From assembly GCF_001956855.1 (NCBI RefSeq), contig NZ_MTHD01000007.1, positions 62,001 through 126,000 of the forward strand: a stretch of DNA of 64,000 nucleotides. The letters are read 5' to 3'. Below the pieces are notes generated by a model. It was not told the DNA's origin, ran no database searches, and saw only the letters and a program-made list of their open reading frames with translations. Positions 1 to 64,000 of this stretch are shown in pieces. How positions within the stretch are numbered: the first letter of the stretch is position 1; the number at the start of each line of letters is the position of its first letter. The translations under genes were made by a program, and so were the position numbers. The DNA comes from Azonexus hydrophilus. Its GTDB lineage: Bacteria > Pseudomonadota > Gammaproteobacteria > Burkholderiales > Rhodocyclaceae.

Positions 1-1146
1 CGGGGGCGGCGCGTGCTGCTGGTCGATCATGCCGAAAAGCTGGGCGAGCGCATCCGCATTTCCGGTGGCGGTCGCTGCAATTTCACCAACCGGACCGTCA
101 GCGCCGACAACTACCTGTCGCAGAACCCGCATTTCTGCCGTTCGGCACTGGCCCGTTTCACCCAGCATGACTTCATCGCGATGCTGGACAAGCGTCGCAT
201 TGCCTATCACGAGCGCGAACACGGTCAATTGTTCTGCAACGATTCGGCCGAAGAGATCATCGCCATGCTGCGCGATGCCTGCGAGGATGCCGGCGTGCGC
301 TGGGCGATGCCGTGTGCGGTGCAGGGCGTCGAACGCTTGGCCAATGACGCGGCGCTGCCTTGGCAGGTGCTCACCGACCAGGGCGCCTTCCGCAGCCAGT
401 CGCTGGTCGTTGCCACCGGTGGCCTGGCGATCCCGAAAATCGGCGCTTCGCCCTTCGGTTATCAATTGGCCGAACAGTTCGCCATTCCCGTGGTGCCGCC
501 GCGACCGGCGCTGGTGCCGCTGGCGCTGGCGCCGGAACTGCTCGAACCGCTGAAGCCGATGGCCGGCGCCACGCTCGATGCCAGCGCCAGTTTCGCCACG
601 GCGGCCTTCCGCGAAAACGTGCTGATCACCCACCGCGGCCTGTCCGGCCCGGCCATCCTGCAGATTTCCAGTTACTGGCAGATGCAGGAATATCGCAGCG
701 GCAAGAAGCTGCCGGTGGAGATCGACCTGCTGCCCGGCATCGACGCCGGTGACTGGCTGGAACAGCAGCGCCAGGGCCGCATTCATCTGCCCAACCTGCT
801 GGCCGAACATCTGCCCCGGCGTTTCGCCCACGAATGGTGTGCGCTGGTCGGCGGCGACAAGGCCGTCAACCGGCCGATCGGCGAACTCGGCCGCCGCGAC
901 CTCGAACATATCGCCAGCCAGCTCAATGCCTGGTCGCTGATGCCGGCGGGCACGCTGGGTTTCGCCAAGGCGGAAATTACCCTCGGCGGCGTGTCGACCG
1001 CAGCATTGTCGTCAAAGACCATGGGAGCCCGGGAAGTGCCCTGCCTCTACTTCATCGGTGAAGTTGTCGATGTCACCGGCTGGCTGGGTGGCTACAATTT
1101 CCAGTGGGCCTGGTCGTCGGGCTGGGTTGCCGGGCAGTTCGCGTGA
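1..1146 (+). CDS. HI0933/YhiN-family FAD-dependent oxidoreductase (5' truncated)
   Basis: The reading frame is already open at base 1, so the N-terminus with the Rossmann GxGxxG lies outside the window; a GTG at 13 is internal. The visible part carries the family's GGRCNFTN segment directly after the first beta-alpha unit, a central GGLAIPKIGASPFGY stretch, and the C-terminal FAD-contacting GGYNFQWAWSSGW. This matches the HI0933/YhiN flavoproteins of roughly 390-400 residues, so only about 20-30 residues are missing. The physiological substrate of the family is not established in most bacteria. It is convergent with the GGDEF-EAL gene, 22 bases away. Confidence 0.85.
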   Translation, partial: RGRRVLLVDHAEKLGERIRISGGGRCNFTNRTVSADNYLSQNPHFCRSALARFTQHDFIAMLDKRRIAYHEREHGQLFCNDSAEEIIAMLRDACEDAGVRWAMPCAVQGVERLANDAALPWQVLTDQGAFRSQSLVVATGGLAIPKIGASPFGYQLAEQFAIPVVPPRPALVPLALAPELLEPLKPMAGATLDASASFATAAFRENVLITHRGLSGPAILQISSYWQMQEYRSGKKLPVEIDLLPGIDAGDWLEQQRQGRIHLPNLLAEHLPRRFAHEWCALVGGDKAVNRPIGELGRRDLEHIASQLNAWSLMPAGTLGFAKAEITLGGVSTAALSSKTMGAREVPCLYFIGEVVDVTGWLGGYNFQWAWSSGWVAGQFA

Positions 1147-1168
1147 AGGTGCCGGCTGTGCATGGGGT

Positions 1169-3610
1169 TCAACGGGGCGGCAGGCCGCTGGCCAACAGCC
1201 GGAGCAGTTCGGCGTGGGGGATCGGGCGGGAGAACAGATAGCCCTGGCCTTCCTGGCAGCCAAGTTTTTCCAGCACCTCGGCTTGGGCGGCATGTTCGAT
1301 GCCCTCGACGGTGATCGACATGTGCATCGCCCGGCTGAGTGCGACGATGGCTTCGACCACGGCGCGCTGATTTTCGCTTTCCGGCAGGCCGACGATGAAG
1401 GAACGGTCAATCTTGATGCGCTGGATCGGCAGGTCACGCAGTACGCTGAGCGAGGAATAACCGGTACCGAAGTCGTCGATGCTGACGGCGACCCCCAGAT
1501 TTTCCAGTGCATGCAGTACGGACAGGCTGCGTTCGGTTGCCTGCAGTGTGCTCTCGGTGATCTCCAGTTCCAGGGCTTGTTCCGGAAATCCGGTTTCCGC
1601 GAGTACGTCGTGCAGGATGGCAATGAAATCGCTGCCGAGGAACTGGCGGGCCGAGACATTGACCGCCAGATGGAAGTCCACGCCCGCCGGCAGTGCGGCA
1701 ACGAAGGGTCGCATCTCAACGCAGGCGTGCTGCAGTACCCAACGACCGAGTGGTTCGATCAGGCCACATTCCTCGGCGATGCCGATGAAGCTGGTCGGGA
1801 AAATGAGGCCGTGTTCCGGGTGTTGCCAGCGGACCAGGGCCTCGACGCCGACGATCCTGCGGCTGGTGAGATCGACGCGTGGCTGGTAATGCACCCGCAG
1901 GGCATCGGTGACCAGCGCTCGGCGCAATCCCTGTTCGACCTCCATGCGCTGTTGCGCCCGCTCAGCCATGTCGTTGGCGAAAAAGTGGTAGCGGTTGCGG
2001 CCCTCGGACTTGGCCGTGTACATGGCCATGTCGGCGGCGCGCATCAATTCCTGGCTGGTGGCACCATTATCCGGGTAGACGGCAATGCCGATGCTGCCGG
2101 TCACAGCCAGTTGCTCGTTGCCGAGCCGAACCGGCAGGCGTAGCTGTTCGAGGATCTTTTGCGCCAGCTGGGCGGCATATTCCGGATTGATGCTGCCGGC
2201 CAGGATGACGAACTCATCACCGCCCAGGCGGGCGATGGTGTCGCTGCTGCGCAGCAGCTTGCGCAGGCGTTCGCCGACGATGCGCAGCAGTTCGTCGCCG
2301 GCGGCGTGACCGAGCGTGTCGTTGATCACCTTGAAGCCGTCGAGATCGAGGAACAGCAGCAGGCAGCGCTGTTCGTTGCGCATCGCCTGCTCGATCGCCA
2401 GGCGCAGCCGGTCGTCGAACAGCAGACGGTTGGGCAGGTCGGTCAGCGGGTCGTGGTGGGCCAGGTGGTGCAAGCGTTCCTGTGCCTCGTATATGGCCGT
2501 TACGTCGGAAAAAGCAGTGACGTAGTGGGTCAGCCGGCCGGCACCGTCATGTACGACGCTGACGCTCTGCCAGGCGGGGAAAGCCTTGCCGTCCTGGCGG
2601 TGGCAGCGTACTTCACCCTGCCAGAAGCCGGGGCCGTTGGCCTGCAGGCAACTGCTGTGGCGGTCGAGCGCCGGCTTGGTGCGCAACAGGGTGTCAGGGT
2701 CATGGCCGATGGCGGCTTGTTCGCTGAATCCGGTGATGCGCGAAAAGGCGCTGTTGACAGCAACGGTACGCCGTTCGGCATCGGTGATGATGATGGCTTC
2801 TGCCGTCGTCTGGAAGACGACGCTGGACTGGCGCAGCAGGGTCTCGTTGCGGTGGCGCTGGGTGACGTCCTGGAGGATGCCGACCACCCGCCGGGCGTTG
2901 CCGTCGGCAGCGTAGGCCTTGGCGTGTGCTTCCATCAGCCGGGGTGGCGAGCTGTTGCCGGCAATCTGGAAAGTGAAGCAGACCGCCTCGCTGCTGCGCA
3001 AGGTGGTGCACAATGCAGTACTGATGCGTTCGCGGTCGTCTGCGGCGACACGGGCGAGGAAGCTGTCCCACGGTTCGTCCAGTGGCTGCGGCTGGTGGCC
3101 GAAAAGCATGCTCAGGTAACTGTCGCCTTTCAGGCGGTTGGAGCCGGCGTTCCATTCGAGCACGCCGAGGGAGGCGGCATCGAGGGCGAGTTTCAGGCGT
3201 TCTTCGCTTTGTTCGACGGCGACTTCATCCTCACGGCGGGCCAGCGCCATCTGGATCGTGGCGTGCAGTTCGCGCCCCTCGCAGGGCTTGATCAGGTAGC
3301 CGAAGGGGCGGCTGTCGAGGGCCCGGCGCAGGGTGTCATCCTCGGCATAGGCGGTCAGGAAAACGACCGGAATCTGGTGCCGGGCGCGGATGGTAGCGGC
3401 GGCCTCGATGCCATCCATGCGGCCTTCGAGGTGAATGTCCATCAGCACCAGGTCGGGCTTTTCCTCGGCCACCCGGGCGATTGCCTGCTCACCACTGGCG
3501 ACCACGGCGCCGACCTGGTAACCGAAGCCTTGCAATTGGCGTTTCAGGTCGAAGGCGACGATGCGTTCATCCTCGACCAGCATCAGGTTGACCGGTATTC
3601 GGGCGGTCAT
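1169..3610 (-). CDS. Response regulator with PAS, GGDEF and EAL domains
   Basis: An 813-residue cyclic-di-GMP protein. Residues ~8-125 are a receiver domain (DIHLEGRMDG phosphoacceptor segment, later LTAY and K in YLIKP). Two PAS-type segments follow (~135-250 and ~260-375). The GGDEF domain (~385-545) has an intact RLGGDEF and an upstream inhibitory RxxD (RSSD) five residues before it. The EAL domain (~560-810) keeps EALVRW, DDFGTGYSS and KIDRSFI, so both diguanylate cyclase and phosphodiesterase activities look possible. It overlaps the upstream kinase gene by four bases (ATGA), so the kinase is the probable phosphodonor. The N-terminal MTARIPVNLMLVEDE start fits that overlap. Confidence 0.93.
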   Translation of the reverse strand: MTARIPVNLMLVEDERIVAFDLKRQLQGFGYQVGAVVASGEQAIARVAEEKPDLVLMDIHLEGRMDGIEAAATIRARHQIPVVFLTAYAEDDTLRRALDSRPFGYLIKPCEGRELHATIQMALARREDEVAVEQSEERLKLALDAASLGVLEWNAGSNRLKGDSYLSMLFGHQPQPLDEPWDSFLARVAADDRERISTALCTTLRSSEAVCFTFQIAGNSSPPRLMEAHAKAYAADGNARRVVGILQDVTQRHRNETLLRQSSVVFQTTAEAIIITDAERRTVAVNSAFSRITGFSEQAAIGHDPDTLLRTKPALDRHSSCLQANGPGFWQGEVRCHRQDGKAFPAWQSVSVVHDGAGRLTHYVTAFSDVTAIYEAQERLHHLAHHDPLTDLPNRLLFDDRLRLAIEQAMRNEQRCLLLFLDLDGFKVINDTLGHAAGDELLRIVGERLRKLLRSSDTIARLGGDEFVILAGSINPEYAAQLAQKILEQLRLPVRLGNEQLAVTGSIGIAVYPDNGATSQELMRAADMAMYTAKSEGRNRYHFFANDMAERAQQRMEVEQGLRRALVTDALRVHYQPRVDLTSRRIVGVEALVRWQHPEHGLIFPTSFIGIAEECGLIEPLGRWVLQHACVEMRPFVAALPAGVDFHLAVNVSARQFLGSDFIAILHDVLAETGFPEQALELEITESTLQATERSLSVLHALENLGVAVSIDDFGTGYSSLSVLRDLPIQRIKIDRSFIVGLPESENQRAVVEAIVALSRAMHMSITVEGIEHAAQAEVLEKLGCQEGQGYLFSRPIPHAELLRLLASGLPPR

Positions 3611-4716
3611 GGCGCCTCCTTTGGATGGGTGTGCGGAAAGCTGATCGACATGCGAGTTCCCGTTCCGCGCGTGATTTCAGCAGTGCCGTGCAATTGTTCG
3701 ACAAACAGCTGGACCAGTTGCAGGCCCAGCGACGAGCCTTGCGCCAGATCGGCATCCGGCGGCAATCCGACACCGTTGTCGCTGATGCTGAGGCGGATGC
3801 GATCAGTCGCCTTCTTGCAGAGTTCGATGACGATTTCGCCGCAACGTTCCCCGGGAAAGGCGTGCTTGTAGGCGTTGGTGACCAGTTCGTTCAACAGCAG
3901 GCCGCAGGGAATCGCACGTTCGAGATCGAGCTGCACTTCCTCTTCCGGCAGCGCCAGGCGCAGCGCGATGCGGTTGCCGCTGCTGCGGTAGCTGGCGCGG
4001 ATCGACTGGACCAGGCGTTCCAGATAGTCACCCAGTTGCAGGCGGGAGAAATCCTTGCGTTCGTAGAGTAGCTGGTGGGTCAGCGCCATCGCCTTGACGC
4101 GGTTGCAGCTCTCGGCCAGGATCGCCCGCAGGCGCGGGTCGGCGGCATAGTCGGCCTGCAGGTTGAGCAGGCTGGTGATGACCTGCAGGTTGTTCTTGAC
4201 CCGGTGATGGACTTCGTTGAGCAGCACGGTCTTTTCCCGCAGCGCGTCTTCCAGACGCTGCTGGGCGCGCTGGCGCTCGGTGATGTCGATGATCGACGCC
4301 AGCACCATGATGCCGGCTTCGGTGGCGATCGGGTTCAGCCCGATCTCGATGGGAAATTCGCTGCCATCGGCGCGGCAGCCGGCCAGGTCGCGGCCGATGC
4401 CCATCGGCCGTGGCTGCGGATCGCTGAAGTAACCGGCACGGAAGCCCCGATGGTGCTGGCGGAAGCGCTCCGGCACCAGGATTTCGACCGACTGGCCGAT
4501 CAGCGCCGCGCGGCCGTAGTCGAACATGCGTTCAGTCTGGGCATTGACCAGCACCATGATGCCTTCCGGGTCGATCATGACCATGGCGCTCGGTGCCCAC
4601 TCGACCACCCGGCGAAAGGAGTCTTCGCCAAGTTGCGGACTGCCGGGCAGCATGGGGGCGATCGGACACGACGAGCGCAGGGGCGTGGAAGGCGTGTCGG
4701 CGGGGTCGGCAGTCAT
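3607..4716 (-). CDS. PAS-containing HisKA_2-type sensor histidine kinase
   Basis: A 369-residue soluble kinase with no membrane segment. A PAS domain (residues ~30-150) is followed by an H-box of the HisKA_2 class (LNEVHHRVKNNLQ, ~170-185), in which the HRVKNN motif is diagnostic. The HATPase domain has N-box LLNELVTNAYKHAF, G1 SDNGVGLP and SLGLQL. This class usually signals to stand-alone receivers rather than DNA-binding regulators, which fits the overlapping downstream REC-GGDEF-EAL gene. The pair reads as a two-component input into cyclic-di-GMP. The signal is unknown; the PAS could bind a cofactor but none can be told from sequence. Confidence 0.9.
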   Translation of the reverse strand: MTADPADTPSTPLRSSCPIAPMLPGSPQLGEDSFRRVVEWAPSAMVMIDPEGIMVLVNAQTERMFDYGRAALIGQSVEILVPERFRQHHRGFRAGYFSDPQPRPMGIGRDLAGCRADGSEFPIEIGLNPIATEAGIMVLASIIDITERQRAQQRLEDALREKTVLLNEVHHRVKNNLQVITSLLNLQADYAADPRLRAILAESCNRVKAMALTHQLLYERKDFSRLQLGDYLERLVQSIRASYRSSGNRIALRLALPEEEVQLDLERAIPCGLLLNELVTNAYKHAFPGERCGEIVIELCKKATDRIRLSISDNGVGLPPDADLAQGSSLGLQLVQLFVEQLHGTAEITRGTGTRMSISFPHTHPKEAP

Positions 4717-4894
4717 GGCGAGCTCCTGGCAGGGCGAGCAGCAGGAATGGCGGGGCGGCTACAGGGAAAGCCACTGATTGGACAGTGCTTGCCGGTAAAT
4801 GATTCACGCCGCATGCGCGATACTTGCGCAAGCCGCCCGCGACTGGCCGTCGTTGCTCCGGTTGATTACCGGTGAAACCAGGACGACGAGGGCT

Positions 4895-6511
4895 TCAGGC
4901 CCCGGCCAGCATCGCCTTGGCCACTGCTTCCGCCACCTTGATGCCATCGACGCCGGCCGAAAGGATGCCGCCGGCGTAACCGGCGCCTTCGCCGGCCGGG
5001 TAGAGGCCGCGGGTGTTGATGCTCTGGAAGTCGTCGCCGCGCTTGATCCGGATTGGCGATGAGGTGCGCGATTCGACGCCGGTGAGCACCGCGTCGGCCA
5101 TGGCGAAACCGCGGATCTGCTTGTCGAAGGCCGGGATGGCCTCGCGCAATGCGTCGATGACGTAGGCCGGCGCGCAGGTGCTCAGGTCGGTCATGTGCAC
5201 GCCTGGCTGGTAGGACGGATCGACCTGGCCGAGTGCGGTCGACGGCCGGCCGGCGAGGAAATCGCCGACGCGCTGGGCCGGCGCATCGTAGCTGCTGCCG
5301 CCGGCGATGAAGGCCTGGCTTTCCCAGTGGCGCTGGAAGTCGATGCCGGCCAGCGGGTTTTTACGGTAATCGCCGGGGAAGTCTTCCGGCTCGACATTGA
5401 CCACCAGCGCCGAATTGGCGTTGCGTTCGGCGCGCGAATACTGGCTCATGCCGTTGGTGACGACGCGGCCCGGTTCCGAGGTGGCGGCGACCACCTGGCC
5501 GCCCGGACACATGCAGAAGCTATAGGCGGCGCGGCCGTTGGCGCAATGATGCACCAGCTTGTAATCGGCGGCACCGAGCAGTTCGTTGCCGGCGCTGGGA
5601 CCGAAGCGGGCGTGGTCAATCAGCGTCTGCGGGTGTTCGATGCGAAAACCGATGGCGAATGGCTTGGCTTCGACATAGACGCCGGCTTCGTAAAGCATCT
5701 GGAAGGTGTCGCGGGCGCTGTGGCCGATCGCCAGCACGACGTGTTCGCTGGCAATCTGCTCGCCGCCGGCCAGTTCGACACCACGGACCTGGTGATTGTC
5801 GATGATGATGCGGTCGACCTTGCTGCCGAAGCGGATTTCACCGCCCAGCCCGGTGATCGTCGCGCGCATGTTCTCGACCATCTTGACCAGCCGGAAGGTG
5901 CCGATGTGCGGCTTGCTGACGTACATGATCTCTTCCGGCGCGCCGGCCTTGACGAACTCGGCCATGACCTTGCGCCCGAGGAAGTTCGGGTCCTTGATCT
6001 GGCTGTACAGCTTGCCGTCGGAAAAGGTGCCGGCGCCGCCCTCGCCGAACTGGACGTTCGATTCCGGATCGAGCACGTGCTTGCGCCACAGGCCCCAGGT
6101 GTCCTTGGTCCGTTCGCGCACGGCCTTGCCGCGTTCGAGGATGATCGGCCGGAAACCCATCTGCGCCAGCAGCAGACCGGCGAGCAGGCCGCAGGGGCCG
6201 GTGCCGATGACCACCGGCCGCATCTGCAGACCGGTCGGCGCCTGGGCGACATGACGGTAGGTCATGTCCGGGGTCGGCACGACATGGCGGTCATCGTGCA
6301 GGCGTGCCCGCACCGCGTCTTCGTCACGCAGCGTGACGTCGATCTGGTAGATCAGCACGATCGCCGATTTCTTGCGGGCATCGTGGCTGCGCTTGAAGAT
6401 CGTGAAATCGAGCAGCTCGGTATCGGCAATGCCAAGGCGCTGGCAGATAGCCGGGCGCAATGCGTCGGCAGTGTGATCGAGCGGCAGTTTGAGTTCGGTC
6501 AGGCGCAGCAT
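4895..6511 (-). CDS. COG2509-type FAD-dependent dehydrogenase
   Basis: 538 residues. The N-terminal ~85 residues form the small domain typical of COG2509 proteins, followed by a dinucleotide-binding GTGPCGLLAGLLLAQMG near residue 102. Further family signatures are FGEGGAGTFSDGKLYS, a central ERNANSALVVNV, and a C-terminal YPAGEGAGYAGGILSAGVDG that closes the FAD site. Members are abundant in bacteria but their electron donors and acceptors are not defined. The next gene downstream in the same direction starts beyond a 178-base gap, so this is probably its own unit or follows the cytochrome gene 6 bases upstream. Confidence 0.88.
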   Translation of the reverse strand: MLRLTELKLPLDHTADALRPAICQRLGIADTELLDFTIFKRSHDARKKSAIVLIYQIDVTLRDEDAVRARLHDDRHVVPTPDMTYRHVAQAPTGLQMRPVVIGTGPCGLLAGLLLAQMGFRPIILERGKAVRERTKDTWGLWRKHVLDPESNVQFGEGGAGTFSDGKLYSQIKDPNFLGRKVMAEFVKAGAPEEIMYVSKPHIGTFRLVKMVENMRATITGLGGEIRFGSKVDRIIIDNHQVRGVELAGGEQIASEHVVLAIGHSARDTFQMLYEAGVYVEAKPFAIGFRIEHPQTLIDHARFGPSAGNELLGAADYKLVHHCANGRAAYSFCMCPGGQVVAATSEPGRVVTNGMSQYSRAERNANSALVVNVEPEDFPGDYRKNPLAGIDFQRHWESQAFIAGGSSYDAPAQRVGDFLAGRPSTALGQVDPSYQPGVHMTDLSTCAPAYVIDALREAIPAFDKQIRGFAMADAVLTGVESRTSSPIRIKRGDDFQSINTRGLYPAGEGAGYAGGILSAGVDGIKVAEAVAKAMLAGA

Positions 6512-6517
6512 GGCGGA

Positions 6518-6979
6518 TCAGCGGCTCTTGAAAGGCTTGTGGCAGTTCTGGCAGGTTTCATAAACGGCCTGGTAGGCGCTTTCGACCTGGGTCGGCGCCT
6601 TGTCCTTGCGCTGCGCGGCGACGAGCAGCGCATCGGTGGCGACGAAGAAGGCCTGGCGTTCGCGCTCGAATTGTTCCGGCTCGCGCCACACCTTGTCGGT
6701 GGCCTTGGTCGGCGGATAGTTGGTGTCCGGCCCGAAATGCGCCCACGGTGCTTCCCGCCGTTCGACCAGTTGCGTGGCCAGGGCGAGGAACTTGTCCGCG
6801 TCGTAGCGCTTCTCGCGCAGCATCACGCCCATTGGCTCGAAGGTCTTGATGATTTCCTTGAACGCGGTCTGCCGGGTTTTGACCGGCTGGCCGGGGCGGG
6901 TGTCCTCGACTTCGCCGCAAGCGGCGAGCAGGAGCAGCGATGCCAGGGCAAGCGCTTGAAATTTCTTGGTTTTTTGCAT
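6518..6979 (-). CDS. Cytochrome c'-like lipoprotein
   Basis: 153 residues with a lipobox (LLLLAAC, Cys at about 21), so probably anchored to a membrane in the periplasm. The mature protein looks helical, and its single haem site CQNCH lies within the last ten residues followed by a basic KPFKSR tail. A C-terminal CxxCH after a four-helix bundle is the layout of class II cytochromes c'. Such proteins bind NO or CO or carry electrons; the function here is not known. It ends 6 bases before the COG2509 dehydrogenase start, so the two are probably co-transcribed. Confidence 0.8.
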   Translation of the reverse strand: MQKTKKFQALALASLLLLAACGEVEDTRPGQPVKTRQTAFKEIIKTFEPMGVMLREKRYDADKFLALATQLVERREAPWAHFGPDTNYPPTKATDKVWREPEQFERERQAFFVATDALLVAAQRKDKAPTQVESAYQAVYETCQNCHKPFKSR

Positions 6980-7058
6980 TTGAGCGAGTCGGGGAAATCC
7001 TTGGGGAAGGCCGGATTATACCCGCCCGCATGGCGCATCCCGATGCCCGACGCGCTTT

Positions 7059-7361
7059 CTACCAGGCGCGCGCGCCCTTCAGGTAGCTGCGGGTGGTGGC
7101 CGGTCGGCTGACGCTTTCTGTCGGCGCCGCAGTTTCCACGGCAGGAGTCTCGGCGGCGAGCGGCAGCAGGTGGTCGCGCAGGCGCAGCACCAGGACCAGC
7201 AGGTCCTCGTCCTCGGCCGCATCCTCTATTTCGTTCAGGCGCTGGCGGGCATAGGCCGGTTCCCGGGTCAGGCGTTCCAGGTCGACCGATGCGCCCAGGT
7301 TGCGTTTCACCTGCAGCTTGAAGCGTGCCAGCAACTGGGCCATTTCCATCTGCTTGTCCAT
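7059..7361 (-). CDS. Small hypothetical protein, helical
   Basis: About 100 residues. The ATG at 7361 (MDKQMEMAQLL) is preceded by GGAG at a good distance; an in-frame ATG at 7376 is the alternative. The protein is charged and predicted helical from composition, with a LLVLVLRLRDHLLPL stretch that is amphipathic rather than a clear membrane segment, and an Ala/Thr/Pro-rich tail. No domain is recognised. Its GC and codon use match the surroundings, so it is likely a resident gene. Confidence 0.6.
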   Translation of the reverse strand: MDKQMEMAQLLARFKLQVKRNLGASVDLERLTREPAYARQRLNEIEDAAEDEDLLVLVLRLRDHLLPLAAETPAVETAAPTESVSRPATTRSYLKGARAW

Positions 7362-7549
7362 TGGCGCTATCTCCATGTCGAAAACGATGGACTGAAGTAG
7401 CGAAAATCATGCCTGATGTTGCAATGCAATATAGGATTTTAAAAACAGGGGCTTGGGTATTCGTCCATTGGTTTGGAAGGGTTTTTGTTGTCTTGGTGTG
7501 GTGCGGTCAACGCCCGGAAATGGCCGGTTTTGGTGCGCTGCGGTATTGC

Positions 7550-8155
7550 TCAGAGCATGCCGCGCTCGCGAATGAAATCGATCACCGTCGGCAGGCCGTG
7601 GCCGGTTTTCAGGTTGGTGAAGACGAAAGGACGTTCGCCGCGCTGGGCCTTGGCGTCGGTCGCCATGACTTCCAGCGAGGCACCGACCATCGGCGCCAGG
7701 TCGATCTTGTTGATCACCAGCAGGTCGGACTTGGTGATGCCGGGGCCGCCCTTGCGCGGAATCTTCTCACCGGCGGCGACGTCGATGACGTAGATGGTCA
7801 GGTCGGAGAGTTCCGGCGAGAAAGTCGCCGCCAGGTTGTCGCCACCGGATTCGACGAGGATCAGCTCGACGCCGGGGAAGGCACGCTGCAGCCGGTCGAC
7901 CGCTTCGAGGTTGATCGAGGCGTCCTCGCGGATCGCCGTGTGCGGGCAGCCGCCGGTTTCGACGCCGATGATCCGCTCCGGTGCCAGCGCCGAGTGATTG
8001 ACCAGGAACTTGGCGTCCTCGGCGGTGTAGATGTCGTTGGTGACCACGGCCATGTCGATCTGCTCGCGCAGCGCCTGGCACAGGGCGAGGGTCAGGGCGG
8101 TCTTGCCGGAACCGACGGGGCCGCCGATGCCGACTCTGAGGGCTTGTTTGCTCAT
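7550..8155 (-). CDS. ureG: Urease accessory GTPase UreG
   Basis: 201 residues from the ATG at 8155, which has AGGA just upstream; an in-frame ATG 57 bases earlier lies inside ureF and adds a non-conserved leader. P-loop [11 protein letters not shown] at residues ~8-18, the nickel/zinc-binding [13 protein letters not shown] (invariant CPH), [11 protein letters not shown], and NKIDLAP base-recognition motif are all present. UreG hydrolyses GTP to drive nickel delivery from UreE into the urease apoenzyme within the UreDFG complex. It is the last gene of the operon and starts 7 bases after ureF. Confidence 0.97.
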
Positions 8156-8162
8156 GTTTTTC

Positions 8163-8849
8163 CTAGGATCTGAAGAGACGGGAGTATTGGGTTTCGTGGC
8201 GGGCGCAGGCAATGGCGAAGGCCGGCGTGAAGTTCGACCATTCGCTTTCCGGCAGTTTCAGCGCGTCGACCGCAATATCCGGGATGCGCCCGCCGAGTTC
8301 GGCAAGCAGGCGCTGGCCGCTGGCCTGGCCGAGCGGCACTGCCTTCAGCGCAGCCATCACCTGGTTTTCCGCCCACGACCATAAATATGCGGTCAACGCC
8401 GCCGACGGCTCGATTTTCCATGCCGCGGCAATGCCCGACCAGCCGGTCGGAAAAGCGAGTTCGCCGAGGCCGGCCAGTGTTTCTTCCACGGTCGACAGCC
8501 CGGGATCGCGCAAATCGCGCACCAGCCGGTGCAACGAAAACCCCATCTGGGCCGTTTCCGCACGCAGTTCGGCGGATTCGCGACTGGCCAGGAATTCGGC
8601 GTTAAGGCGGGCAATTTCAGCGTTGTTTGCTGCGGTCCACGCATTCATCAGCGCAAAAACCAGCGGCGCTTCGTAGCGGCCGATGCCGTGTGCGAGCAGA
8701 TCGGCAATCCAGCGTCCGGCACTGGCTTCATCGCGGATGACGCCAGCTTCGACCGCCCATTCCAGGCCTTGCGAATAGGTGTAGGCGCCGACCGGCAGTG
8801 CCGGGCTGGCCAGTTGCAGCAGGCGGGCGAGTTGGAGCGCCGGAGGCAT
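8163..8849 (-). CDS. ureF: Urease accessory protein UreF
   Basis: 228 residues, all-helical family. The N-terminal [25 protein letters not shown] is the characteristic UreF opening (substrate-like SPxLPxGxYxYSxGLE). UreF bridges UreD and UreG in the nickel-insertion complex and acts as a fidelity factor for UreG GTP hydrolysis. The ATG lies one base after the stop of the small lodger gene upstream, an unusual neighbour in place of ureE. Composition is normal for the window from the ureF start onward. Confidence 0.95.
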
Positions 8850-8850
8850 A

Positions 8851-9135
8851 TTACGGTTTCGCTGCCGCGTCTAACGGTGCTTCGTACGCTCGATCTTGAC
8901 AGTACTTCAACGCTTTTCGCCCCGAGGGAACACCGTTTTTCATGTTTTTTGGGGCAATTGATGTGGTGTTTGACTCAGCTGCCATAATTTCACTAATCAG
9001 TTGTTCCGCTAATTTGCGCAGTTCATGGTCGTCTGATTGTGCTGCTACGGTATTTAGCTTGTTAACGATGCGGGCTCTTGGTGCCATCATTCCCAACGCT
9101 TCTATAGTTTCGCGATACCAATTTTTCCGACTCAT
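8851..9135 (-). CDS. 94-aa hypothetical protein inserted between ureE and ureF
   Basis: 94 residues starting MSRKNWYRETIEAL; the ATG at 9135 fits a gene beginning 10 bases after ureE. The first ~55 residues look helical (KLAEQLISEIMAAES), followed by a basic, Lys/Asn-rich segment. I recognise no domain. Base composition drops sharply here compared with ureE and ureF, including runs such as AATTTCAC and GAATTC, and codon use is unlike the neighbours, pointing to acquisition. It is not a known urease accessory gene. The longer frame upstream to 9261 is antisense-like sequence within ureE and was not used. Confidence 0.6.
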   Translation of the reverse strand: MSRKNWYRETIEALGMMAPRARIVNKLNTVAAQSDDHELRKLAEQLISEIMAAESNTTSIAPKNMKNGVPSGRKALKYCQDRAYEAPLDAAAKP

Positions 9136-9145
9136 TGAATTCTTT

Positions 9146-9676
9146 CTAGCACGGTTTGAATTCGTGGATTTTTGGCACCGACCGGTGTGGCCCATGGCCC
9201 GGGTTGTGCAGGTCGGCCGCGGGTTCGTCGCCATGATGCTGGTGACCACCGCCGTAGGCACCGGATTCCGGCTGGAACGGTGCCTCGGTTTCTCCGATCG
9301 TGCAGCCGAGGCCGCGCACCATGTCGGCGAGTACGTGGTCGGTCTGGAAGCGCAGCTTGCCGCCGTTGTCGGTTGGCAGGATGTGCACCGGCACGTGCCG
9401 GTTGCCGAGGTGGTAGGCGGCGCGGGCGAACAGCAGCGGGCTGTCGGCGACGGCCTCGATCAGTTTTTCCGGTGCGGCGAGAATTTCGACGACGGCCGAG
9501 CCGTCTTCGGCCGCCAGCTTGTCGCCGCCGTGCAGGTGGTCGCCGCGTTCGAGGAAGATGCCGGCTTCTTGGCCGGAGGCCAGCGTTACCTTGAGGCGGC
9601 TGCGTTTGCGTTCGTCGTAGGCGAGCGCCACCGAGTCGGTGGCGGGGGCATTGGTGCGTTGGTTGAGGATGAGCAT
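9146..9676 (-). CDS. ureE: Urease accessory nickel chaperone UreE
   Basis: 176 residues from the ATG at 9676 (MLILNQRT). The N-terminal domain includes LASGQEAGIFLERGDHLHGGD; the C-terminal metal-binding domain includes AYHLGNRHVPVHI, and a His-rich region GGGHQHHGDE. UreE dimers bind nickel and hand it to UreG. The last residues (about RSVPKIHEFKPC) fall in the low-GC zone shared with the following lodger gene and do not resemble a usual UreE tail, so the native C-terminus may have been replaced. The stop is 10 bases before that gene; the start is 2 bases after the GIY-YIG gene. Confidence 0.94.
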   Translation of the reverse strand: MLILNQRTNAPATDSVALAYDERKRSRLKVTLASGQEAGIFLERGDHLHGGDKLAAEDGSAVVEILAAPEKLIEAVADSPLLFARAAYHLGNRHVPVHILPTDNGGKLRFQTDHVLADMVRGLGCTIGETEAPFQPESGAYGGGHQHHGDEPAADLHNPGHGPHRSVPKIHEFKPC

Positions 9677-9678
9677 GA

Positions 9679-10404
9679 TTAAATATTGGCGTATCGGATT
9701 GGATTTTGACCGCTGAGTCCGACAGAGAAGCCGACATACATATTCCTTATCGACTCTGGTGCTACTCGTCCTTTGAACTCCCAGCGTCCGGATATATTGA
9801 CCGTCGACACCTCTCTTGTTGAGTAAGGCAAGGTACCGGCGGGAAACCAACTCTCAACCTGATAAACCTCTCGTACCACTCCTTGATAAACGGCAAAAGC
9901 AAATTCAACTTCGTCCCGTTTTGGGCCAATTTTCCAGACGCCGCGTGTGGCTTCGTACAACTCTTGAGAGGACATGTCGCTTCGGAAGCGTTTGTTGATA
10001 GTAATAAACAGTGCTTTGTGCACAACTTTGACCGGTTTGGCCGTGAGCATCGAGATGATTTCTTTCGAGTGGATTCGACCGAACGAACGGCTGTGCAAGC
10101 CTGAAACCTTGTTGGTTAATTGCATCTTGCCGATGAGATCAATTGCGGATGCTTCCACTAGGGCAGCCTCGGCGTCAGACAAACCGTAGCGGAGAATATC
10201 GATCCTGGGTTCCTGCCCTGCATCTCTCAGTTCACGAATTTTCTGCACCTTTTCCGTTTCCGACACATCTTTCAAATGGTCGAATGCTCGATTGCCGACG
10301 CCTTTGCCGATGTAAAACGGCGTGTTGTTTCTGGGGTCGATATACAGGTAGACATACGAGCCGAGAACGGCGGTGACCTCAGGCGGAAAACCGATGAATG
10401 CCAT
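9679..10404 (-). CDS. GIY-YIG nuclease-like protein (LEM-3/COG3680 type) inside the urease operon
   Basis: 241 residues. The N-terminal half is a GIY-YIG domain of the LEM-3-like type: GSYVYLYIDPRNNTPFYIGKG supplies the two tyrosine motifs (YVY and YIG), followed by GNRAFDHL with the expected Arg, and a Glu in EASAIDLIG. The C-terminal ~100 residues are unrecognised, with WKIGPKRDEVEFAFAVYQG. The gene lies 5 bases after ureC and 2 bases before ureE, on the same strand. GC is visibly lower than the flanking urease genes. A phage/defence nuclease or a repair-type structure-specific nuclease are both possible; it is not part of nickel-enzyme maturation. Confidence 0.75.
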   Translation of the reverse strand: MAFIGFPPEVTAVLGSYVYLYIDPRNNTPFYIGKGVGNRAFDHLKDVSETEKVQKIRELRDAGQEPRIDILRYGLSDAEAALVEASAIDLIGKMQLTNKVSGLHSRSFGRIHSKEIISMLTAKPVKVVHKALFITINKRFRSDMSSQELYEATRGVWKIGPKRDEVEFAFAVYQGVVREVYQVESWFPAGTLPYSTREVSTVNISGRWEFKGRVAPESIRNMYVGFSVGLSGQNPIRYANI

Positions 10405-10409
10405 ATCTG

Positions 10410-12131
10410 TCAGAACAGGAAGTAACGTTGGGCCAGCGGCAGTTCGGTCGCCGGTTCGCAGACCAGATGCACGCCGTCGGCCTTGACCACATAGGTTTCG
10501 GGATCGACGGTGATTTCCGGGGTGGCACCGTTGTGCACCATGTCGGATTTCTTGACCGTGCGTGTGCCGGAGACGGCGATCAGCGGTTTTTGCAGATTCA
10601 GCGCGTGGACCGCAGGATTTTTCAGCGCCGCCTGCGAGACGAAGGTGACCGAAGTCTTCAATGCCTTGCCGAAGCTGCCGAACATCGGCCGGTAATGCAC
10701 CGGTTGCGGCGTCGGGATCGAGGCGTTGGGATCACCCATCGCGGCGGCGGCGATCATGCCGCCTTTCAAAATCAGGCTCGGTTTGACGCCGAAGAAGGCC
10801 GGTTTCCACAGCACCAGGTCGGCCAGCTTGCCGACTTCGATCGAGCCGACGGTATGGGCGATGCCGTGCGTCAGTGCCGGGTTGATGGTGTATTTGGCAA
10901 TGTAGCGCTTGATGCGGAAGTTGTCGTGGCGGGCATTGTCTTCCGGCAGCGTGCCGCGTTGCAGCTTCATCTTGTGCGCCGCCTGCCAGGTGCGGATGAT
11001 GACCTCGCCGACTCGGCCCATGGCCTGCGAGTCGGAACTCATCATCGAGAAGACGCCCATGTCGTGCAGGATGTCTTCGGCGGCAATCGTCTCGCGGCGG
11101 ATGCGGCTTTCGGCAAAAGCGACGTCCTCGGCAATGCTCGGGTCGAGGTGGTGGCAAACCATCAGCATGTCGAGATGCTCGTCGATGGTATTCACCGTGT
11201 ACGGCATCGTCGGGTTGGTTGAACTGGGCAGCACGTTGGCCAGGCTGGTGGCCTTGATGATGTCCGGCGCGTGGCCGCCGCCGGCGCCTTCGGTGTGGAA
11301 GGTGTGGATGGTGCGGCCTTTGAAGGCGGCCAGCGTGGCTTCGACGAAGCCGGATTCGTTCAATGTGTCGGTGTGGATTGCGACCTGCACGTCCATCTCG
11401 TCGGCCACCGTCAGGCAGCAGTCGATGGCCGCCGGCGTCGTGCCCCAGTCCTCGTGCAGCTTGAGGCCAATCACACCGGCCTCGACCTGTTCGCGCAGGG
11501 CTGCCGGCAGGCTGGCGTTGCCCTTGCCGAGGAAGCCGAGGTTCATCGGGAAGGCTTCAGCGGCTTCGAGCATGCGGTGGATGTGCCACGGGCCGGGCGT
11601 GCAGGTGGTGGCATAGGTGCCGGTCGCCGGGCCGGTGCCGCCGCCGAGCATGGTGGTGACGCCGGACATCAGCGCTTCTTCGATCTGCTGCGGGCAGATG
11701 AAATGGATGTGGCTGTCGATGCCGCCGGCCGTGACGATCATGCCTTCGCCGGCGATGACCTCGGTGCCGGGGCCGACGATGATGCTGTTTTTGCCACTGA
11801 GGCCGGGCTGGATGTCCGGGTTGCCGGCCTTGCCGATGGCGGCGATGCGGCCGTCCTTCAGGCCGATGTCGGCCTTGACGATGCCGGTGACGGCGTCGAC
11901 GATCAGCGCGTTGGTAATGACCGTATCGGCAGTTTCGGCGGAGACGCGCTGGCTTTGCCCCATGCCGTCGCGGATGACCTTGCCGCCGCCGAATTTCACT
12001 TCCTCGCCGTAGATCGTGTAGTCCTTCTCGACCTCGATGATCAGTTCGGTATCGGCCAGGCGCAGGCGGTCGCCGGTCGTGGGGCCGAACATTTCGGCAT
12101 AAGCCTGACGGGTGATTTTATTGGCCATCAC
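10410..12131 (-). CDS. ureC: Urease alpha subunit
   Basis: 573 residues, full length for the catalytic subunit. Nickel ligands and catalytic residues are visible: HIHFICPQQ, the carbamylated lysine in [19 protein letters not shown], and the mobile flap [16 protein letters not shown]. UreC hydrolyses urea to ammonia and carbamate in the cytoplasm. The start is [18 protein letters not shown]; the first ATG overlaps the ureB stop, the second gives the usual MANKI form. In this window it would consume the urea released by allantoicase and ureidoglycolate lyase. Confidence 0.98.
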
Positions 12132-12433
12132 AGTGCTCCTTGAACGAGACCGCGGAAACCGTAAACCTTGCGTTCGCCGGCCAGTGCGACCAGTTGCACG
12201 GTGCGCGTCTGGCCCGGCTCGAAGCGCACGGCGGTGCCGGCGGCGATGTCGAGGCGGAAGCCACGGGCGGCATCGCGGTCGAAGCTCAGGCCAGCGTTGG
12301 TTTCAAAGAAGTGGTAATGCGAGCCGACCTGGATCGGGCGGTCGCCGGTGTTGGCCACCACGAGGGTGATTGTCGGCCGGCCGCTGTTCAATTCGAGTTC
12401 GCCGGGTTCGGCGAGGAGTTCTCCGGGGATCAT
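12128..12433 (-). CDS. ureB: Urease beta subunit
   Basis: 101 residues, normal for a separate bacterial beta subunit. [16 protein letters not shown] and [17 protein letters not shown] are the family hallmarks, and [18 protein letters not shown] closes the protein. It has a structural role in the (abc)3 urease. It overlaps ureC by four bases and starts 9 bases after ureA. Confidence 0.97.
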
Positions 12434-12442
12434 GTCAGCTCC

Positions 12443-12745
12443 TCAAACAATCGGGTTATGCACGGTGACCAGCTTGGTGCCGTCCGGGAAAGTGGCCTCG
12501 ACCTGGATATCCGGGATCATCTCGGCGATGCCGTCCATGACATCGGCGCGGGTCAGCACCTGGGTGCCGGCGTGCATCAGCTCGGCGACGGTTTTGCCTT
12601 CGCGGGCGCCTTCCATGATCGCGCAGGTGATCAGCGCCACGGCTTCCGGGTAATTCAGCTTCAGGCCCTTCGCCTGGCGCCGCTCGGCGAGCAGGCCGGC
12701 GGTGAAGATCAGCAACTTGTCCTTCTCTCTTGGTGTCAGTTCCAT
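12443..12745 (-). CDS. ureA: Urease gamma subunit
   Basis: 100 residues, the standard size. [27 protein letters not shown] and the C-terminal LVTVHNPI identify the gamma subunit. It begins 10 bases after the ureD stop, with a GGAGT Shine-Dalgarno. Confidence 0.97.
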
Positions 12746-12755
12746 GACGACTCCT

Positions 12756-13598
12756 TCAGGTATTCCAGATTCTGGGCAAAACGGCCGGTCGACCGCAGCA
12801 GGCCGGGCGCAGGATTTTCCATAGTTCGGCGAACCACAAGCGTGCGGCTTCGCTGTTGTCGCCGAGGTAGCGGGCGACGAGCAAGCCGGGCAGGGCGGTC
12901 AGCGCATGCGTTGCACCGTCGACCGGGGTAATGGCGCGGCAGCTGGCGAGCAGTTCCGGCGTGTGGGCGAAGGCGGCAAGCAAGGTGCCGCACACGGTTT
13001 TGCCGGCCCAGCCGGCCGGACTGTGCAGCATGGCGTCGTTGCCGGCAAAGCCGCCGCGTTCGATCCAGAGCGGCCGTTGTTCACGGTCAACCCGGTAAAA
13101 CAGGTCAAAACGCCCGTGCTCGAAACGCTCGCCGGCGGCGGTGCGGCCCAGGCAGAGAATGTCCCAGCCAATGAAAACGCTGTCGGCCGCGAGCGATACC
13201 CGGGTTTCCATGCGCGCGCGCGCACCGTTGAAGACGATGCTTTCTTGCGGCAGCCATTCGAGCACGGCGCCGGCTGCAACCGTGAAATCGATGTGCTGCG
13301 AGGCTTCCGCGCCGGCCGAGCGATACCACTTGCCGGCCCCGGGCGTGGTGATTTGTGCGCGGGCACCGGTGTCGACCGCAGCAGCGATGCGCAACTGGTC
13401 GCCACCGGCGATGCCCGAGGGCGGATGCAGCAGGATGGTCTGGCACACCGCATCGCCTTCCGGATACAGCGCCTTCTGCACGCGCAACGGGCCGAAATGC
13501 TGGTTCTCGCGCAATACCGTACGTTCGCCGGCGGTAGCAAAACGCAGTCGCAGGCTGGCCTGCCAGGTCGGCGGATTCAGGGGAAGGCGGGAATTCAT
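12756..13598 (-). CDS. ureD: Urease accessory protein UreD
   Basis: 280 residues from the ATG at 13598 (MNSRLPLN). Typical motifs are [23 protein letters not shown], and [11 protein letters not shown]. UreD (UreH) binds apo-urease and recruits UreF and UreG for nickel activation. It is the first gene of the operon, and its promoter must lie in the 203-base gap up to 13801. No nickel or urea transporter accompanies the cluster. Confidence 0.95.
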
Positions 13599-13801
13599 GG
13601 CGCGATTATGGGGCAGGCGGACGAAGCCGGGAATACGCAACAATACGCAGCCGGGCGGCGGACAGTTTTTTAGCTATAGTGCATAGGGGCATGCCCTAGG
13701 TGTATTCCACTGGCGTTGTGGCGTAATATGCCTGCAGCAAATTTCCGGGGAACAAAACTTCCCCTGCGCTGTTCCAATAGCGATTTGAGGGCGTAACAAT
13801 C
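13599..13801. promoter_or_regulatory. Divergent promoter region between ureD and the STAS-like gene
   Basis: 203 bases between the two outward-facing genes. It contains the 10-bp palindrome GGGCATGCCC (13687-13696) and an AT-richer segment TTTTTTAGCTATAGTGCAT (from about 13664) that could hold a promoter. No operator could be assigned to a named regulator. Confidence 0.35.
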
Positions 13802-14195
13802 ATGGCTTGCGAGCTGGTCTGGGAACCCGAAGGCGTGTTGTCCAAGTTTTCCGGCAGGATCTCCGGCACGGAGTTTCTTGATACGGTTGCCCGCATCCAG
13901 AGCGATGCCCGCTATGACGACGCCCGCTATGTCATCCACGATTTGTCGGCGGTCGCGACCGATGAAATTTCCGACGCGGTGCTGACGGAGTTGTCCATCC
14001 TCCATTTCGGCGCCTGCGCTTCCTGTCCCAATTGCCGGGTGGTTTTCGTCACGACCGACGCAGCCCTGAGCGAGCGCGTCGAGCGGATCCTGATGGCCCC
14101 GAAAATGAAATCCTACGATGTCGAAATCCGGCCGACCGTGGTCGAGGCGCGCGACTGGCTGGATACCCAGCCGCAGTTGCTGCGCCTGAGCGATG

Positions 14196-14218
<23 letters not shown>
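13802..14218 (+). CDS. Small STAS/SpoIIAA-like hypothetical protein
   Basis: 138 residues. The opening [28 protein letters not shown], a central [13 protein letters not shown], and the alternating strand-helix pattern resemble SpoIIAA/STAS-like proteins, as in many small proteobacterial proteins of this size; I cannot assign a family with certainty. A pair of cysteines (ACASCPNC) is notable and could bind metal or be redox-active. GAGG lies ~10 bases upstream of the ATG. The last 23 bases overlap the 3' end of the convergent hybrid kinase gene. Confidence 0.7.
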
Positions 14219-16525
<2,307 letters not shown>

Positions 16526-16529
<4 letters not shown>

Positions 16530-17638
16530 CTGACCTGAACGAATTTGCCGCCGCGGATTTCGGTGAAATACACCTGCCGCGTTGTGTCGCCATTGGCGTC
16601 GAAGGCGATTTCCTGCTGCACCCCCTGGTAAGGACTGTACTTGAGCAGTGCGGTTTTCATGTCCTCGCCGGGCTGGCGTTTTTGCATTGCCGCAATGACG
16701 ACATTGGCGGTATCGAAGGCCAGCAGCGAAAAGGAGCCGAATTCACGTTGGAAGCGCTGCTTGAAACCGTCACGGAAAGCCTGGTACTGGGCCTGCGGAT
16801 CATCGCGATTGTAGGCGTGGGCAATCAGCAGGCCATCGACGGCTTCGCCACCCATTTCGGTCAGCAATTCGCCGGAGGCCGCCCACTCGGTCGACGTCAG
16901 CAACAGCGACGGCGCCATCCGGCGTGCCTGCTGGCTGAGGCGGGCGGTGTCGAGCGAACTGGCGACAAACAGCAGCGTATCCGGCCGCGACGGCAGCAGT
17001 TGGTCGATGACCCTGGCGAAACTGGGGGTCGCCGACGATTCGAAACTCGCAGTCTGCGTCAGCGTGCCGCCCAGATGTTCGAACTCGGCGCGGAACGCCT
17101 GCACCCAGGTATCGGAATAGGGCAGGTTGGAGGCGTCGAAGGCAACGCCGACCCGGCGCGCGCCACGCTCGTAGAGCACGCCGGCGTGGTGCAGGGCGGC
17201 TTCCCGGGTGGTCCGGTTGACGCGGAAGAAGTTGTCGTCCTTGCCGTGAAAGTCGGTCGAGGCCACGGTCGGGCTGATGATGATCTGGTTGGCCCGGTTC
17301 ATCAACGGAATGACCACGCTGGCCATCGAGCTGGTAACCGGCCCGATGATGATGTCCGGTCGCAGCGCGATCAGTTCCTCGGCAGCACGGATGGCCTGTT
17401 CGCGCTCCTGGCCGTCGTCACGGACAATCAGTTCGATCATCCGGCCATTGATGCCGCCAGCCTGGTTCTGTTTTTCAATGGCGAGGATGACGCCGTTGCG
17501 CACGCTCTCGCCAAAATCCGATCCCCGGTCGGACAGGCCGGCCAGCAGACCGATGCGAATGGGCTCCTCGCCGCCGCAGCCGGCCAGAAGCAAAAGCAGG
17601 CCGGCTGTGCCCACTGCTGTGCGTAGTCGCGCTTTCAC
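16526..17638 (-). CDS. LivK/Leu-Ile-Val-type periplasmic binding lipoprotein
   Basis: 370 residues with a lipobox (LLLLAGC, Cys ~21) followed by [23 protein letters not shown], the first strand and ligand loop of type I periplasmic binding proteins of the branched-chain amino-acid class. No ABC permease or ATPase is adjacent. Its stop overlaps the start of a membrane hybrid kinase (ATGA), so a sensory rather than transport role is likely. The ligand cannot be read from sequence. Confidence 0.85.
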
Positions 17639-17714
17639 TCGTATCTCCCCCCTGGAAACGTGTATTCAGTCTACCTCTTTCCAGCGTTGACGGCACCATG
17701 CTGGTGCAGGGTGT

Positions 17715-18554
17715 TTACTGACGGATTTCGCGGCTGTTGTCCGCGGGCGGGAAATCGCCGCTGCTGCGGCAGGGGTTGATATCCAGTCCGCCGCGCCGGG
17801 TGTAGCGGGCGTACACCGAAAGTGCCTCGGGCGCGCAGCGGGCGGTGATGTCGCAGAAGATGCGCTCGACGCACTGTTCGTGAAACTCGTTGTGGTTGCG
17901 GAAGGAAACGAGATAGCGCAGCAACCCGGCATGGTCGATCGGCCGCCCGCGGTAGCGGATGACGACCATCGCCCAGTCCGGCTGGCCGGTGACCAGGCAG
18001 TTGGACTTGAGCAGGTGCGAATACAGCGTTTCTTCGGTTTTTTCACCGTCGACCGCAAAAAGCAGCTCGGGCGTCGGCTGGTAGGTCGTGCATTCGATAT
18101 CGAGATCGTCGAGCGCGACGCCTTGCGGATAATTGACCAAAACTTGCGGTCGACCGCGCAAATCCTCGATTTTCACGCCAACCGGTGCCCCGGCCGCAGC
18201 CGACAGATCGCGCAGCAGGACGCTTTCGACCACAGAGAGATCGCTGAACACGGTCTGGTTGAAGGAGTTCAGATAGAGCTTGAACGATTTCGACTCGACC
18301 AGGTTCGGGCTGTCGGCAGGCACGCGGAACGTCGCAACGGCAACCACCGGCTTGCCCTTCGGGTTCAGCCACGAAACTTCATAGGCATTCCAGATATCCT
18401 CGCCAACAAAAGGCAAGGCGCCAGGCGCAATCCCCAGCTCGTCACGCTTCAACTGGCGCGGAATCGGATAGAGCAGTTCCGGCGCGTAGTCGCTGCGGTA
18501 TTCGGTGGGTTTGCCGAGCGGGGAAAGGATGCTGGGGTCGATGGTGTGGGTCAT
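17715..18554 (-). CDS. queF: NADPH-dependent 7-cyano-7-deazaguanine reductase QueF
   Basis: 279 residues, the long two-domain form as in E. coli. [15 protein letters not shown] is the QueF signature, the catalytic cysteine lies in [13 protein letters not shown], and [13 protein letters not shown] and [11 protein letters not shown] complete the C-terminal half. It reduces preQ0 to preQ1 for queuosine in tRNA. It stands alone here, 76 bases upstream of the binding-lipoprotein gene. Confidence 0.97.
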
Positions 18555-18601
18555 GGGGGCGGATTTTAGCGGAAGCGGGGGCGTCTGGATGCCTGACGGA
18601 C

Positions 18602-18886
18602 ATGGAGAGCATCGTCATCAAGGATTTCACATCCACCGACCCTGCTGCCAGAACAACGGCGGAAGTCGACCTGACAAATGACGAAGCGCGCCAGTTTTTT
18701 CAGCGCACCACCCCGGTCTCGTATCGGCAGCTTCAAGATGACTATCCACATGTTCCCTGACGGTTGGAGGGCACATTGCGCCACCGTCTACAGCTTTGCG
18801 AATGGAGTATCCGTGACGCAGGAACAGGCAGCATCGTGCTGACTATATGCTGTCGCACGCCTTCAAGTGATGAACAAACGGCTTAA
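18602..18886 (+). pseudogene. Remnant of a small protein gene with an in-frame TGA
   Basis: From an ATG at 18602 a coherent frame runs 52 codons ([11 protein letters not shown] ... QDDYPHVP), meets TGA at 18758, and continues in the same frame for 41 codons (RLEGTLRHRLQLCEWSIRD, GTGSIVL) to TAA at 18884. The two parts read like one protein of a common type with a W/Y-x-x-x-P-C-x-x-x-G-x-x segment, where a Cys would be expected at the TGA (TGC to TGA is one change). I could not name the family. The 3' end overlaps the MocR gene on the other strand. A decayed gene is the simplest explanation. Confidence 0.45.
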
Positions 18887-20344
18887 TGTCCGAATCGCCC
18901 CCTTCATATGTTCAGCGCGGGTGTTCCCAAATCCCATCAGCAGCCCCTGTCGTTCCGTTCTGGATGCATCGACAAAATATGCAGACAGGGGCATTACGCC
19001 AATCTGTCGGGTCCGCGCTGCTGCTACGAGCGTCTGATCGTTGCAACAATCGGGTAATTCGGCGACCAGATGCAGCCCGGTCGAAGCTGTCGGCACGGTC
19101 AGCCATCCGCCGCCTTCCGAATTGATCGCGGACAGCAACGCAGCGCGCCGTTCGGTGTAAAGCATTTTCGACCGCCGGATGTGTGTGCCCAGGTGACCAT
19201 TACCGATGAAGTCGGCCGCCGTGGCCTGGAGCGGCATCGGAACACGGTGATCAGTACCATTGCGCACTGCGCATAGCGCGTCGATCAAATCATCGGGGGC
19301 GACCAGGAAGCCCAGCCTCAGACCGGGGGCGAGCAGTTTGCTGAGCGTGCCGATGTAGATCACGCGCTCGTTGCCGCCATCGAGCGCCTTGAGCGCAGGT
19401 GTCGGCGCACATTCATAGCGAAATTCGCTGTCGTAGTCGTCTTCGAGGATGAATGCCCTGGCATCATTGGCCCATTGCAGCAACGCGAGACGCCGTGCCA
19501 GGCTCATGGTGACACCCATCGGGTATTGATGCGATGGAGACACCATTGCGAGTCGCGCGTCGGGAGCGCGATTGCGTCCATCGTCAACATCCAGGCCCTC
19601 GGCATCGACACGGATACCCACCGCAGCGACTCCGGCAAGAACCAGGCTACGGTAAGCGGCATCGTATCCGGGATTTTCGACCCAGACACGATCGCCAATA
19701 TCAGTCAGCGCCAGCGTTGCGATCGAAACAGCCGCTTGCGCCCCGGGCGCGATGATGATCTGGTGCGCATTGCAGACAACGCCGCGCGCGGCGCCCAGAT
19801 ACTCTGCCAAAGCCTCGCGTAATGGAAGAAAGCCCTGAGGGTCGCCGTAAGAGAGATCGGGAATCGGTCGGCGACGCCAGAAACGGCCTTCGAGTCGACC
19901 CCAGAGCGCATAGGGGAACGCATCCAGCGCCGGCAGGCCGGGCGTGAGCGGCCAGGCTGCACGCGCCATTGACATTGAATCCAATCCGCTCAGACGGCGC
20001 GCCCGTACCGAGATCGGCTCGCGTTGCCGCTGCTGAGGCGAAGATGCAGATGAAAGCGGCTTGGGGTCGGCAATCCGTGCCGCGACGTAGGTGCCGGCTC
20101 CCTGACGCGCCTCCAGAAAGCCCTCTGCGACAAGTTGCTCGTAAGCCCCCGAGACGGTAATCCGCGATAAACCGAGTTCCTGCGCCAGCACGCGCGAGGC
20201 CGGTAGCCGAATACCGGGTTGCAAGGTACCGTCGGCCACTCCTTTGCGAAAGAAGCGCACGAGTTGCTCGCGCAAAGACAGTGGATCATCGGGCGACCGC
20301 TGAAAGCGGTTCCAGATCGGATAAGCGGTAGCACGTGTCTTCAT
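18863..20344 (-). CDS. MocR/PdxR-type transcriptional regulator (GntR-HTH with aminotransferase domain)
   Basis: 493 residues. Residues ~20-90 are a GntR winged helix (LRFFRKGVADGTLQPGIRLP-like region, LGLSRITVSGAYEQL, GAGTYVA). From ~125 a class I aminotransferase-like domain follows, with PGAQAAVSI, PGYDAAYRS, EDDYDSEFRYE, and the PLP-lysine region IYIGTLSKLLAPGLRLGF. Such regulators sense PLP or an amino-acid adduct and usually act on the divergent neighbour, here the BenE-type transporter. Codon use is slightly less GC-rich than the surrounding genes. Confidence 0.92.
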   Translation of the reverse strand: MKTRATAYPIWNRFQRSPDDPLSLREQLVRFFRKGVADGTLQPGIRLPASRVLAQELGLSRITVSGAYEQLVAEGFLEARQGAGTYVAARIADPKPLSSASSPQQRQREPISVRARRLSGLDSMSMARAAWPLTPGLPALDAFPYALWGRLEGRFWRRRPIPDLSYGDPQGFLPLREALAEYLGAARGVVCNAHQIIIAPGAQAAVSIATLALTDIGDRVWVENPGYDAAYRSLVLAGVAAVGIRVDAEGLDVDDGRNRAPDARLAMVSPSHQYPMGVTMSLARRLALLQWANDARAFILEDDYDSEFRYECAPTPALKALDGGNERVIYIGTLSKLLAPGLRLGFLVAPDDLIDALCAVRNGTDHRVPMPLQATAADFIGNGHLGTHIRRSKMLYTERRAALLSAINSEGGGWLTVPTASTGLHLVAELPDCCNDQTLVAAARTRQIGVMPLSAYFVDASRTERQGLLMGFGNTRAEHMKGAIRTLSRLFIT

Positions 20345-20363
20345 GCAGGATTTCTGTTCAAAG

Positions 20364-20405
20364 TGGCCTTAAATATTTACATAAGTGGATATTTTAACAA
20401 GGCCA
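20364..20405. promoter_or_regulatory. Inverted repeat in the MocR/BenE divergent promoter
   Basis: TGGCCTT at 20364-20370 is mirrored by AAGGCCA at 20399-20405 across an AT-rich spacer containing AAATATTTAC. Its placement between the divergent start codons makes it a reasonable operator for the MocR protein. MocR sites are often direct repeats, so the arrangement is only suggestive. Confidence 0.4.
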
Positions 20406-20459
20406 TTTTGTGGGCATTCTGTGCCTCATGCAACCCAATCACACTCAAAGGCCCAGCGT

Positions 20460-21686
20460 ATGAATACCCCTTCCATCCGGCCTGCAGATCTGACGCACCC
20501 GATCATCGCGGCGCTCATCTCCGTTATCGTCAATTACGGCGGCACCTTCATATTGGTTTTTCAGGGAGCGAAGGTGGCGGGGCTCACCCCTGAGCAGACC
20601 GCCTCGTGGATATGGTCGGTCTCGATCGGCGTCGGATTGACGGGCGCCTGGCTGAGCTTCCGCTATCGCGAGCCGATCATCACCGCTTGGTCGACGCCCG
20701 GCGCTGCCTTCCTCATTGCCGTGCTGCCAAATACGCCTTACGCGGAAATGATCGGCGCTTACATGTTGTCCGCCATCGGCTTCATCGTGCTGGGAGCGTC
20801 GGGCTATTTCGAGCGGGTCGTGAAAATGATTCCACCCGGTATCGCCGCTGGGCTTCTCGCCGGTATTCTGCTGCGCTTCGGTATTGGCGCTTTTGACGGT
20901 GCAGGCATGGACCCATTGCTCGTCGGCGCGTTGATTCTCACCTATGCTTTGTTACGCCGGTTTACGGCACGCTATGCCATCGTCGGTGTACTGATCGCCG
21001 GCATCGCGCTCCTGCTCGGGATGGGACAGGTCAGTTTCGGAAGCGTGACTCTGGAACCGGCCATGCCCGTATTCACGTACCCAGTCTTCTCGATGAGCGC
21101 GTTGCTCAGCGTTGCGCTCCCCCTGTTCGTCATCACGTTGACCGGACAATACATGCCGGGCATGCTGGTTCTGCGCAACGATGGTTTCAAGACGAGTGCC
21201 AATCCAATCCTCACCGTGACGGGACTCGGCTCGCTATTGATGGCACCGTTTGGCTCACATGCCTTCAACGTTGCGGCAATCACGGCGGCGATCTGCACCG
21301 GCAGAGAATCGCATGAAGAAGCCGGCAAACGGTATATCGCCGGTCTTGCCTGCGGTGTGTTCTACATCCTGGTTGGCGTCTTCGGCACGACGCTGGCAGC
21401 CTTGTTCGTGGTACTGCCGCCGACCTTCATCACGACGCTGGCCGGCCTTGCCCTGCTCGGGGCGATTGGTGGCAGCCTTGCTACAGCACTGGTCGATTTG
21501 CGCGGACGCGAAACGGCACTGATCACCTTCCTCGCAACGGCGGCCAATATCACGCTGTTCGGGCTGGGGGGCGCGTTCTGGGGACTGGCGGCAGGCCTGA
21601 TAGCACACGGGCTGATTCATGGCGACTTTAGCCTGTTGCGGCGGTTCCCGCGCTTGAGCCGATCCGTTGTCGGGGATGGACGATAG
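20460..21686 (+). CDS. BenE-family (benzoate/H+ symporter-like) membrane transporter
   Basis: 408 residues from the ATG at 20460 (MNTPSIRP), after removing a 25-codon upstream extension across the promoter. About 11-12 hydrophobic segments. STPGAAFLI, MIPPGIAAGLLAGILLRFG and APFGSHAFNVAAITAAICTG are the conserved BenE blocks. The family is named for benzoate:proton symport but includes many proteins of unknown substrate; no aromatic-degradation gene is nearby. Regulation by the divergent MocR protein is likely. Confidence 0.88.
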   Translation: MNTPSIRPADLTHPIIAALISVIVNYGGTFILVFQGAKVAGLTPEQTASWIWSVSIGVGLTGAWLSFRYREPIITAWSTPGAAFLIAVLPNTPYAEMIGAYMLSAIGFIVLGASGYFERVVKMIPPGIAAGLLAGILLRFGIGAFDGAGMDPLLVGALILTYALLRRFTARYAIVGVLIAGIALLLGMGQVSFGSVTLEPAMPVFTYPVFSMSALLSVALPLFVITLTGQYMPGMLVLRNDGFKTSANPILTVTGLGSLLMAPFGSHAFNVAAITAAICTGRESHEEAGKRYIAGLACGVFYILVGVFGTTLAALFVVLPPTFITTLAGLALLGAIGGSLATALVDLRGRETALITFLATAANITLFGLGGAFWGLAAGLIAHGLIHGDFSLLRRFPRLSRSVVGDGR

Positions 21687-21734
21687 GCATGGACAAGCAG
21701 TCCCCATGTTTCGGATAAGGACAAGAAAAGTACA

Positions 21735-22133
21735 ATGGCAATTGAATACTGCGACAACCAGCCGCTTGACCCTGTCGAAGTGATTCGCGTCTTCGAAGCT
21801 TCTGGAATAGTCAGACCGATAAAAGATATTTCGCGCATCGCGCAAATGTTTGCAAACGCGAATGTTGTCATTTCAGCCTGGGACGGAACCCGCCTGATCG
21901 GAGTCAGTCGGGGGCTGACGGATTTCAGCTATTGCTGCTACCTCTCCGATCTTGCAGTCGACGTCGCCTATCAGAAACGCGGCATCGCCCGGGAGTTGAT
22001 CCGCCGCACCCGGTCGATTCTTGGAGAGAGAATCTCCCTTGTCATTCTGGCCTCACCAGGTGCGATGGCCTGCTACCCGAAGCTCGGTTTTACGCTGGCA
22101 GACAATGCATTTTTCATTCGACGGAAGTGCTGA
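21735..22133 (+). CDS. GNAT-family N-acetyltransferase
   Basis: 132 residues. The acetyl-CoA site is recognisable as LAVDVAYQKRGIARELIRR (Q/RxxGxA), followed by VILASPGAMACYPKLGF, the usual motif B with the YxKLGF ending. No substrate is evident. It lies 48 bases after the BenE-type gene on the same strand and may share its transcript. Confidence 0.87.
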   Translation: MAIEYCDNQPLDPVEVIRVFEASGIVRPIKDISRIAQMFANANVVISAWDGTRLIGVSRGLTDFSYCCYLSDLAVDVAYQKRGIARELIRRTRSILGERISLVILASPGAMACYPKLGFTLADNAFFIRRKC

Positions 22134-22364
22134 TGGCTATCCGCTACGCAAGGGGTTGCCCACCCCCACACTGTTCTTTGAGTAACTGAAGCCGGCAAGC
22201 AGCCATTCGCTCAACCCCGAAATCATCGATGGCAGCAATACCGCACTACCTAGCCCGATTGACCCTTACCAGCCAGCGGATTCCAACACTCGTTTGACAG
22301 AGATCAAACTGGACAGCCCGGCTTGAAGGACGTAGCATCGCCGCCCCTCCAGGAAAGCCCGCTG
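22134..22364. other. 231-base gap before the YegD-like gene
   Basis: No coding frame, terminator or tandem repeat was recognised. It ends in the Shine-Dalgarno AGGA that selects the ATG at 22365. Confidence 0.4.
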
Positions 22365-23642
22365 ATGTCCGTCCCTTTTTACGCCCGCGCTTGTGGCATT
22401 GATTTCGGTACCTCCAATTCGACCGTAGGCTGGCTGCGCTCGGGGCAAGCCACATTGTTGCCGCTGGAGGAGGGCAAGCCAACCCTGCCTTCGGTGGTCT
22501 TTTTCAATGCCGAGGAGTCTTCGGTCAGTTTTGGTCGCGCCGGCCTTCGCGAGTATCTCGACGGCTACGAGGGCAGGCTGATGCGTTCGCTCAAAAGCCT
22601 GCTGGGCAGCTCGCTGATCGATGGTCGTACCGAGGTGCAGGGGGAAGTCGTGGCTTTCCGCGACCTGTTGACGCAGTTCATCGGTACCTTGAAAACCCGC
22701 GCCGAAGCGGAAGGTCGGTATGGGTTCGAGCAGGCCGTTTTCGGGCGGCCGGTGTTTTTTGTCGATGATGACTCGGCGGCGGACAAAGTGGCTGAGAGTA
22801 CTTTGGCGGATGTGGCTCGTTCGGTCGGCTTCAAGGAAATCAGTTTTCAATATGAACCGATTGCGGCTGCCTTCCACTACGAAACGACCCTGGCCCGCGA
22901 AGCGGTGGTCCTGGTTGCCGATATCGGTGGTGGTACCTCAGATTTCTCGATTGTCCGCCTTTCACCAGAACGTGCCCGGCAGGCGGAGCGGGGGAGCGAT
23001 GTGCTGGCCAATGCCGGGGTGCATATCGGCGGTACCGATTTCGACAAGGAGCTGAGTCTCGCCGCCGTCATGCCCTTGCTGGGTTATCGCGGTCAACTGA
23101 CGAACGGGCGGAAAATGCCCGCCAGCATCTATTTCAATCTGGCGACCTGGCACACGATCAACTTTGTTTATGCGCGTCAGGTCTGGGCCGAGCAGCAGCG
23201 ATTGCTGCTCGACGCTATGGAGCCGGAATCGATCAAGCGGCTTTTGGCGCTCATCAAGGAACGTGCCGGGCACTGGCTGGCCAACGAAGTCGAGCAGGCC
23301 AAGATCGCGCTGTCCGAGGGCGAGACGGCGGTCCTGCCCCTTGAGCGCTTTGCCCCCGGCGAACGGAAAATCCTGACGCGCATCGAGTTTGATCTGGCGA
23401 CGGAAATGCTGGTGGACAAGGTGGAAACCACCGTGACCCGCTTGCTTGCCGATGCAGGCTTGCCGGCAGCAGGCATCGATACGATCTTCTTCACCGGCGG
23501 TTCCAGCGGCATTCCGCTGCTGCGCCGGCGTATCGCAGCGATGCTGCCGCAGGCGAGCGTCGTGGAAGGCGATCTCTTCGGCAGTATCGGGTCAGGCCTG
23601 GCCGTCGATGCGGCGCGTCGATACGGCACGCAGCATCACTGA
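22365..23642 (+). CDS. yegD: YegD-like Hsp70-family protein
   Basis: 425 residues from the ATG at 22365, chosen because AGGAAAG precedes it; an in-frame TTG at 22323 is the alternative. Actin-fold ATPase motifs are clear: phosphate 1 CGIDFGTSNSTVGW, phosphate 2 LVADIGGGTSDFSIV, and adenosine motif FFTGGSSGIPLLRRR. The substrate-binding domain of DnaK is absent, as in E. coli YegD, and no co-chaperone gene is adjacent. Function of this class is not defined. Confidence 0.88.
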   Translation: MSVPFYARACGIDFGTSNSTVGWLRSGQATLLPLEEGKPTLPSVVFFNAEESSVSFGRAGLREYLDGYEGRLMRSLKSLLGSSLIDGRTEVQGEVVAFRDLLTQFIGTLKTRAEAEGRYGFEQAVFGRPVFFVDDDSAADKVAESTLADVARSVGFKEISFQYEPIAAAFHYETTLAREAVVLVADIGGGTSDFSIVRLSPERARQAERGSDVLANAGVHIGGTDFDKELSLAAVMPLLGYRGQLTNGRKMPASIYFNLATWHTINFVYARQVWAEQQRLLLDAMEPESIKRLLALIKERAGHWLANEVEQAKIALSEGETAVLPLERFAPGERKILTRIEFDLATEMLVDKVETTVTRLLADAGLPAAGIDTIFFTGGSSGIPLLRRRIAAMLPQASVVEGDLFGSIGSGLAVDAARRYGTQHH

Positions 23643-23671
23643 CCTGTTTCTAGTGGCGATCCCCGGTTCGC

Positions 23672-24400
23672 TCAGTTGATCGAGCCAATGAAACTCGCCA
23701 GTTCCGGCGTCTGCGGGTTGGCGAACAGGGCTTGCGGGTCGCCGGATTCGTGGATGCGGCCCTGGTACATGAATACCAGCTTGTCGCCGACTTCGCGGGC
23801 GAAGCGCATTTCGTGCGTCACCATGATCAGCGTGATGCCTTCGGCCGCCAGTTTCTTGACCACCGCCAGCACTTCGTTGACCAGTTCCGGGTCGAGCGCC
23901 GAGGTGATTTCGTCGCACAGCAGCACGCGCGGCTGCATGGCCAGTGCGCGGGCGATGGCGACGCGTTGTTGCTGGCCGCCGGACAACTGGTCCGGGTAGG
24001 CGTCGAACTTCTCGGCCAGGCCGACCTTGTCGAGCATGGCCAGCGCCAGTTCGCGGGATTGGGCTTCCGGCATCTTCTTGACGATGCGGGTGGCGAGCAT
24101 GACGTTCTGGCCGGCGGTCAGGTGCGGGAACAGGTTGAACTGCTGGAAGACCATGCCGACTTTCTGGCGCAGCGCGCGCAGGTCGGTTTCGTGCGGGTGG
24201 ATGCGTTCGCCGTCGACTTCGATGCAACCGTCGTCGAAGCTTTCCAGGCCGTTGATGGTGCGCAGCAGCGTGCTCTTGCCCGAGCCGCTGCGGCCGATCA
24301 GGGCGATCACCTGGCCTTCCTCGATGTCGAGGTCAATGCCCTTGAGCACGTGGTTGGAGCCGAAATGCTTGTGCAGGGCGTCAATGCGCACGAGAGCCAT
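23672..24400 (-). CDS. Polar amino-acid-type ABC transporter ATP-binding protein
   Basis: 242 residues. Walker [11 protein letters not shown]-loop [10 protein letters not shown], signature [15 protein letters not shown], Walker [15 protein letters not shown], and H-loop VTHEMRFA. It belongs to the GlnQ/HisP/ArtP class. It is last in the operon and overlaps the permease stop by 20 bases. Confidence 0.95.
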
Positions 24401-25037
24401 GGATTTTCCTTTCGAGGATGCGGGAATAGGCGGAGAGCGGGTAGCACAGGGCGAAATAGCCGAGCGCCACCAGGCCGAAGACGAGGAAGGGTTGGTAGGT
24501 GGCGTTGGCGAGCATCGAGCCGGTCTTGGTCAGTTCGACAAAGCCGATGATCGAGGTGACGGCCGTGCCCTTGACCACCTGCACCGAGAAGCCGACGGTC
24601 GGTGCGATGGCGATGCGCAGCGCCTGCGGTAGGATGACGTAGCGCATCTGCTCGACGTGGGTCAGCGCCAGGCTGGCCGAGGCTTCCCACTGGCCCTTGG
24701 GGACCGATTCGACGCAGCCGCGCCAGATTTCGCCGAGGTAGGCGCTGGTGAACAGCGTCAGGCCGATGGCGGCGGCGATCCACGGCGAGATTTCCAGGCC
24801 GATCAGGCTGCCGCCGAAGAAGATGATGAACAACTGCATCAGCAGCGGCGTGCCCTGGAAAACCTCGATGTAGGCCTGGGCCAGCCGGCGCGGGATGGGG
24901 TTCTTGGCGATCCGGGCGAAGAGCAGGATCAGCCCGGCGATGCCACCGAGGATGAAGGCGGTCAGCGACAGGCCGACGGTCCACAGCGCGCCGTCGAGCA
25001 GGTTGCGGACAATGTCCCAGCTGGAAATGTCGTTCAT
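24381..25037 (-). CDS. Polar amino-acid-type ABC transporter permease 2
   Basis: 218 residues from the ATG at 25037 (MNDISSWD), overlapping the preceding permease stop by four bases. Four to five hydrophobic segments, family motif YIEVFQGTPLLMQLF near residue 60, and EAA loop EASASLALTHVEQMRYVILPQA. It pairs with the next gene as a heterodimeric permease. A longer frame upstream to 25436 is antisense to nothing useful and was not used. Confidence 0.93.
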   Translation of the reverse strand: MNDISSWDIVRNLLDGALWTVGLSLTAFILGGIAGLILLFARIAKNPIPRRLAQAYIEVFQGTPLLMQLFIIFFGGSLIGLEISPWIAAAIGLTLFTSAYLGEIWRGCVESVPKGQWEASASLALTHVEQMRYVILPQALRIAIAPTVGFSVQVVKGTAVTSIIGFVELTKTGSMLANATYQPFLVFGLVALGYFALCYPLSAYSRILERKIHGSRAH

Positions 25038-25702
25038 TTGACCCTCCGGGCGATCAGTCGCTGGCCGGCCTGGATCATCACCTGGCGGATGGCGATGGCG
25101 AGCACGAAGTACATGGCGGTGACGACGAAATAGGTTTCGAAGGCGCGGAAATTGCGCGACTGGATGAAGTTGGCGGCGAAGGTCAGTTCCTCGGCGGCGA
25201 TTTGCGAGCACACCGAAGAGCCGAGCATGACGATCACCACCTGGCTGCAGATTGACGGCCAGACCTTGAGCAGCGCCGGTGGCAGCACGACGTGGCGGAA
25301 GATCTGCGCCCGGTTCATGGCCAGCGATTGCGCTGCCTCGATCTGGCCCTTGGGCGTGGCTTCGATGCCGGCGCGGATGATCTCGGTCGAGTAGGCGCCG
25401 AGGTTGATGACCATCGCCAGGATCGCCGCCTGCCATTCGTTGATCTGGACGCCGAGCGACGGCAGGCCGAAGAAGATGAAGAACAGCTGGACCAGGAAGG
25501 GCGTATTCCGGATCAATTCGACGTAGACCGTGAAAATCCGGTCGAAGGGCGCCAGTTTCCAGGCCCGCGAAACGGCGCCGAGAATCCCGAGGGCGAGCCC
25601 GAAGACGGTGCCGATCGCGGTCAGCGTCAGCGTCTTCAGCGTACCGTCGATGAGCACTTCGCGGTACTCAAGGACGGATGAGAAATCGAATACGTAAGCC
25701 AT
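25034..25702 (-). CDS. Polar amino-acid-type ABC transporter permease 1
   Basis: 222 residues. YVELIRNTPFLVQLFFIFFGLP is the HisM/GlnP-type motif, and the EAA loop is IEAAQSLAMNRAQIFRHVVLP. It follows the binding-protein gene by 45 bases and overlaps the second permease by four. Confidence 0.94.
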   Translation of the reverse strand: MAYVFDFSSVLEYREVLIDGTLKTLTLTAIGTVFGLALGILGAVSRAWKLAPFDRIFTVYVELIRNTPFLVQLFFIFFGLPSLGVQINEWQAAILAMVINLGAYSTEIIRAGIEATPKGQIEAAQSLAMNRAQIFRHVVLPPALLKVWPSICSQVVIVMLGSSVCSQIAAEELTFAANFIQSRNFRAFETYFVVTAMYFVLAIAIRQVMIQAGQRLIARRVK

Positions 25703-25747
25703 CGGCTATCCTCCGGCACCGCCCGCCGGGCGGTGCCATTCGCGTTA

Positions 25748-26539
25748 TCAGAGACCAGCCGGCAGCGGGGCCAGCAGCCAGCGCTGTGAAACCTGGTTCA
25801 GTTCGCCATTGGCCTTGAGCTTGGCGATGACTTCATTGACCTTCGCCAGCAGCGCCGCTTCGCCCTTGTTCACACCGACGTAGCAGGGCGAGTTCTTGAT
25901 CAGGAACTTGGTGTCGAGGCGGCGGATCTTGGTGCGTTCATTGACCGCAGCGGCGACGACGTTGCCGGTGGCGATCAACTGCACCTGGCCGGACAGGTAG
26001 GCCGAGATGGTCGCGTTGTTGTCCTCGAAACGCTTGATTGTTGCGGTCGACGGGGCAATTTTGCTGAATTCCAGATCCTCGACCGAGCCGCGGGTAACGC
26101 CGACGGATTTGCCGGCGGTATCGGCAGCGGTCTTGATGGCCGCGTCGCTCGGTCCGAAGATGCCGTTGAAGAACGGGGCGTAGGCGATCGAGAAGTCGAT
26201 GACCTTCTCGCGGTCCGGGTTCTTGCCCAGGCTGGAAATGACCAGATCGGCCTTGCCGGTGCTCAGGTAGGGAATGCGGTTGGTGCTGGAAACCGGAATG
26301 ATCTCGACCTTGAGCTTGAGTTCGCGGCCGATCAGGTTGGCGACGTCGATGTCGTAGCCGCGCGGCTTCATGTCCGGGCCGACCGTGCCGAACGGCGGGA
26401 AATCCTGCGGCACGGCAACGCGCAGCACGCCGTTCTTTTGCGCATTGGCCAGCGCATCGGCTTGTGCCGTGAGCGAGAAGGTGGCGCTGCCGATCAGCGC
26501 GGTGGCAAGCAGGGTGCGAAGAAATTGACGTTTTTGCAT
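25748..26539 (-). CDS. Family 3 periplasmic substrate-binding protein
   Basis: 263 residues with a Sec signal peptide (LLATALIGSATFSLTAQA, cleavage about residue 27). The mature part starts VLRVAVPQDFPPFGTVGPD, and has RGYDIDVANLIGREL, DLVISSLGKNPDREKVIDFS and GVTRGSVED: SBP_bac_3. The charged ligand-pocket residues fit an amino acid or small organic acid, which cannot be named. It lies 22 bases downstream of its probable regulator. Confidence 0.94.
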   Translation of the reverse strand: MQKRQFLRTLLATALIGSATFSLTAQADALANAQKNGVLRVAVPQDFPPFGTVGPDMKPRGYDIDVANLIGRELKLKVEIIPVSSTNRIPYLSTGKADLVISSLGKNPDREKVIDFSIAYAPFFNGIFGPSDAAIKTAADTAGKSVGVTRGSVEDLEFSKIAPSTATIKRFEDNNATISAYLSGQVQLIATGNVVAAAVNERTKIRRLDTKFLIKNSPCYVGVNKGEAALLAKVNEVIAKLKANGELNQVSQRWLLAPLPAGL

Positions 26540-26561
26540 GGTGGGACTCCTGGGCAGCGGT

Positions 26562-27239
26562 TCAAGGGTGGATGAAAGTGATACCGACCCGGCCGGCGGC
26601 CGAGATCAGGTGTTGTTGCATGGCTTCGCGGGCCGCGTCGGCATCGCCGGCGGCGATGGCGGCAAGGATGGTGTCGTGTTCGTCGGCCGGTTGCCAGATA
26701 TGGCTGCGGTCGGCGAAGGGCAGGCGCAGGCTGTAGGCGAGTTGTGCCTGGAACTGGTGGGTGATCGCGGCCAGCGCCGGGTTGCCGGAAAGCTCGGCCA
26801 GCGCCAGGTGAAAACGCAGGTCGCAATCGGCCGCGGTGACCAGGTCGCTGCTATCGAGCGCCCGTTGCATTTCGCGCATGCACTCGCGCAGTGCGGCCAG
26901 TTCGTCGTCGCTGCGCCGGCGTGCGGCCAGGCCGGCACTGGCCGGTTCGATGACGAAGCGCATCTGGAAAATGGCGTCCGGCGGCATCGCGTTCGGGCCG
27001 GCGGGCAGATCGGCGGCCTCGATCCGGCTACCGCTGGTGATGAAGACGCCCTTGCCGGGCTGTGAACGCAGCATGCCCAGCGCTTCCAGCATCGAGATTG
27101 CCTCGCGTAGCGAAGCGCGGCTGATGCCGAGGCTTTCCGACAGGTCGCGCTGACCGGGCAGGGCTGAGCCAGCCGGGTACTGGCCATCGAGAATGCGGCG
27201 TTGCAGGGTTTGGGCGGCGATGTTGGATACGGAGGGCAT
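26562..27239 (-). CDS. FadR/FCD-class GntR transcriptional regulator
   Basis: 225 residues. Winged helix at ~8-75 (GSALPGQRDLSESLGISRASLREAISMLEALGML, PGKGVFI), then an all-helical FCD effector domain with metal-binding positions around DLRFHLALAELSGNP and HDTILAAIAAGDADAAREAM. It is the first gene of the unit encoding the ABC importer, so it probably autoregulates and responds to the transported compound. Confidence 0.92.
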   Translation of the reverse strand: MPSVSNIAAQTLQRRILDGQYPAGSALPGQRDLSESLGISRASLREAISMLEALGMLRSQPGKGVFITSGSRIEAADLPAGPNAMPPDAIFQMRFVIEPASAGLAARRRSDDELAALRECMREMQRALDSSDLVTAADCDLRFHLALAELSGNPALAAITHQFQAQLAYSLRLPFADRSHIWQPADEHDTILAAIAAGDADAAREAMQQHLISAAGRVGITFIHP

Positions 27240-27256
27240 GTGCTTGACAGTTCAGA

Positions 27257-27269
27257 CCGGTCAGACCAG
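27257..27269 (-). promoter_or_regulatory. Candidate FadR-family operator
   Basis: On the minus strand the sequence reads CTGGTCTGACCGG, close to the T-GGT-N-AC-C-A half-site pattern bound by FadR/PdhR/LldR-type regulators. It lies 18-30 bases upstream of the regulator start codon, as expected for an autoregulatory site. Confidence 0.4.
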
Positions 27270-27441
27270 ATGAGGGCTGTTAAGCGGTTTTCGTGCCAAT
27301 CGCGCCAGAGGGTGGGTTTGTGACTTTAACTAGCTGATTTTAAAATAAATTGTTTTGCTGTGCGAAACGGCGTGGGAGCGCCAGCCATGCCCCGTTTCCG
27401 GGAGGCTTCGCGACAATACAGATGTTTTTGGTGCATTGCGG

Positions 27442-27470
27442 AAAAGCGCGGCCGCCGAAGCGGACCGCGC
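27442..27470 (-). terminator. Rho-independent terminator after the Tsx-like gene
   Basis: On the minus strand GCGCGG-T-CCGCTTCGGCGG-C-CGCGC is followed by TTTTC: a strong GC stem with a short loop and T-run, 22 bases past the stop codon. Confidence 0.75.
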
Positions 27471-27492
27471 CTGTGCGACACCAGCAAGCGAC

Positions 27493-28362
27493 TTAGAAGT
27501 GGTACTCGGCGCGCAGCATCGGGGTCTTGGCGAAGGCGCCATCGCCGGCCGCACCGTTATGGTCGTTACCGAACTTGTTCTTCCAGTACTGGTAACCGAC
27601 ACCGGCCTTGAAGGTGTTCTTCTGCGCGCCGATGATGCCGCTGAAATCGTAGAGCAGCGCCATGTCGATGTTGGTTTCGGCCTTGGTCTTGGTCTGGACG
27701 ACGTTTTCGTTGTTGCCCTTGGCGGCGATGAAGTTGGCGTAGCCGCTGAACGAGAAGCCGCTGTCGCCGAGCGGGATGCCCCAGGCCAGGTTGAGCATCG
27801 GGTGCGGATCGTAGTCGTAACGGCCCTGCTTGCGGAAGGCGGCGGTGGCTGGTTCGTTGCTTTCCCACAATTGCAGCAGGCTGATGTTGAGGAAGCCCGG
27901 CACGTTCATCATCACCGTCGGGCCGGCGACCAGCATGCGCTTCTTCGACTGATAGCCGTCACCGCTCTTGTTGTTGTAATCGAAACCGGCGGTGAAGCCG
28001 AAACCGCGGAACGGACCGATGGCCAGGCTCTTGCCGGCGATCTTGCCGAAGTCGAGCGTATGGCGATAGACGATATAGGCTTCGTGTGCCTGGCTTTGCT
28101 TGTTCGGCACCCCGTTGACCGTCGGCGAATCGTTGTTGTCCGACATCAGCATGTCGACGTTGAAGTAGTTGCTGCCGTACTTGTAGCCGCTGGCGTGGGT
28201 CAGGCTGAAGATGTTCTTCTTGATGTCGTTGTTGTTGAACGGCTCGGCGAACTTGGTGCCGTAGCGGTAGCCGATCGAGGTGTCGCTCCAGTCGGCAGCC
28301 TGGGCGGTCATGCCGGCTGCCAGCAGGGCCAGGCCGATGATCGAGGATTTGCGGGAAAACAT
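27493..28362 (-). CDS. Tsx-like nucleoside-specific outer-membrane channel
   Basis: 289 residues from the ATG at 28362, which has a perfect AGGAGG upstream. Signal peptide MFSRKSSIIGLALLAAGMTAQA, then alternating beta-strand pattern with ADWSDTSIGYRYGTKFAEPF, YIVYRHTLDFGK and a C-terminal strand ending in Phe (MLRAEYHF), the signal for outer-membrane insertion. This fits the Channel_Tsx family, which passes nucleosides. It sits between two ABC importers near nucleobase deaminases, so nucleoside or base uptake is the likely role. Confidence 0.82.
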   Translation of the reverse strand: MFSRKSSIIGLALLAAGMTAQAADWSDTSIGYRYGTKFAEPFNNNDIKKNIFSLTHASGYKYGSNYFNVDMLMSDNNDSPTVNGVPNKQSQAHEAYIVYRHTLDFGKIAGKSLAIGPFRGFGFTAGFDYNNKSGDGYQSKKRMLVAGPTVMMNVPGFLNISLLQLWESNEPATAAFRKQGRYDYDPHPMLNLAWGIPLGDSGFSFSGYANFIAAKGNNENVVQTKTKAETNIDMALLYDFSGIIGAQKNTFKAGVGYQYWKNKFGNDHNGAAGDGAFAKTPMLRAEYHF

Positions 28363-28762
28363 GATTGAACCTCCTGTATTGATGAATTTGATTTGCTCGG
28401 CGCAGCGGATGTTGCAAAGCAGCATTGAACCGATGGGCAAAATTTATCAGGCAGGCGGCTTGTGGCGTTGTATATCCAGTATCAGTGATTTTGTATAAAG
28501 CGACTCTTATATCCCATTGAATATAATAGGATTAGCCGAATGTAAATATGCAAATAAAATGCACCCGAAAGGGGCGCCGAAGGCTTTTCTGCACCGAATT
28601 AAGGCGGGGTTTTCGGGTGAAACGGGCAAAACTGGCACCGCTGCGATCCGCGGGCGTGCCGGAAAATTTCTGAAGCTATTTTAGTTGTTTATAAACAATG
28701 GCTTATTATGTGGCATGGCGATTGCTATGAGGGAGTCACATTACTTCCACAGGAGCAACACC
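28363..28762. other. 400-base AT-rich intergenic region between tsx-like gene and ABC operon
   Basis: Much lower GC than the window average, with TATATCC, AATATAATAGG and CAAATAAAAT stretches in 28480-28560. It carries divergent promoters and a perfect 14-bp palindrome near its right end (28685-28698). I saw no coding frame and no riboswitch-like fold. Confidence 0.6.
28685..28698. promoter_or_regulatory. Perfect palindrome TTGTTTATAAACAA, candidate operator
   Basis: The 14-bp palindrome lies 65-78 bases before the binding-protein start. Its symmetry and placement suggest binding by a dimeric repressor or activator. It does not match the PurR consensus. No regulator gene adjoins this operon; the nearest is the FadR-type gene at 26562. 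Confidence 0.4.
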
Positions 28763-29791
28763 ATGTCAGTACCCTTCAACGTATGTCGTCGTCTCTTCAT
28801 CGCTGCCAGCATGGCTTTCCTGACTGCACCGGCGCTGGCAGATGCGCCGCAGAAGATCAAGTTCACGCTCGACTGGCGTTTCGAAGGTCCGTCCGCGCCT
28901 TTCCTGCTGGCCAAGTCCAAGGGCTATTTCGCGGCTGAAGGCCTGGATGTCGAAATCGACTCCGGTGCCGGTTCTGCCGGTGCCGTGACGCGCGTCGCCA
29001 CCGGCGCCTACGACATGGGCTTCGCCGATTTCAACGCGCTGGTCGAATATGAAGCGAAGACCCCGGGTTCGAAGATCCAGTCGGTATACATGGTGTACAA
29101 CGCCACGCCGGCCGCTGTCTTCGTGCTGAAGAAGTCGGGCATCACCAAGCCCGCCGATCTCGTCGGCAAGACCCTGGCCGCACCGATCTTCGACGCCGGC
29201 CGCAAGGCCTGGCCGGCTTTCGCCAAGTCGAACAAGTTGGCGGTCGATGCCGTGAAGTGGCAGACCGTCGAACCGGCGCTGCGCGAAACCCTGCTGGCGC
29301 GCGGCGATGTCGACGGCATCACCGGTTTCTATTTCACCAGCCTGCTCAATCTGGAAGCACGCGGCGTCAAGAGCGAAGACATCGTCGCGCTGAAGTATCC
29401 GGATCATGGTGTTGCCCTGTACGGCAACACCATCATCGCCAGCCCGAAGATGATCGCCGAGAAGCCGAAGGCCGTTGCCGGCCTGCTGCGTGCCTTCAAC
29501 AAGGCGTTGAAGGAAGTCATCGCCAATCCGGCGGCGGCGGTGGCCTACGTCAAGGAACGTGATCCGCTGATCAACGTCGATCTGGAAACCCGTCGCCTGA
29601 AGCTGGCGCTCGAATCCAGCGTGATTACGCCGGAAGTCAAGGCCAACGGTCTGGGCGCCGTTACTGCCGAGCGCATGCAGCGTTCGCTGGCCGAGACCGG
29701 CGAAGCCTACGGGCTGGCGAAGGTGCCGGCAGCTGCCGACCTAGTCAATGAAAGCTTCCTGCCGGTGAAGGCCGACCGCCTGCTCAAGTAA
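28763..29791 (+). CDS. NitT/TauT-type (SsuA/THI5-like) ABC substrate-binding protein
   Basis: 342 residues from the ATG at 28763, with AGGAG upstream. Signal peptide to about residue 26 (MAFLTAPALA). The mature protein has IKFTLDWRFEGPSAPFLLAKSKGYFAAEGLDV, the NMT1/THI5-like N-terminus, and YDMGFADFNALVEYE. Substrate class in this family ranges over taurine, sulfonates, nitrate, pyrimidines and riboflavin; the adjoining cytosine deaminase and Tsx-like porin point to a pyrimidine or other base, by inference only. Confidence 0.9.
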   Translation: MSVPFNVCRRLFIAASMAFLTAPALADAPQKIKFTLDWRFEGPSAPFLLAKSKGYFAAEGLDVEIDSGAGSAGAVTRVATGAYDMGFADFNALVEYEAKTPGSKIQSVYMVYNATPAAVFVLKKSGITKPADLVGKTLAAPIFDAGRKAWPAFAKSNKLAVDAVKWQTVEPALRETLLARGDVDGITGFYFTSLLNLEARGVKSEDIVALKYPDHGVALYGNTIIASPKMIAEKPKAVAGLLRAFNKALKEVIANPAAAVAYVKERDPLINVDLETRRLKLALESSVITPEVKANGLGAVTAERMQRSLAETGEAYGLAKVPAAADLVNESFLPVKADRLLK

Positions 29792-29799
29792 GTTGCCGC

Positions 29800-29832
29800 G
29801 CCTGCCCCGGTGCCGACCGGTGCCGGGCAGGC
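29800..29832 (+). other. Intercistronic hairpin after the binding-protein gene
   Basis: GCCTGCCCCGGTGCC and GGTGCCGGGCAGGC form a strong stem within 9 bases of the stop, without a T-run. Such hairpins commonly protect the binding-protein part of an ABC operon transcript, giving it higher expression than the downstream genes. Confidence 0.5.
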
Positions 29833-29856
29833 CGATTCAACCCACAGGAATTTCCC

Positions 29857-30636
<780 letters not shown>

Positions 30637-30647
30637 GGAGCGCCAGC

Positions 30648-31424
30648 ATGGCCGTTAAACTTCCCCCGCTGATCAAGGTCGCGCCCTGGGCCCTGACCAT
30701 CGCCTTGTTCCTGTTCTGGGAGGCCGTCTGTACCGGCCTGTCGATTCCCGATTACCTGATGCCGGCGCCGAGCGCGATCTGGGTGGCCGGTGTCGAGTAC
30801 GCCGGGCCGATCATGATGCACGCGACGCAAACACTGTTCACGACGCTGGCCGGCTTCGCCATCGCCGTCGTCGTCGGCATGGTGCTCGGGCTGGCCGTCG
30901 GCGCCTCGCCGCTGATCTACCAAGCCTGCTACCCGCTGCTGGTCGGTTTCAACAGCATTCCCAAGGTCGCCTTCGTGCCGGTGCTGGTGGTCTGGTTCGG
31001 TATCGGTACCGTACCGGCGATCCTGACCGCCTTCCTGATTTCCTTCTTCCCGGTCGTGGTCAACGTCGCCACCGGCCTGGCGACGCTGGAACCGGAACTT
31101 GAAGACGTGCTGCGCTCGCTTGGCGCCAAGCGCTGGGACATCATGACCAAGGTTGGCCTGCCGCGCTCGCTGCCGTATTTCTTCGCTTCGCTGAAGGTCG
31201 CCATCACGCTGGCCTTCGTCGGCTCGGTGATCTCGGAAACGGTCGCCTCCAACCTCGGCATCGGTTACCTGATGATGTCGGCCAGTTCGTCGATGAACAT
31301 GCCGCTGGTGTTCGCCGGCCTGATCGTCATCGGCGTCATGGGCGTCGTCATGTACGAACTGTTCGCCGTACTGGAAAAGCGCTTGACCGGCTGGGCCCAC
31401 CGCAACCCGAACGCGCCGGGCTGA
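30648..31424 (+). CDS. NitT/TauT-type ABC transporter permease
   Basis: 258 residues, six hydrophobic segments. EAA-type loop LRSLGAKRWDIMTKVGLPRSLPYFFASLKVAITLAFVG is the SsuC/TauC signature, preceded by FNSIPKVAFVPVLVVWFG. It completes a three-gene importer and is followed by a strong terminator. Confidence 0.94.
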   Translation: MAVKLPPLIKVAPWALTIALFLFWEAVCTGLSIPDYLMPAPSAIWVAGVEYAGPIMMHATQTLFTTLAGFAIAVVVGMVLGLAVGASPLIYQACYPLLVGFNSIPKVAFVPVLVVWFGIGTVPAILTAFLISFFPVVVNVATGLATLEPELEDVLRSLGAKRWDIMTKVGLPRSLPYFFASLKVAITLAFVGSVISETVASNLGIGYLMMSASSSMNMPLVFAGLIVIGVMGVVMYELFAVLEKRLTGWAHRNPNAPG

Positions 31425-31444
31425 TTCCTGCCAGTCGCCAGCAA

Positions 31445-31469
31445 AACGGCGCCCGCGGGCGCCGTTTTT
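31445..31469 (+). terminator. Rho-independent terminator of the ABC operon
   Basis: AACGGCGCCC-GC-GGGCGCCGTT is a perfect 10-bp stem with a 2-base centre running into TTTTT (31465-31469), 20 bases after the permease stop. Confidence 0.85.
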
Positions 31470-31471
31470 GG

Positions 31472-31933
31472 TCAATTATTGCGGTCGACCGCAGTATCGA
31501 CACCAATATCCTCGTTCCACAATTCCGGCCGCGCGGCGATGAAATCGCGCATCAGGGCGATGCAGGTTTCGTCCTGCAACACCTCGACGGCAACGCCGCG
31601 TGAGCGCAGCAGATCTTCTTCGCCCATGAAAGTCCGGTTCTCGCCGACGATGACGCGGCGGATGCCGTAGAGCAGCATCGCGCCGCTGCACATCGCGCAG
31701 GGCGACAGCGTGGTGTACAGAATCGCCTCGTGATACACCGAGGCCGGCTGACGTCCGGCGTTCTCGAAGGCATCCATCTCGCCGTGCAGGATGGCGCTAC
31801 CATTCTGCACGCGCCGGTTGTGGCCACGGCCGATGATGCGGCCGTTGTGCACGATCACCGAACCGATCGGAATACCACCCTCGGCCAGTCCCTGGCGCGC
31901 CTCATCGATGGCGGCCTGCATGAATGCATCCAT
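31472..31933 (-). CDS. Cytosine deaminase, fungal FCY1-like
   Basis: 153 residues from the ATG at 31933 with AGGGAGAA upstream. Zinc motifs are ILHGEMDAFENAG (HxE) and LSPCAMCSGAM (PCxxC). The flanking sequence follows yeast cytosine deaminase unusually closely: LYTTLSPCxMCxGA, GIRRVIVGENRTF, and the C-terminal MRDFIAARPELWNEDIG match the yeast layout, including the C-terminal lid helix. Bacteria normally use the unrelated amidohydrolase CodA. It converts cytosine to uracil; its neighbour importer may supply the base. The gene ends on the TGCGGTCGACCGCA palindrome. Confidence 0.85.
   Translation of the reverse strand: MDAFMQAAIDEARQGLAEGGIPIGSVIVHNGRIIGRGHNRRVQNGSAILHGEMDAFENAGRQPASVYHEAILYTTLSPCAMCSGAMLLYGIRRVIVGENRTFMGEEDLLRSRGVAVEVLQDETCIALMRDFIAARPELWNEDIGVDTAVDRNN
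31480..31493. repeat. Perfect copy of the dispersed motif, TGCGGTCGACCGCA
   Basis: This 14-bp palindrome contains the dispersed 10-mer TGCGGTCGAC on both strands. Here it encodes the end of the cytosine deaminase (AVDRN) and sits just after the ABC-operon terminator. The same 14-mer recurs at 54987-55000. Confidence 0.7.
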
Positions 31934-31985
31934 GCGCGTTCTCCCTGAATAGCTGTCGGTGACATTGTGCCACCGGCCGCCGGCA

Positions 31986-32210
31986 TCAGGTGGCGGGGGT
32001 GATGAAATGCAGGTTGTCCTTGTGCAGGAAGGCCAGAGCGGCTTCATAGCGGACCGCCAGTTCACGGGTCAGCGGATCGTCGGAGTGTGCCGCGTGGCCT
32101 AGCAGATCGGCGTTGCTGGTATTCACCAGGCACTCTGTCAGCGCTTGCAGGCTCAGGCTGGACGGGAAGGAGTCATGCTCGGCTGGGTGGGTTGTCGTGG
32201 TGGAAGTCAT
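31986..32210 (-). CDS. Small hypothetical protein
   Basis: 74 residues starting MTSTTTTHPAEHDSF, with GAGGTG 5 bases before the ATG. The rest is helical, ending AALAFLHKDNLHFITPAT. No domain recognised. It lies 52 bases upstream of the cytosine deaminase on the same strand and could be its leader gene or independent. Confidence 0.5.
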   Translation of the reverse strand: MTSTTTTHPAEHDSFPSSLSLQALTECLVNTSNADLLGHAAHSDDPLTRELAVRYEAALAFLHKDNLHFITPAT

Positions 32211-32412
32211 GATGTCACCTCATCGGGTGGGGGATGATTTCATCTTAAAACTTTTAACTAAATTGTCAAATTTGTTTTATTTGAGGTTTTTGTCTTCGCT
32301 GCTTTGACTCGCACGCTCAGGTACCCGCGTCCCGATAACTGGTGATGTATCGTCGGAAGGGGTATATATTCTTCTGTAATTATTTATTTGATCTGAGTAT
32401 TCGGGGTTCCCG

Positions 32413-34383
32413 ATGGCTTACGGAAATTTGACGCTACGTTTGTCGATCCTGACGGCGATCATATGGACGGCCGTACTGGCCCTTTCTCTCGCCTGGAATC
32501 TGCGCCAGGTTCGAGAGCAGGCGATGTCGATAGCGTATTCCGAGGCGCGTGCCAACCTCAACAAGGACATCTCCTTCCGTCGCTGGGGAACCCTTCATGG
32601 CGGTGTTTACGTACCGATCACCGAAACCCAGAAATCCGTCCCCTGGTTGTCCCATGTGCCCGGTCGGGATGTCACGACCAGCGACGGACGCGAGCTGACC
32701 CTGCTCAATCCGGCCTCGATGCTGCGTCAGATGATGGATTTTTATGCTGACGAATACGGGATCCGGGGACGGATCACCGGCCTCAAGTATCTCAATCCCG
32801 GCAATGCGCCCGACGACTGGGAGCGCCGGCAACTCGAGGCTTTCACCCGTGGTGACAGGAACGAGGTCTGGGAGGTTACCGAAATTGGCGGCGAACCTTA
32901 CCTGCGCTATTTACGGGCGATGTACATGGAAGATGGCTGCAGCAAATGCCACGCCATCCTCGGCTACAAAACCGGTGACATGCGCGGTGCGACGGGCTTG
33001 AATCTGCCGCTGGCGCCCTATCTGGCACGCATCGACGAATCGCGGATGCAACTTGGCCTGAGTCACGCCCTGATCTGGCTGATCGGTATGGCCGGCATCG
33101 CGCTCGGTGCCCGCATGTCGGCACGCTGGGACAGGGAGCGGGAGATGGCGCAGCGCGAACTCCTGCATCACCGCGATCAACTTGAGTCGCAAGTCGAAGA
33201 GCGCACGCTGGCGCTTTCCGTTGCCAAGGAGGCCGCCGAAGCGGCAAGCCGGGCCAAGAGCACCTTCCTCGCCAACATGAGCCACGAATTGCGGACGCCG
33301 ATGAACGGCATCATGGGCATGCTCGACCTGGCCTACAAGCGCAGTACCGACGACAAGGTCCGGGAGCAGTTGGTGAAGGCCAAGCACTCGTCGAAGATAC
33401 TGCTGGCCGTCATCAACGACATCCTCGACCTGTCGAAGATCGAAGCCGAACGCCTGGTGCTCGAAAGCACCGAGTTCAAACTCGGCGAAGTTCTGGAAAA
33501 TGTCACCAGCCTGATGTCCGAACGGGTCATCGAGAAGGGGCTGCAACTGCGGGTCGAGGTCCTGCCTGAACTGGCCGGGCAGACGCTGCAAGGCGACCCG
33601 CTGCGACTGGGCCAGGTACTGCTGAACCTGATCGGGAATGCAGTCAAATTCACCACTGCCGGCAGTGTCACCATTTGCGTCCGGCCGCTTGAGGAAGACG
33701 CCGGCGCGCTGCTGCTGCGCTTCGAGGTAAAGGATACCGGTATCGGGATTTCACCGGCAGATCAGTTGCGCCTGTTCTCCCCATTCGAGCAGGCAGACAG
33801 CTCGACGACGCGAAAGTACGGCGGGTCGGGGCTGGGGCTGGCGATCTGCAAGCAGTTGTCGCAACTGATGGGCGGAGAGATTGGCGTCGACAGCACACCC
33901 GGGCAGGGCAGTACATTCTGGTTCACCGCGCGGCTGGCAAAATGCCAAGGCACTGACCAGCCCAGCAGCTTGCCGCCTCAGCCCGTAGCTGCCGATACCG
34001 GTGTCAGGCGCGATTTCACCGGAGTGCGCGTGTTGCTGGCGGAAGACGAGCCGATCAATCAGGAGGTTTCACGCTGCCTGCTCGAAGATGTCGGCTTTGT
34101 TGTCGACCTCGCCGTCGATGGCCTGGCCGCCGTTGAACTGGCCAGCAGTCGCTCCTACGAACTGATCCTGATGGACATGCAAATGCCCAACATGAACGGC
34201 CTCGACGCCGCCCGGGCAATCCGCAGCGGCGTACTGAACTGGCAAACGCCGATACTGGCAATGACGGCAAACGCCTTCGACGAAGACCGGAAAACCTGTC
34301 TCGATGCGGGCATGAACGACCACATCGCGAAACCGGTTGATCCGGAACGGCTCTACGCTACATTGGCTCGCTGGCTTGGCTGA
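32413..34383 (+). CDS. Hybrid histidine kinase with Tll0287-like haem-binding sensor
   Basis: 656 residues. A membrane segment at ~8-28, a periplasmic domain of ~175 residues resembling DUF3365/Tll0287 ([20 protein letters not shown], then a CSKCH haem motif at 176-180), and a second membrane segment at ~212-235. HisKA has [12 protein letters not shown], HATPase has [15 protein letters not shown] and GSGLGLAI, and the C-terminal receiver has [17 protein letters not shown] and [11 protein letters not shown] c-type haem in the sensor suggests redox or gas sensing. No DNA-binding partner is adjacent. Confidence 0.9.
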
Positions 34384-34406
34384 TTTGCAGTAGCGGCATG
34401 GCCTGT

Positions 34407-35186
34407 CTATTCACCGAGGTAGACCGGCTTGCGTTTTTCCTTGAAGGCATTGATCCCTTCGGCGTAGTCACGGCTGTTGTACACCACCCGGCGCAGGCCC
34501 TGGATGCGCTCGAAGTCGGCCGGCGACAGGGCGTGTGCGGCGGCCAGGATGCGCAGCTGCTCTTTCATGACGCCAATCGCCAGCGGCGAGTTGTGGGCGA
34601 TGGTCTGCGCCATGTCGTGCGTGAATTCGGAAATCTCGGCAAGCGGTACGACGTGGTTGATGATGCCCTGGCGTTCGAGGCGGGCTGCAGTCATCGGACG
34701 GCTGGTAAACAGCAGTTCCTTGGCGATGTGCGGTGGCGCGGCGTTGAGGAAGGTGAGCAGGCCGGTCGCGTTGTAAGGCACGCCGAGCTTGGCCGGCGTT
34801 GCGGCAAAAGTCGCTTCGGGCGTGGCGACGATCATGTCGCAGGCAAAGACCAGTTCGCAGGCGCCGCCCCAGACACTGCCCTCGATCAGCGCAATGACCG
34901 GTGCCGGAAAAGCCTCAACCTCACGGATCAGCATGCGCAGCGGATCCTGCCAGCCGAGCGGGTCGAGACCGCCGAGCGGCAGTTCGGCGACATCGTGGCC
35001 GGCTGACCAGACCTTGGCACCAGGCTGCGCACGCAGGATGGCAACGCGCGCCCCGGCTTCCCTGAAGTCGGCGAGGGTGGCGGCGATGGCATGGACCAGT
35101 TGTTCGGACAGCGCATTGCGCTTGATGTCGTGATTCAGCGTGATGGTGCCGATGCCATCGCTGATTTCGGCAAGGATCAGGGACAT
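34407..35186 (-). CDS. scpB: Methylmalonyl-CoA decarboxylase-like crotonase (ScpB)
   Basis: 259 residues from the ATG at 35186. It follows E. coli ScpB/YgfG closely: KVWSAGHDVAELPLGGLDPL, IEGSVWGGACEL, LGVPYNATGL, and the C-terminal FERIQGLRRVVYNSRDYAEG and FKEKRKPVYLG. ScpB decarboxylates methylmalonyl-CoA to propionyl-CoA. It is the last gene of the purine operon and overlaps guaD by 10 bases, an unexpected partner with no methylmalonyl-CoA mutase in the window. A longer frame running upstream to 36410 is a shadow of guaD. Confidence 0.88.
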   Translation of the reverse strand: MSLILAEISDGIGTITLNHDIKRNALSEQLVHAIAATLADFREAGARVAILRAQPGAKVWSAGHDVAELPLGGLDPLGWQDPLRMLIREVEAFPAPVIALIEGSVWGGACELVFACDMIVATPEATFAATPAKLGVPYNATGLLTFLNAAPPHIAKELLFTSRPMTAARLERQGIINHVVPLAEISEFTHDMAQTIAHNSPLAIGVMKEQLRILAAAHALSPADFERIQGLRRVVYNSRDYAEGINAFKEKRKPVYLGE

Positions 35187-36520
35187 GGAGTTTCCTGTGG
35201 GTAGTGTTGCAAAGTCCGCTCTCCCAGCACATGCGTCGCCGTCACGCAGCGCTCGTCGCCGAGGATCATCAGCGCGAACAGCGTCGTCGCCAGTTCGTCG
35301 GTTTTTTCCAGGCGGAATTCTAGTTCCGGGGTGGCGCGCGGGTCGAGGACGACGAAGTCGGCTTCCTTGCCGACCGCGAAATTGCCGATGAACTCGTCGA
35401 GGTAGAGCGCATGGGCGCCGCCGAGCGTGGCGAGGAACCAGGCGCGCAGCGGCGGTAGCGGGCGGCGGTGGACTTGCGACACCTTGTAGGCCTCGTCGAG
35501 CGTGCGGATCATGCTGAACGAGGTGCCGCCACCGACGTCGCTGGCCAGGCCGACGCGGATGCCGGCGTCGACGGCGGCGGCGTGGTTGAAGAAGCCGCTG
35601 CCGAGAAAGAGGTTGGAGGTCGGGCAGAAGGCCGCCGCGGTGCCGGTTTCGGCCAGGCGCGCGGCTTCGGCCGGCGACAGGTGGATGCAGTGGCCGTAGA
35701 TGCTGCGCGGGCCGAGCAGGCCGTGGCGGTCGTAGACGTCGAGGTAGTCGCGCGCTTCCGGGAACAGCGATTTGACCCAGGCGATCTCGTCGAGGTTTTC
35801 GGCCAGGTGCGATTGCACGTGCAGGTCCGGTTTGCTCTGGTAAAGCTCGCCGGCCAGGGTGAGCTGGGCCGCGGTCGAGGTCGGCGCGAAGCGCGGCGTT
35901 ACGCAGTAGCGCAGCCGGCCTTTGCCGTGCCAGCGTTCGATCAGCGCCAGGCAGTCGCGTTCGGCGTCGGCGACGGTGTCGCAGAGTGCCGGCGGTGCGT
36001 GGCGGTCCATCATGACTTTTCCGGTCAACATGCGTAAACGGCGTTTTTCCGCGCCGGCCATGAAGGCGTCGACCGACCCGACATGGACCGTCGAGAACAC
36101 GGCGGCGGTGGTCGTGCCGTGGGCGAGCAGGCGGTCGAGGAACCAGTCGGCGGTGCGCGTGGCGACTTCCGGGTCGGCGAAGGTGGTTTCGGCCGGGAAG
36201 GTGTAGTCGTTCAGCCAGTCGAGCAGTTGCCGGCCGAAGGAGGCGATGACTGCTGATTGCGGGTAGTGGCAGTGAGTGTCGACCAGGCCGGGCAGGATCA
36301 GCTGCTCGCCGTAGTCGATGACTTCGGCGGCGGCACGCTCGGCCGGGGCTATGCCGGCTTCGACTGTGGCGCGCGGGCCGGCGGCGGCGATGCGGCCGGC
36401 GACGATCCACAGCGCGCCGTCGGGAAAGTACTCGTAGCTGTCGGCGGCGTCCTGCTCGCCCGGGTCTTTCAGGAAGTGGAGGACGCGGCCGAAGACCAGT
36501 TGTTTGCGGGTGGCGTTCAT
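35177..36520 (-). CDS. guaD: Guanine deaminase (amidohydrolase type)
   Basis: 447 residues from the ATG at 36520. Metal ligands lie in LVDTHCHYPQSAV, QSHLAENLDEIAWV, YGHCIHLSP and ASDVGGGTSFSM; the substrate loop FCPTSNLFLGSGFF is characteristic. It hydrolyses guanine to xanthine and ammonia, feeding XdhABC in the same operon. It starts 1 base after the 8-oxoguanine deaminase stop. Confidence 0.96.
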   Translation of the reverse strand: MNATRKQLVFGRVLHFLKDPGEQDAADSYEYFPDGALWIVAGRIAAAGPRATVEAGIAPAERAAAEVIDYGEQLILPGLVDTHCHYPQSAVIASFGRQLLDWLNDYTFPAETTFADPEVATRTADWFLDRLLAHGTTTAAVFSTVHVGSVDAFMAGAEKRRLRMLTGKVMMDRHAPPALCDTVADAERDCLALIERWHGKGRLRYCVTPRFAPTSTAAQLTLAGELYQSKPDLHVQSHLAENLDEIAWVKSLFPEARDYLDVYDRHGLLGPRSIYGHCIHLSPAEAARLAETGTAAAFCPTSNLFLGSGFFNHAAAVDAGIRVGLASDVGGGTSFSMIRTLDEAYKVSQVHRRPLPPLRAWFLATLGGAHALYLDEFIGNFAVGKEADFVVLDPRATPELEFRLEKTDELATTLFALMILGDERCVTATHVLGERTLQHYPQETPCP

Positions 36521-36521
36521 G

Positions 36522-37883
36522 TCAGTGCGTGCCGTTGGCGAGTTGCCGCGCCAGGCGGTTGTGGGTGGCGACCAGCGGCGGCAGGTCGAGCGGCAGCAAC
36601 TGGCCGTCGGCGACCACCGGCTTGCCGTTGATGATGGAGTGGTGCACCGTTTGCGGCGTGCAGAAGACCAGCGCCGCGACCGGGTCATGCACGGCGGCGC
36701 CGGCGAGGTCGAGGCCGCCGGTCGGGAAGGCGACGAGGTCGGCGCTCATGCCCGGGGCGAGCGCGCCGATGTCGTCGCGGCCGAGGACTTTGGCACCGCC
36801 CAGCGTCGCGAGTTCGAGCGCCTGACGGGCATTCATCGCCGCCGGGCCGAAACCGACGCGGGCCAGCAGCATCGCCTGGCGGGCTTCGCCGAGCAGATGG
36901 GCGGCGTCGTTCGAGGCGCAGCCGTCGACGCCGAGACCGACATTGACGCCGGCTTCGCGCATCGCCGGGATCGGCGCGATGCCGGAAGCCAGGCGCATGT
37001 TCGAGCAGGGGCAGTGGGAGACGCCGGTGCCGCTGCGGGCAAAAAGATCGATGCCAGGCGCGTCGAGCTTGACGCAGTGGGCGTGCCAGACGTCGTGGCC
37101 GACCCAGCCCAAAGATTCGGCGTATTCGGCCGGGGTCATGCCGAACTTCTCGCGGCTGTAGGCGACATCGTTGTCGTTCTCGGCGAGGTGCGTATGCAGC
37201 GAGACACCGAAACTACGCGCCATTTCGGCCGCGTCGCGCATCAGTTCGCGGCTGACCGAGAACGGCGAGCAGGGCGCGACGACGATGCGCTGCATGGCGT
37301 GGCGCTTGGGATCGTGCCAGGTTTCGATCAGGCGCTGCGTGTCTTTCAGGATCGCCGCTTCGTTCTCGACCAGCCGATCCGGCGGCAGGCCGCCCTGGCT
37401 TTCGCCGACGCTCATGCTGCCGCGCGCCGCGTGAAAGCGCATGCCGATCGTCGCGGCGGCTTCGATGGAATCGTCGAGGCGGCTGCCGTTCGGGTAGAGG
37501 TAGAGATGGTCGCTCGACGTGGTGCAGCCGGAGAGGATCAGCTCGGCCATTGCGGTCAACGTCGAAATTTTGATCATTTCCGGCGTCAGTCCGGCCCAGA
37601 TCTGGTACAGGCGGCGTAGCCAGCCGAACAGCTCGGCGTCCTGGGCGCCGGGGATCGCCCGGGTCAGGCTCTGGTACATGTGGTGGTGCGTGTTCACCAG
37701 GCCGGGCAGGGCGACCGTGCCGGCCAGCGAAATGACCTGGTCGGCTGCGCCTGGCAGTTGATCGCTGCTGCCGACCGCCTCGATCACGCCGTCGCGGATG
37801 AAGACGCCGCCGCCGGGGATTTCGCGGCGGGCAGCGTCCATGGTGACGAGGACGTCGGCGTCCTTCAGTAACAGTGTAGTCAT
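36522..37883 (-). CDS. 8-oxoguanine deaminase
   Basis: 453 residues from the ATG at 37883 (MTTLLLKDADVLVTMDAAR). Amidohydrolase ligands: LVNTHHHMYQSLTR, HTHLAENDNDV, HAHCVKLD, GVDGCASNDAAHL. The HCPCSNMRLASG segment and GSMSVGESQGGLPPD match the group represented by Pseudomonas PA0142. It converts 8-oxoguanine to urate, a salvage or clean-up route that joins the pathway below xanthine. It overlaps the upstream permease by four bases. Confidence 0.92.
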   Translation of the reverse strand: MTTLLLKDADVLVTMDAARREIPGGGVFIRDGVIEAVGSSDQLPGAADQVISLAGTVALPGLVNTHHHMYQSLTRAIPGAQDAELFGWLRRLYQIWAGLTPEMIKISTLTAMAELILSGCTTSSDHLYLYPNGSRLDDSIEAAATIGMRFHAARGSMSVGESQGGLPPDRLVENEAAILKDTQRLIETWHDPKRHAMQRIVVAPCSPFSVSRELMRDAAEMARSFGVSLHTHLAENDNDVAYSREKFGMTPAEYAESLGWVGHDVWHAHCVKLDAPGIDLFARSGTGVSHCPCSNMRLASGIAPIPAMREAGVNVGLGVDGCASNDAAHLLGEARQAMLLARVGFGPAAMNARQALELATLGGAKVLGRDDIGALAPGMSADLVAFPTGGLDLAGAAVHDPVAALVFCTPQTVHHSIINGKPVVADGQLLPLDLPPLVATHNRLARQLANGTH

Positions 37884-38800
37884 GGCAAGAAAGGCTTGCC
37901 GAGCGAGGCCGGCAGGTTCAGTTGCAGCAGTTTGCGGTCGCGCGAAATGACGACGAGCACGACGATGGTCGCAACATAGGGCAGCGCGGCGAGGAACTGC
38001 ACCGGCACGTCGATGCCCAGACCCTGGGCGTGGAACTGCAGGATGGTGACGGCGCCGAACAGATAGGCGCCGAGCAGCAGGCGGGTCGGTTTCCAGGTCG
38101 CGAAAACGACCAGCGCGACGGCGATCCAGCCGCGTCCGGCGCTCATGTTCTGCACCCACAACGGCGTATAGACGGTGGACAAGTAGGCGCCGGCAATGCC
38201 GGCCATGGCGCCGCCGAAGGCGACTGCGCCGTAGCGGATGCCGAGCACCGGGTAGCCGATTGCATGCGCCGCTTCCGGCGATTCGCCAACGGCCTTGAGC
38301 AGCAGCCCGAGACGGGTTTTGGCCAGGGTCCAGGTGACCAGCGCGAAGGCGATCAGCGACAGGTAGACCACCCAGTCCTGCCTGAACAGCACCGGCCCGA
38401 GCAGCGGGATGTCGGAGAGCAGCGGGATGGAGATCGGTTGCAGGCCGGGCAGGCTGTAGCTGACGTAGTGCTGGCCGATGAAGGCCGACAGGCCGATGCC
38501 GAAGATGGTCAGGGCCAGGCCGCAGGCGGCCTGATTGGCCGACAGCGACAGCGCGAAGAAGGCAAAGATCATCGCTGCGGCGGCACCGGCCAGCGCTCCG
38601 GCGGGCAGGCCGGTGACCGCGCCGTAGCCGGTTTCGGCGGCGAACGCGAAGCCGGCGATGGCGCCGATCAGCATCATGCCTTCGACGCCAAGGTTGATGA
38701 CACCGCTGCGTTCGGCGACCAGTTCGCCGAGGCCGGCAAAAATCAGCGGCGTGGCGGCAGCCAGCGTGCCGGCGAGGATGGGAATCAGGTGGTCGATCAT
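37880..38800 (-). CDS. BMP-type nucleoside/purine ABC transporter permease 2
   Basis: 306 residues, about nine hydrophobic segments. ERSGVINLGVEGMMLIGA near the N-terminus and SPEAAHAIGYPVLGIRYGAV with FGGAMAGIAGAYLS are hallmarks of BPD_transp_2 permeases of the NupQ/YufQ group. It pairs with the next upstream permease, 21 bases apart. Confidence 0.93.
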   Translation of the reverse strand: MIDHLIPILAGTLAAATPLIFAGLGELVAERSGVINLGVEGMMLIGAIAGFAFAAETGYGAVTGLPAGALAGAAAAMIFAFFALSLSANQAACGLALTIFGIGLSAFIGQHYVSYSLPGLQPISIPLLSDIPLLGPVLFRQDWVVYLSLIAFALVTWTLAKTRLGLLLKAVGESPEAAHAIGYPVLGIRYGAVAFGGAMAGIAGAYLSTVYTPLWVQNMSAGRGWIAVALVVFATWKPTRLLLGAYLFGAVTILQFHAQGLGIDVPVQFLAALPYVATIVVLVVISRDRKLLQLNLPASLGKPFLP

Positions 38801-38821
38801 GATGGTTTCCTCAGGGGGCGA

Positions 38822-39877
38822 TCACGCGGGACGGCGCAGACGGTTGTCGATGAAGGCATCGGCGCCGAGCAGGAAGAACAGCAGCATGCCCTGGAAGATG
38901 CCGGTGATGGCCGACGGCATCTGCAGGCTGACCTGCGCCGCTTCGCCGCCGAGGTAGATCAGCGCCATCAGGCAGCCGGCCAGCACGATGCCGAGCGCGT
39001 GCAGGCGGCCGAGGTAGGCGACGATGATCGCCGCGAAGCCGTAGCCCGGCGAGATGTTCAGGTTCAACTGGCCGACCGGCCCGGCGACTTCGCCGACGCC
39101 GGCCAGGCCGGCGGTCAAACCGGAAATCACCAGGCTGAACCACACCGTCCGCTTCGCCGAGAAGCCGGCGTAGCGCGACGCGGCCGGCGCCTGGCCGCCG
39201 ACTTCGAGGGTGTAGGCGAGGAAGCTGCGGGCATTGAACAGCCAGAAGGCGAGGACGGCAAAGATCGTGATGAAGATCGAGGTATTGACCCGCGAGCCTT
39301 CGATCAGCAAGCCGAACAGTGCGTTGTCGCTGAACATGATCGATTGCGGAAAGTTCATCCCTTCCGGATCGCGCCACGGGCCGTTGACCATGTAGGACAG
39401 GAGGTGGATGGCGACGTAGGTCAGCATCAGCGTGGTCAGCGTTTCCTCGGCGTTGAAGCGGGTTTTCAGCAGCGCCGGGATGGCTCCCCAAAGTGCGCCG
39501 CCAATGGCCCCGGCGACGACCATGGCCGGAATGACCCAGCCGGAATCGCTGCCTTCCAGCCAGATGGCGACGCCGCCGCCGAACAGCGCGCCGACGATCA
39601 ACTGGCCTTCGGCGCCGATGTTGTAGATGCGCGCCTTGAAGCCGATGGCCAGGCCCTGGGCGATCAGGATCAGCGGGCAGGCCTTGATCAGCAGTTCGCT
39701 CCAGCCGTAGCTGGAGGTCAGCGGTTCGATGAAGAACACGTAAAAGGACGCGAGCGGCGATTTGTCGAGCGCCCAGAACAGCAGGGAGCCGGTCAGCAGC
39801 GTGGCGCCGATGGCGATCAGTGGCGCCGTCCAGCGCATCAGTTGCGACGGCTGGGCGCGGGGTTCAAGCAGGTGCAT
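38822..39877 (-). CDS. BMP-type nucleoside/purine ABC transporter permease 1
   Basis: 351 residues from the ATG at 39877 (MHLLEPRAQ). FKARIYNIGAEGQLIVGALF, LLKTRFNAEETLTTLMLTYVA and SRYAGFSAKRTVWFSLVISGLTAGLAG identify the NupP/YufP group. It overlaps the ATPase stop by 14 bases. Confidence 0.93.
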   Translation of the reverse strand: MHLLEPRAQPSQLMRWTAPLIAIGATLLTGSLLFWALDKSPLASFYVFFIEPLTSSYGWSELLIKACPLILIAQGLAIGFKARIYNIGAEGQLIVGALFGGGVAIWLEGSDSGWVIPAMVVAGAIGGALWGAIPALLKTRFNAEETLTTLMLTYVAIHLLSYMVNGPWRDPEGMNFPQSIMFSDNALFGLLIEGSRVNTSIFITIFAVLAFWLFNARSFLAYTLEVGGQAPAASRYAGFSAKRTVWFSLVISGLTAGLAGVGEVAGPVGQLNLNISPGYGFAAIIVAYLGRLHALGIVLAGCLMALIYLGGEAAQVSLQMPSAITGIFQGMLLFFLLGADAFIDNRLRRPA

Positions 39878-41405
39878 GGCCGGACTCCGTGGGCTGGGCG
39901 GTTTCGTTGAACAGGCCGGACATCTGCAGACCGACCGATTCGGCATTGGTCGCCGCCTTGGGCTGGGCGGCGGAGAGCTGGCCGGCGGCGAGGACGGCGA
40001 TGCGGTCGCTGATTTCGAACAGCTCTTCGAGTTCTTCCGAAATGACCAGGATGGCGACGCCGGTGCGCGACAGGTCGAGCAGCGTCTGGCGCAGGAAGGC
40101 GGCGGCGCCGACATCGACGCCCCAGGTCGGCTGGGCGACGATCATCAGCCTGGGGGCGAGCATGATCTCGCGGCCGACGATGAATTTCTGCAGGTTGCCG
40201 CCGGACAGCGAGCGGGCGAGCGCGTCCGGTCCGCCGCAGCGCACGTCGAAGCGGGCGATGCATTGCTCGGCAAAGGCTTTCGCCTTGCTGTAACTGACCA
40301 GACCCCAGTGTTTCATGTCCTGGCGGTGCGCGGTCAGCAGCGCGTTGCGGGTCAGCGACTGCGCCGGCACGGCGCCGCGGCCGAGGCGTTCTTCCGGCAC
40401 GAAAACCAGGCCCTTGCTGCGCCGCTGGCCGGCGTCGAGATGGCCGATGGCTTCGCCGGCAAGCCAGATGGTTTCGCGGTCGACGGTGTTCTCGCCGGAA
40501 AGCGCAGCCAGCAGTTCGGCCTGGCCGTTGCCGGAAATGCCGGCGATGCCGAGGATTTCGCCGGCATTAACGGTCAGTGAAACATGGGAAAGCGAGGTGC
40601 CGAACGGGTCGGCGGAGGCCAGGCTGAGCCGGTCGACTTCAAGTACCGGTTTGACCAGGCCGGTGAATGCCGGCGCTTCGCACACCGGCAGTTCGCGCCC
40701 GATCATCATCCGCGCCAGGCTGGCCGGCGTTTCGTCGCGCGGGATCGCGGTGCCGGTGACCTTGCCGCCGCGCATGATGGTCGCCGAATCGCACAGCGAC
40801 TTGATTTCGTGCAGCTTGTGGCTGATGTAGAGGATGGAAACGCCTTCGGATGCCAGCCGGCGCAGCGTCTCGAACAGTTTCTGCACTGCCTGCGGCGTCA
40901 GCACCGAGGTTGGTTCGTCGAGGATCAGCAGCTTCGGGTCCTGCAGCAGGCAGCGGACGATCTCGACGCGCTGGCGCTCGCCGACCGACAGGCTGTGCAC
41001 GCTGCGGTAAGGGTCGAGAGGCAGGCCGTAGCGTTCGGAAACCTCTTTTACGCGGGCGGCCAGCGCCGGCAGATCGAAGGGCTCGTCGAGCACCAGAGCG
41101 ATGTTCTCGACCACCGACAGTGTCTCGAACAGCGAGAAATGCTGGAAGACCATGCCGATGCCCAGCTTGCGTGCCTGCGCCGGGCTGGCGATGGCAACCT
41201 GGCGGCCGTTCCACAACATCTCGCCGGCGTCGGCCTTGACCGCGCCGTAGATGATCTTCATCAGCGTGCTCTTGCCGGCGCCGTTTTCGCCGAGGATGGC
41301 GTGGATCTCGCCGGGTTCGACCGACAGGCTGACGTCGTCGTTGGCGACGACGCTGGGGTAGCGTTTGCTAATGTGCAGCAGTTGAAGTCGGGCGGACTGG
41401 CTCAT
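39864..41405 (-). CDS. BMP-type nucleoside/purine ABC transporter ATP-binding protein (double NBD)
   Basis: 513 residues with two ABC domains. NBD1 has GENGAGKSTLMKIIYG, SVGERQRVEIVRCL and LLILDEPTSVLTP. NBD2 has a degenerate P-loop (GISGNGQAELLAAL) and SGGNLQKFIVGREI, as usual in the sugar/nucleoside class (NupO/YufO). It powers the two permeases downstream; the binding protein is encoded divergently at 46996. Its start overlaps the xdhC stop by four bases. Confidence 0.94.
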   Translation of the reverse strand: MSQSARLQLLHISKRYPSVVANDDVSLSVEPGEIHAILGENGAGKSTLMKIIYGAVKADAGEMLWNGRQVAIASPAQARKLGIGMVFQHFSLFETLSVVENIALVLDEPFDLPALAARVKEVSERYGLPLDPYRSVHSLSVGERQRVEIVRCLLQDPKLLILDEPTSVLTPQAVQKLFETLRRLASEGVSILYISHKLHEIKSLCDSATIMRGGKVTGTAIPRDETPASLARMMIGRELPVCEAPAFTGLVKPVLEVDRLSLASADPFGTSLSHVSLTVNAGEILGIAGISGNGQAELLAALSGENTVDRETIWLAGEAIGHLDAGQRRSKGLVFVPEERLGRGAVPAQSLTRNALLTAHRQDMKHWGLVSYSKAKAFAEQCIARFDVRCGGPDALARSLSGGNLQKFIVGREIMLAPRLMIVAQPTWGVDVGAAAFLRQTLLDLSRTGVAILVISEELEELFEISDRIAVLAAGQLSAAQPKAATNAESVGLQMSGLFNETAQPTESGHAPA

Positions 41406-42424
41406 GGTTCCTCCGGCAAACGATGGGGATCGCTCAGCCGGCGCTGGCCGGCTTGTCTGAGCAAATGGCGGCTATTTTCGATCTGCAGCATCTGCGCGGC
41501 AACCGCCAGCGCGATGGCGGCCGGTTCCTTGCCGACGATGCCGGCAATGCCGATCGGGCAGGTCAGTTCGTCGAAACGCTCCGCCGGCAGGCCGCGGTCG
41601 CGCAGGCGGTGCTCGAAGGACGCGCGCTTGCTGTGCGAGCCGATCAGGCCGAAGTAGGCAAAATCGCGGCGTTTGAAGATTTCCTCGCAGAGCGCGAAAT
41701 CGAGGCTGTGATTGTGCGTCATGACGAGGAAGTAGCTGCCGGCCGGCGCATTCCGGACTTCGCTTTCCGGGATGTCGGTAATCAGCGTGCAGATGCCGTC
41801 GACCGCAACATCGGCGAAGGCATCGTCGCGACTGTCGATCCAGGTGATGCGCGCGCCCAGCGGCTGCAACTGGCGCACCAGCGCACGGGCAACGTGGCCG
41901 GCGCCGAACAGCATGACCGGGAAACGGCTGTCGACAATCCCCTGATGGAAACGCCAGTCGGCCGCATCGCCGTCGAGTCGGTTGCCGCTGCCCGGTTGTT
42001 CGCTCAGTCGCCAGTCGGAAGCGGCGCTCCGGTACGTCAGCCGGCGTTCAAGGCAAATGTTGCGGTCGACCGCCGAAATCCGCGATTTCCAGGCGTCCGC
42101 GCTGGTGGCCGGCAGGCTTTCGAAAAGCAGCCAGACGACACCGCCGCAACACTGGCCGAGCCGGGCGCCGAGGTTGTAGCGCAGCAGCGCCGGCTGGCGG
42201 TTGCCGGCGTCGAGCAGCCGCCGAGCGTGGTGGATCGCCTGCCATTCGAGGTGGCCGCCACCGATGGTATCGATGCAGTGCGCGGTGCCGACCAGCATGC
42301 TGGTGCCGGCGCCGCGCGGTGCCGAACTCTGCGTGCGGGCGACGGTAACCAGCACGCAGTCGCCGCCGGCCAGCATGCCTGGCAGCGCGTGCAGCCAGTC
42401 GTCGGGCAGGCGGCTGTCGGTCAT
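41402..42424 (-). CDS. xdhC: XdhC, molybdenum cofactor sulfuration/insertion chaperone for xanthine dehydrogenase
   Basis: 340 residues from the ATG at 42424. Early VTVARTQSSAPRGAGTSMLV and IGGGHLEWQAIHHAR plus LGQCCGGVVWLLFE form the XdhC/CoxI N-domain; the C-terminal Rossmann domain has LFGAGHVARALVRQLQPLGA and VMTHNHSLDFALCEE, and GLIGSHSKRASFEHRL. XdhC binds and delivers sulfurated Moco to XdhB. It overlaps xdhB by four bases. Confidence 0.94.
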   Translation of the reverse strand: MTDSRLPDDWLHALPGMLAGGDCVLVTVARTQSSAPRGAGTSMLVGTAHCIDTIGGGHLEWQAIHHARRLLDAGNRQPALLRYNLGARLGQCCGGVVWLLFESLPATSADAWKSRISAVDRNICLERRLTYRSAASDWRLSEQPGSGNRLDGDAADWRFHQGIVDSRFPVMLFGAGHVARALVRQLQPLGARITWIDSRDDAFADVAVDGICTLITDIPESEVRNAPAGSYFLVMTHNHSLDFALCEEIFKRRDFAYFGLIGSHSKRASFEHRLRDRGLPAERFDELTCPIGIAGIVGKEPAAIALAVAAQMLQIENSRHLLRQAGQRRLSDPHRLPEEP

Positions 42425-44766
42425 GGCGCCTTGTCCTGGTTGGCAGTCAGCGCGCGCAACACGGCTTCCGGGGTTGCCGGTGCCGCCAGTTGCACCGGCG
42501 TGCCGGCCGGCAGCGCACTGGCTACGGCGTCGCGCAGCGCGAAGAAGACCGACAGCGCGAGCATGAACGGCGGTTCGCCAACCGCCTTCGAGCGGTGGAT
42601 GCTGTCCTCGACGTTGGCGTTGTCGTAGAGGCGGACGTTGAAGATTTCCGGCAGGTCGCTGGCGGTCGGGATCTTGTAGGTCGACGGTGCGTGGCTCATC
42701 AGCCGGCCGGCCTGGGCGCCGTCGGTCTTCCACCACAGCTCCTCGCTGGTCAGCCAGCCCATACCCTGGATGAAACCGCCCTCGATCTGACCGATGTCGA
42801 GCGCCGGGTTGATCGAGCGGCCGACGTCGTGCAGCAGATCGACGCGCAGCACGCGGTATTCGCCGGTCAGCGTGTCGATGGCGACTTCGCTGCATGACGC
42901 TCCGTAGGCGAAGTAGAAGAACGGCCGGCCGAACTTGGTCAGCGGGTCGAAATGGATTTTCGGTGTGCGGTAGAAACCGGCGTCCCACAACTGGATGCGT
43001 GCCCGGTAGGCGGCCATGACTAGTTCGGCGAAGGGCACGTCGTAGGCGTCGCCGGCCTGCACGCGACCATTGGAAAATCGCACTTTTCCGGCGTCGACCG
43101 CAGCATTGTTCAATTCGGCGACAAACGCCGCCAGCCGTGCCTTGATGTTCAGGCAGGCGTTCTGCGCCGCCTTGCCGTTGAGGTCGGCACCGCTCGATGC
43201 CGCCGTCGCCGAGGTGTTGGCGACGCGGCTGGTATCGGTCGACGACAGTCGCACGTCTGCCAGCGGCAGGCCGAATTCGTGGGCGACGATCTGCCGGATC
43301 TTGGTGTACAGGCCCTGGCCCATTTCGGTGCCGCCGTGCGAAACGAGTACCGTGCCGTCGGTGTAAACATGGACCAGCGCGCCGGCCTGGTTGTAGTGCG
43401 TGGCATTGAACGAAATGCCGAACTTGACCGGCGTCAGCGCGATGCCGCGCTTGATCACCGGGCTGCTGGCGTTGAATTCGGCAATCGCCGCACGGCGGGC
43501 GGCGTAATCGCTGCTGGCCGCAAGTTCGGCAACCAGCGCCGGCGCGACGTTGTCTTCGACGACCATGCCGTAGGGCGTCGTGCTGCGCGCGCCGGGGACG
43601 ACGTCGTAGAAATTGGCTTGCCGCACGGCCAGCGGATCGCGCCCGAGGTGGCGGGCGATGTCGTCGAGCACGGTTTCGATGACGAACATGCCCTGCGGCC
43701 CGCCGAAGCCGCGGAAGGCCGTGTTCGACACGGTGTTGGTCTTGCAGCGCAAGCTGTTCAGGGCGACCGCGTCGAGATAGTAGGCGTTGTCGATGTGGCA
43801 GATCGTGCGGTCGTTGACCGGCCCGGAGAGGTCGGCCGAATAGCCGCAGTTCGAAGCCATGTCGAGCTTCAGGCCGAGCAGCCGGCCGCTGTCGTCGAAA
43901 GCCGATTGCCAGGCGTACTGGAAGCCGTGACGCTTGCCGGTGGCGATCATGTCGTCGTCGCGGTCGAGGCGAATTTTTACCGGTTTTCCAGTGTTGACCG
44001 CAAGAATCGACGCCAGGCAGGCCCATTGCGCCGATTGCGATTCCTTGCCGCCGAAACCGCCGCCCATGCGCCGGATTTCGACGCTGACCTGATGCGCACG
44101 CCAGCCCAGCGCGTGCGACACGAGTTGCTGCATCTCGGTTGGGTGCTGGGTCGAGCACAGCAGGTGCAGGCTGTCGTCGTCCTTCGGCAGCGCGTAGGAA
44201 ATCTGGCCTTCGAGGTAGAAATGTTCCTGACCACCGACGACGGCGGTGCCGCTCAGGTGATGCGGTGCATTGGCAAACGCCGCATCGACCGGCCCGCGCT
44301 GCATGGCGAACGGCGGCAGCACCCAGGATTCGGCGGCGATGGCCGCATCCATGTCGAGGATCGGCGTTTCGGTGTCGTACTCGACTTTCGCCAGCCGCAC
44401 CGCCTGGCGCGCTGCGTCGCGGGTGTCGGCGGCGATGGCGAAGATGACCTGGCCGTAGAACTGGATTTCGTCGCCGGCGATGATCGGATCGTCGTGCAGG
44501 ATCGGCCCGCAATTGTTCTCGCCGGGGATGTCGACCGCAGTAATGACGCAGCGCACGCCGGGGTAGGCGCGCACGGCGGACAGGTCGAGCCGCCTGATCC
44601 GGCCACGGGCGCAGGTCGACAAGCCGGCGGCGGCGTGCAGCGTGCCGGCCGCTTCCGGCAGGTCGTCGATGTAGCGGGCTGCACCGCTGACATGCAGGCG
44701 GGCGCTTTCGTGCGGGATCGATTTGCCGATCAATTCACCGATCAGGCTGGTGGTCGGCGCGCTCAT
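42421..44766 (-). CDS. xdhB: Xanthine dehydrogenase large (molybdenum-binding) subunit
   Basis: 781 residues from the ATG at 44766. Moco-binding and catalytic elements: GGQEHFYLEGQISYA, RRMGGGFGGKESQS, TAFRGFGGPQGMFVIE, HGGTEMGQGLYTKI, and the catalytic Glu in SKAVGEPPFMLAL near the C-terminus. It hydroxylates hypoxanthine to xanthine and xanthine to urate. It overlaps xdhA by four bases. A longer frame running upstream into xdhA is a shadow. Confidence 0.97.
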   Translation of the reverse strand: MSAPTTSLIGELIGKSIPHESARLHVSGAARYIDDLPEAAGTLHAAAGLSTCARGRIRRLDLSAVRAYPGVRCVITAVDIPGENNCGPILHDDPIIAGDEIQFYGQVIFAIAADTRDAARQAVRLAKVEYDTETPILDMDAAIAAESWVLPPFAMQRGPVDAAFANAPHHLSGTAVVGGQEHFYLEGQISYALPKDDDSLHLLCSTQHPTEMQQLVSHALGWRAHQVSVEIRRMGGGFGGKESQSAQWACLASILAVNTGKPVKIRLDRDDDMIATGKRHGFQYAWQSAFDDSGRLLGLKLDMASNCGYSADLSGPVNDRTICHIDNAYYLDAVALNSLRCKTNTVSNTAFRGFGGPQGMFVIETVLDDIARHLGRDPLAVRQANFYDVVPGARSTTPYGMVVEDNVAPALVAELAASSDYAARRAAIAEFNASSPVIKRGIALTPVKFGISFNATHYNQAGALVHVYTDGTVLVSHGGTEMGQGLYTKIRQIVAHEFGLPLADVRLSSTDTSRVANTSATAASSGADLNGKAAQNACLNIKARLAAFVAELNNAAVDAGKVRFSNGRVQAGDAYDVPFAELVMAAYRARIQLWDAGFYRTPKIHFDPLTKFGRPFFYFAYGASCSEVAIDTLTGEYRVLRVDLLHDVGRSINPALDIGQIEGGFIQGMGWLTSEELWWKTDGAQAGRLMSHAPSTYKIPTASDLPEIFNVRLYDNANVEDSIHRSKAVGEPPFMLALSVFFALRDAVASALPAGTPVQLAAPATPEAVLRALTANQDKAP

Positions 44767-46244
44767 GATTGCACCGGTGCCAGCTGGCTCAGTCGGGCTG
44801 GTGTCTGACCCGTGCTGCCGGTTTCCAGCCAGAAACGCTGCAGCAGGTTGCCGGCGACATTCAGCCGGTATTCGCTGCTGGCGCGCACGTCGGCCAGCGG
44901 CCGGTAATCTTCCCGCAGCACCTGCATCGCGTGGCGCACCGTGTTCAGGTCCCACGGCCGGCCGAGCAGCGCCAGCTCGCAATTGACCGCGCGTTTCGGC
45001 GTTGCCGCCATGCCGCCGAAGGCGATGCGGGCGCGGCGGATGATGCCGTCGCCGTCGACATGCACGGCCATGCCGGCGCAGACGGCGGAAATGTCCTGGT
45101 CCAGCCGCTTTGCCACCTTGTAGCTGCGGAACACGCGGCGCAGCGCTTCGGCCGGCGCGTCGAGACGCAGCGCGCGGACGAACTCGCCGCGTTGCAGCGC
45201 CGTCTTCTGGTAATCGATGTAGAAATCCTCCAGCGGCAGTTCGCGCAGGCTGTCGCCGTGCTGCAGCACGATGCGCGCGCCGAGGGCGATCAGCGCCGGC
45301 ATCGAATCGCCGATCGGCGAACCGTTGGCGACGTTGCCGCCGAGCGTGCCGGCGTTTTTCACCGGCGTCGAGGCGAAGCGCCGGGCCAGTTCGGCCCAGT
45401 TCGGCTCGAACGCGGTGAGCGCGGCGAAGGCGTCGGTCAGCGTGACGCCGGCGCCGATTTCCAGGCGCTCGCGGCCGATGCTGACGGTTTTCAGTTCGGG
45501 CACGGCGCCGAGGTGGATGATTTCGCCCAGGTCGCGGCCCTGCTTGGTCACCCACAGACCGACATCGGTGCCGCCGGCCACCAGCCGGGCGTCGGGCAGG
45601 GCGACGCGCAGCGCCGCCAGTTCGGCCAGGCTGCGCGGGCTGTGGCTGCGCTGGCCGTTGCCCTGATAGTCAAGCGGCGGCAGCGCGGCCAAGGCCTTCA
45701 ACGCGGCGATCACCGGCTGGCGGTTCAGCGGCCGGCGAGGCAGCGCGTAGGCATCCCGGGTCGCATCGACGATCGGCCGGTAGCCGGTGCAGCGGCACAG
45801 GTTGCCCGACAGCGTGTGGTCGATCTCGTCGCGCTCCGGGCATTCCGGCTGGTTTTCGTAGAGCGCGAACAGCGACATGGCGAAGCCCGGCGTGCAAAAA
45901 CCGCACTGCGAACCGTGCCGGTCGACCAGCGCCTGCTGCACCGGGTGCAGCTCGCCATCGCTGGCCAGGTCCTCGACGGTGAACAGCGCCTTGCCGTCGA
46001 TGGCGGGCAGGAACTGGATGCAGGCATTGACCGCACGCAGCTGCAGCATTTCCTCGCCATCGCCGCCCGACAGTTCGCCGATGACGACGGTGCAGGCGCC
46101 ACAGTCGCCCTCGGCGCAACCTTCCTTGGTGCCGGTCTGGTGCAGGTCTTCGCGCAGGTACTGGAGCAGTGTGCGGGTCGGGGCGCTGCCCTCGATCCGG
46201 TGAATGGCACCGCGAAAATAAAACTGGATGGGACGTTCTGACAT
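44763..46244 (-). CDS. xdhA: Xanthine dehydrogenase small (FeS/FAD) subunit
   Basis: 493 residues from the ATG at 46244. The plant-type [2Fe-2S] cluster site is GCAEGDCGACTVVIG (~42-56), the second cluster uses CGFCTPGF and LCRCTGYRPI, and the FAD domain has GGTDVGLWVTKQ and NAGTLGGNVANGSPIGDSMP. Electrons pass from XdhB to NAD+ here. It is the first gene of the nine-gene purine operon, whose promoter lies in 46245-46338 unless the deaminase upstream is co-transcribed. Confidence 0.97.
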   Translation of the reverse strand: MSERPIQFYFRGAIHRIEGSAPTRTLLQYLREDLHQTGTKEGCAEGDCGACTVVIGELSGGDGEEMLQLRAVNACIQFLPAIDGKALFTVEDLASDGELHPVQQALVDRHGSQCGFCTPGFAMSLFALYENQPECPERDEIDHTLSGNLCRCTGYRPIVDATRDAYALPRRPLNRQPVIAALKALAALPPLDYQGNGQRSHSPRSLAELAALRVALPDARLVAGGTDVGLWVTKQGRDLGEIIHLGAVPELKTVSIGRERLEIGAGVTLTDAFAALTAFEPNWAELARRFASTPVKNAGTLGGNVANGSPIGDSMPALIALGARIVLQHGDSLRELPLEDFYIDYQKTALQRGEFVRALRLDAPAEALRRVFRSYKVAKRLDQDISAVCAGMAVHVDGDGIIRRARIAFGGMAATPKRAVNCELALLGRPWDLNTVRHAMQVLREDYRPLADVRASSEYRLNVAGNLLQRFWLETGSTGQTPARLSQLAPVQS

Positions 46245-46338
46245 GGTGCGGAAGTGAATCAAAAGACGATGCTTGAAGGTAGCACAGCCGGCCGCGCAGG
46301 TTGAGCGGCCGATGGCGATAAGGAGTATCTGCCCGGCA

Positions 46339-46833
46339 TTATGGTTGTTGCCAGAAGCCGGCATGCGGTGCTGCCGCTTCGTCTTCCAGGCAGGGGCCGG
46401 TGACGGCGATGCGGCGCTGGCCGCGGGCGAAGACCTCGCGGCAGGGCAGCGAGAAGGTGGGATTTTCCGGGTGGTCGCCGGTCAGGCCGAGCAGCTTGTG
46501 TTCGGACAGCGCATAGACGACGCGGCCGATGCCGCACCAGTAGATCGCACCGGCGCACATGGCGCAGGGTTCGGCGCTGGAGTACAAAGTCGCCTGCGCC
46601 AGTTGCTCCGGCGTCAGCCGGCGTGCCGCCAGCGCGGCGGCGACCAGTTCGGCGTGGCGCGTCGGATCGCCCCCCGGTGGCAGTGAATCGTTGCCGGCCT
46701 CGGCGACGATGTTGCCGTCGCCATCGACCACCAGCGCAGCAAAAGGATGCTTGCCAGCGGCCCGCACCTGGCGGGACAATTCGATGCTGCGGCGCAGGAA
46801 ATTCAGGTCAGTGCCGGACAGGGTTTCGCTCAT
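46339..46833 (-). CDS. CDA-fold nucleoside/guanine deaminase-like protein
   Basis: 164 residues from the ATG at 46833 (MSETLSGTDL). Zinc motifs are DPTRHAELVAA (HAE) and SSAEPCAMCAGAIYWCG (PCxxCxGAIYW), the latter shared with Bacillus-type guanine deaminase rather than TadA. It therefore may provide a second guanine (or related base) deaminase alongside amidohydrolase GuaD. It is 94 bases upstream of xdhA on the same strand. Confidence 0.85.
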   Translation of the reverse strand: MSETLSGTDLNFLRRSIELSRQVRAAGKHPFAALVVDGDGNIVAEAGNDSLPPGGDPTRHAELVAAALAARRLTPEQLAQATLYSSAEPCAMCAGAIYWCGIGRVVYALSEHKLLGLTGDHPENPTFSLPCREVFARGQRRIAVTGPCLEDEAAAPHAGFWQQP

Positions 46834-46995
46834 CAGTGTTCTCCTCAATGTCCGGCAATTATCGCGGCAGGCCGCTGCCGGGCATGACAGCGTTGAGCAA
46901 TACTGGTCATAACGCTGGCGAGATAGGTCTGGCCCCGCTGGATTGCTACAGTGCAGCAACCAGATTTCATAACCCCCACCCAAGGAGAACCAAGC
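46834..46995. promoter_or_regulatory. Divergent promoter region of the purine block
   Basis: 162 bases between the deaminase/xdh unit and the BMP binding protein. It holds a small inverted repeat TTGCT-N7-AGCAA (46943-46959) and the AAGGAG Shine-Dalgarno for the binding protein. A shared regulatory site is plausible from the geometry; no known consensus was recognised. Confidence 0.35.
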
Positions 46996-48075
46996 ATGCT
47001 GCTTTCCCGTCTCAAGACACTGACTGCCGCCGCCGTGCTGGCGGTTTCCGGCCTTGCCGGCGTGCACGCCGCCGACCCGGTGAAGGCCGGTTTCGTCTAC
47101 ATCGGCCCGACCGGCGACCATGGCTGGACCTACTCCCACGATGTCGGCCGCAAGATGCTCGAAAGCCAGTCCGGCGGCAAGGTGAAGACTGCCTTCGTCG
47201 AGAACGTGCCGGAAACGGCGGACGCCGAGCGGGTTTTCCGCGACCTGGCGCAGAAGGGCAACAAGGTCGTGTTCGGTACCTCGTTCGGCTACATGAACCA
47301 GATGCTGAAGGTCGCCAAGGCCTTCCCGAACACCATCTTCATGCACGCCACCGGCTACAAGACCAGCAAGAACCTCGGCGTCTACGACGTACGCACCTAT
47401 GAAGGCGCCTACATGCTCGGCGTTGTCGCCGGCAAGATGAGCAAGGGCAACAAGCTCGGCGTCGTCGCCTCGATCCCCATCCCGGAAGTCATCCGCAACA
47501 TCAACGCCTTCACCATCGGCGCCCGCAGCGTCAATCCGGCGGTGACGACCCGCGTCATCTGGGTGAACAGCTGGTTCGATCCGGGCAAGGAACGTGAAGC
47601 CGCGCTGGCGCTGATCGCCCAGGGCAGCGACGTGCTGATGCAGAACACCGATTCGCCGGCAGTCGTTCAGGCCGCCCAGGAAAAAGGCGTGCTCGCCTTC
47701 GGCTGGGATTCCGACATGAGCAAGTTTGGCGGCAAGGCACACCTGGCTGCGTCGGTGCTCAACTGGGGAGTCATCTACAAGAAGACGATGGATGAAGTCC
47801 AGGCCGGCACCTGGAAGAGCGGCGATCTGTGGTGGGGCGTCAAGGAAGGCGCGGTCAACATCGAGAGCTTCGGCCCGGGCGTCCCGGCCGATCTGAAGAA
47901 GCTGGCCGAACAGCGTCGTGACGACATCAAGTCGGGCAAGCTGCACCCCTTCACCGGCCCGCTCAAGGACCAGACCGGCAAGCTCATCCTCGCCGCCGGC
48001 AAGAGCTACACCGACCCCGAACTGAAGAAGATGAACTTCTACGTCGAAGGTGTCGAAGGTTCGATTCCCAAGTAA
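46996..48075 (+). CDS. BMP-family (PnrA/Med-like) ABC substrate-binding protein
   Basis: 359 residues from the ATG at 46996 with AAGGAG upstream. Signal peptide ends at about VHAADPVKAG. The mature fold has VYIGPTGDHGWTYSHDVGR, TSFGYMNQM, DVRTYEGAYMLGVVAGKMSK and VNSWFDPGKEREAALALIAQGSDVLMQN, the BMP (PnrA-like) lipoprotein family that binds nucleosides or purines. It is the external receptor for the importer encoded divergently at 37880-41405. Confidence 0.93.
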   Translation: MLLSRLKTLTAAAVLAVSGLAGVHAADPVKAGFVYIGPTGDHGWTYSHDVGRKMLESQSGGKVKTAFVENVPETADAERVFRDLAQKGNKVVFGTSFGYMNQMLKVAKAFPNTIFMHATGYKTSKNLGVYDVRTYEGAYMLGVVAGKMSKGNKLGVVASIPIPEVIRNINAFTIGARSVNPAVTTRVIWVNSWFDPGKEREAALALIAQGSDVLMQNTDSPAVVQAAQEKGVLAFGWDSDMSKFGGKAHLAASVLNWGVIYKKTMDEVQAGTWKSGDLWWGVKEGAVNIESFGPGVPADLKKLAEQRRDDIKSGKLHPFTGPLKDQTGKLILAAGKSYTDPELKKMNFYVEGVEGSIPK

Positions 48076-48093
48076 GGAACCGTCTGCCGCAGC

Positions 48094-48124
48094 CCGTCAT
48101 TGCGAGCGCAGCGCGGCAATCCAG
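48094..48124 (+). repeat. Dispersed bacterial repeat, CGTCATTGCGAG type
   Basis: CCGTCATTGCGAGCGCAGCG then CGGCAATCCAG is a recurrent extragenic element seen in many unrelated bacteria. A second, inverted copy lies at 55438-55474. It sits between the BMP gene stop and its terminator. Confidence 0.7.
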
Positions 48125-48142
48125 CAGTTCCGGACAGTACCC

Positions 48143-48168
48143 GCCCCCGGTTGATCCGGGGGCTTTTT
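48143..48168 (+). terminator. Rho-independent terminator of the BMP binding-protein gene
   Basis: GCCCCCGG (48143-48150), loop TTGAT, CCGGGGGC (48156-48163), then TTTTT. A textbook structure 68 bases after the stop. Confidence 0.88.
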
Positions 48169-48171
48169 CGT

Positions 48172-48717
48172 TTACCGCCGGAGCGTCTGGCTCCAGTCAG
48201 CGAGTGCCTGCATCTGCTGGCCGACCAGTTGGGTCAGGCGTTCGTCGGTCAGGTTGCCGTCGGCGTCGAAGGCGCCAGCGAAGGCGTTGGCGAAGACTTC
48301 GGGTTTGTTCAAAGGGTGCAGGTCGAGGAAGACGCAGACCTGGCGCAGGTGGTACTGGGCCCGTGAGGTGCCCATGCCGCCGCCGGCACCGAGGATGGCC
48401 GCGGCCTTGCCGGCGAGCAGCGCATTGTCGGGTTCGCGCGAGGCCCAGTCGAGAATGTTCTTCAACGCCGGTGCCAGCGAATAGTTGTATTCAGGGCAGG
48501 CCAGGACAAGGGCGTCGGCAGCGCCGATCTGCGCCAGCACGCGCTGGACGGCGGCGGGCTTTGCCGCGATGTCGGCGTTGTAGAAGGGAATGTCGGCGAG
48601 ATCGGCGATTTCCATCGTCACGCCGGCCGGCAGCTTGGCCTGGGCGACTCGCAACAGGCCCTTGTTGGCGGATTTCTGCCGCAGGCTGCCGGCGATGCCG
48701 AGAAATTTGAGCGACAT
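48172..48717 (-). CDS. NADPH-dependent FMN reductase (ChrR/AzoR-like)
   Basis: 181 residues from the ATG at 48717. FLGIAGSLRQKSANKGLLR is the flavin-phosphate loop, and LACPEYNYSLAPALKNILDWASR is the FMN_red signature. Such enzymes reduce quinones, chromate or azo dyes with FMN; the natural substrate is uncertain. It is 88 bases downstream of the glutathione peroxidase gene on the same strand, consistent with an oxidative-stress pair. Confidence 0.9.
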   Translation of the reverse strand: MSLKFLGIAGSLRQKSANKGLLRVAQAKLPAGVTMEIADLADIPFYNADIAAKPAAVQRVLAQIGAADALVLACPEYNYSLAPALKNILDWASREPDNALLAGKAAAILGAGGGMGTSRAQYHLRQVCVFLDLHPLNKPEVFANAFAGAFDADGNLTDERLTQLVGQQMQALADWSQTLRR

Positions 48718-48805
48718 GTGCGTCTCCTTGTTGTTCGTTGTCGGGCTGCTGCCTGAAACCGCGCCGGGCGGATGGTCTGCCCGGGCGCGGCGGTGGTTTC
48801 TGCGC

Positions 48806-49351
48806 TTACTTCGCCAGCGCGGCCTCGATGGCCTCGACCAGTTTGCCGGCATCGGGCAGGGTGTCCGGGGCGAAGCGGCGGATCACCTGGCCATTGCGGT
48901 CGACGAGGAATTTTTCGAAATTCCACAGCACTTCCGGTGCCGACGTCGGCTCGATCTTGTAGCCGCGCAGCGCGGTTTCCATGCCGGCGCGGTCTTCGGT
49001 CTGCGGTTGGGCGGCGATCAACTGGGCGTAGAGCGGGTGCTTGTCGGCGCCGGTGACGGCGATCTTGCTGTAGAGCGGGAAGCGGACGCCATAGGTCAGC
49101 GTGCAGAACTCCTTGATCTCGGCATCGCTACCCGGTTCCTGGCCGGCGAAGTCGTTGGCGGGAAAGCCAAGCACGGCAAAACCGCGCTCGCCGTAGGTTT
49201 CGTGCAGCTTTTCCAGGCCGGCGTATTGCGGCGTCAGGCCGCATTTGGAAGCGACATTGACGATCAGCAGGACGTCGCCGGCATGGTCGCGCAGGCTGGT
49301 CGGCGCGCCGTCGATGGCTTTCAGCGGAATGTCGTAGAGGGAAGTGCTCAT
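48806..49351 (-). CDS. Glutathione peroxidase family protein
   Basis: 181 residues from the ATG at 49351. The peroxidatic cysteine is in IVNVASKCGLTPQYAGLE (Cys in place of Sec), and the other catalytic positions appear in GFPANDFAGQEPG (Asn/Gln) and WNFEKFLVDRNGQV (Trp/Asn). Proteins of this class reduce hydroperoxides, often with thioredoxin. Longer upstream extensions lack conservation. Confidence 0.94.
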   Translation of the reverse strand: MSTSLYDIPLKAIDGAPTSLRDHAGDVLLIVNVASKCGLTPQYAGLEKLHETYGERGFAVLGFPANDFAGQEPGSDAEIKEFCTLTYGVRFPLYSKIAVTGADKHPLYAQLIAAQPQTEDRAGMETALRGYKIEPTSAPEVLWNFEKFLVDRNGQVIRRFAPDTLPDAGKLVEAIEAALAK

Positions 49352-49502
49352 GGGGTCTCCTTGGTTAATGCCGTTTGACAGGTTTGCGCGGCAGAGTTCC
49401 GGCGGGCGGAATATCGAATTGCAAATGCCTGTTATACGCCACTGGCGCGCCGGCTTCTCGTAGAATCGGACGAAACCCGCGCACTTTCCGGAGAATTCGC
49501 CG

Positions 49503-50537
49503 ATGAACGCCACGCAAGACAAGGATGTCGCCCTCGAACTGGCCTGCCGCATGCCCAAGGCCGAACTGCACGTGCATATCGAAGGCACGCTTGAGCCGGA
49601 CCTGGCTTTCGCACTCGCCCGCCGCAACGGCATCACGCTGCCCTATGCCGACGAGGCGGCGCTTGCCGCGGCCTACGATTTCGACAGCCTGCAATCCTTC
49701 CTCGACCTCTATTACGCCTGCGCCGATGTGCTGCGCACCGCCGACGATTTCCGCGACCTGATGCTGGCCTACCTGGAACGCGCCGCCGCCGACAACGTCA
49801 TCCATGCCGAAATCTTCTTCGACCCGCAAACGCACACCGCCCGCGGCATCACCTACATCACCGTGCTCGACGGCCTGGAAGAAGGCCTGCGCCTCGGCCG
49901 CGAACGCTGGGGCATCAGCGGCCGGCTGATCCTCTGCTTCCTGCGCCACCTCAGCGAGGAAGACGCCTTCGCCACGCTGGCCGAGGCCGAACCCTGGCTC
50001 GACCGCATCCACGGCTTCGGCCTCGATTCATCGGAAAAAGGTTTTCCGCCAAGCAAGTTCGCCCGCGTCTTTGCCCGTTGCCGCGAACTCGGCAAGCCGG
50101 TTGTCGCCCACGCCGGCGAGGAAGGGCCACCGGAATACATCAGTGAAGCGCTCGACCTGCTCGGCTCGCAGCGCATCGACCACGGCGTCCGCGCCGTCGA
50201 CGACCCGACCGTCGTCGCCCGGCTGATCCGCGAAGGCATTCCGCTGACCGTCTGCCCGCTGTCCAACATCCGCCTGTGCGTTTTCCCGACGATGGAACAG
50301 CACACCCTGGCCGGCCTGCTTGCCGCCGGGGCCAAAGTTACGGTCAACAGCGACGATCCGGCCTATTTCGGCGGCTACATGAACGACAACATCCGCGCCG
50401 TCCAGGCCGCCTTCCATTTCGACGCCGCCACCTGGCAAAGCATCGCCCGCAACAGTTTCGAAGCGAGTTTTGTCGACGAGGCGCAGAAGGCGGCGTGGAT
50501 CAAGCGGCTGGATGCGGTTTTTGCGGTCGACGGGTGA
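49503..50537 (+). CDS. Adenine deaminase (adenosine deaminase family, AAH1/PA0148-like)
   Basis: 344 residues. Zinc ligands HVHIEGTLEPDLAFALARRN (H23, H25), the catalytic HAGEEGPPEYI, IDHGVRAVDDP, and VNSDDPAYFGGYM are intact. The LExTLEPDL and SNIRLCVFP segments fit the adenine-specific branch rather than adenosine deaminases, so hypoxanthine for XdhABC is the likely product; adenosine deamination is the alternative. Its last ~215 bases are duplicated at 55133-55350 on the far side of the low-GC island. Confidence 0.9.
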   Translation: MNATQDKDVALELACRMPKAELHVHIEGTLEPDLAFALARRNGITLPYADEAALAAAYDFDSLQSFLDLYYACADVLRTADDFRDLMLAYLERAAADNVIHAEIFFDPQTHTARGITYITVLDGLEEGLRLGRERWGISGRLILCFLRHLSEEDAFATLAEAEPWLDRIHGFGLDSSEKGFPPSKFARVFARCRELGKPVVAHAGEEGPPEYISEALDLLGSQRIDHGVRAVDDPTVVARLIREGIPLTVCPLSNIRLCVFPTMEQHTLAGLLAAGAKVTVNSDDPAYFGGYMNDNIRAVQAAFHFDAATWQSIARNSFEASFVDEAQKAAWIKRLDAVFAVDG

Positions 50538-50561
50538 TATTGGGGGAAAACGGGGGGCGGG
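50320..50561 (+). repeat. Left copy of the direct repeat flanking the low-GC island
   Basis: Covers the last ~72 codons of the adenine deaminase gene plus 24 bases beyond the stop (through GGGGAAAACGGGGGGCGGG). The other copy is at 55133-55375, same orientation, roughly 95% identical by eye (about a dozen differences). GC changes sharply immediately after this copy. Confidence 0.85.
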
Positions 50562-50754
50562 TTTTCGGCCAAAGCCGCCACTGGCCGTGCTCGCTGGCAA
50601 CTTCAGCCTTGTTGTGCAGAGCGGACGAACATACTAGGTGCTGCTATCCCGCTCCTTGTGGCTAACAAACTGCCGCTGGATAATTCCATGTAGAAATTGA
50701 GGGTTCCGTAGAAATCTCAATCCACGAATCAGGGTGTGTCAATTAATCGCGGCG

Positions 50755-51672
50755 TTACCCGTTAGGTTTGTGACAGGACTTTGTACCAGGTTTTAGTTTA
50801 AACGCCCCAGAGAAACTCTCGTAAACTCGCTTTGGCTCAGGCGAAGGGATCGAGTCTGTTGTACTGGCAAACAGTGAATAGAATTGCAAGAATCTCTTGC
50901 GGTCCTGATGATACTTCCCACTCCAGTTTTCCTTGACCGCAATCAGCCCTTGTACGGAAGTCTTACCACCAATCGCGGTACGCTCCAGAATGGCCCGAAA
51001 GACGATGTTATTCAAACTCTTAACGAAATCTCTGAGGATGTCCGCAGAAAGCTCTAGCTCAGCCCTCCCTAACCTAATCGGCTTCTCCAGGCAATCGTTA
51101 TGCTTCGCCAACCCCAACGCGACTGCGTTCTTGGTGCCAAGTTTCCCGAATCGATGGGTGCAGCAATGACGCAACTGACAAATTTTCTCAAACTCTTCGA
51201 AGTGCTTCTCCAAGTCCGAATAACTCGGCTGCAGTCCGATGAACTTATTCAGCGATTTTTTTATGTTGTCAGGGCTAACAAAAGAAGTCTCCTCTAATAG
51301 AGCCTCGGGAAGTAGTTCCTTATTGTTATGCACCGCTGCCGCGAAAGAAATTTGCTGGGACTCAACCGCCAATTTGGCCGTCTTGTCGATGTTTATGATG
51401 CCTCGAATCAAAGCTCTCATATAACTCTCGACGGCAGACATATAGCCCAGTAGAGCAATTGAAGCCAGTTCAGGCGAAATTTCCGGCAAAGACAACCATA
51501 CAAGATTTACGGAATTTGTATTCTTGATAAATTGGTCAATAGGCGACAGCTTTCCATCAGCAAAATTTCTGTCGAATAGAGTCACGGTGTCTAGAGTTTG
51601 CGACAGCCCCTTAGTGGTGGTGATTGCACCATAGTCAGCAGAAGCTCCTGCTGCGTGAAAGGAGTGGCTCAT
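50755..51672 (-). CDS. HEPN-like protein of the island cassette
   Basis: 305 residues, no signal or membrane segment. Residues ~60-180 look all-helical, and RHCCTHRFGKLG gives an R168-x4-H173 motif in the position expected of HEPN ribonucleases (RHxxxH after a helix of FEEFEKICQL). The rest is unrecognised, with an ALIRGIINID helix that also fits the HEPN fold. HEPN domains cleave RNA or act as regulators in many defence and toxin-antitoxin systems. It is the last gene of the cassette and overlaps the ATPase gene by four bases. Assignment rests on the motif only. Confidence 0.55.
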   Translation of the reverse strand: MSHSFHAAGASADYGAITTTKGLSQTLDTVTLFDRNFADGKLSPIDQFIKNTNSVNLVWLSLPEISPELASIALLGYMSAVESYMRALIRGIINIDKTAKLAVESQQISFAAAVHNNKELLPEALLEETSFVSPDNIKKSLNKFIGLQPSYSDLEKHFEEFEKICQLRHCCTHRFGKLGTKNAVALGLAKHNDCLEKPIRLGRAELELSADILRDFVKSLNNIVFRAILERTAIGGKTSVQGLIAVKENWSGKYHQDRKRFLQFYSLFASTTDSIPSPEPKRVYESFSGAFKLKPGTKSCHKPNG

Positions 51673-53405
51673 GACAGGAACTCATCGACAAAACCATCCA
51701 GCACGTCGATTATCTTGGCAGAACGCTTTTTCCCAATTCCATATATGGTAAGCAACTCCGCGCTGGGGTCCTGCTTTGCAAGATAGTCGCCAATCGTTTT
51801 GAATTTCGGAAGTGCCTCGGAAATCCTTTCCTTCTGCCACTTTGTCAACCCAGGAACCTCGGTTATCGCAATGGTGCAACATTCTGAGAATGTCGAGGAG
51901 GAAACAAGCTGACTGCCACAAGAGTGACAGAATTTCTGCTCTTCAGTCAGTCGCGCAGTGCCGCATTTAGCACACTCTGGCAAATCGACCTTAAGCTGAG
52001 CTACCTCCTCCGGTGCTAGCAGCGGAAGCCGCGCGCGAATTGGGTGCTTTGCAGATTTTCGCCGGATAACCTCGACTATCTGTTTGGGACTAGTCCCGCT
52101 CCGCCCCTGAGAGAAGGCCTTAACACCCAAAAGGGCTGCCGTATGCGGGACAAATCTAGAATAAATTCGCTCCGGAGAACCATGCTTAATTTCTCCCTGC
52201 TCGTAAATCAACCCAGCCTCAACAAGCAAATCAAGCATTCTTTTTACTAGCGGGGTAACGTCTTCCTTCAAGATTCCTATACTGATCTGCTTTTCGCCTT
52301 TTTCAGAAGAGAGTGCATTGGCATCCTTTACTGACACGGTCATCTGGTTAAGAAGCAGTTCACCAGCGCGAATAATTGTGGCAAATTTTGGAACCTTCTT
52401 TGCCAGCGAGCGATATTCGGCAAGCCGAAGACTCAGGTACTCCTGAACGATGGCGTTCACGCCTTGCTGAGACGTTCTAAAATTTCTCCTCTGATAATCC
52501 CAAATCATAGAGAGAAAGGCGCGCGGAATTCCAAAGGCTGCGTACATAAATAGCTCGACGACGTCCGCCGGCATATCCTTCAGATTTGCAACTCTCTTTT
52601 CTGCAATAGCCCCCATGACTTGGTCATAGTTATCGGAGTCAACTGGATGCCATACGGGAACAGGAAGAGCGTCCTGGCCAGCATGAAACCGGGGACTATA
52701 CTCCGTTGTGCCTGGGTAGACTGAAGCTTTGGGAGCGATATGGGACGACTTGAGTGCCCTAACGATGTCCAGAAATTCGACAAGATAATCCGGGGTCAAG
52801 GTCAGTGCCGCATCATCTAAAAGCAACACCGCAAATTTACGACGGGTCTCGGAGCGAACCGCATCAATTAGCTCCTTGACATCGTTAACCGATAACTTTC
52901 CTGAGACCTCTGCCTCTGATGGTGGTAACGGCTGCCCTCGCTCAAGCCGTGATACCAAGGACTGAAGAGTGGCCTTCTTTAAACCATAGCTATCAAAAAT
53001 CGTTTCGATGGCTGCAATAGCCGGTTTCCAACTGGTGGCTGCTTCGTATGTGCCGAGGCAAATTAATGCTAACACCCATGAGTGAAATAGTTCGGCGGGA
53101 TTGGGCCGTGAAGTGCGCAGAGGCTCAAGCCTGAAATACCGATTAAACGAAACGTAGATAGAAAAGGGCTGCGAGGCGTCATCGCGGCATGTTGCCCAAG
53201 CAAATCGCATTAAGTGCGTCTTGCCAGAACCGCGCGGACCAACCAGTGTACGCAATGACTTGTTCGTCAGTTCCTGAATTGCGTTCCGAAAGCTCTCCCC
53301 TTCTGGGGACGTTTCACTCTGTATGTCATCAAATGGAATGTAATCGGCGCGCTGTTCTAGCGCATCCTGAAGAGATGGCTCTTCGACTCTATTAGTTGAT
53401 TTCAT
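51669..53405 (-). CDS. P-loop ATPase with zinc ribbon and helix-hairpin-helix C-terminus
   Basis: 578 residues from the ATG at 53405, four bases after the methyltransferase stop. Walker A LVGPRGSGKTHLMRFAW (~56-63) and a DD Walker B FAVLLLDDAAL (~197-198) resemble ORC/STAND-like AAA ATPases. A linker leads to a CxxC...CxxC zinc ribbon (C478, C481, C493, C496) and two helix-hairpin-helix units (VPGLTKWQKERI; IYGIGKKRSAKII) that would bind nucleic acid. No helicase or nuclease motif is seen. It probably couples ATP use to sensing, linking the methyltransferase and the HEPN protein. Confidence 0.75.
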   Translation of the reverse strand: MKSTNRVEEPSLQDALEQRADYIPFDDIQSETSPEGESFRNAIQELTNKSLRTLVGPRGSGKTHLMRFAWATCRDDASQPFSIYVSFNRYFRLEPLRTSRPNPAELFHSWVLALICLGTYEAATSWKPAIAAIETIFDSYGLKKATLQSLVSRLERGQPLPPSEAEVSGKLSVNDVKELIDAVRSETRRKFAVLLLDDAALTLTPDYLVEFLDIVRALKSSHIAPKASVYPGTTEYSPRFHAGQDALPVPVWHPVDSDNYDQVMGAIAEKRVANLKDMPADVVELFMYAAFGIPRAFLSMIWDYQRRNFRTSQQGVNAIVQEYLSLRLAEYRSLAKKVPKFATIIRAGELLLNQMTVSVKDANALSSEKGEKQISIGILKEDVTPLVKRMLDLLVEAGLIYEQGEIKHGSPERIYSRFVPHTAALLGVKAFSQGRSGTSPKQIVEVIRRKSAKHPIRARLPLLAPEEVAQLKVDLPECAKCGTARLTEEQKFCHSCGSQLVSSSTFSECCTIAITEVPGLTKWQKERISEALPKFKTIGDYLAKQDPSAELLTIYGIGKKRSAKIIDVLDGFVDEFLS

Positions 53406-53409
53406 GATG

Positions 53410-54678
53410 CTAGATAGGGAACTGAAGCAGGTCGCACTTGGGCAATTGCCGCGCACTAACTCCATGCGAAACACGGGCTAGCCAATTTCTTCCTCTATTG
53501 CTTGTGAGGGCGTTAAAGATACGCATTGTCTGATCAGGGAGCGGGCGAATTACATAAACGCAGTCGGTTACCATCGCAGCACCCTTCGCGACAAGGCAAA
53601 TCTTTTTCTCTAAATTTCGCCCTACCCGCGCGAGTAGAATGTCACCAGCTTGGGCGTAAATTCCACAGGCAGGCAGGCTGCTATTAATGCCGAATTTTCT
53701 CCCGAAGGAGAATGAGCTTAATCCATCCTTTGGGAAGTCAGTAGTATGAAATGCGGGTGTAGTGAGCTGCAATCTCTCGCTGGATGATACGTTTCCGCGT
53801 CTAACAGAAGCGACCAAATCGACTAGCTTTACCGCATCTCGAGGCTGTCCGACAGGCTGGTAGGACATATCTAAACGGACAGCGGCATCTCGCGGGTCCA
53901 TCCAGAGAGGCGCACCCAATGTGCCATCGGGAAACATTTCTCGAGTGACTATCCCATCCGTCGAAGGCCGGTCTTTCGTCAGCACGAGAACATAGCCTTG
54001 GGCATCTGTACCCGCAAACGCAGTCCTTGGTAGTCGAATAACTGACTCGATTCGGTGGCACGCGAGTAAACACTCACGTAGCCCCCTGTGTTTTTTGCCT
54101 GACACGATGCTGTCCGGAACAATTATCCCAATGTGACCAGAAGTACGCACCAGTCGTAGGTTCTGTGCAAGGAAAAGAACCTCTCCTGTGATGTCATGTT
54201 TTGACGTGTAACATGCATCCAGACCAGCCCCCTTTAGTACGTCCTCAAATCCTTTTCGCCATTTCGGTCTAATGAATGGGGGATTGCAGATTGCCAGGTC
54301 AGAAAGCGCACTTTCCCCCCCAAGTACCGCAGGTAGATCGGGGCGTAATGCATCAACACTGAAATGCCGAATTACTCCGGTTTCCTGCGTTGACGCGAGG
54401 CGATTCAAGGCGATTTTTGATGCGGCGTCGATATCCACTGTTACGATTTCGGCATGCTTCCATGCCGAGCGAGCCGCCACCGACAATGCCCCACCCCCGC
54501 ATCCCAAATCTAAGACACGACTCGGGTCATTGGTGCGCAATTCATTTACCAGTACCTCACTTGCTAGAGCTGTCGTGTAATAACGCCCGAGTGTGTCAGA
54601 CTTTGAATTTCGGAAGGGGGCACCGATGATGGTCATGCTTACCGACTCGCAGGTAAAGAATGTTTCGAATAGAGCCAT
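53410..54678 (-). CDS. N6-adenine DNA methyltransferase with C-terminal recognition-type region
   Basis: 422 residues from the ATG at 54678 (MALFETFFT); an ATG at 54636 is the alternative and neither has a strong Shine-Dalgarno. The SAM site is RVLDLGCGGGALSVAA, and the catalytic motif is ICNPPFIRP (NPPF), the gamma-class N6-adenine form. The C-terminal ~170 residues (SVRRGNVSSSERLQ, GDILLARVGRNLEKKICLV, LARVSHGVSARQLPK) look like a HsdS-type target-recognition domain. No restriction endonuclease motif was found in it. First gene of a three-gene unit. Confidence 0.8.
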   Translation of the reverse strand: MALFETFFTCESVSMTIIGAPFRNSKSDTLGRYYTTALASEVLVNELRTNDPSRVLDLGCGGGALSVAARSAWKHAEIVTVDIDAASKIALNRLASTQETGVIRHFSVDALRPDLPAVLGGESALSDLAICNPPFIRPKWRKGFEDVLKGAGLDACYTSKHDITGEVLFLAQNLRLVRTSGHIGIIVPDSIVSGKKHRGLRECLLACHRIESVIRLPRTAFAGTDAQGYVLVLTKDRPSTDGIVTREMFPDGTLGAPLWMDPRDAAVRLDMSYQPVGQPRDAVKLVDLVASVRRGNVSSSERLQLTTPAFHTTDFPKDGLSSFSFGRKFGINSSLPACGIYAQAGDILLARVGRNLEKKICLVAKGAAMVTDCVYVIRPLPDQTMRIFNALTSNRGRNWLARVSHGVSARQLPKCDLLQFPI

Positions 54679-54912
54679 TGTACTGGCTCTACTTGCTGTC
54701 GAATACCTTAAAGCGATTCCGCTGGCGCAGGTGGATTCCACATCATAAAGTCATCGCTGCTGACCCACGACGTGCTGAAGGTTCACTATCTTTTTGGGGG
54801 GCACGTCGCTTTAGGATCGAGTGCTGTCCTTTGCCGAAGAATAAAGCGGCCATCAATTGCGACCAGTACCTGATCGGCAGGTAACAGACATATAGCTGCC
54901 CGATTCTGACCT

Positions 54913-54949
54913 GACGCCCAACGTCGGCTTAGGCCGATTTTCGGGCGTC
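54913..54949. repeat. Nested inverted repeat
   Basis: GACGCCC (54913-54919) pairs with GGGCGTC (54943-54949) around an inner TCGGCTTAGGCCGA palindrome. It is not followed by a T-run on either strand, so termination is uncertain. Confidence 0.45.
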
Positions 54950-54971
54950 TCCCCACTCAACACCAACCCGG

Positions 54972-55016
54972 AAAACCCGAGAATTCTGCGGTCGACCGCA
55001 GAACTCGCCCGGTTTT
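54972..55016. terminator. Bidirectional terminator-like palindrome built on TGCGGTCGACCGCA
   Basis: AAAACCCGAGAATTCTGCGG and its near-complement CCGCAGAACTCGCCCGGTTTT meet at the exact centre of the 14-bp motif (54987-55000). Both flanks end in A4/T4, so the structure could terminate in either direction. Confidence 0.6.
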
Positions 55017-55037
55017 GTCGTCGAAAAAGCCGCTTCG

Positions 55038-55136
55038 CTAATCCCACCGCTGCTGATAGGAAACCAGCCCGAATGCGTCGAGCATCAGGAAGATGCGCTT
55101 CACGTGGTGCATGTATCGGGCGAGCAGGGTGGTTGC
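55038..55136 (-). pseudogene. TRIC channel gene fragment
   Basis: 55038-55061 matches the 3' end of the intact TRIC gene (CTAATCCCACCGCTGCTGAT versus 56338 onward), and 55063-55136 matches an internal piece of it (56664-56737) with about five differences. About 300 bases between these blocks are missing, and the 5' part is absent. It meets the adenine deaminase fragment head to head at ~55135. Confidence 0.75.
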
Positions 55137-55350
55137 CGCTGGCGCCAAAGTTACGGTCAACAGCGACGATCCGGCCTATTTCGGCGGCTACATGAACGAC
55201 AACATCCGCGCCGTCCAGGCCGCCTTCCACTTCGATGCCGTCACCTGGCAACGCATCGCCCGCAACAGTTTTGAAGCGAGTTTTGTCGATGCGGCGCAGA
55301 AGGTGGCGTGGATCAAGCGGCTGGATGCGGTTTTTGCGGTCGACGGGTGA
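55133..55350 (+). pseudogene. Adenine deaminase 3' fragment
   Basis: A 5'-truncated duplicate encoding the last ~72 residues (AAGAKVTVNSDDPAYFGGYM to the AVFAVDG end). Zinc-site Asp residues NSDDPAYF are kept, but the first two thirds with the other ligands are absent, so it cannot be a functional enzyme. It is the right copy of the direct repeat. Confidence 0.85.
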
Positions 55351-55375
55351 TATTTGGGGAAAACGGGGGGCGGGG
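55133..55375 (+). repeat. Right copy of the direct repeat flanking the low-GC island
   Basis: Corresponds to 50320-50561 in the same orientation, including the bases past the stop codon (TGATATTTGGGGAAAACGGG). Differences are scattered, so the duplication is not recent. Confidence 0.85.
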
Positions 55376-55437
55376 TAGTCGTTGTTGCCGACGCAAAGCA
55401 CTTTCAGCTGAATGAGACGCTGATCCAGCAGATCACT

Positions 55438-55474
55438 CTGGATCGCCACGTCGCTTCGCGGCTCGCGATGACGG
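55438..55474 (-). repeat. Second copy of the CGTCATTGCGAG-type dispersed repeat
   Basis: On the minus strand it reads CCGTCATCGCGAGCCGCGAA then GCGACGTGGCGATCCAG, the fuller form of the element at 48094-48124. It lies between the gene fragments and the Crp/Fnr gene. Confidence 0.7.
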
Positions 55475-55490
55475 ACAAATCAGCGCTTCC

Positions 55491-56252
55491 CTAAGTGGAA
55501 GCTGTTTTCTTCGCGCCTCGTTTGCTCGGCAGCAGACGCTCATATTCTTCCCGAACCGCCATGTAGCACTCGCAGACGCGCTTTTCGAACTTGCTGCGAT
55601 CGAGCACGGTGAAGTGGCCGCGGCCACGTTCGATCAGCCGGTCTTTCTGGAACTGGCCGAGGACCTGGGTCACGCTCTCGCGGCGAACGCCGAGCAATTT
55701 GCCGATGGCCTCCTGCGTTATCACCAGTTTGTCGCTATTGGTCCGATCCAGGGTCATCAGCAGCCAGCGGCACATTTTTTGATCGAGCGAATGGTGCTGG
55801 TTGCAGACGGCTGTTTGCGATGTCTGGGCAATCAGCGCCTGGGTGAACAGCAGCGCCACGTGTTGCAGTTTGCCGCCGAGTGCGAACTCGTGCTTCATGA
55901 CTTTTCTGCTGAGGCGATAGGCGTGGCCGGCGTTTTGCACTTCCGTGCTGGTCGGCATGCTTTCGCCGCCCATGAAAATGGAGATGCCGACCAGGCCTTC
56001 GTTGCCGACCAGGGCTGTTTCGCTCGACGATCCGTCTTCCAGCGAGTAGATCAGCGAGACAATGCCGGAGGTCGGGAAATGCAGGAAATTCACATGGTCG
56101 CCCGACTCGGACATCGTCCAGTCCAGCGGCATTTCGACGAGTTCCAGGTGTGGCAGCAAGCGTTTGTAATCTTCGGCGGGAAGCGATGCCAGGATGAGAT
56201 TCTGCCAGGGATCAGGCGGCTGCATATCCCCCGGCGTCTTGTTCTTTGTCAT
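55491..56252 (-). CDS. Crp/Fnr-family transcriptional regulator
   Basis: 253 residues. A cyclic-nucleotide-binding-like beta barrel (~25-150, with FPTSGIVSLIYSLEDGSSSETALVGNEGLVG) and a C-terminal HTH (ITQEAIGKLLGVRRESVTQVLGQ). It lacks the N-terminal cysteine cluster of FNR and the RxS/T cAMP pattern of CRP, so the effector is unknown; SETALVGNEGLVGI is typical of the large Crp/Fnr-like group in beta-proteobacteria. A start internal at MQPPDPW is possible. Confidence 0.92.
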   Translation of the reverse strand: MTKNKTPGDMQPPDPWQNLILASLPAEDYKRLLPHLELVEMPLDWTMSESGDHVNFLHFPTSGIVSLIYSLEDGSSSETALVGNEGLVGISIFMGGESMPTSTEVQNAGHAYRLSRKVMKHEFALGGKLQHVALLFTQALIAQTSQTAVCNQHHSLDQKMCRWLLMTLDRTNSDKLVITQEAIGKLLGVRRESVTQVLGQFQKDRLIERGRGHFTVLDRSKFEKRVCECYMAVREEYERLLPSKRGAKKTAST

Positions 56253-56338
56253 GCCTGGGCTGTCCCGTCTGAAATGTTGGAAACGCGTGCGCGTCTGGCG
56301 CGGATTCTACCCGGAATTCAGCCTGACATCGTGCTGCA

Positions 56339-57007
56339 CTAATCCCATCGTTGCTGATAGGAAAAAGTCGGGAGCTTCCAGCTGAAGCGCAGTGCGAGCA
56401 TGCGGAATCCGAAGCCGAGGATGAAGCACAGCACGGTGTTGAAATCGTTATCGAAGCCCGCTGATCTCAGAGCCAGGAACAGCACGCAAACGACGAGCGA
56501 GACGCTGGCGTAAAGCTCCCGGCAGAAGACCACGGGCACCTGGTTGCACAGCACATCGCGCAAGACGCCGCCGGATATCCCGGTCAGCATGCCGGCCATG
56601 ATCACCACGACCACCGGGTAATCGAGTTGCAGGGCGACGTTGCAGCCAATCAGCGAGAAGGCGACCAGGCCGAGTGCATCGAGCATCAGGAAGATGCGCT
56701 TCATGTGGTGCATGTATCGGGCGAGCAGGGTGGTCGCCAGACCGGACAGGATCACGAGATAGACGTATTCGGGATGCTGCGTCCAGCCAATCGGGTAATT
56801 GCCCAGGACGACGTCGCGGATGGTGCCACCGCCCAGGGCGGTGACGAAGGCAATCACCGCGACGCCGAAGAAATCCATGTTCCGGCGTCCGGCAGCGAGC
56901 GCGCCGGACATGGCTTCGGCGGTGATGGCGACGAGGTAGATGACCAGCAGCAGGTCGAATTGCTTGATTGCGAGCGGCTGAAAAACGTGGGCGAGACTAT
57001 CGAACAT
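56339..57007 (-). CDS. TRIC/UPF0126-family cation channel (YadS-like)
   Basis: 222 residues from the ATG at 57007 (MFDSLAHVF), with GGAG upstream; an earlier ATG-equivalent at 57040 lies in the leader. Seven hydrophobic segments in two repeats, each with the glycine-rich motif: ALGGGTIRDVVLG and GISGGVLRDVLC. Bacterial TRIC homologues conduct monovalent cations. The long 5' leader carries a tandem glycine riboswitch, so expression answers to glycine. Parts of this gene recur as a pseudogene at 55038-55136. Confidence 0.93.
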   Translation of the reverse strand: MFDSLAHVFQPLAIKQFDLLLVIYLVAITAEAMSGALAAGRRNMDFFGVAVIAFVTALGGGTIRDVVLGNYPIGWTQHPEYVYLVILSGLATTLLARYMHHMKRIFLMLDALGLVAFSLIGCNVALQLDYPVVVVIMAGMLTGISGGVLRDVLCNQVPVVFCRELYASVSLVVCVLFLALRSAGFDNDFNTVLCFILGFGFRMLALRFSWKLPTFSYQQRWD

Positions 57008-57060
57008 CGGTGAGGCTCCGTCAGAAAGCGGAAGACTCAAATCGAGTGCTTCCGTGACGC

Positions 57061-57252
57061 CTCTCCCCCTGTCCTTTTACCTGAGAGTTTCGGCTCGCAA
57101 CGAGCCTGCCCCTTCGGTGAGTTGCCAGGCGCCAGGGCGCTCGCAACTTCTCTCCAGCCGGCGAATCAATTTCTGCAGTTCGTTATGCCTGAGCGATTAT
57201 GGGAGTTTGCGCCTTCGGCGGAGCGTGGGTTTCACGGCTCTCTCTCCTGCAG
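57061..57252 (-). ncRNA. Tandem glycine riboswitch (gcvT type) upstream of the TRIC gene
   Basis: Two aptamers lie head to tail on the minus strand. The first (~57187-57252) has GGAGAGAGCCGTG, CGCCGAAGGCGCAAACTCCC and CTCAGGCA. The second (~57061-57158) has CTGGAGAGAAG, CACCGAAGGGGCA, and the diagnostic CGAAACTCTCAGGTAAAAGG then ACAGGGGGAGAG. The remaining ~53 bases up to the ATG would be the expression platform, which contains the gene's Shine-Dalgarno. Glycine riboswitches usually control glycine cleavage genes, and also membrane transport genes of this kind. Confidence 0.9.
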
Positions 57253-57336
57253 AGGGGGCGATTATCGGGAGAGTCGGGAAGGCTTGTCAATTGACGCGGT
57301 TTGCTCCGGCCAGCACAGTGATGTACTCGAGGAGGA

Positions 57337-58050
57337 ATGATCGTGACCCGGATGGTGCTGCCCCCTGATATCTCGCCCGAAGCCCGCGTTGCGGCGATCG
57401 ACGCCGCACTGCGTCCGCTTGCCGATGCTGCTCGCGCCGAACAGATGCAGGCTTACCTGCTGAACCGTTACGATTTTCTCGGTTTGCCGGCGCCGGTCCG
57501 CCGGGCTGCGGTGGTGGAATTGAATCGCCTGGCGCCGGCCGATGCCGGGGCCTTGCTGGCTGTGGCGCATTTGTTGTGGGCGAAGCCCGAGCGGGAATTC
57601 CGCTATACGGCAATCGACCTGCTGCGCCGGCATGTCCGCATGCTGGATGTTTCGCATCTGGCCGAGTTGCGTGAGCTGCTGCAGCGCGATCCTTGGTGGG
57701 AGACCGTCGATGGCCTGGCCGCGGTCATCGGTGCCGTGCTGCATGCGGCGGTGAAGCGCGATCCGGCGGTATCGGCCGTCATGGATGCGTGGGTGGTCGA
57801 CGCCGATTTCTGGGTGCGGCGGGCGGCGATGCTGCATCAACTGGGCTGGCGACTGGAGACGGACGCGGCCAGGCTGGCGCGTCATGCGCTGCAACTGGCT
57901 GGCGAGCGGGAGTTTTTCATCCGCAAGGCGATCGGCTGGGCGCTACGCGATTACGCCCGCTGGAACCCCGGTTTTGTCCGGGGTTTTGTCGATGGACCGG
58001 GCGCGGTTCTGTCCGCGCTAAGCATCCGCGAGGCGTGCAAGCGGCTTTGA
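57337..58050 (+). CDS. AlkD-like DNA alkylation repair protein
   Basis: 237 residues, built from HEAT-like helical repeats. RRHVRMLDVSHLAELRELLQ, DPWWETVDGLA (catalytic-type Trp and Asp), FWVRRAAMLHQL and FFIRKAIGWALRDYARWNP match the AlkD family (COG4912), DNA glycosylases acting on bulky alkylated bases. The gene runs divergently from the riboswitch-controlled TRIC gene. Confidence 0.9.
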   Translation: MIVTRMVLPPDISPEARVAAIDAALRPLADAARAEQMQAYLLNRYDFLGLPAPVRRAAVVELNRLAPADAGALLAVAHLLWAKPEREFRYTAIDLLRRHVRMLDVSHLAELRELLQRDPWWETVDGLAAVIGAVLHAAVKRDPAVSAVMDAWVVDADFWVRRAAMLHQLGWRLETDAARLARHALQLAGEREFFIRKAIGWALRDYARWNPGFVRGFVDGPGAVLSALSIREACKRL

Positions 58051-58085
58051 CGGCGAAGTCGCGATCCGGATTTCGTTGCGACCGT

Positions 58086-58538
58086 TCAGTAGGCGATGCG
58101 CATCGGCTTGCCCGGCAGTTGCGCCCGGATTTCGCCGTTGGGATAGGCCGCGCTATGTACGTTGATGTACAGATTGCCGGCCAGATAGCTGGTGTGTTGG
58201 GCTTCGCTGAGTTTGGCGTCGGCGGGCACCGTGAACAGCTTGTCGCTCTTCTTGGTCAGGGTGATGATCGGCGGCCCGTTCTTGCCGACCGGGCCCTCGT
58301 GGATGTGCGCGACCGTCGGCACCATGCCCGAGATCTGGATGCTGCCGCTGACGGCACGATTGGGCTGGATGCTGATATTCACCTGGCCGCTTGCTGCGGT
58401 GGTGACTGCCGGCACTTCGGCGGCGCCGGTCAGGGACGTCGAGATCGGTGATTCGGCGTACAGGTTGGCTGATGCCAGCAGGATTGCCAGCGGCAACAGG
58501 CGGCTGAGCCGGCCGGTGGGGCTTGATTGCGTGGTCAT
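58086..58538 (-). CDS. CHRD-domain secreted protein
   Basis: 150 residues from the ATG at 58538 (MTTQSSP), with a signal peptide ending at LLASANLYAESP. The mature part is a CHRD-type domain: TGAAEVPAVTTAASG, HIHEGPVGKNGPP, and GNLYINVHSAAYPNGEIRAQL. Function of bacterial CHRD proteins is unknown; they are extracytoplasmic. Confidence 0.85.
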   Translation of the reverse strand: MTTQSSPTGRLSRLLPLAILLASANLYAESPISTSLTGAAEVPAVTTAASGQVNISIQPNRAVSGSIQISGMVPTVAHIHEGPVGKNGPPIITLTKKSDKLFTVPADAKLSEAQHTSYLAGNLYINVHSAAYPNGEIRAQLPGKPMRIAY

Positions 58539-58717
58539 TTGCGATGCCTTCGATGGGTAAAGGGAATCAGCATCGTGCGCCAGCCGGGAAGGGGTTTCTG
58601 TGGGCCGGCGCACATAGCCTTTTCCTTTGGCTATGTTGGCTGGCGTACGGATTCATTGGTATCCGGGATGCATATTCATCGCGACGGCATAAAGCTGTCT
58701 GATACCGGAGGTCACAA

Positions 58718-58951
58718 ATGAATGACGATACAGAGCACTGCAGCGAGCACCGCAAGCCCGCCCGACACCTGGCCACTCAGGCAGGGTGTGGTCACTGGGC
58801 GCCGATTGTTCCGGCGGATCAGGCTGGGGAGCGGGCGGTGGCGCCGAGCCCGGCGGAATCCACCGGGTCTCCGGTCGGGAAAAACCCTGGATTACGCGAA
58901 ATCATGGAGGTGGCGCGCCACCATCGCGCTGTCATTCGAGACTCAGATTGA
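58718..58951 (+). CDS. Small hypothetical protein with strong Shine-Dalgarno
   Basis: 77 residues starting MNDDTEHCSEHRKPARHLAT, preceded by GGAGG 7 bases upstream. No domain is recognised; composition is Ala/Pro/Glu-rich in the middle. The last 20 bases overlap the 3' end of allA on the opposite strand. The ribosome site supports translation, but there is no protein evidence beyond that. Confidence 0.4.
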   Translation: MNDDTEHCSEHRKPARHLATQAGCGHWAPIVPADQAGERAVAPSPAESTGSPVGKNPGLREIMEVARHHRAVIRDSD

Positions 58952-59426
58952 CCGTTGGCGTGATCCGGACCTCGTCGCAGTTGTTGCCGGGACCGCTGCG
59001 GTCGACGACGAGAAAATCGCAAATTTCGTTGAGCGCCAGCAGCGGGTGGTGCCAGGTGCCGGGGGCGTAGTTGACGCCTTCGCCGGGGCGGGCGAGGAAA
59101 GCGCGCAGGTCGTCCGGGCCGGGCGCCGGGCCGGGGCGGGCGACGACAACGAGGTAAGGCTGGGCGGTAAGCGGCACGAAGGCCTGCGAGGCGAGCGGAT
59201 GGCGTTCCATCATTTCGATGGCGAATGGCAGTTGCCGCGGCTGGCCGCGGAAGATGCTGACGATCAGTTTGCCGTCCGGGCCGGGCACCAGTTCGGCGAG
59301 GTCGTGGTAGCGCTCGGTGTTGCCGCCGTTGATGGAAAAGTGCCGTTTGGCGGCGTCGACCGCAATAAGCTCGCCGAACGGGGCGAAGGCTGCTGCGGTC
59401 AACGCTTCGGGAAGCAGCTTTTTCAC
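58932..59426 (-). CDS. allA: Ureidoglycolate lyase
   Basis: 164 residues from the GTG at 59426, which overlaps the allantoicase stop (GTGA). [55 protein letters not shown] and [13 protein letters not shown] identify the AllA cupin family. It splits ureidoglycolate into glyoxylate and urea, the last step before urease. It is the final gene of the allantoin unit. Confidence 0.95.
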
Positions 59427-60451
59427 CGCGCCACCTTGCCCCACAGGCGCAGCCGCGAGACGCCGCCGTCCGGGATGATGTTCAGCCGCACATGTGTCAC
59501 CGGGCCGAGGTCGGCCAGGCCGTCGAAGCTGTGGATGGCGTCCATCGACAGTTTTTGTTCGCCGAGCAGCACCGGCCAGAACATGCTCTGGGTGATCACC
59601 GACTGGTCGGTGCCGCCGTCCATGCGCGCGGCCTGGATCGAGCAGCGGTCGGGGAAATTGCCCTTGAAGTGGGCGGTGTCGACTTCGACCCGCTCGATGA
59701 TGCCGGGCGCGCCCAGTTGCAGGATGCACCAGTCGTTGCCCGGTTCGCGGCGGCGGCGGGTTTCCCAGCCATCGCCCATGTCGACGCCGCGACCCGGGGC
59801 GATCAGGTTGCTTGCCGAGCCGAAGTGGGCGTCGTTCCAGGCCACCGCGCGGCCGCCGTTTTCCAGCGCGACGAGGTCGTAGATGCGGTCCGGCTCGCTG
59901 GCGTCGAAGACGCCGACCGGCTGGCCGTAAGCGCGCAGACGGGCGATGCCGCCGTCCGGGTACATGTTGATGCGCAGGTGGCTCCAGGTGTCGGCGCTGT
60001 CGACGGCGAGCAGGTGGTGGCTGTTGCCGGTCAGCGTGGTGGACGGCAGGATGCGCGTCCAGCGGGCCTTGGCCAGGACTTCAGGATCGTCCGATTCGCA
60101 GTCGGTGGCGTCGATCGACACGGCCGGCGCGAAGTTGCCGGTGAAGTGGCTGGTATCGACGTCGAAGCCGCGCAGGATGCCGCGCCGGCCGAGCTTGATG
60201 AGGCTCCAGTCGTAGCCGGTGGTGCGCTTGCGGCGGGTTTCCCAGCCGTCCATCCACTTGCCGTTGGTGTCGTACTTGCCGGGCACGAAGACCGCCGGCT
60301 CGGGGTTGAGCATGCGTTCGAGCGGGGCGAAGAACTCGTCGGTGGCGAATAGCGCGCGGGCGCCGATGCGGGTGTCGGCGAGGTTGACCGAGCGCTTCGC
60401 CCAGTCGGGCAGGTCGGCGGCGGCGGAAACGATGGGGGCGGCGTGGATCAT
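59423..60451 (-). CDS. alc: Allantoicase
   Basis: 342 residues made of two homologous halves, which is typical of allantoicase: [21 protein letters not shown] / [33 protein letters not shown] / [11 protein letters not shown], and [18 protein letters not shown] / [18 protein letters not shown]. It hydrolyses allantoate to ureidoglycolate and urea. It touches the puuE stop by one base (60451). Confidence 0.97.
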
Positions 60452-61395
60452 TATTTTTGGTCCTGGCGGTAGGGATGGGTCGCCTGCCAGTGGCGGGCGA
60501 TGTCGAGGCGACGGCAGACCCAGACGCGGTCGTGCCGTTCGATGTGATCGAGGAAGCGCTGTAGCGCGAGGAAGCGGCCGGGGCGGCCGAGCAGGCGGCA
60601 GTGCATGCCGATGGAGAGCATCTTCGGGCTTTCCTCGCCTTCGGCGTAGAGCACGTCGAAGCTGTCCTTCAGGTACTGGAAGAACGGGTCGCCGTGGCTG
60701 AAGCCTTGCGGCAGGCAGAAGCGCATGTCGTTGGTGTCGAGCGTGTACGGCACGATCAGGTGCGGCACCGTGCTGCCGTCGGTTTTCGTGACTTCGGTCC
60801 AGAACGGCAGGTCGTCGCCGTAGTAATCGCTGTCGTAGAGGAGGCGCCCGTCGTCGGCGACCAGGCGGCGGGTGTTCGGCGAATCGCGGCCGGTGTACCA
60901 GCCGAGCGGACGGCTGCCGGTCATCTGCTCGATGGTGTCGAGGGCCAGGCGCATGTGTTCGCGCTCGGTCGCCTCGTCGATGTTCTGGTAGTGGATCCAG
61001 CGCCAGCCGTGGCAGGCGATTTCGTGGCCGAGTTCGACGAAGGCGGCGGTCAGTTCGGGGTGGCGTTGCAGCGCCATGCCGACGCCGAACACGGTGAGCG
61101 GCAGGCCGCGTTTCTCGAATTCGTTGAGGATGCGCCAGACGCCGGCCCGCGAGCCGTATTCGTAGATCGACTCCATCGACAGGTGGCGGTCCGGGTAGCT
61201 GGCCGGGTTGAACATTTCGGAGAGGAACTGTTCGGAGCCGGCGTCGCCGTGCAGCACGCAGTTTTCGCCGCCTTCTTCGTAGTTGAGGACGAACTGGACG
61301 GCAATGCGGGCTTTACCCGGCCATTGCGCGTGCGGCGGCCGGGCACCATATCCAATCAGATCGCGCGGGTATTCGGTTTTGTCTATAGGGTTCAT
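60451..61395 (-). CDS. puuE: Allantoinase PuuE (polysaccharide-deacetylase type)
   Basis: 314 residues from the ATG at 61395, which has TTGGAG upstream; that TTG was excluded as a start. [61 protein letters not shown] and [13 protein letters not shown] match the metal-independent PuuE family. It converts allantoin to allantoate. First gene of the alc-allA unit, divergent from gpt with only 50 bases between. Confidence 0.95.
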
Positions 61396-61445
61396 GTCCG
61401 GCTCCAACTATACTGCGGCGCATTCTTTTTTTTCAGGAGTGCACC

Positions 61446-61961
61446 ATGGAAAATTCGCCGACCAGCCCCTACCGTGACGACATCGTGATCTCTTGGCCGG
61501 AGTTGCACCGCGACACGCGCCTGCTCTGTCACCAGTTGCTGGAGCAGGGGCCGTTCAAGGGCATCATCGCGATTACGCGCGGTGGCCTGATCCCGGCGGC
61601 GCTGGTTGCGCGCGAGCTGGAAATCCGCCTGGTCGACACCATCTGTGCCTCCAGCTACGAAGCCGCCGACGACGACACCGCGCAGACGATGCGCAAGGAA
61701 GTGAAAATCCTCAAGGGCGTCGAGCACGACGGCGAAGGTTTCCTGCTGATCGACGACCTGGTCGATACCGGCAACACCGCCCGCGTCATCCGCAAGCTGC
61801 TGCCCAAGGCATTTTTCGCGACGATCTACGCCAAGCCGCAGGGGCGTGAGGTGGTCGATCTGTGCGTCAAGGAATTCGCCCAGGACAAGTGGATCTACTT
61901 CCCCTGGGATATCGACTACCAGTTCGTGCCGCCGATGAAGAAGCATCGCGCCAACCCGTAA
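61446..61961 (+). CDS. gpt: Xanthine/guanine phosphoribosyltransferase
   Basis: 171 residues. PRPP loop FLLIDDLVDTGNTARVIRK, and FKGIIAITRGGLIPAALVARELEI with YFPWDIDYQFVPP. It salvages xanthine or guanine to nucleotides, the opposite fate to the surrounding catabolic genes. A TATACT box lies ~32 bases upstream. Its stop is adjacent to the stop of convergent puuD. Confidence 0.93.
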   Translation: MENSPTSPYRDDIVISWPELHRDTRLLCHQLLEQGPFKGIIAITRGGLIPAALVARELEIRLVDTICASSYEAADDDTAQTMRKEVKILKGVEHDGEGFLLIDDLVDTGNTARVIRKLLPKAFFATIYAKPQGREVVDLCVKEFAQDKWIYFPWDIDYQFVPPMKKHRANP

Positions 61962-63149
61962 TCAGCGGTAACCGCCGGCCGCCCAGGCGGCCAGTTGGTC
62001 GCGTTCGGCATCGGTCATCGCGGTGACGTTGCCGAGCGGCATCGCCTTCAGCTTGACCGTCTGGTCGACGATGCGGGTTTGCTGGCGGCGGATGTGCTCG
62101 GCGCTGTCGAGCAGCACGCCGGCCGGTGCTGCCGGCATCAGCGTCGGTGCGGCGGCGTGGCAGCCGGCGCAGCGTTCGGCGATGATGGGCTGGACTTCGG
62201 CCAGCGTCGGTGCCGTCGTGCCGGCGGCAACGCTCAGCGGCACCGGCGCCAGCCAGATGAAGACGGCGGCGAGGATGATTCCTCCGGTCAACGGGTATTG
62301 CCAGGCAAAAGCGCCCTTGTGCCTGAGATTGAAGAAGTGCCGGATCAAGACCGCGGCGAGCATGATCGCCGCCAGCACCAGCCACGCTTGCGGGTGGTTG
62401 TAGGTGAAGGCGTAGTGGTTCGAGATCATGCAGAACAGCACCGGCAGCGTCAGGTAGTTGTTATGCACGCTGCGCTGCTTGGCCCGCTGGCCGTGGATCG
62501 GGTCCGGCGTCTCGCCGCGCTGCATGGCGGCAACGGTGGTTTTCTGCCCGGGAATGATCCAGAAGAAGACGTTGGCGCTCATCGTCGTCGCGATCATCGC
62601 GCCGACGTGGAGGAAGGCGGCGCGCCCGGATAGCAGCTGGCTCAGCGCGTAAGCGACGGCGACGACGAAGATGAAGTAGAGCACCGCGAACAGCAGCAGG
62701 CTGCGGCGCATCAGCACCCGGCACAGCACGTCATAGACGAGCCAGCCGACAACCAGCGTGGCCAGGCCGATGGCGATGGCGGCGCCGGGCGTCAGGTCGG
62801 CCTTGGCCGGGTCGATCATGTAGGTTGCCGCCTGCGAGTAATAGAGCACGCCGAGCAGGAAGAAGCCGGTGATCCACGTCGAGTACGATTCCCACTTGAA
62901 CCAGTGCAGGTCGTCCGGCAGGTGCTTGGGCGCGACCAGGTATTTCTGCGGATTGTAGAAACCGCCGCCATGCACCGCCCACAGTTCGCCGCCGACGCCC
63001 TTGGCCTGCAGCACCGGATCGGTTGGCGCCTTCAATGTGTTGTCGAGCCAGACGAAGTAGAACGACGAGCCGATCCAGGCGATGCCGACGATCAGGTGCA
63101 GCCAGCGCAGCAGCAGCGAACCGACCTCGATCAGGTAGGACGCATCCAT
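61962..63149 (-). CDS. puuD: Membrane urate hydroxylase PuuD
   Basis: 395 residues from the ATG at 63149, whose A is shared with the uraH stop. The N-terminal ~300 residues carry about eight membrane segments (LLRWLHLIVGIAWIGSSFYFVWLDN); the C-terminal cytochrome c domain has RCAGCHAAAP and MPLGNVTAMTDAERDQLAAW. PuuD oxidises urate to 5-hydroxyisourate and passes electrons to the cytochrome, replacing soluble uricase. The start at 63179 would overlap uraH further and is less likely. Confidence 0.95.
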   Translation of the reverse strand: MDASYLIEVGSLLLRWLHLIVGIAWIGSSFYFVWLDNTLKAPTDPVLQAKGVGGELWAVHGGGFYNPQKYLVAPKHLPDDLHWFKWESYSTWITGFFLLGVLYYSQAATYMIDPAKADLTPGAAIAIGLATLVVGWLVYDVLCRVLMRRSLLLFAVLYFIFVVAVAYALSQLLSGRAAFLHVGAMIATTMSANVFFWIIPGQKTTVAAMQRGETPDPIHGQRAKQRSVHNNYLTLPVLFCMISNHYAFTYNHPQAWLVLAAIMLAAVLIRHFFNLRHKGAFAWQYPLTGGIILAAVFIWLAPVPLSVAAGTTAPTLAEVQPIIAERCAGCHAAAPTLMPAAPAGVLLDSAEHIRRQQTRIVDQTVKLKAMPLGNVTAMTDAERDQLAAWAAGGYR

Positions 63150-63502
63150 CAGCTGCCCCGATAGGTCGAGTAAGCCCACGGCGACACCAGCAGCGGCACG
63201 TGATAGTGACTGTCGGCATCGGCGATGCCGAAGCGCAGGCTGACTTTGTCGAGGAAGGGCGGTTCCGGCAGCTCCACGCCATGCCGGCGGAAGTAGTCGG
63301 CGGTGGTAAATACCAGTTCGTAGATGCCGGGCTGCATTGCGCTGCCTTCAAGCAGCGGCCCGTCGCAGCGGCCGTCGTCGTTGGTCCGGCCGGCGAGCAG
63401 CAGCGAGCGGGTTTCACCTTCGCAGCGATAAAGGGCGAAAGGCATGCCGGCGGCCGGGGTGCCGCGGGCGGTGTCGAGTACGTGTGTCGTCAGGCGCCCC
63501 AT
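63149..63502 (-). CDS. uraH: 5-hydroxyisourate hydrolase (transthyretin-like)
   Basis: 117 residues. [20 protein letters not shown] (first His of the site), and the C-terminal [18 protein letters not shown] with the diagnostic YRGS tail. It hydrolyses the product of PuuD to OHCU. First gene of the puuD unit. Confidence 0.97.
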
Positions 63503-63721
63503 GGGCTCTCTCCGGTGACTGAATGCTGATGCGTCGATTATAGGAAGCTTGGCCGGTGTGAGGCTTTATAAAGGCTATCGGATTTTTCAGATGTCGCTGC
63601 CTGAAGCGCCGGTTTTCCGGGATATACGAAAGGGCAGAAGATCATTATCGTCCGGCATGGCTTGCCGGTCGGCCGTGCGAGTCCGTAAGCTGCGAAGCAA
63701 GACCACATTGCCCGTGTTTCC
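63503..63721. promoter_or_regulatory. Divergent promoter region between uraH and uraD
   Basis: 219 bases. Contains an AT-rich stretch (GGCTTTATAAAGGCTATCGG near 63561) with the 10-mer CTTTATAAAG forming a perfect palindrome, a possible shared operator. No coding frame. Confidence 0.4.
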
Positions 63722-64000
63722 ATGACCGACATCCTCTCCCTTGCCGAGCTTTCCCGACTGGAACAACCGGAGTTCGTCCGCCGGCTGGGTGCCGTTTTCG
63801 AGCATTCGCCGTGGGTCATGGCCAGCGCCTGGGGCAAGCGGCCATTTGCCAATCGTGCCGATTTCTACGCCCGGCTGGCCGAAACCCTGGCCGAAGCCGG
63901 TCCGGAGAAACAACTGGCGCTGATCAAGGCGCACCCGGAACTGGCCGGCAAGGCGGCGATTCGCGGCGAACTGACGGCCGATTCGGCACGCGAACAGGCC
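63722..64000 (+). CDS. uraD: OHCU decarboxylase (3' truncated by window end)
   Basis: 93 codons from the ATG at 63722 (MTDILSLAELSRLEQPEF) remain open at the window end. FVRRLGAVFEHSPWVMASAWGKRPF has the catalytic His region, and LIKAHPELAGKAA is the family signature. It decarboxylates OHCU to S-allantoin, completing the PuuD-UraH-UraD route. Full-length proteins are ~165-170 residues, so about half is visible. Confidence 0.93.
   Translation, partial: MTDILSLAELSRLEQPEFVRRLGAVFEHSPWVMASAWGKRPFANRADFYARLAETLAEAGPEKQLALIKAHPELAGKAAIRGELTADSAREQA

Follow-up and report, generated by a model that had tools for sequence, protein, structure and literature searches.

The closest described systems are the CMoRE proteins. 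CMoRE, which is PD-T4-3 renamed, is described as a type IV restriction enzyme made up of one component, which binds DNA containing 5hmC or 5ghmC and cleaves it, restricts T-even phages, and forms a tetramer; representatives from E. coli O157:H7 and APEC O1 are deposited as PDB entries 9U75 and 9U7U (PMC12923530). The account defines a GIYxY-YIG motif with a catalytic Arg and a catalytic Glu, attributes to most, but not all, members an inserted acidic autoinhibitory loop that covers the active site, and presents the C-terminal domain as a distinct fold without homologues (PMC12923530). PD-T4-3 was also described to protect a native host (PMC12409345).

A likely relative of these proteins was found in the urease operon of Azonexus hydrophilus, which lies in the 64,000-nt stretch analyzed here and referred to as the window. 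The operon has the order ureD-ureA-ureB-ureC-NUC-ureE-X-ureF-ureG, where each urease gene was identified by Pfam, NUC is the gene under study, and X is a second ORF of the operon outside the urease set (Table 1). We consider it likely that NUC encodes a type IV (modification-dependent) restriction nuclease of the single-gene CMoRE/PD-T4-3 family and that it was acquired horizontally, was inserted exactly between ureC and ureE, and is probably expressed together with urease.

Table 1. Features of the urease operon and of NUC, with positions in the window
Feature	Position	Strand	Remarks
NUC, CMoRE/PD-T4-3-like GIY-YIG nuclease, 241 aa	9679..10404	(-)	ATG start; Pfam, PADLOC, PDB, fold
NUC GIY-YIG domain, about residues 15-101			
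NUC C-terminal modification-sensing domain (predicted), residues 124-241	9682..10035	(-)	matches CMoRE 131-257
ureC stop / NUC start junction, 5 nt	10405..10409	(-)	empty sister site is TGA-C-ATG
NUC stop / ureE start junction, 2 nt	9677..9678	(-)	
ureC, intact	10410..12131	(-)	Pfam
ureE, start preserved; final codon and stop unlike sister operons	9146..9676	(-)	Pfam
X, 94-aa ORF of no known family, between ureE and ureF	8851..9135	(-)	low GC, species-specific
ureF	8163..8849	(-)	Pfam
ureG, 207 aa read from 8173	7550..8173	(-)	Pfam
ureB (12128-12433), ureA (12443-12745), ureD (12756-13643)	12128..13643	(-)	Pfam; spacing normal

An earlier sequence-only reading of this DNA had proposed a GIY-YIG-like gene between ureC and ureE, with gaps of 5 and 2 nt, and a 241-aa ORF with a Pfam match was indeed found there. 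Its observation of a lower GC content also holds, since NUC has a GC content of 49.8% and a GC3 of 55.6%, as compared to 63.6 and 85.3 for ureC and 66.9 and 81.8 for ureE. Mechanical ORF calling in the window gave 47 ORFs of 120 aa or longer, with a median GC3 of 75.3, and NUC has the fifth-lowest GC3 among them. Both ureC and ureE are intact by Pfam, in agreement with the claim that the insertion left its neighbors undisturbed. Pattern scans for promoters and terminators at NUC gave hits at chance level only; from its spacing, NUC is most likely coexpressed with urease. Elsewhere in the window, at 50755-53474 on the minus strand, there are two low-GC ORFs, namely, one of 601 aa with an ORC-CDC6-like match and one of 305 aa of no assigned family. 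PADLOC returned no match for this pair, which is possibly another acquired system.

Three sequence-based searches converge on the family of NUC. Pfam identified a LEM-3-like GIY-YIG domain (PF22945; E 7.6e-12, above the cut-off), the PADLOC profile PD-T4-3 (PDLC04031) matched residues 5-228 over profile positions 5-237 of 256 (E 7e-44), and a PDB sequence search at E<=1e-5 returned two matches, the CMoRE entries 9u75 and 9u7u (best E 1.7e-33). An NCBIfam scan gave two matches, both far below the cut-off. NUC carries Y17, Y19, Y31, R39, and E84, which correspond to the GIYxY-YIG motif and the catalytic Arg and Glu of CMoRE. When NUC was aligned with 53 relatives, Y19, Y31, and R39 were invariant in all 52 ungapped rows and E84 in all 53; because these residues do not vary among the relatives, NUC is not a chance ORF.

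The structural data lead to the same family. An AlphaFold model, generated from 43 sequences (NUC and those 42 of the 53 relatives with ORFs of 225-285 aa), had a pLDDT of 91 and a pTM of 0.74, and a Foldseek search with this model at E<=0.001 retrieved four matches, all of them CMoRE chains. VIA-align superimposed the model onto CMoRE over 222 residues with a Z of 17.0 and an rmsd of 6.8 A, the latter value probably reflecting domain placement in the whole-protein alignment, and the identity in the structural alignment was 30-36%. With the same program, the GIY-YIG fold also matched the I-TevI catalytic domain (Z 9.3) and UvrC domains (Z 7.0-7.8). As for CMoRE, a single component is found, since the immediate neighbors of NUC are ureC and ureE. 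NUC is hence a probable new member of an already known family and, judging from its sequence and model, a predicted anti-phage nuclease.

The C-terminal part of the NUC model likewise has the fold of the CMoRE modification-sensing domain. Residues 124-241 modeled alone (pLDDT 94.5) aligned with 9u75_A over 113 residues, with a Z of 15.4 and an rmsd of 1.9 A. The tryptophans W157 and W186 do not vary across 44 sequences. This domain also occurs without a GIY-YIG domain, namely, in a 129-aa ORF at L279:1471-1857 (48% identity) and in a 135-aa ORF at L117:4965-5372 (51% identity). Five genomes from a single genus within the family (L002-L006) have it behind a different N-terminal region, with identities of 42-47%; the one such region that was scanned had no Pfam match. 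In the fold comparison, 45 of the 47 rows listed after three CMoRE entries corresponded to YTH, ASCH, VcaM4I, and two archaeal proteins, and the other two were DrmAB. These are weak matches, with Z only 4.6-6.0 at 3.3-4.2 A. YTH, ASCH, and EVE domains group together as PUA-like. The modeled fold of the sensor domain points to a PUA-like reader, at Z values too low for a claim. The sensor copies that lack the nuclease provide a testable lead on the recognition of modified phage DNA.

NUC differs from the crystallized CMoRE proteins in that it lacks the acidic loop, the corresponding segment being 8 residues shorter. This short form was observed in 27 of the 43 alignment rows, including NUC, and these sequences come from many phyla; at least three consecutive acidic residues in the loop segment were found in none of the 43 rows, NUC included. 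Since the loop is described for most but not all members (PMC12923530), NUC is retained as a family member belonging to a short-loop subgroup, and the frequency of the short loop argues for a subgroup trait rather than decay. The self/non-self control or the substrate of NUC may therefore differ from that of CMoRE. A short-loop CMoRE subgroup devoid of the published safety catch is a further testable lead on how modified phage DNA is recognized.

The urease operons of the genus document the insertion. In 76 genomes, UreE was found at 39 places in 38 genomes, and the ureC-ureE junction is visible at 38 of these 39 urease loci, L277 having no ureC. The sequence-only reading had suggested surveying related genomes for an uninterrupted junction; NUC is present at one of the 39 loci, that of the window, and at none of the 38 others. 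The sisters of the window operon, L242 and L256 (support of 0.968 in a FastTree phylogeny of 38 operons), have the empty junction TTC-TGAC-ATG, whereas the window reads TTC-TGACAGAT-ATG...TAATC-ATG. It follows that 732 nt were inserted between stop and start, with a one-base ambiguity. Neither a target duplication nor a matching repeat on the two sides of NUC was found at the junctions. As judged from the empty junctions of L242 and L256, NUC is a recent gain, made after the species had split from its sisters. NUC is thus neither conserved in place in the genus nor matched in composition to its surroundings, the two features that had been set against the reading as an insertion. With the empty sister alleles at hand, one can study how entire genes come to be placed in operon junctions without damage.

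X, which the sequence-only reading did not mention, is the second low-GC insert of this operon; its GC3 of 44.7 is below that of NUC. Its insertion is less clean, since ureE has an altered final codon and stop, and a new ATG serves as the ureF start in place of the TTG that overlaps the ureE stop. X had no PADLOC match and no plasmid match, and an upstream-extended reading of 136 aa gave nothing above the cut-off in Pfam and NCBIfam. There was one weak match in PHROGs (E 0.0079) and another in a congener (E 8.8e-4, 37% over 51 residues), the latter located in L239 near an ORF that by eye resembles a serine recombinase.

Relatives of NUC were searched for in one genome per species (84,980 species), and 80 of 197 were kept. 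Among these 80, the best full-length matches, 58-66% identical, were three Chloroflexota sequences and one from a MAG. In a tree of 47 sequences, NUC grouped with those four (support of 100/95), followed by an Omnitrophota sequence (97/90). This grouping with Chloroflexota sequences indicates horizontal transfer, to which the low GC3 adds support, and the foreign origin proposed earlier, for which a phylogeny of the nuclease had been called for, is thereby upheld. A length filter kept L096 and ten other rows out of this tree. L096, from Acidithiobacillus, is a NUC copy with a broken reading frame that is 62% identical in its best segment, and given this sequence, the donor could be other than a chloroflexote.

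Closer to the host, relatives are sparse. Matches of any kind (E<=1e-3) were detected in 4 of the 76 congeners, the genome of the window included, and the other three are not at urease. Beside NUC itself, these matches are 39%, 31%, and 29% identical, the last being partial; the 39% relative, from congener G695, is far from NUC in the tree, where it appears as L092. In the family, 13 of 249 genomes had a match at E<=1e-3, in several cases to one domain only, and in the order, 8 of 399 genomes had one at E<=1e-10. A scan of viral contigs with NUC alone detected no relative, and one with a two-sequence alignment detected 107, of which 80, mostly GIY-YIG-only matches, were kept.

The surroundings of the relatives were also inspected. 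For 53 of the 80 kept loci, a mechanical ORF caller provided 97 immediate neighbors of at least 100 aa; the 25 commonest families among these include the Pfam families Mrr_cat (4), HSDR_N (2), and ResIII (2), and PADLOC assigned mREase_IV to three neighbors, all of these being counts without control. Some relatives stand in defense surroundings, from which no conclusion is drawn. Urease was found beside none of 16 relatives, as judged by eye from the first 70 residues of the neighbors. At L064:2306-5878, a relative is located behind a pair that by eye is VapBC-like and just ahead of cobS, with a cobT-like gene further up; this is perhaps a parallel operon insertion.

NUC is one of many passenger genes at the urease junctions of the genus. 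Junctions were counted in the window and 38 congeneric loci, the operons from outside the genus (L030-L040) being left aside for their uncertain gene starts. Gaps of more than 200 nt were observed at 0 of 33 ureD-ureA, 1 of 36 ureA-ureB, and 0 of 36 ureB-ureC junctions (1 of 105 together), as compared to 11 of 38 ureC-ureE, 20 of 37 ureE-ureF, and 6 of 37 ureF-ureG junctions (37 of 112 together). Of the 36 operons in which ureC, ureE, ureF, and ureG were all seen, 23 have at least one such gap at the latter three junctions. Smaller gaps occur at ureA-ureB in five loci (69-144 nt), at ureB-ureC in two (105-106 nt), and at ureC-ureE in three further loci (90-129 nt without a gene). Passengers were named by Pfam on one representative per kind, and the rest were grouped by eye. 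Apart from NUC, the 11 at ureC-ureE consist of eight SMR transporters and two proteins for which FG-GAP, below the cut-off, was the only match. The 20 ureE-ureF inserts comprise seven with a tautomerase, five with YnfA, three with VOC proteins, the one with X, and four more; three of these four have a gene on the opposite strand (two outer-membrane-type proteins and one FliL), and the fourth is that of L268. A DUF559 gene is present in all six ureF-ureG inserts. Relatedness is common among the rows, and related rows may go back to a single insertion; the number of events is bounded by the distinct gene kinds and not by the rows.

The packing of these passengers is close. All 11 at ureC-ureE are codirectional, with starts at -1 to +7 nt relative to the ureC stop and with 2-5 nt between their ends and the ureE start, and the packing at ureE-ureF is looser, with 16-17 nt ahead of the tautomerases, for example. 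That only exact inserts are seen is explained by selection against disruptive ones, which does not account for how exact inserts arise. Two side observations concern other junctions. The DUF559 genes at ureF-ureG of L241, L243, L248, L257, L259, and L260 start with a repeat-like PPSPPLSGG...PSPDKGRxGEG stretch, and similar sequence is found in ureA-ureB or ureC-ureE gaps of L241, L257, L259, and L260. In addition, L255 has a 628-nt low-GC insert at ureA-ureB, in which an ORF of 205 aa gave no Pfam match.

The hypC-hypD-hypE junctions of the same genus, at 30 of 71 HypD places, served as a control. The hypC-hypD junction was interrupted in none of 30 loci; at hypD-hypE, 23 of 29 measured loci had a gap of more than 60 nt, 19 of them of more than 200 nt, and a 5-nt overlap was kept in 6 of 29 (within L283-L312). 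One dispersed repeat is common to 17 of the 23 hypD-hypE inserts, some of which contain N stretches, and the genome of the window (L296) also carries it there. Insertion at junctions is therefore a habit of the genus, and this control weakens the notion that urease is special in gathering passengers. Urease stands out by the variety of its codirectional, closely packed genes. Titles and abstract openings of the literature on homing endonucleases or defense genes in operons, on operon insertion, and on urease operons contained no like case, which does not imply absence from print.

A wider reading of these data is tentative and, in our view, has a minor chance of being correct. According to it, the maturation-gene junctions of urease in this genus would be plug-in expression sites that have taken up one unrelated single gene after another, an anti-phage nuclease included, to almost the exact base; the genes entering at ureC-ureE would have joined a translation relay, and no recombinase, flanking repeat, or target duplication is seen at NUC. 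The CMoRE sensor domain would, in this reading, be a reusable PUA-like (EVE/YTH/ASCH-type) reader of modified bases that is also used alone or behind another N-terminal region. If the plug-in reading is true, a defense gene would be expressed whenever urease is.

The alternatives to an acquired restriction nuclease differ in what NUC would do in this place. A free-standing homing endonuclease, that is, a selfish gene that spreads by cutting a ureC-ureE junction lacking it and being copied there, would fit the match to the I-TevI catalytic domain, the sporadic spread of the relatives across phyla, and the annotation of some jumbo-phage relatives as 'putative homing nuclease'. However, only 1 of 39 urease loci is occupied, none of the 16 inspected relatives has urease beside it, the C-terminal domain corresponds to the CMoRE sensor, and non-nuclease genes occupy the same junction equally exactly at ten other loci, which makes homing quite improbable. 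Recruitment of a repair nuclease, or of a urease- or nickel-related one, for a function linked to urea metabolism is very improbable: the in-operon position, the tight spacing, and the UvrC fold shared by the GIY-YIG domain (Z 7-7.8) agree with it, but NUC is absent from all other urease loci found in the genus (38), no urease link was seen by eye in the contexts of 16 relatives, and the only repair match in NCBIfam, excinuclease Cho, reached 11.2 of 367 bits, far below the cut-off. The sequence-only reading had suggested that NUC may be a mobile or selfish nuclease or a repair nuclease. Its view of a foreign, horizontally acquired gene that leaves its neighbors undisturbed stands, and the role it proposed gives way to that of an anti-phage restriction nuclease relative, as indicated by the defense profile, the PDB sequence matches, and the fold.

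It is unlikely that NUC is a neutral or decaying passenger that has lost its protective function. The recent low-GC character of the insert, the nearby second species-specific insert X, and the missing acidic loop could be taken in this sense, but the ORF is full length, its catalytic and invariant C-terminal residues are intact, and the same short loop is widespread in the family (27 of 43 rows, many phyla). An assembly artifact, in which a foreign gene was falsely joined into the operon, is hardly credible: the assembly has 17 contigs, but the insert is inside a contig of 134.7 kb, the genome is given as 100% complete with 0.09% contamination, NUC is joined exactly to both of its neighbors, and ten other loci carry different genes at this junction. 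Against the acquired CMoRE-like restriction nuclease itself count its neighbors, which by Pfam are urease and not defense genes, the absence of the acidic loop, and the identity of 30-36%, which does not fix the exact modified base.

As an acquired restriction nuclease, NUC would have entered the TGA-C-ATG junction by exact insertion following the split from the sister species. It would most likely be transcribed with urease and, as its spacing suggests, translated by termination-reinitiation, with ureE keeping a coupled start 2 nt after the NUC stop. The C-terminal domain would recognize modified bases, of the 5-hydroxymethyl or glucosyl type, in incoming phage DNA, which the N-terminal GIYxY-YIG domain would then cut, sparing the unmodified host DNA. 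A member of a single-gene defense family would then be found inside an operon of nitrogen metabolism.

Several known systems share features with NUC. Extra urease-cluster genes such as ureJ are, like NUC, genes beyond the usual set; ureJ is regarded as nickel-related, unlike NUC. The GIY-YIG domains of I-TevI and UvrC have the catalytic fold in common with NUC, and their second domains and functions are different. Relatives on mobile elements, for example, those of Escherichia phage PhiR41_1, Serratia jumbo phages, and Rhodococcus plasmid pCP135 (phrog_5356), some of which are annotated as homing nucleases, are the same two-domain protein, with identities to NUC of 31-46%. The closest system is CMoRE/PD-T4-3, which, like NUC, is a single gene for a GIYxY-YIG nuclease with a C-terminal sensing domain and has the same fold, also when compared domain by domain, whereas NUC is located inside a metabolic operon, is only 30-36% identical, and has no inserted acidic loop.
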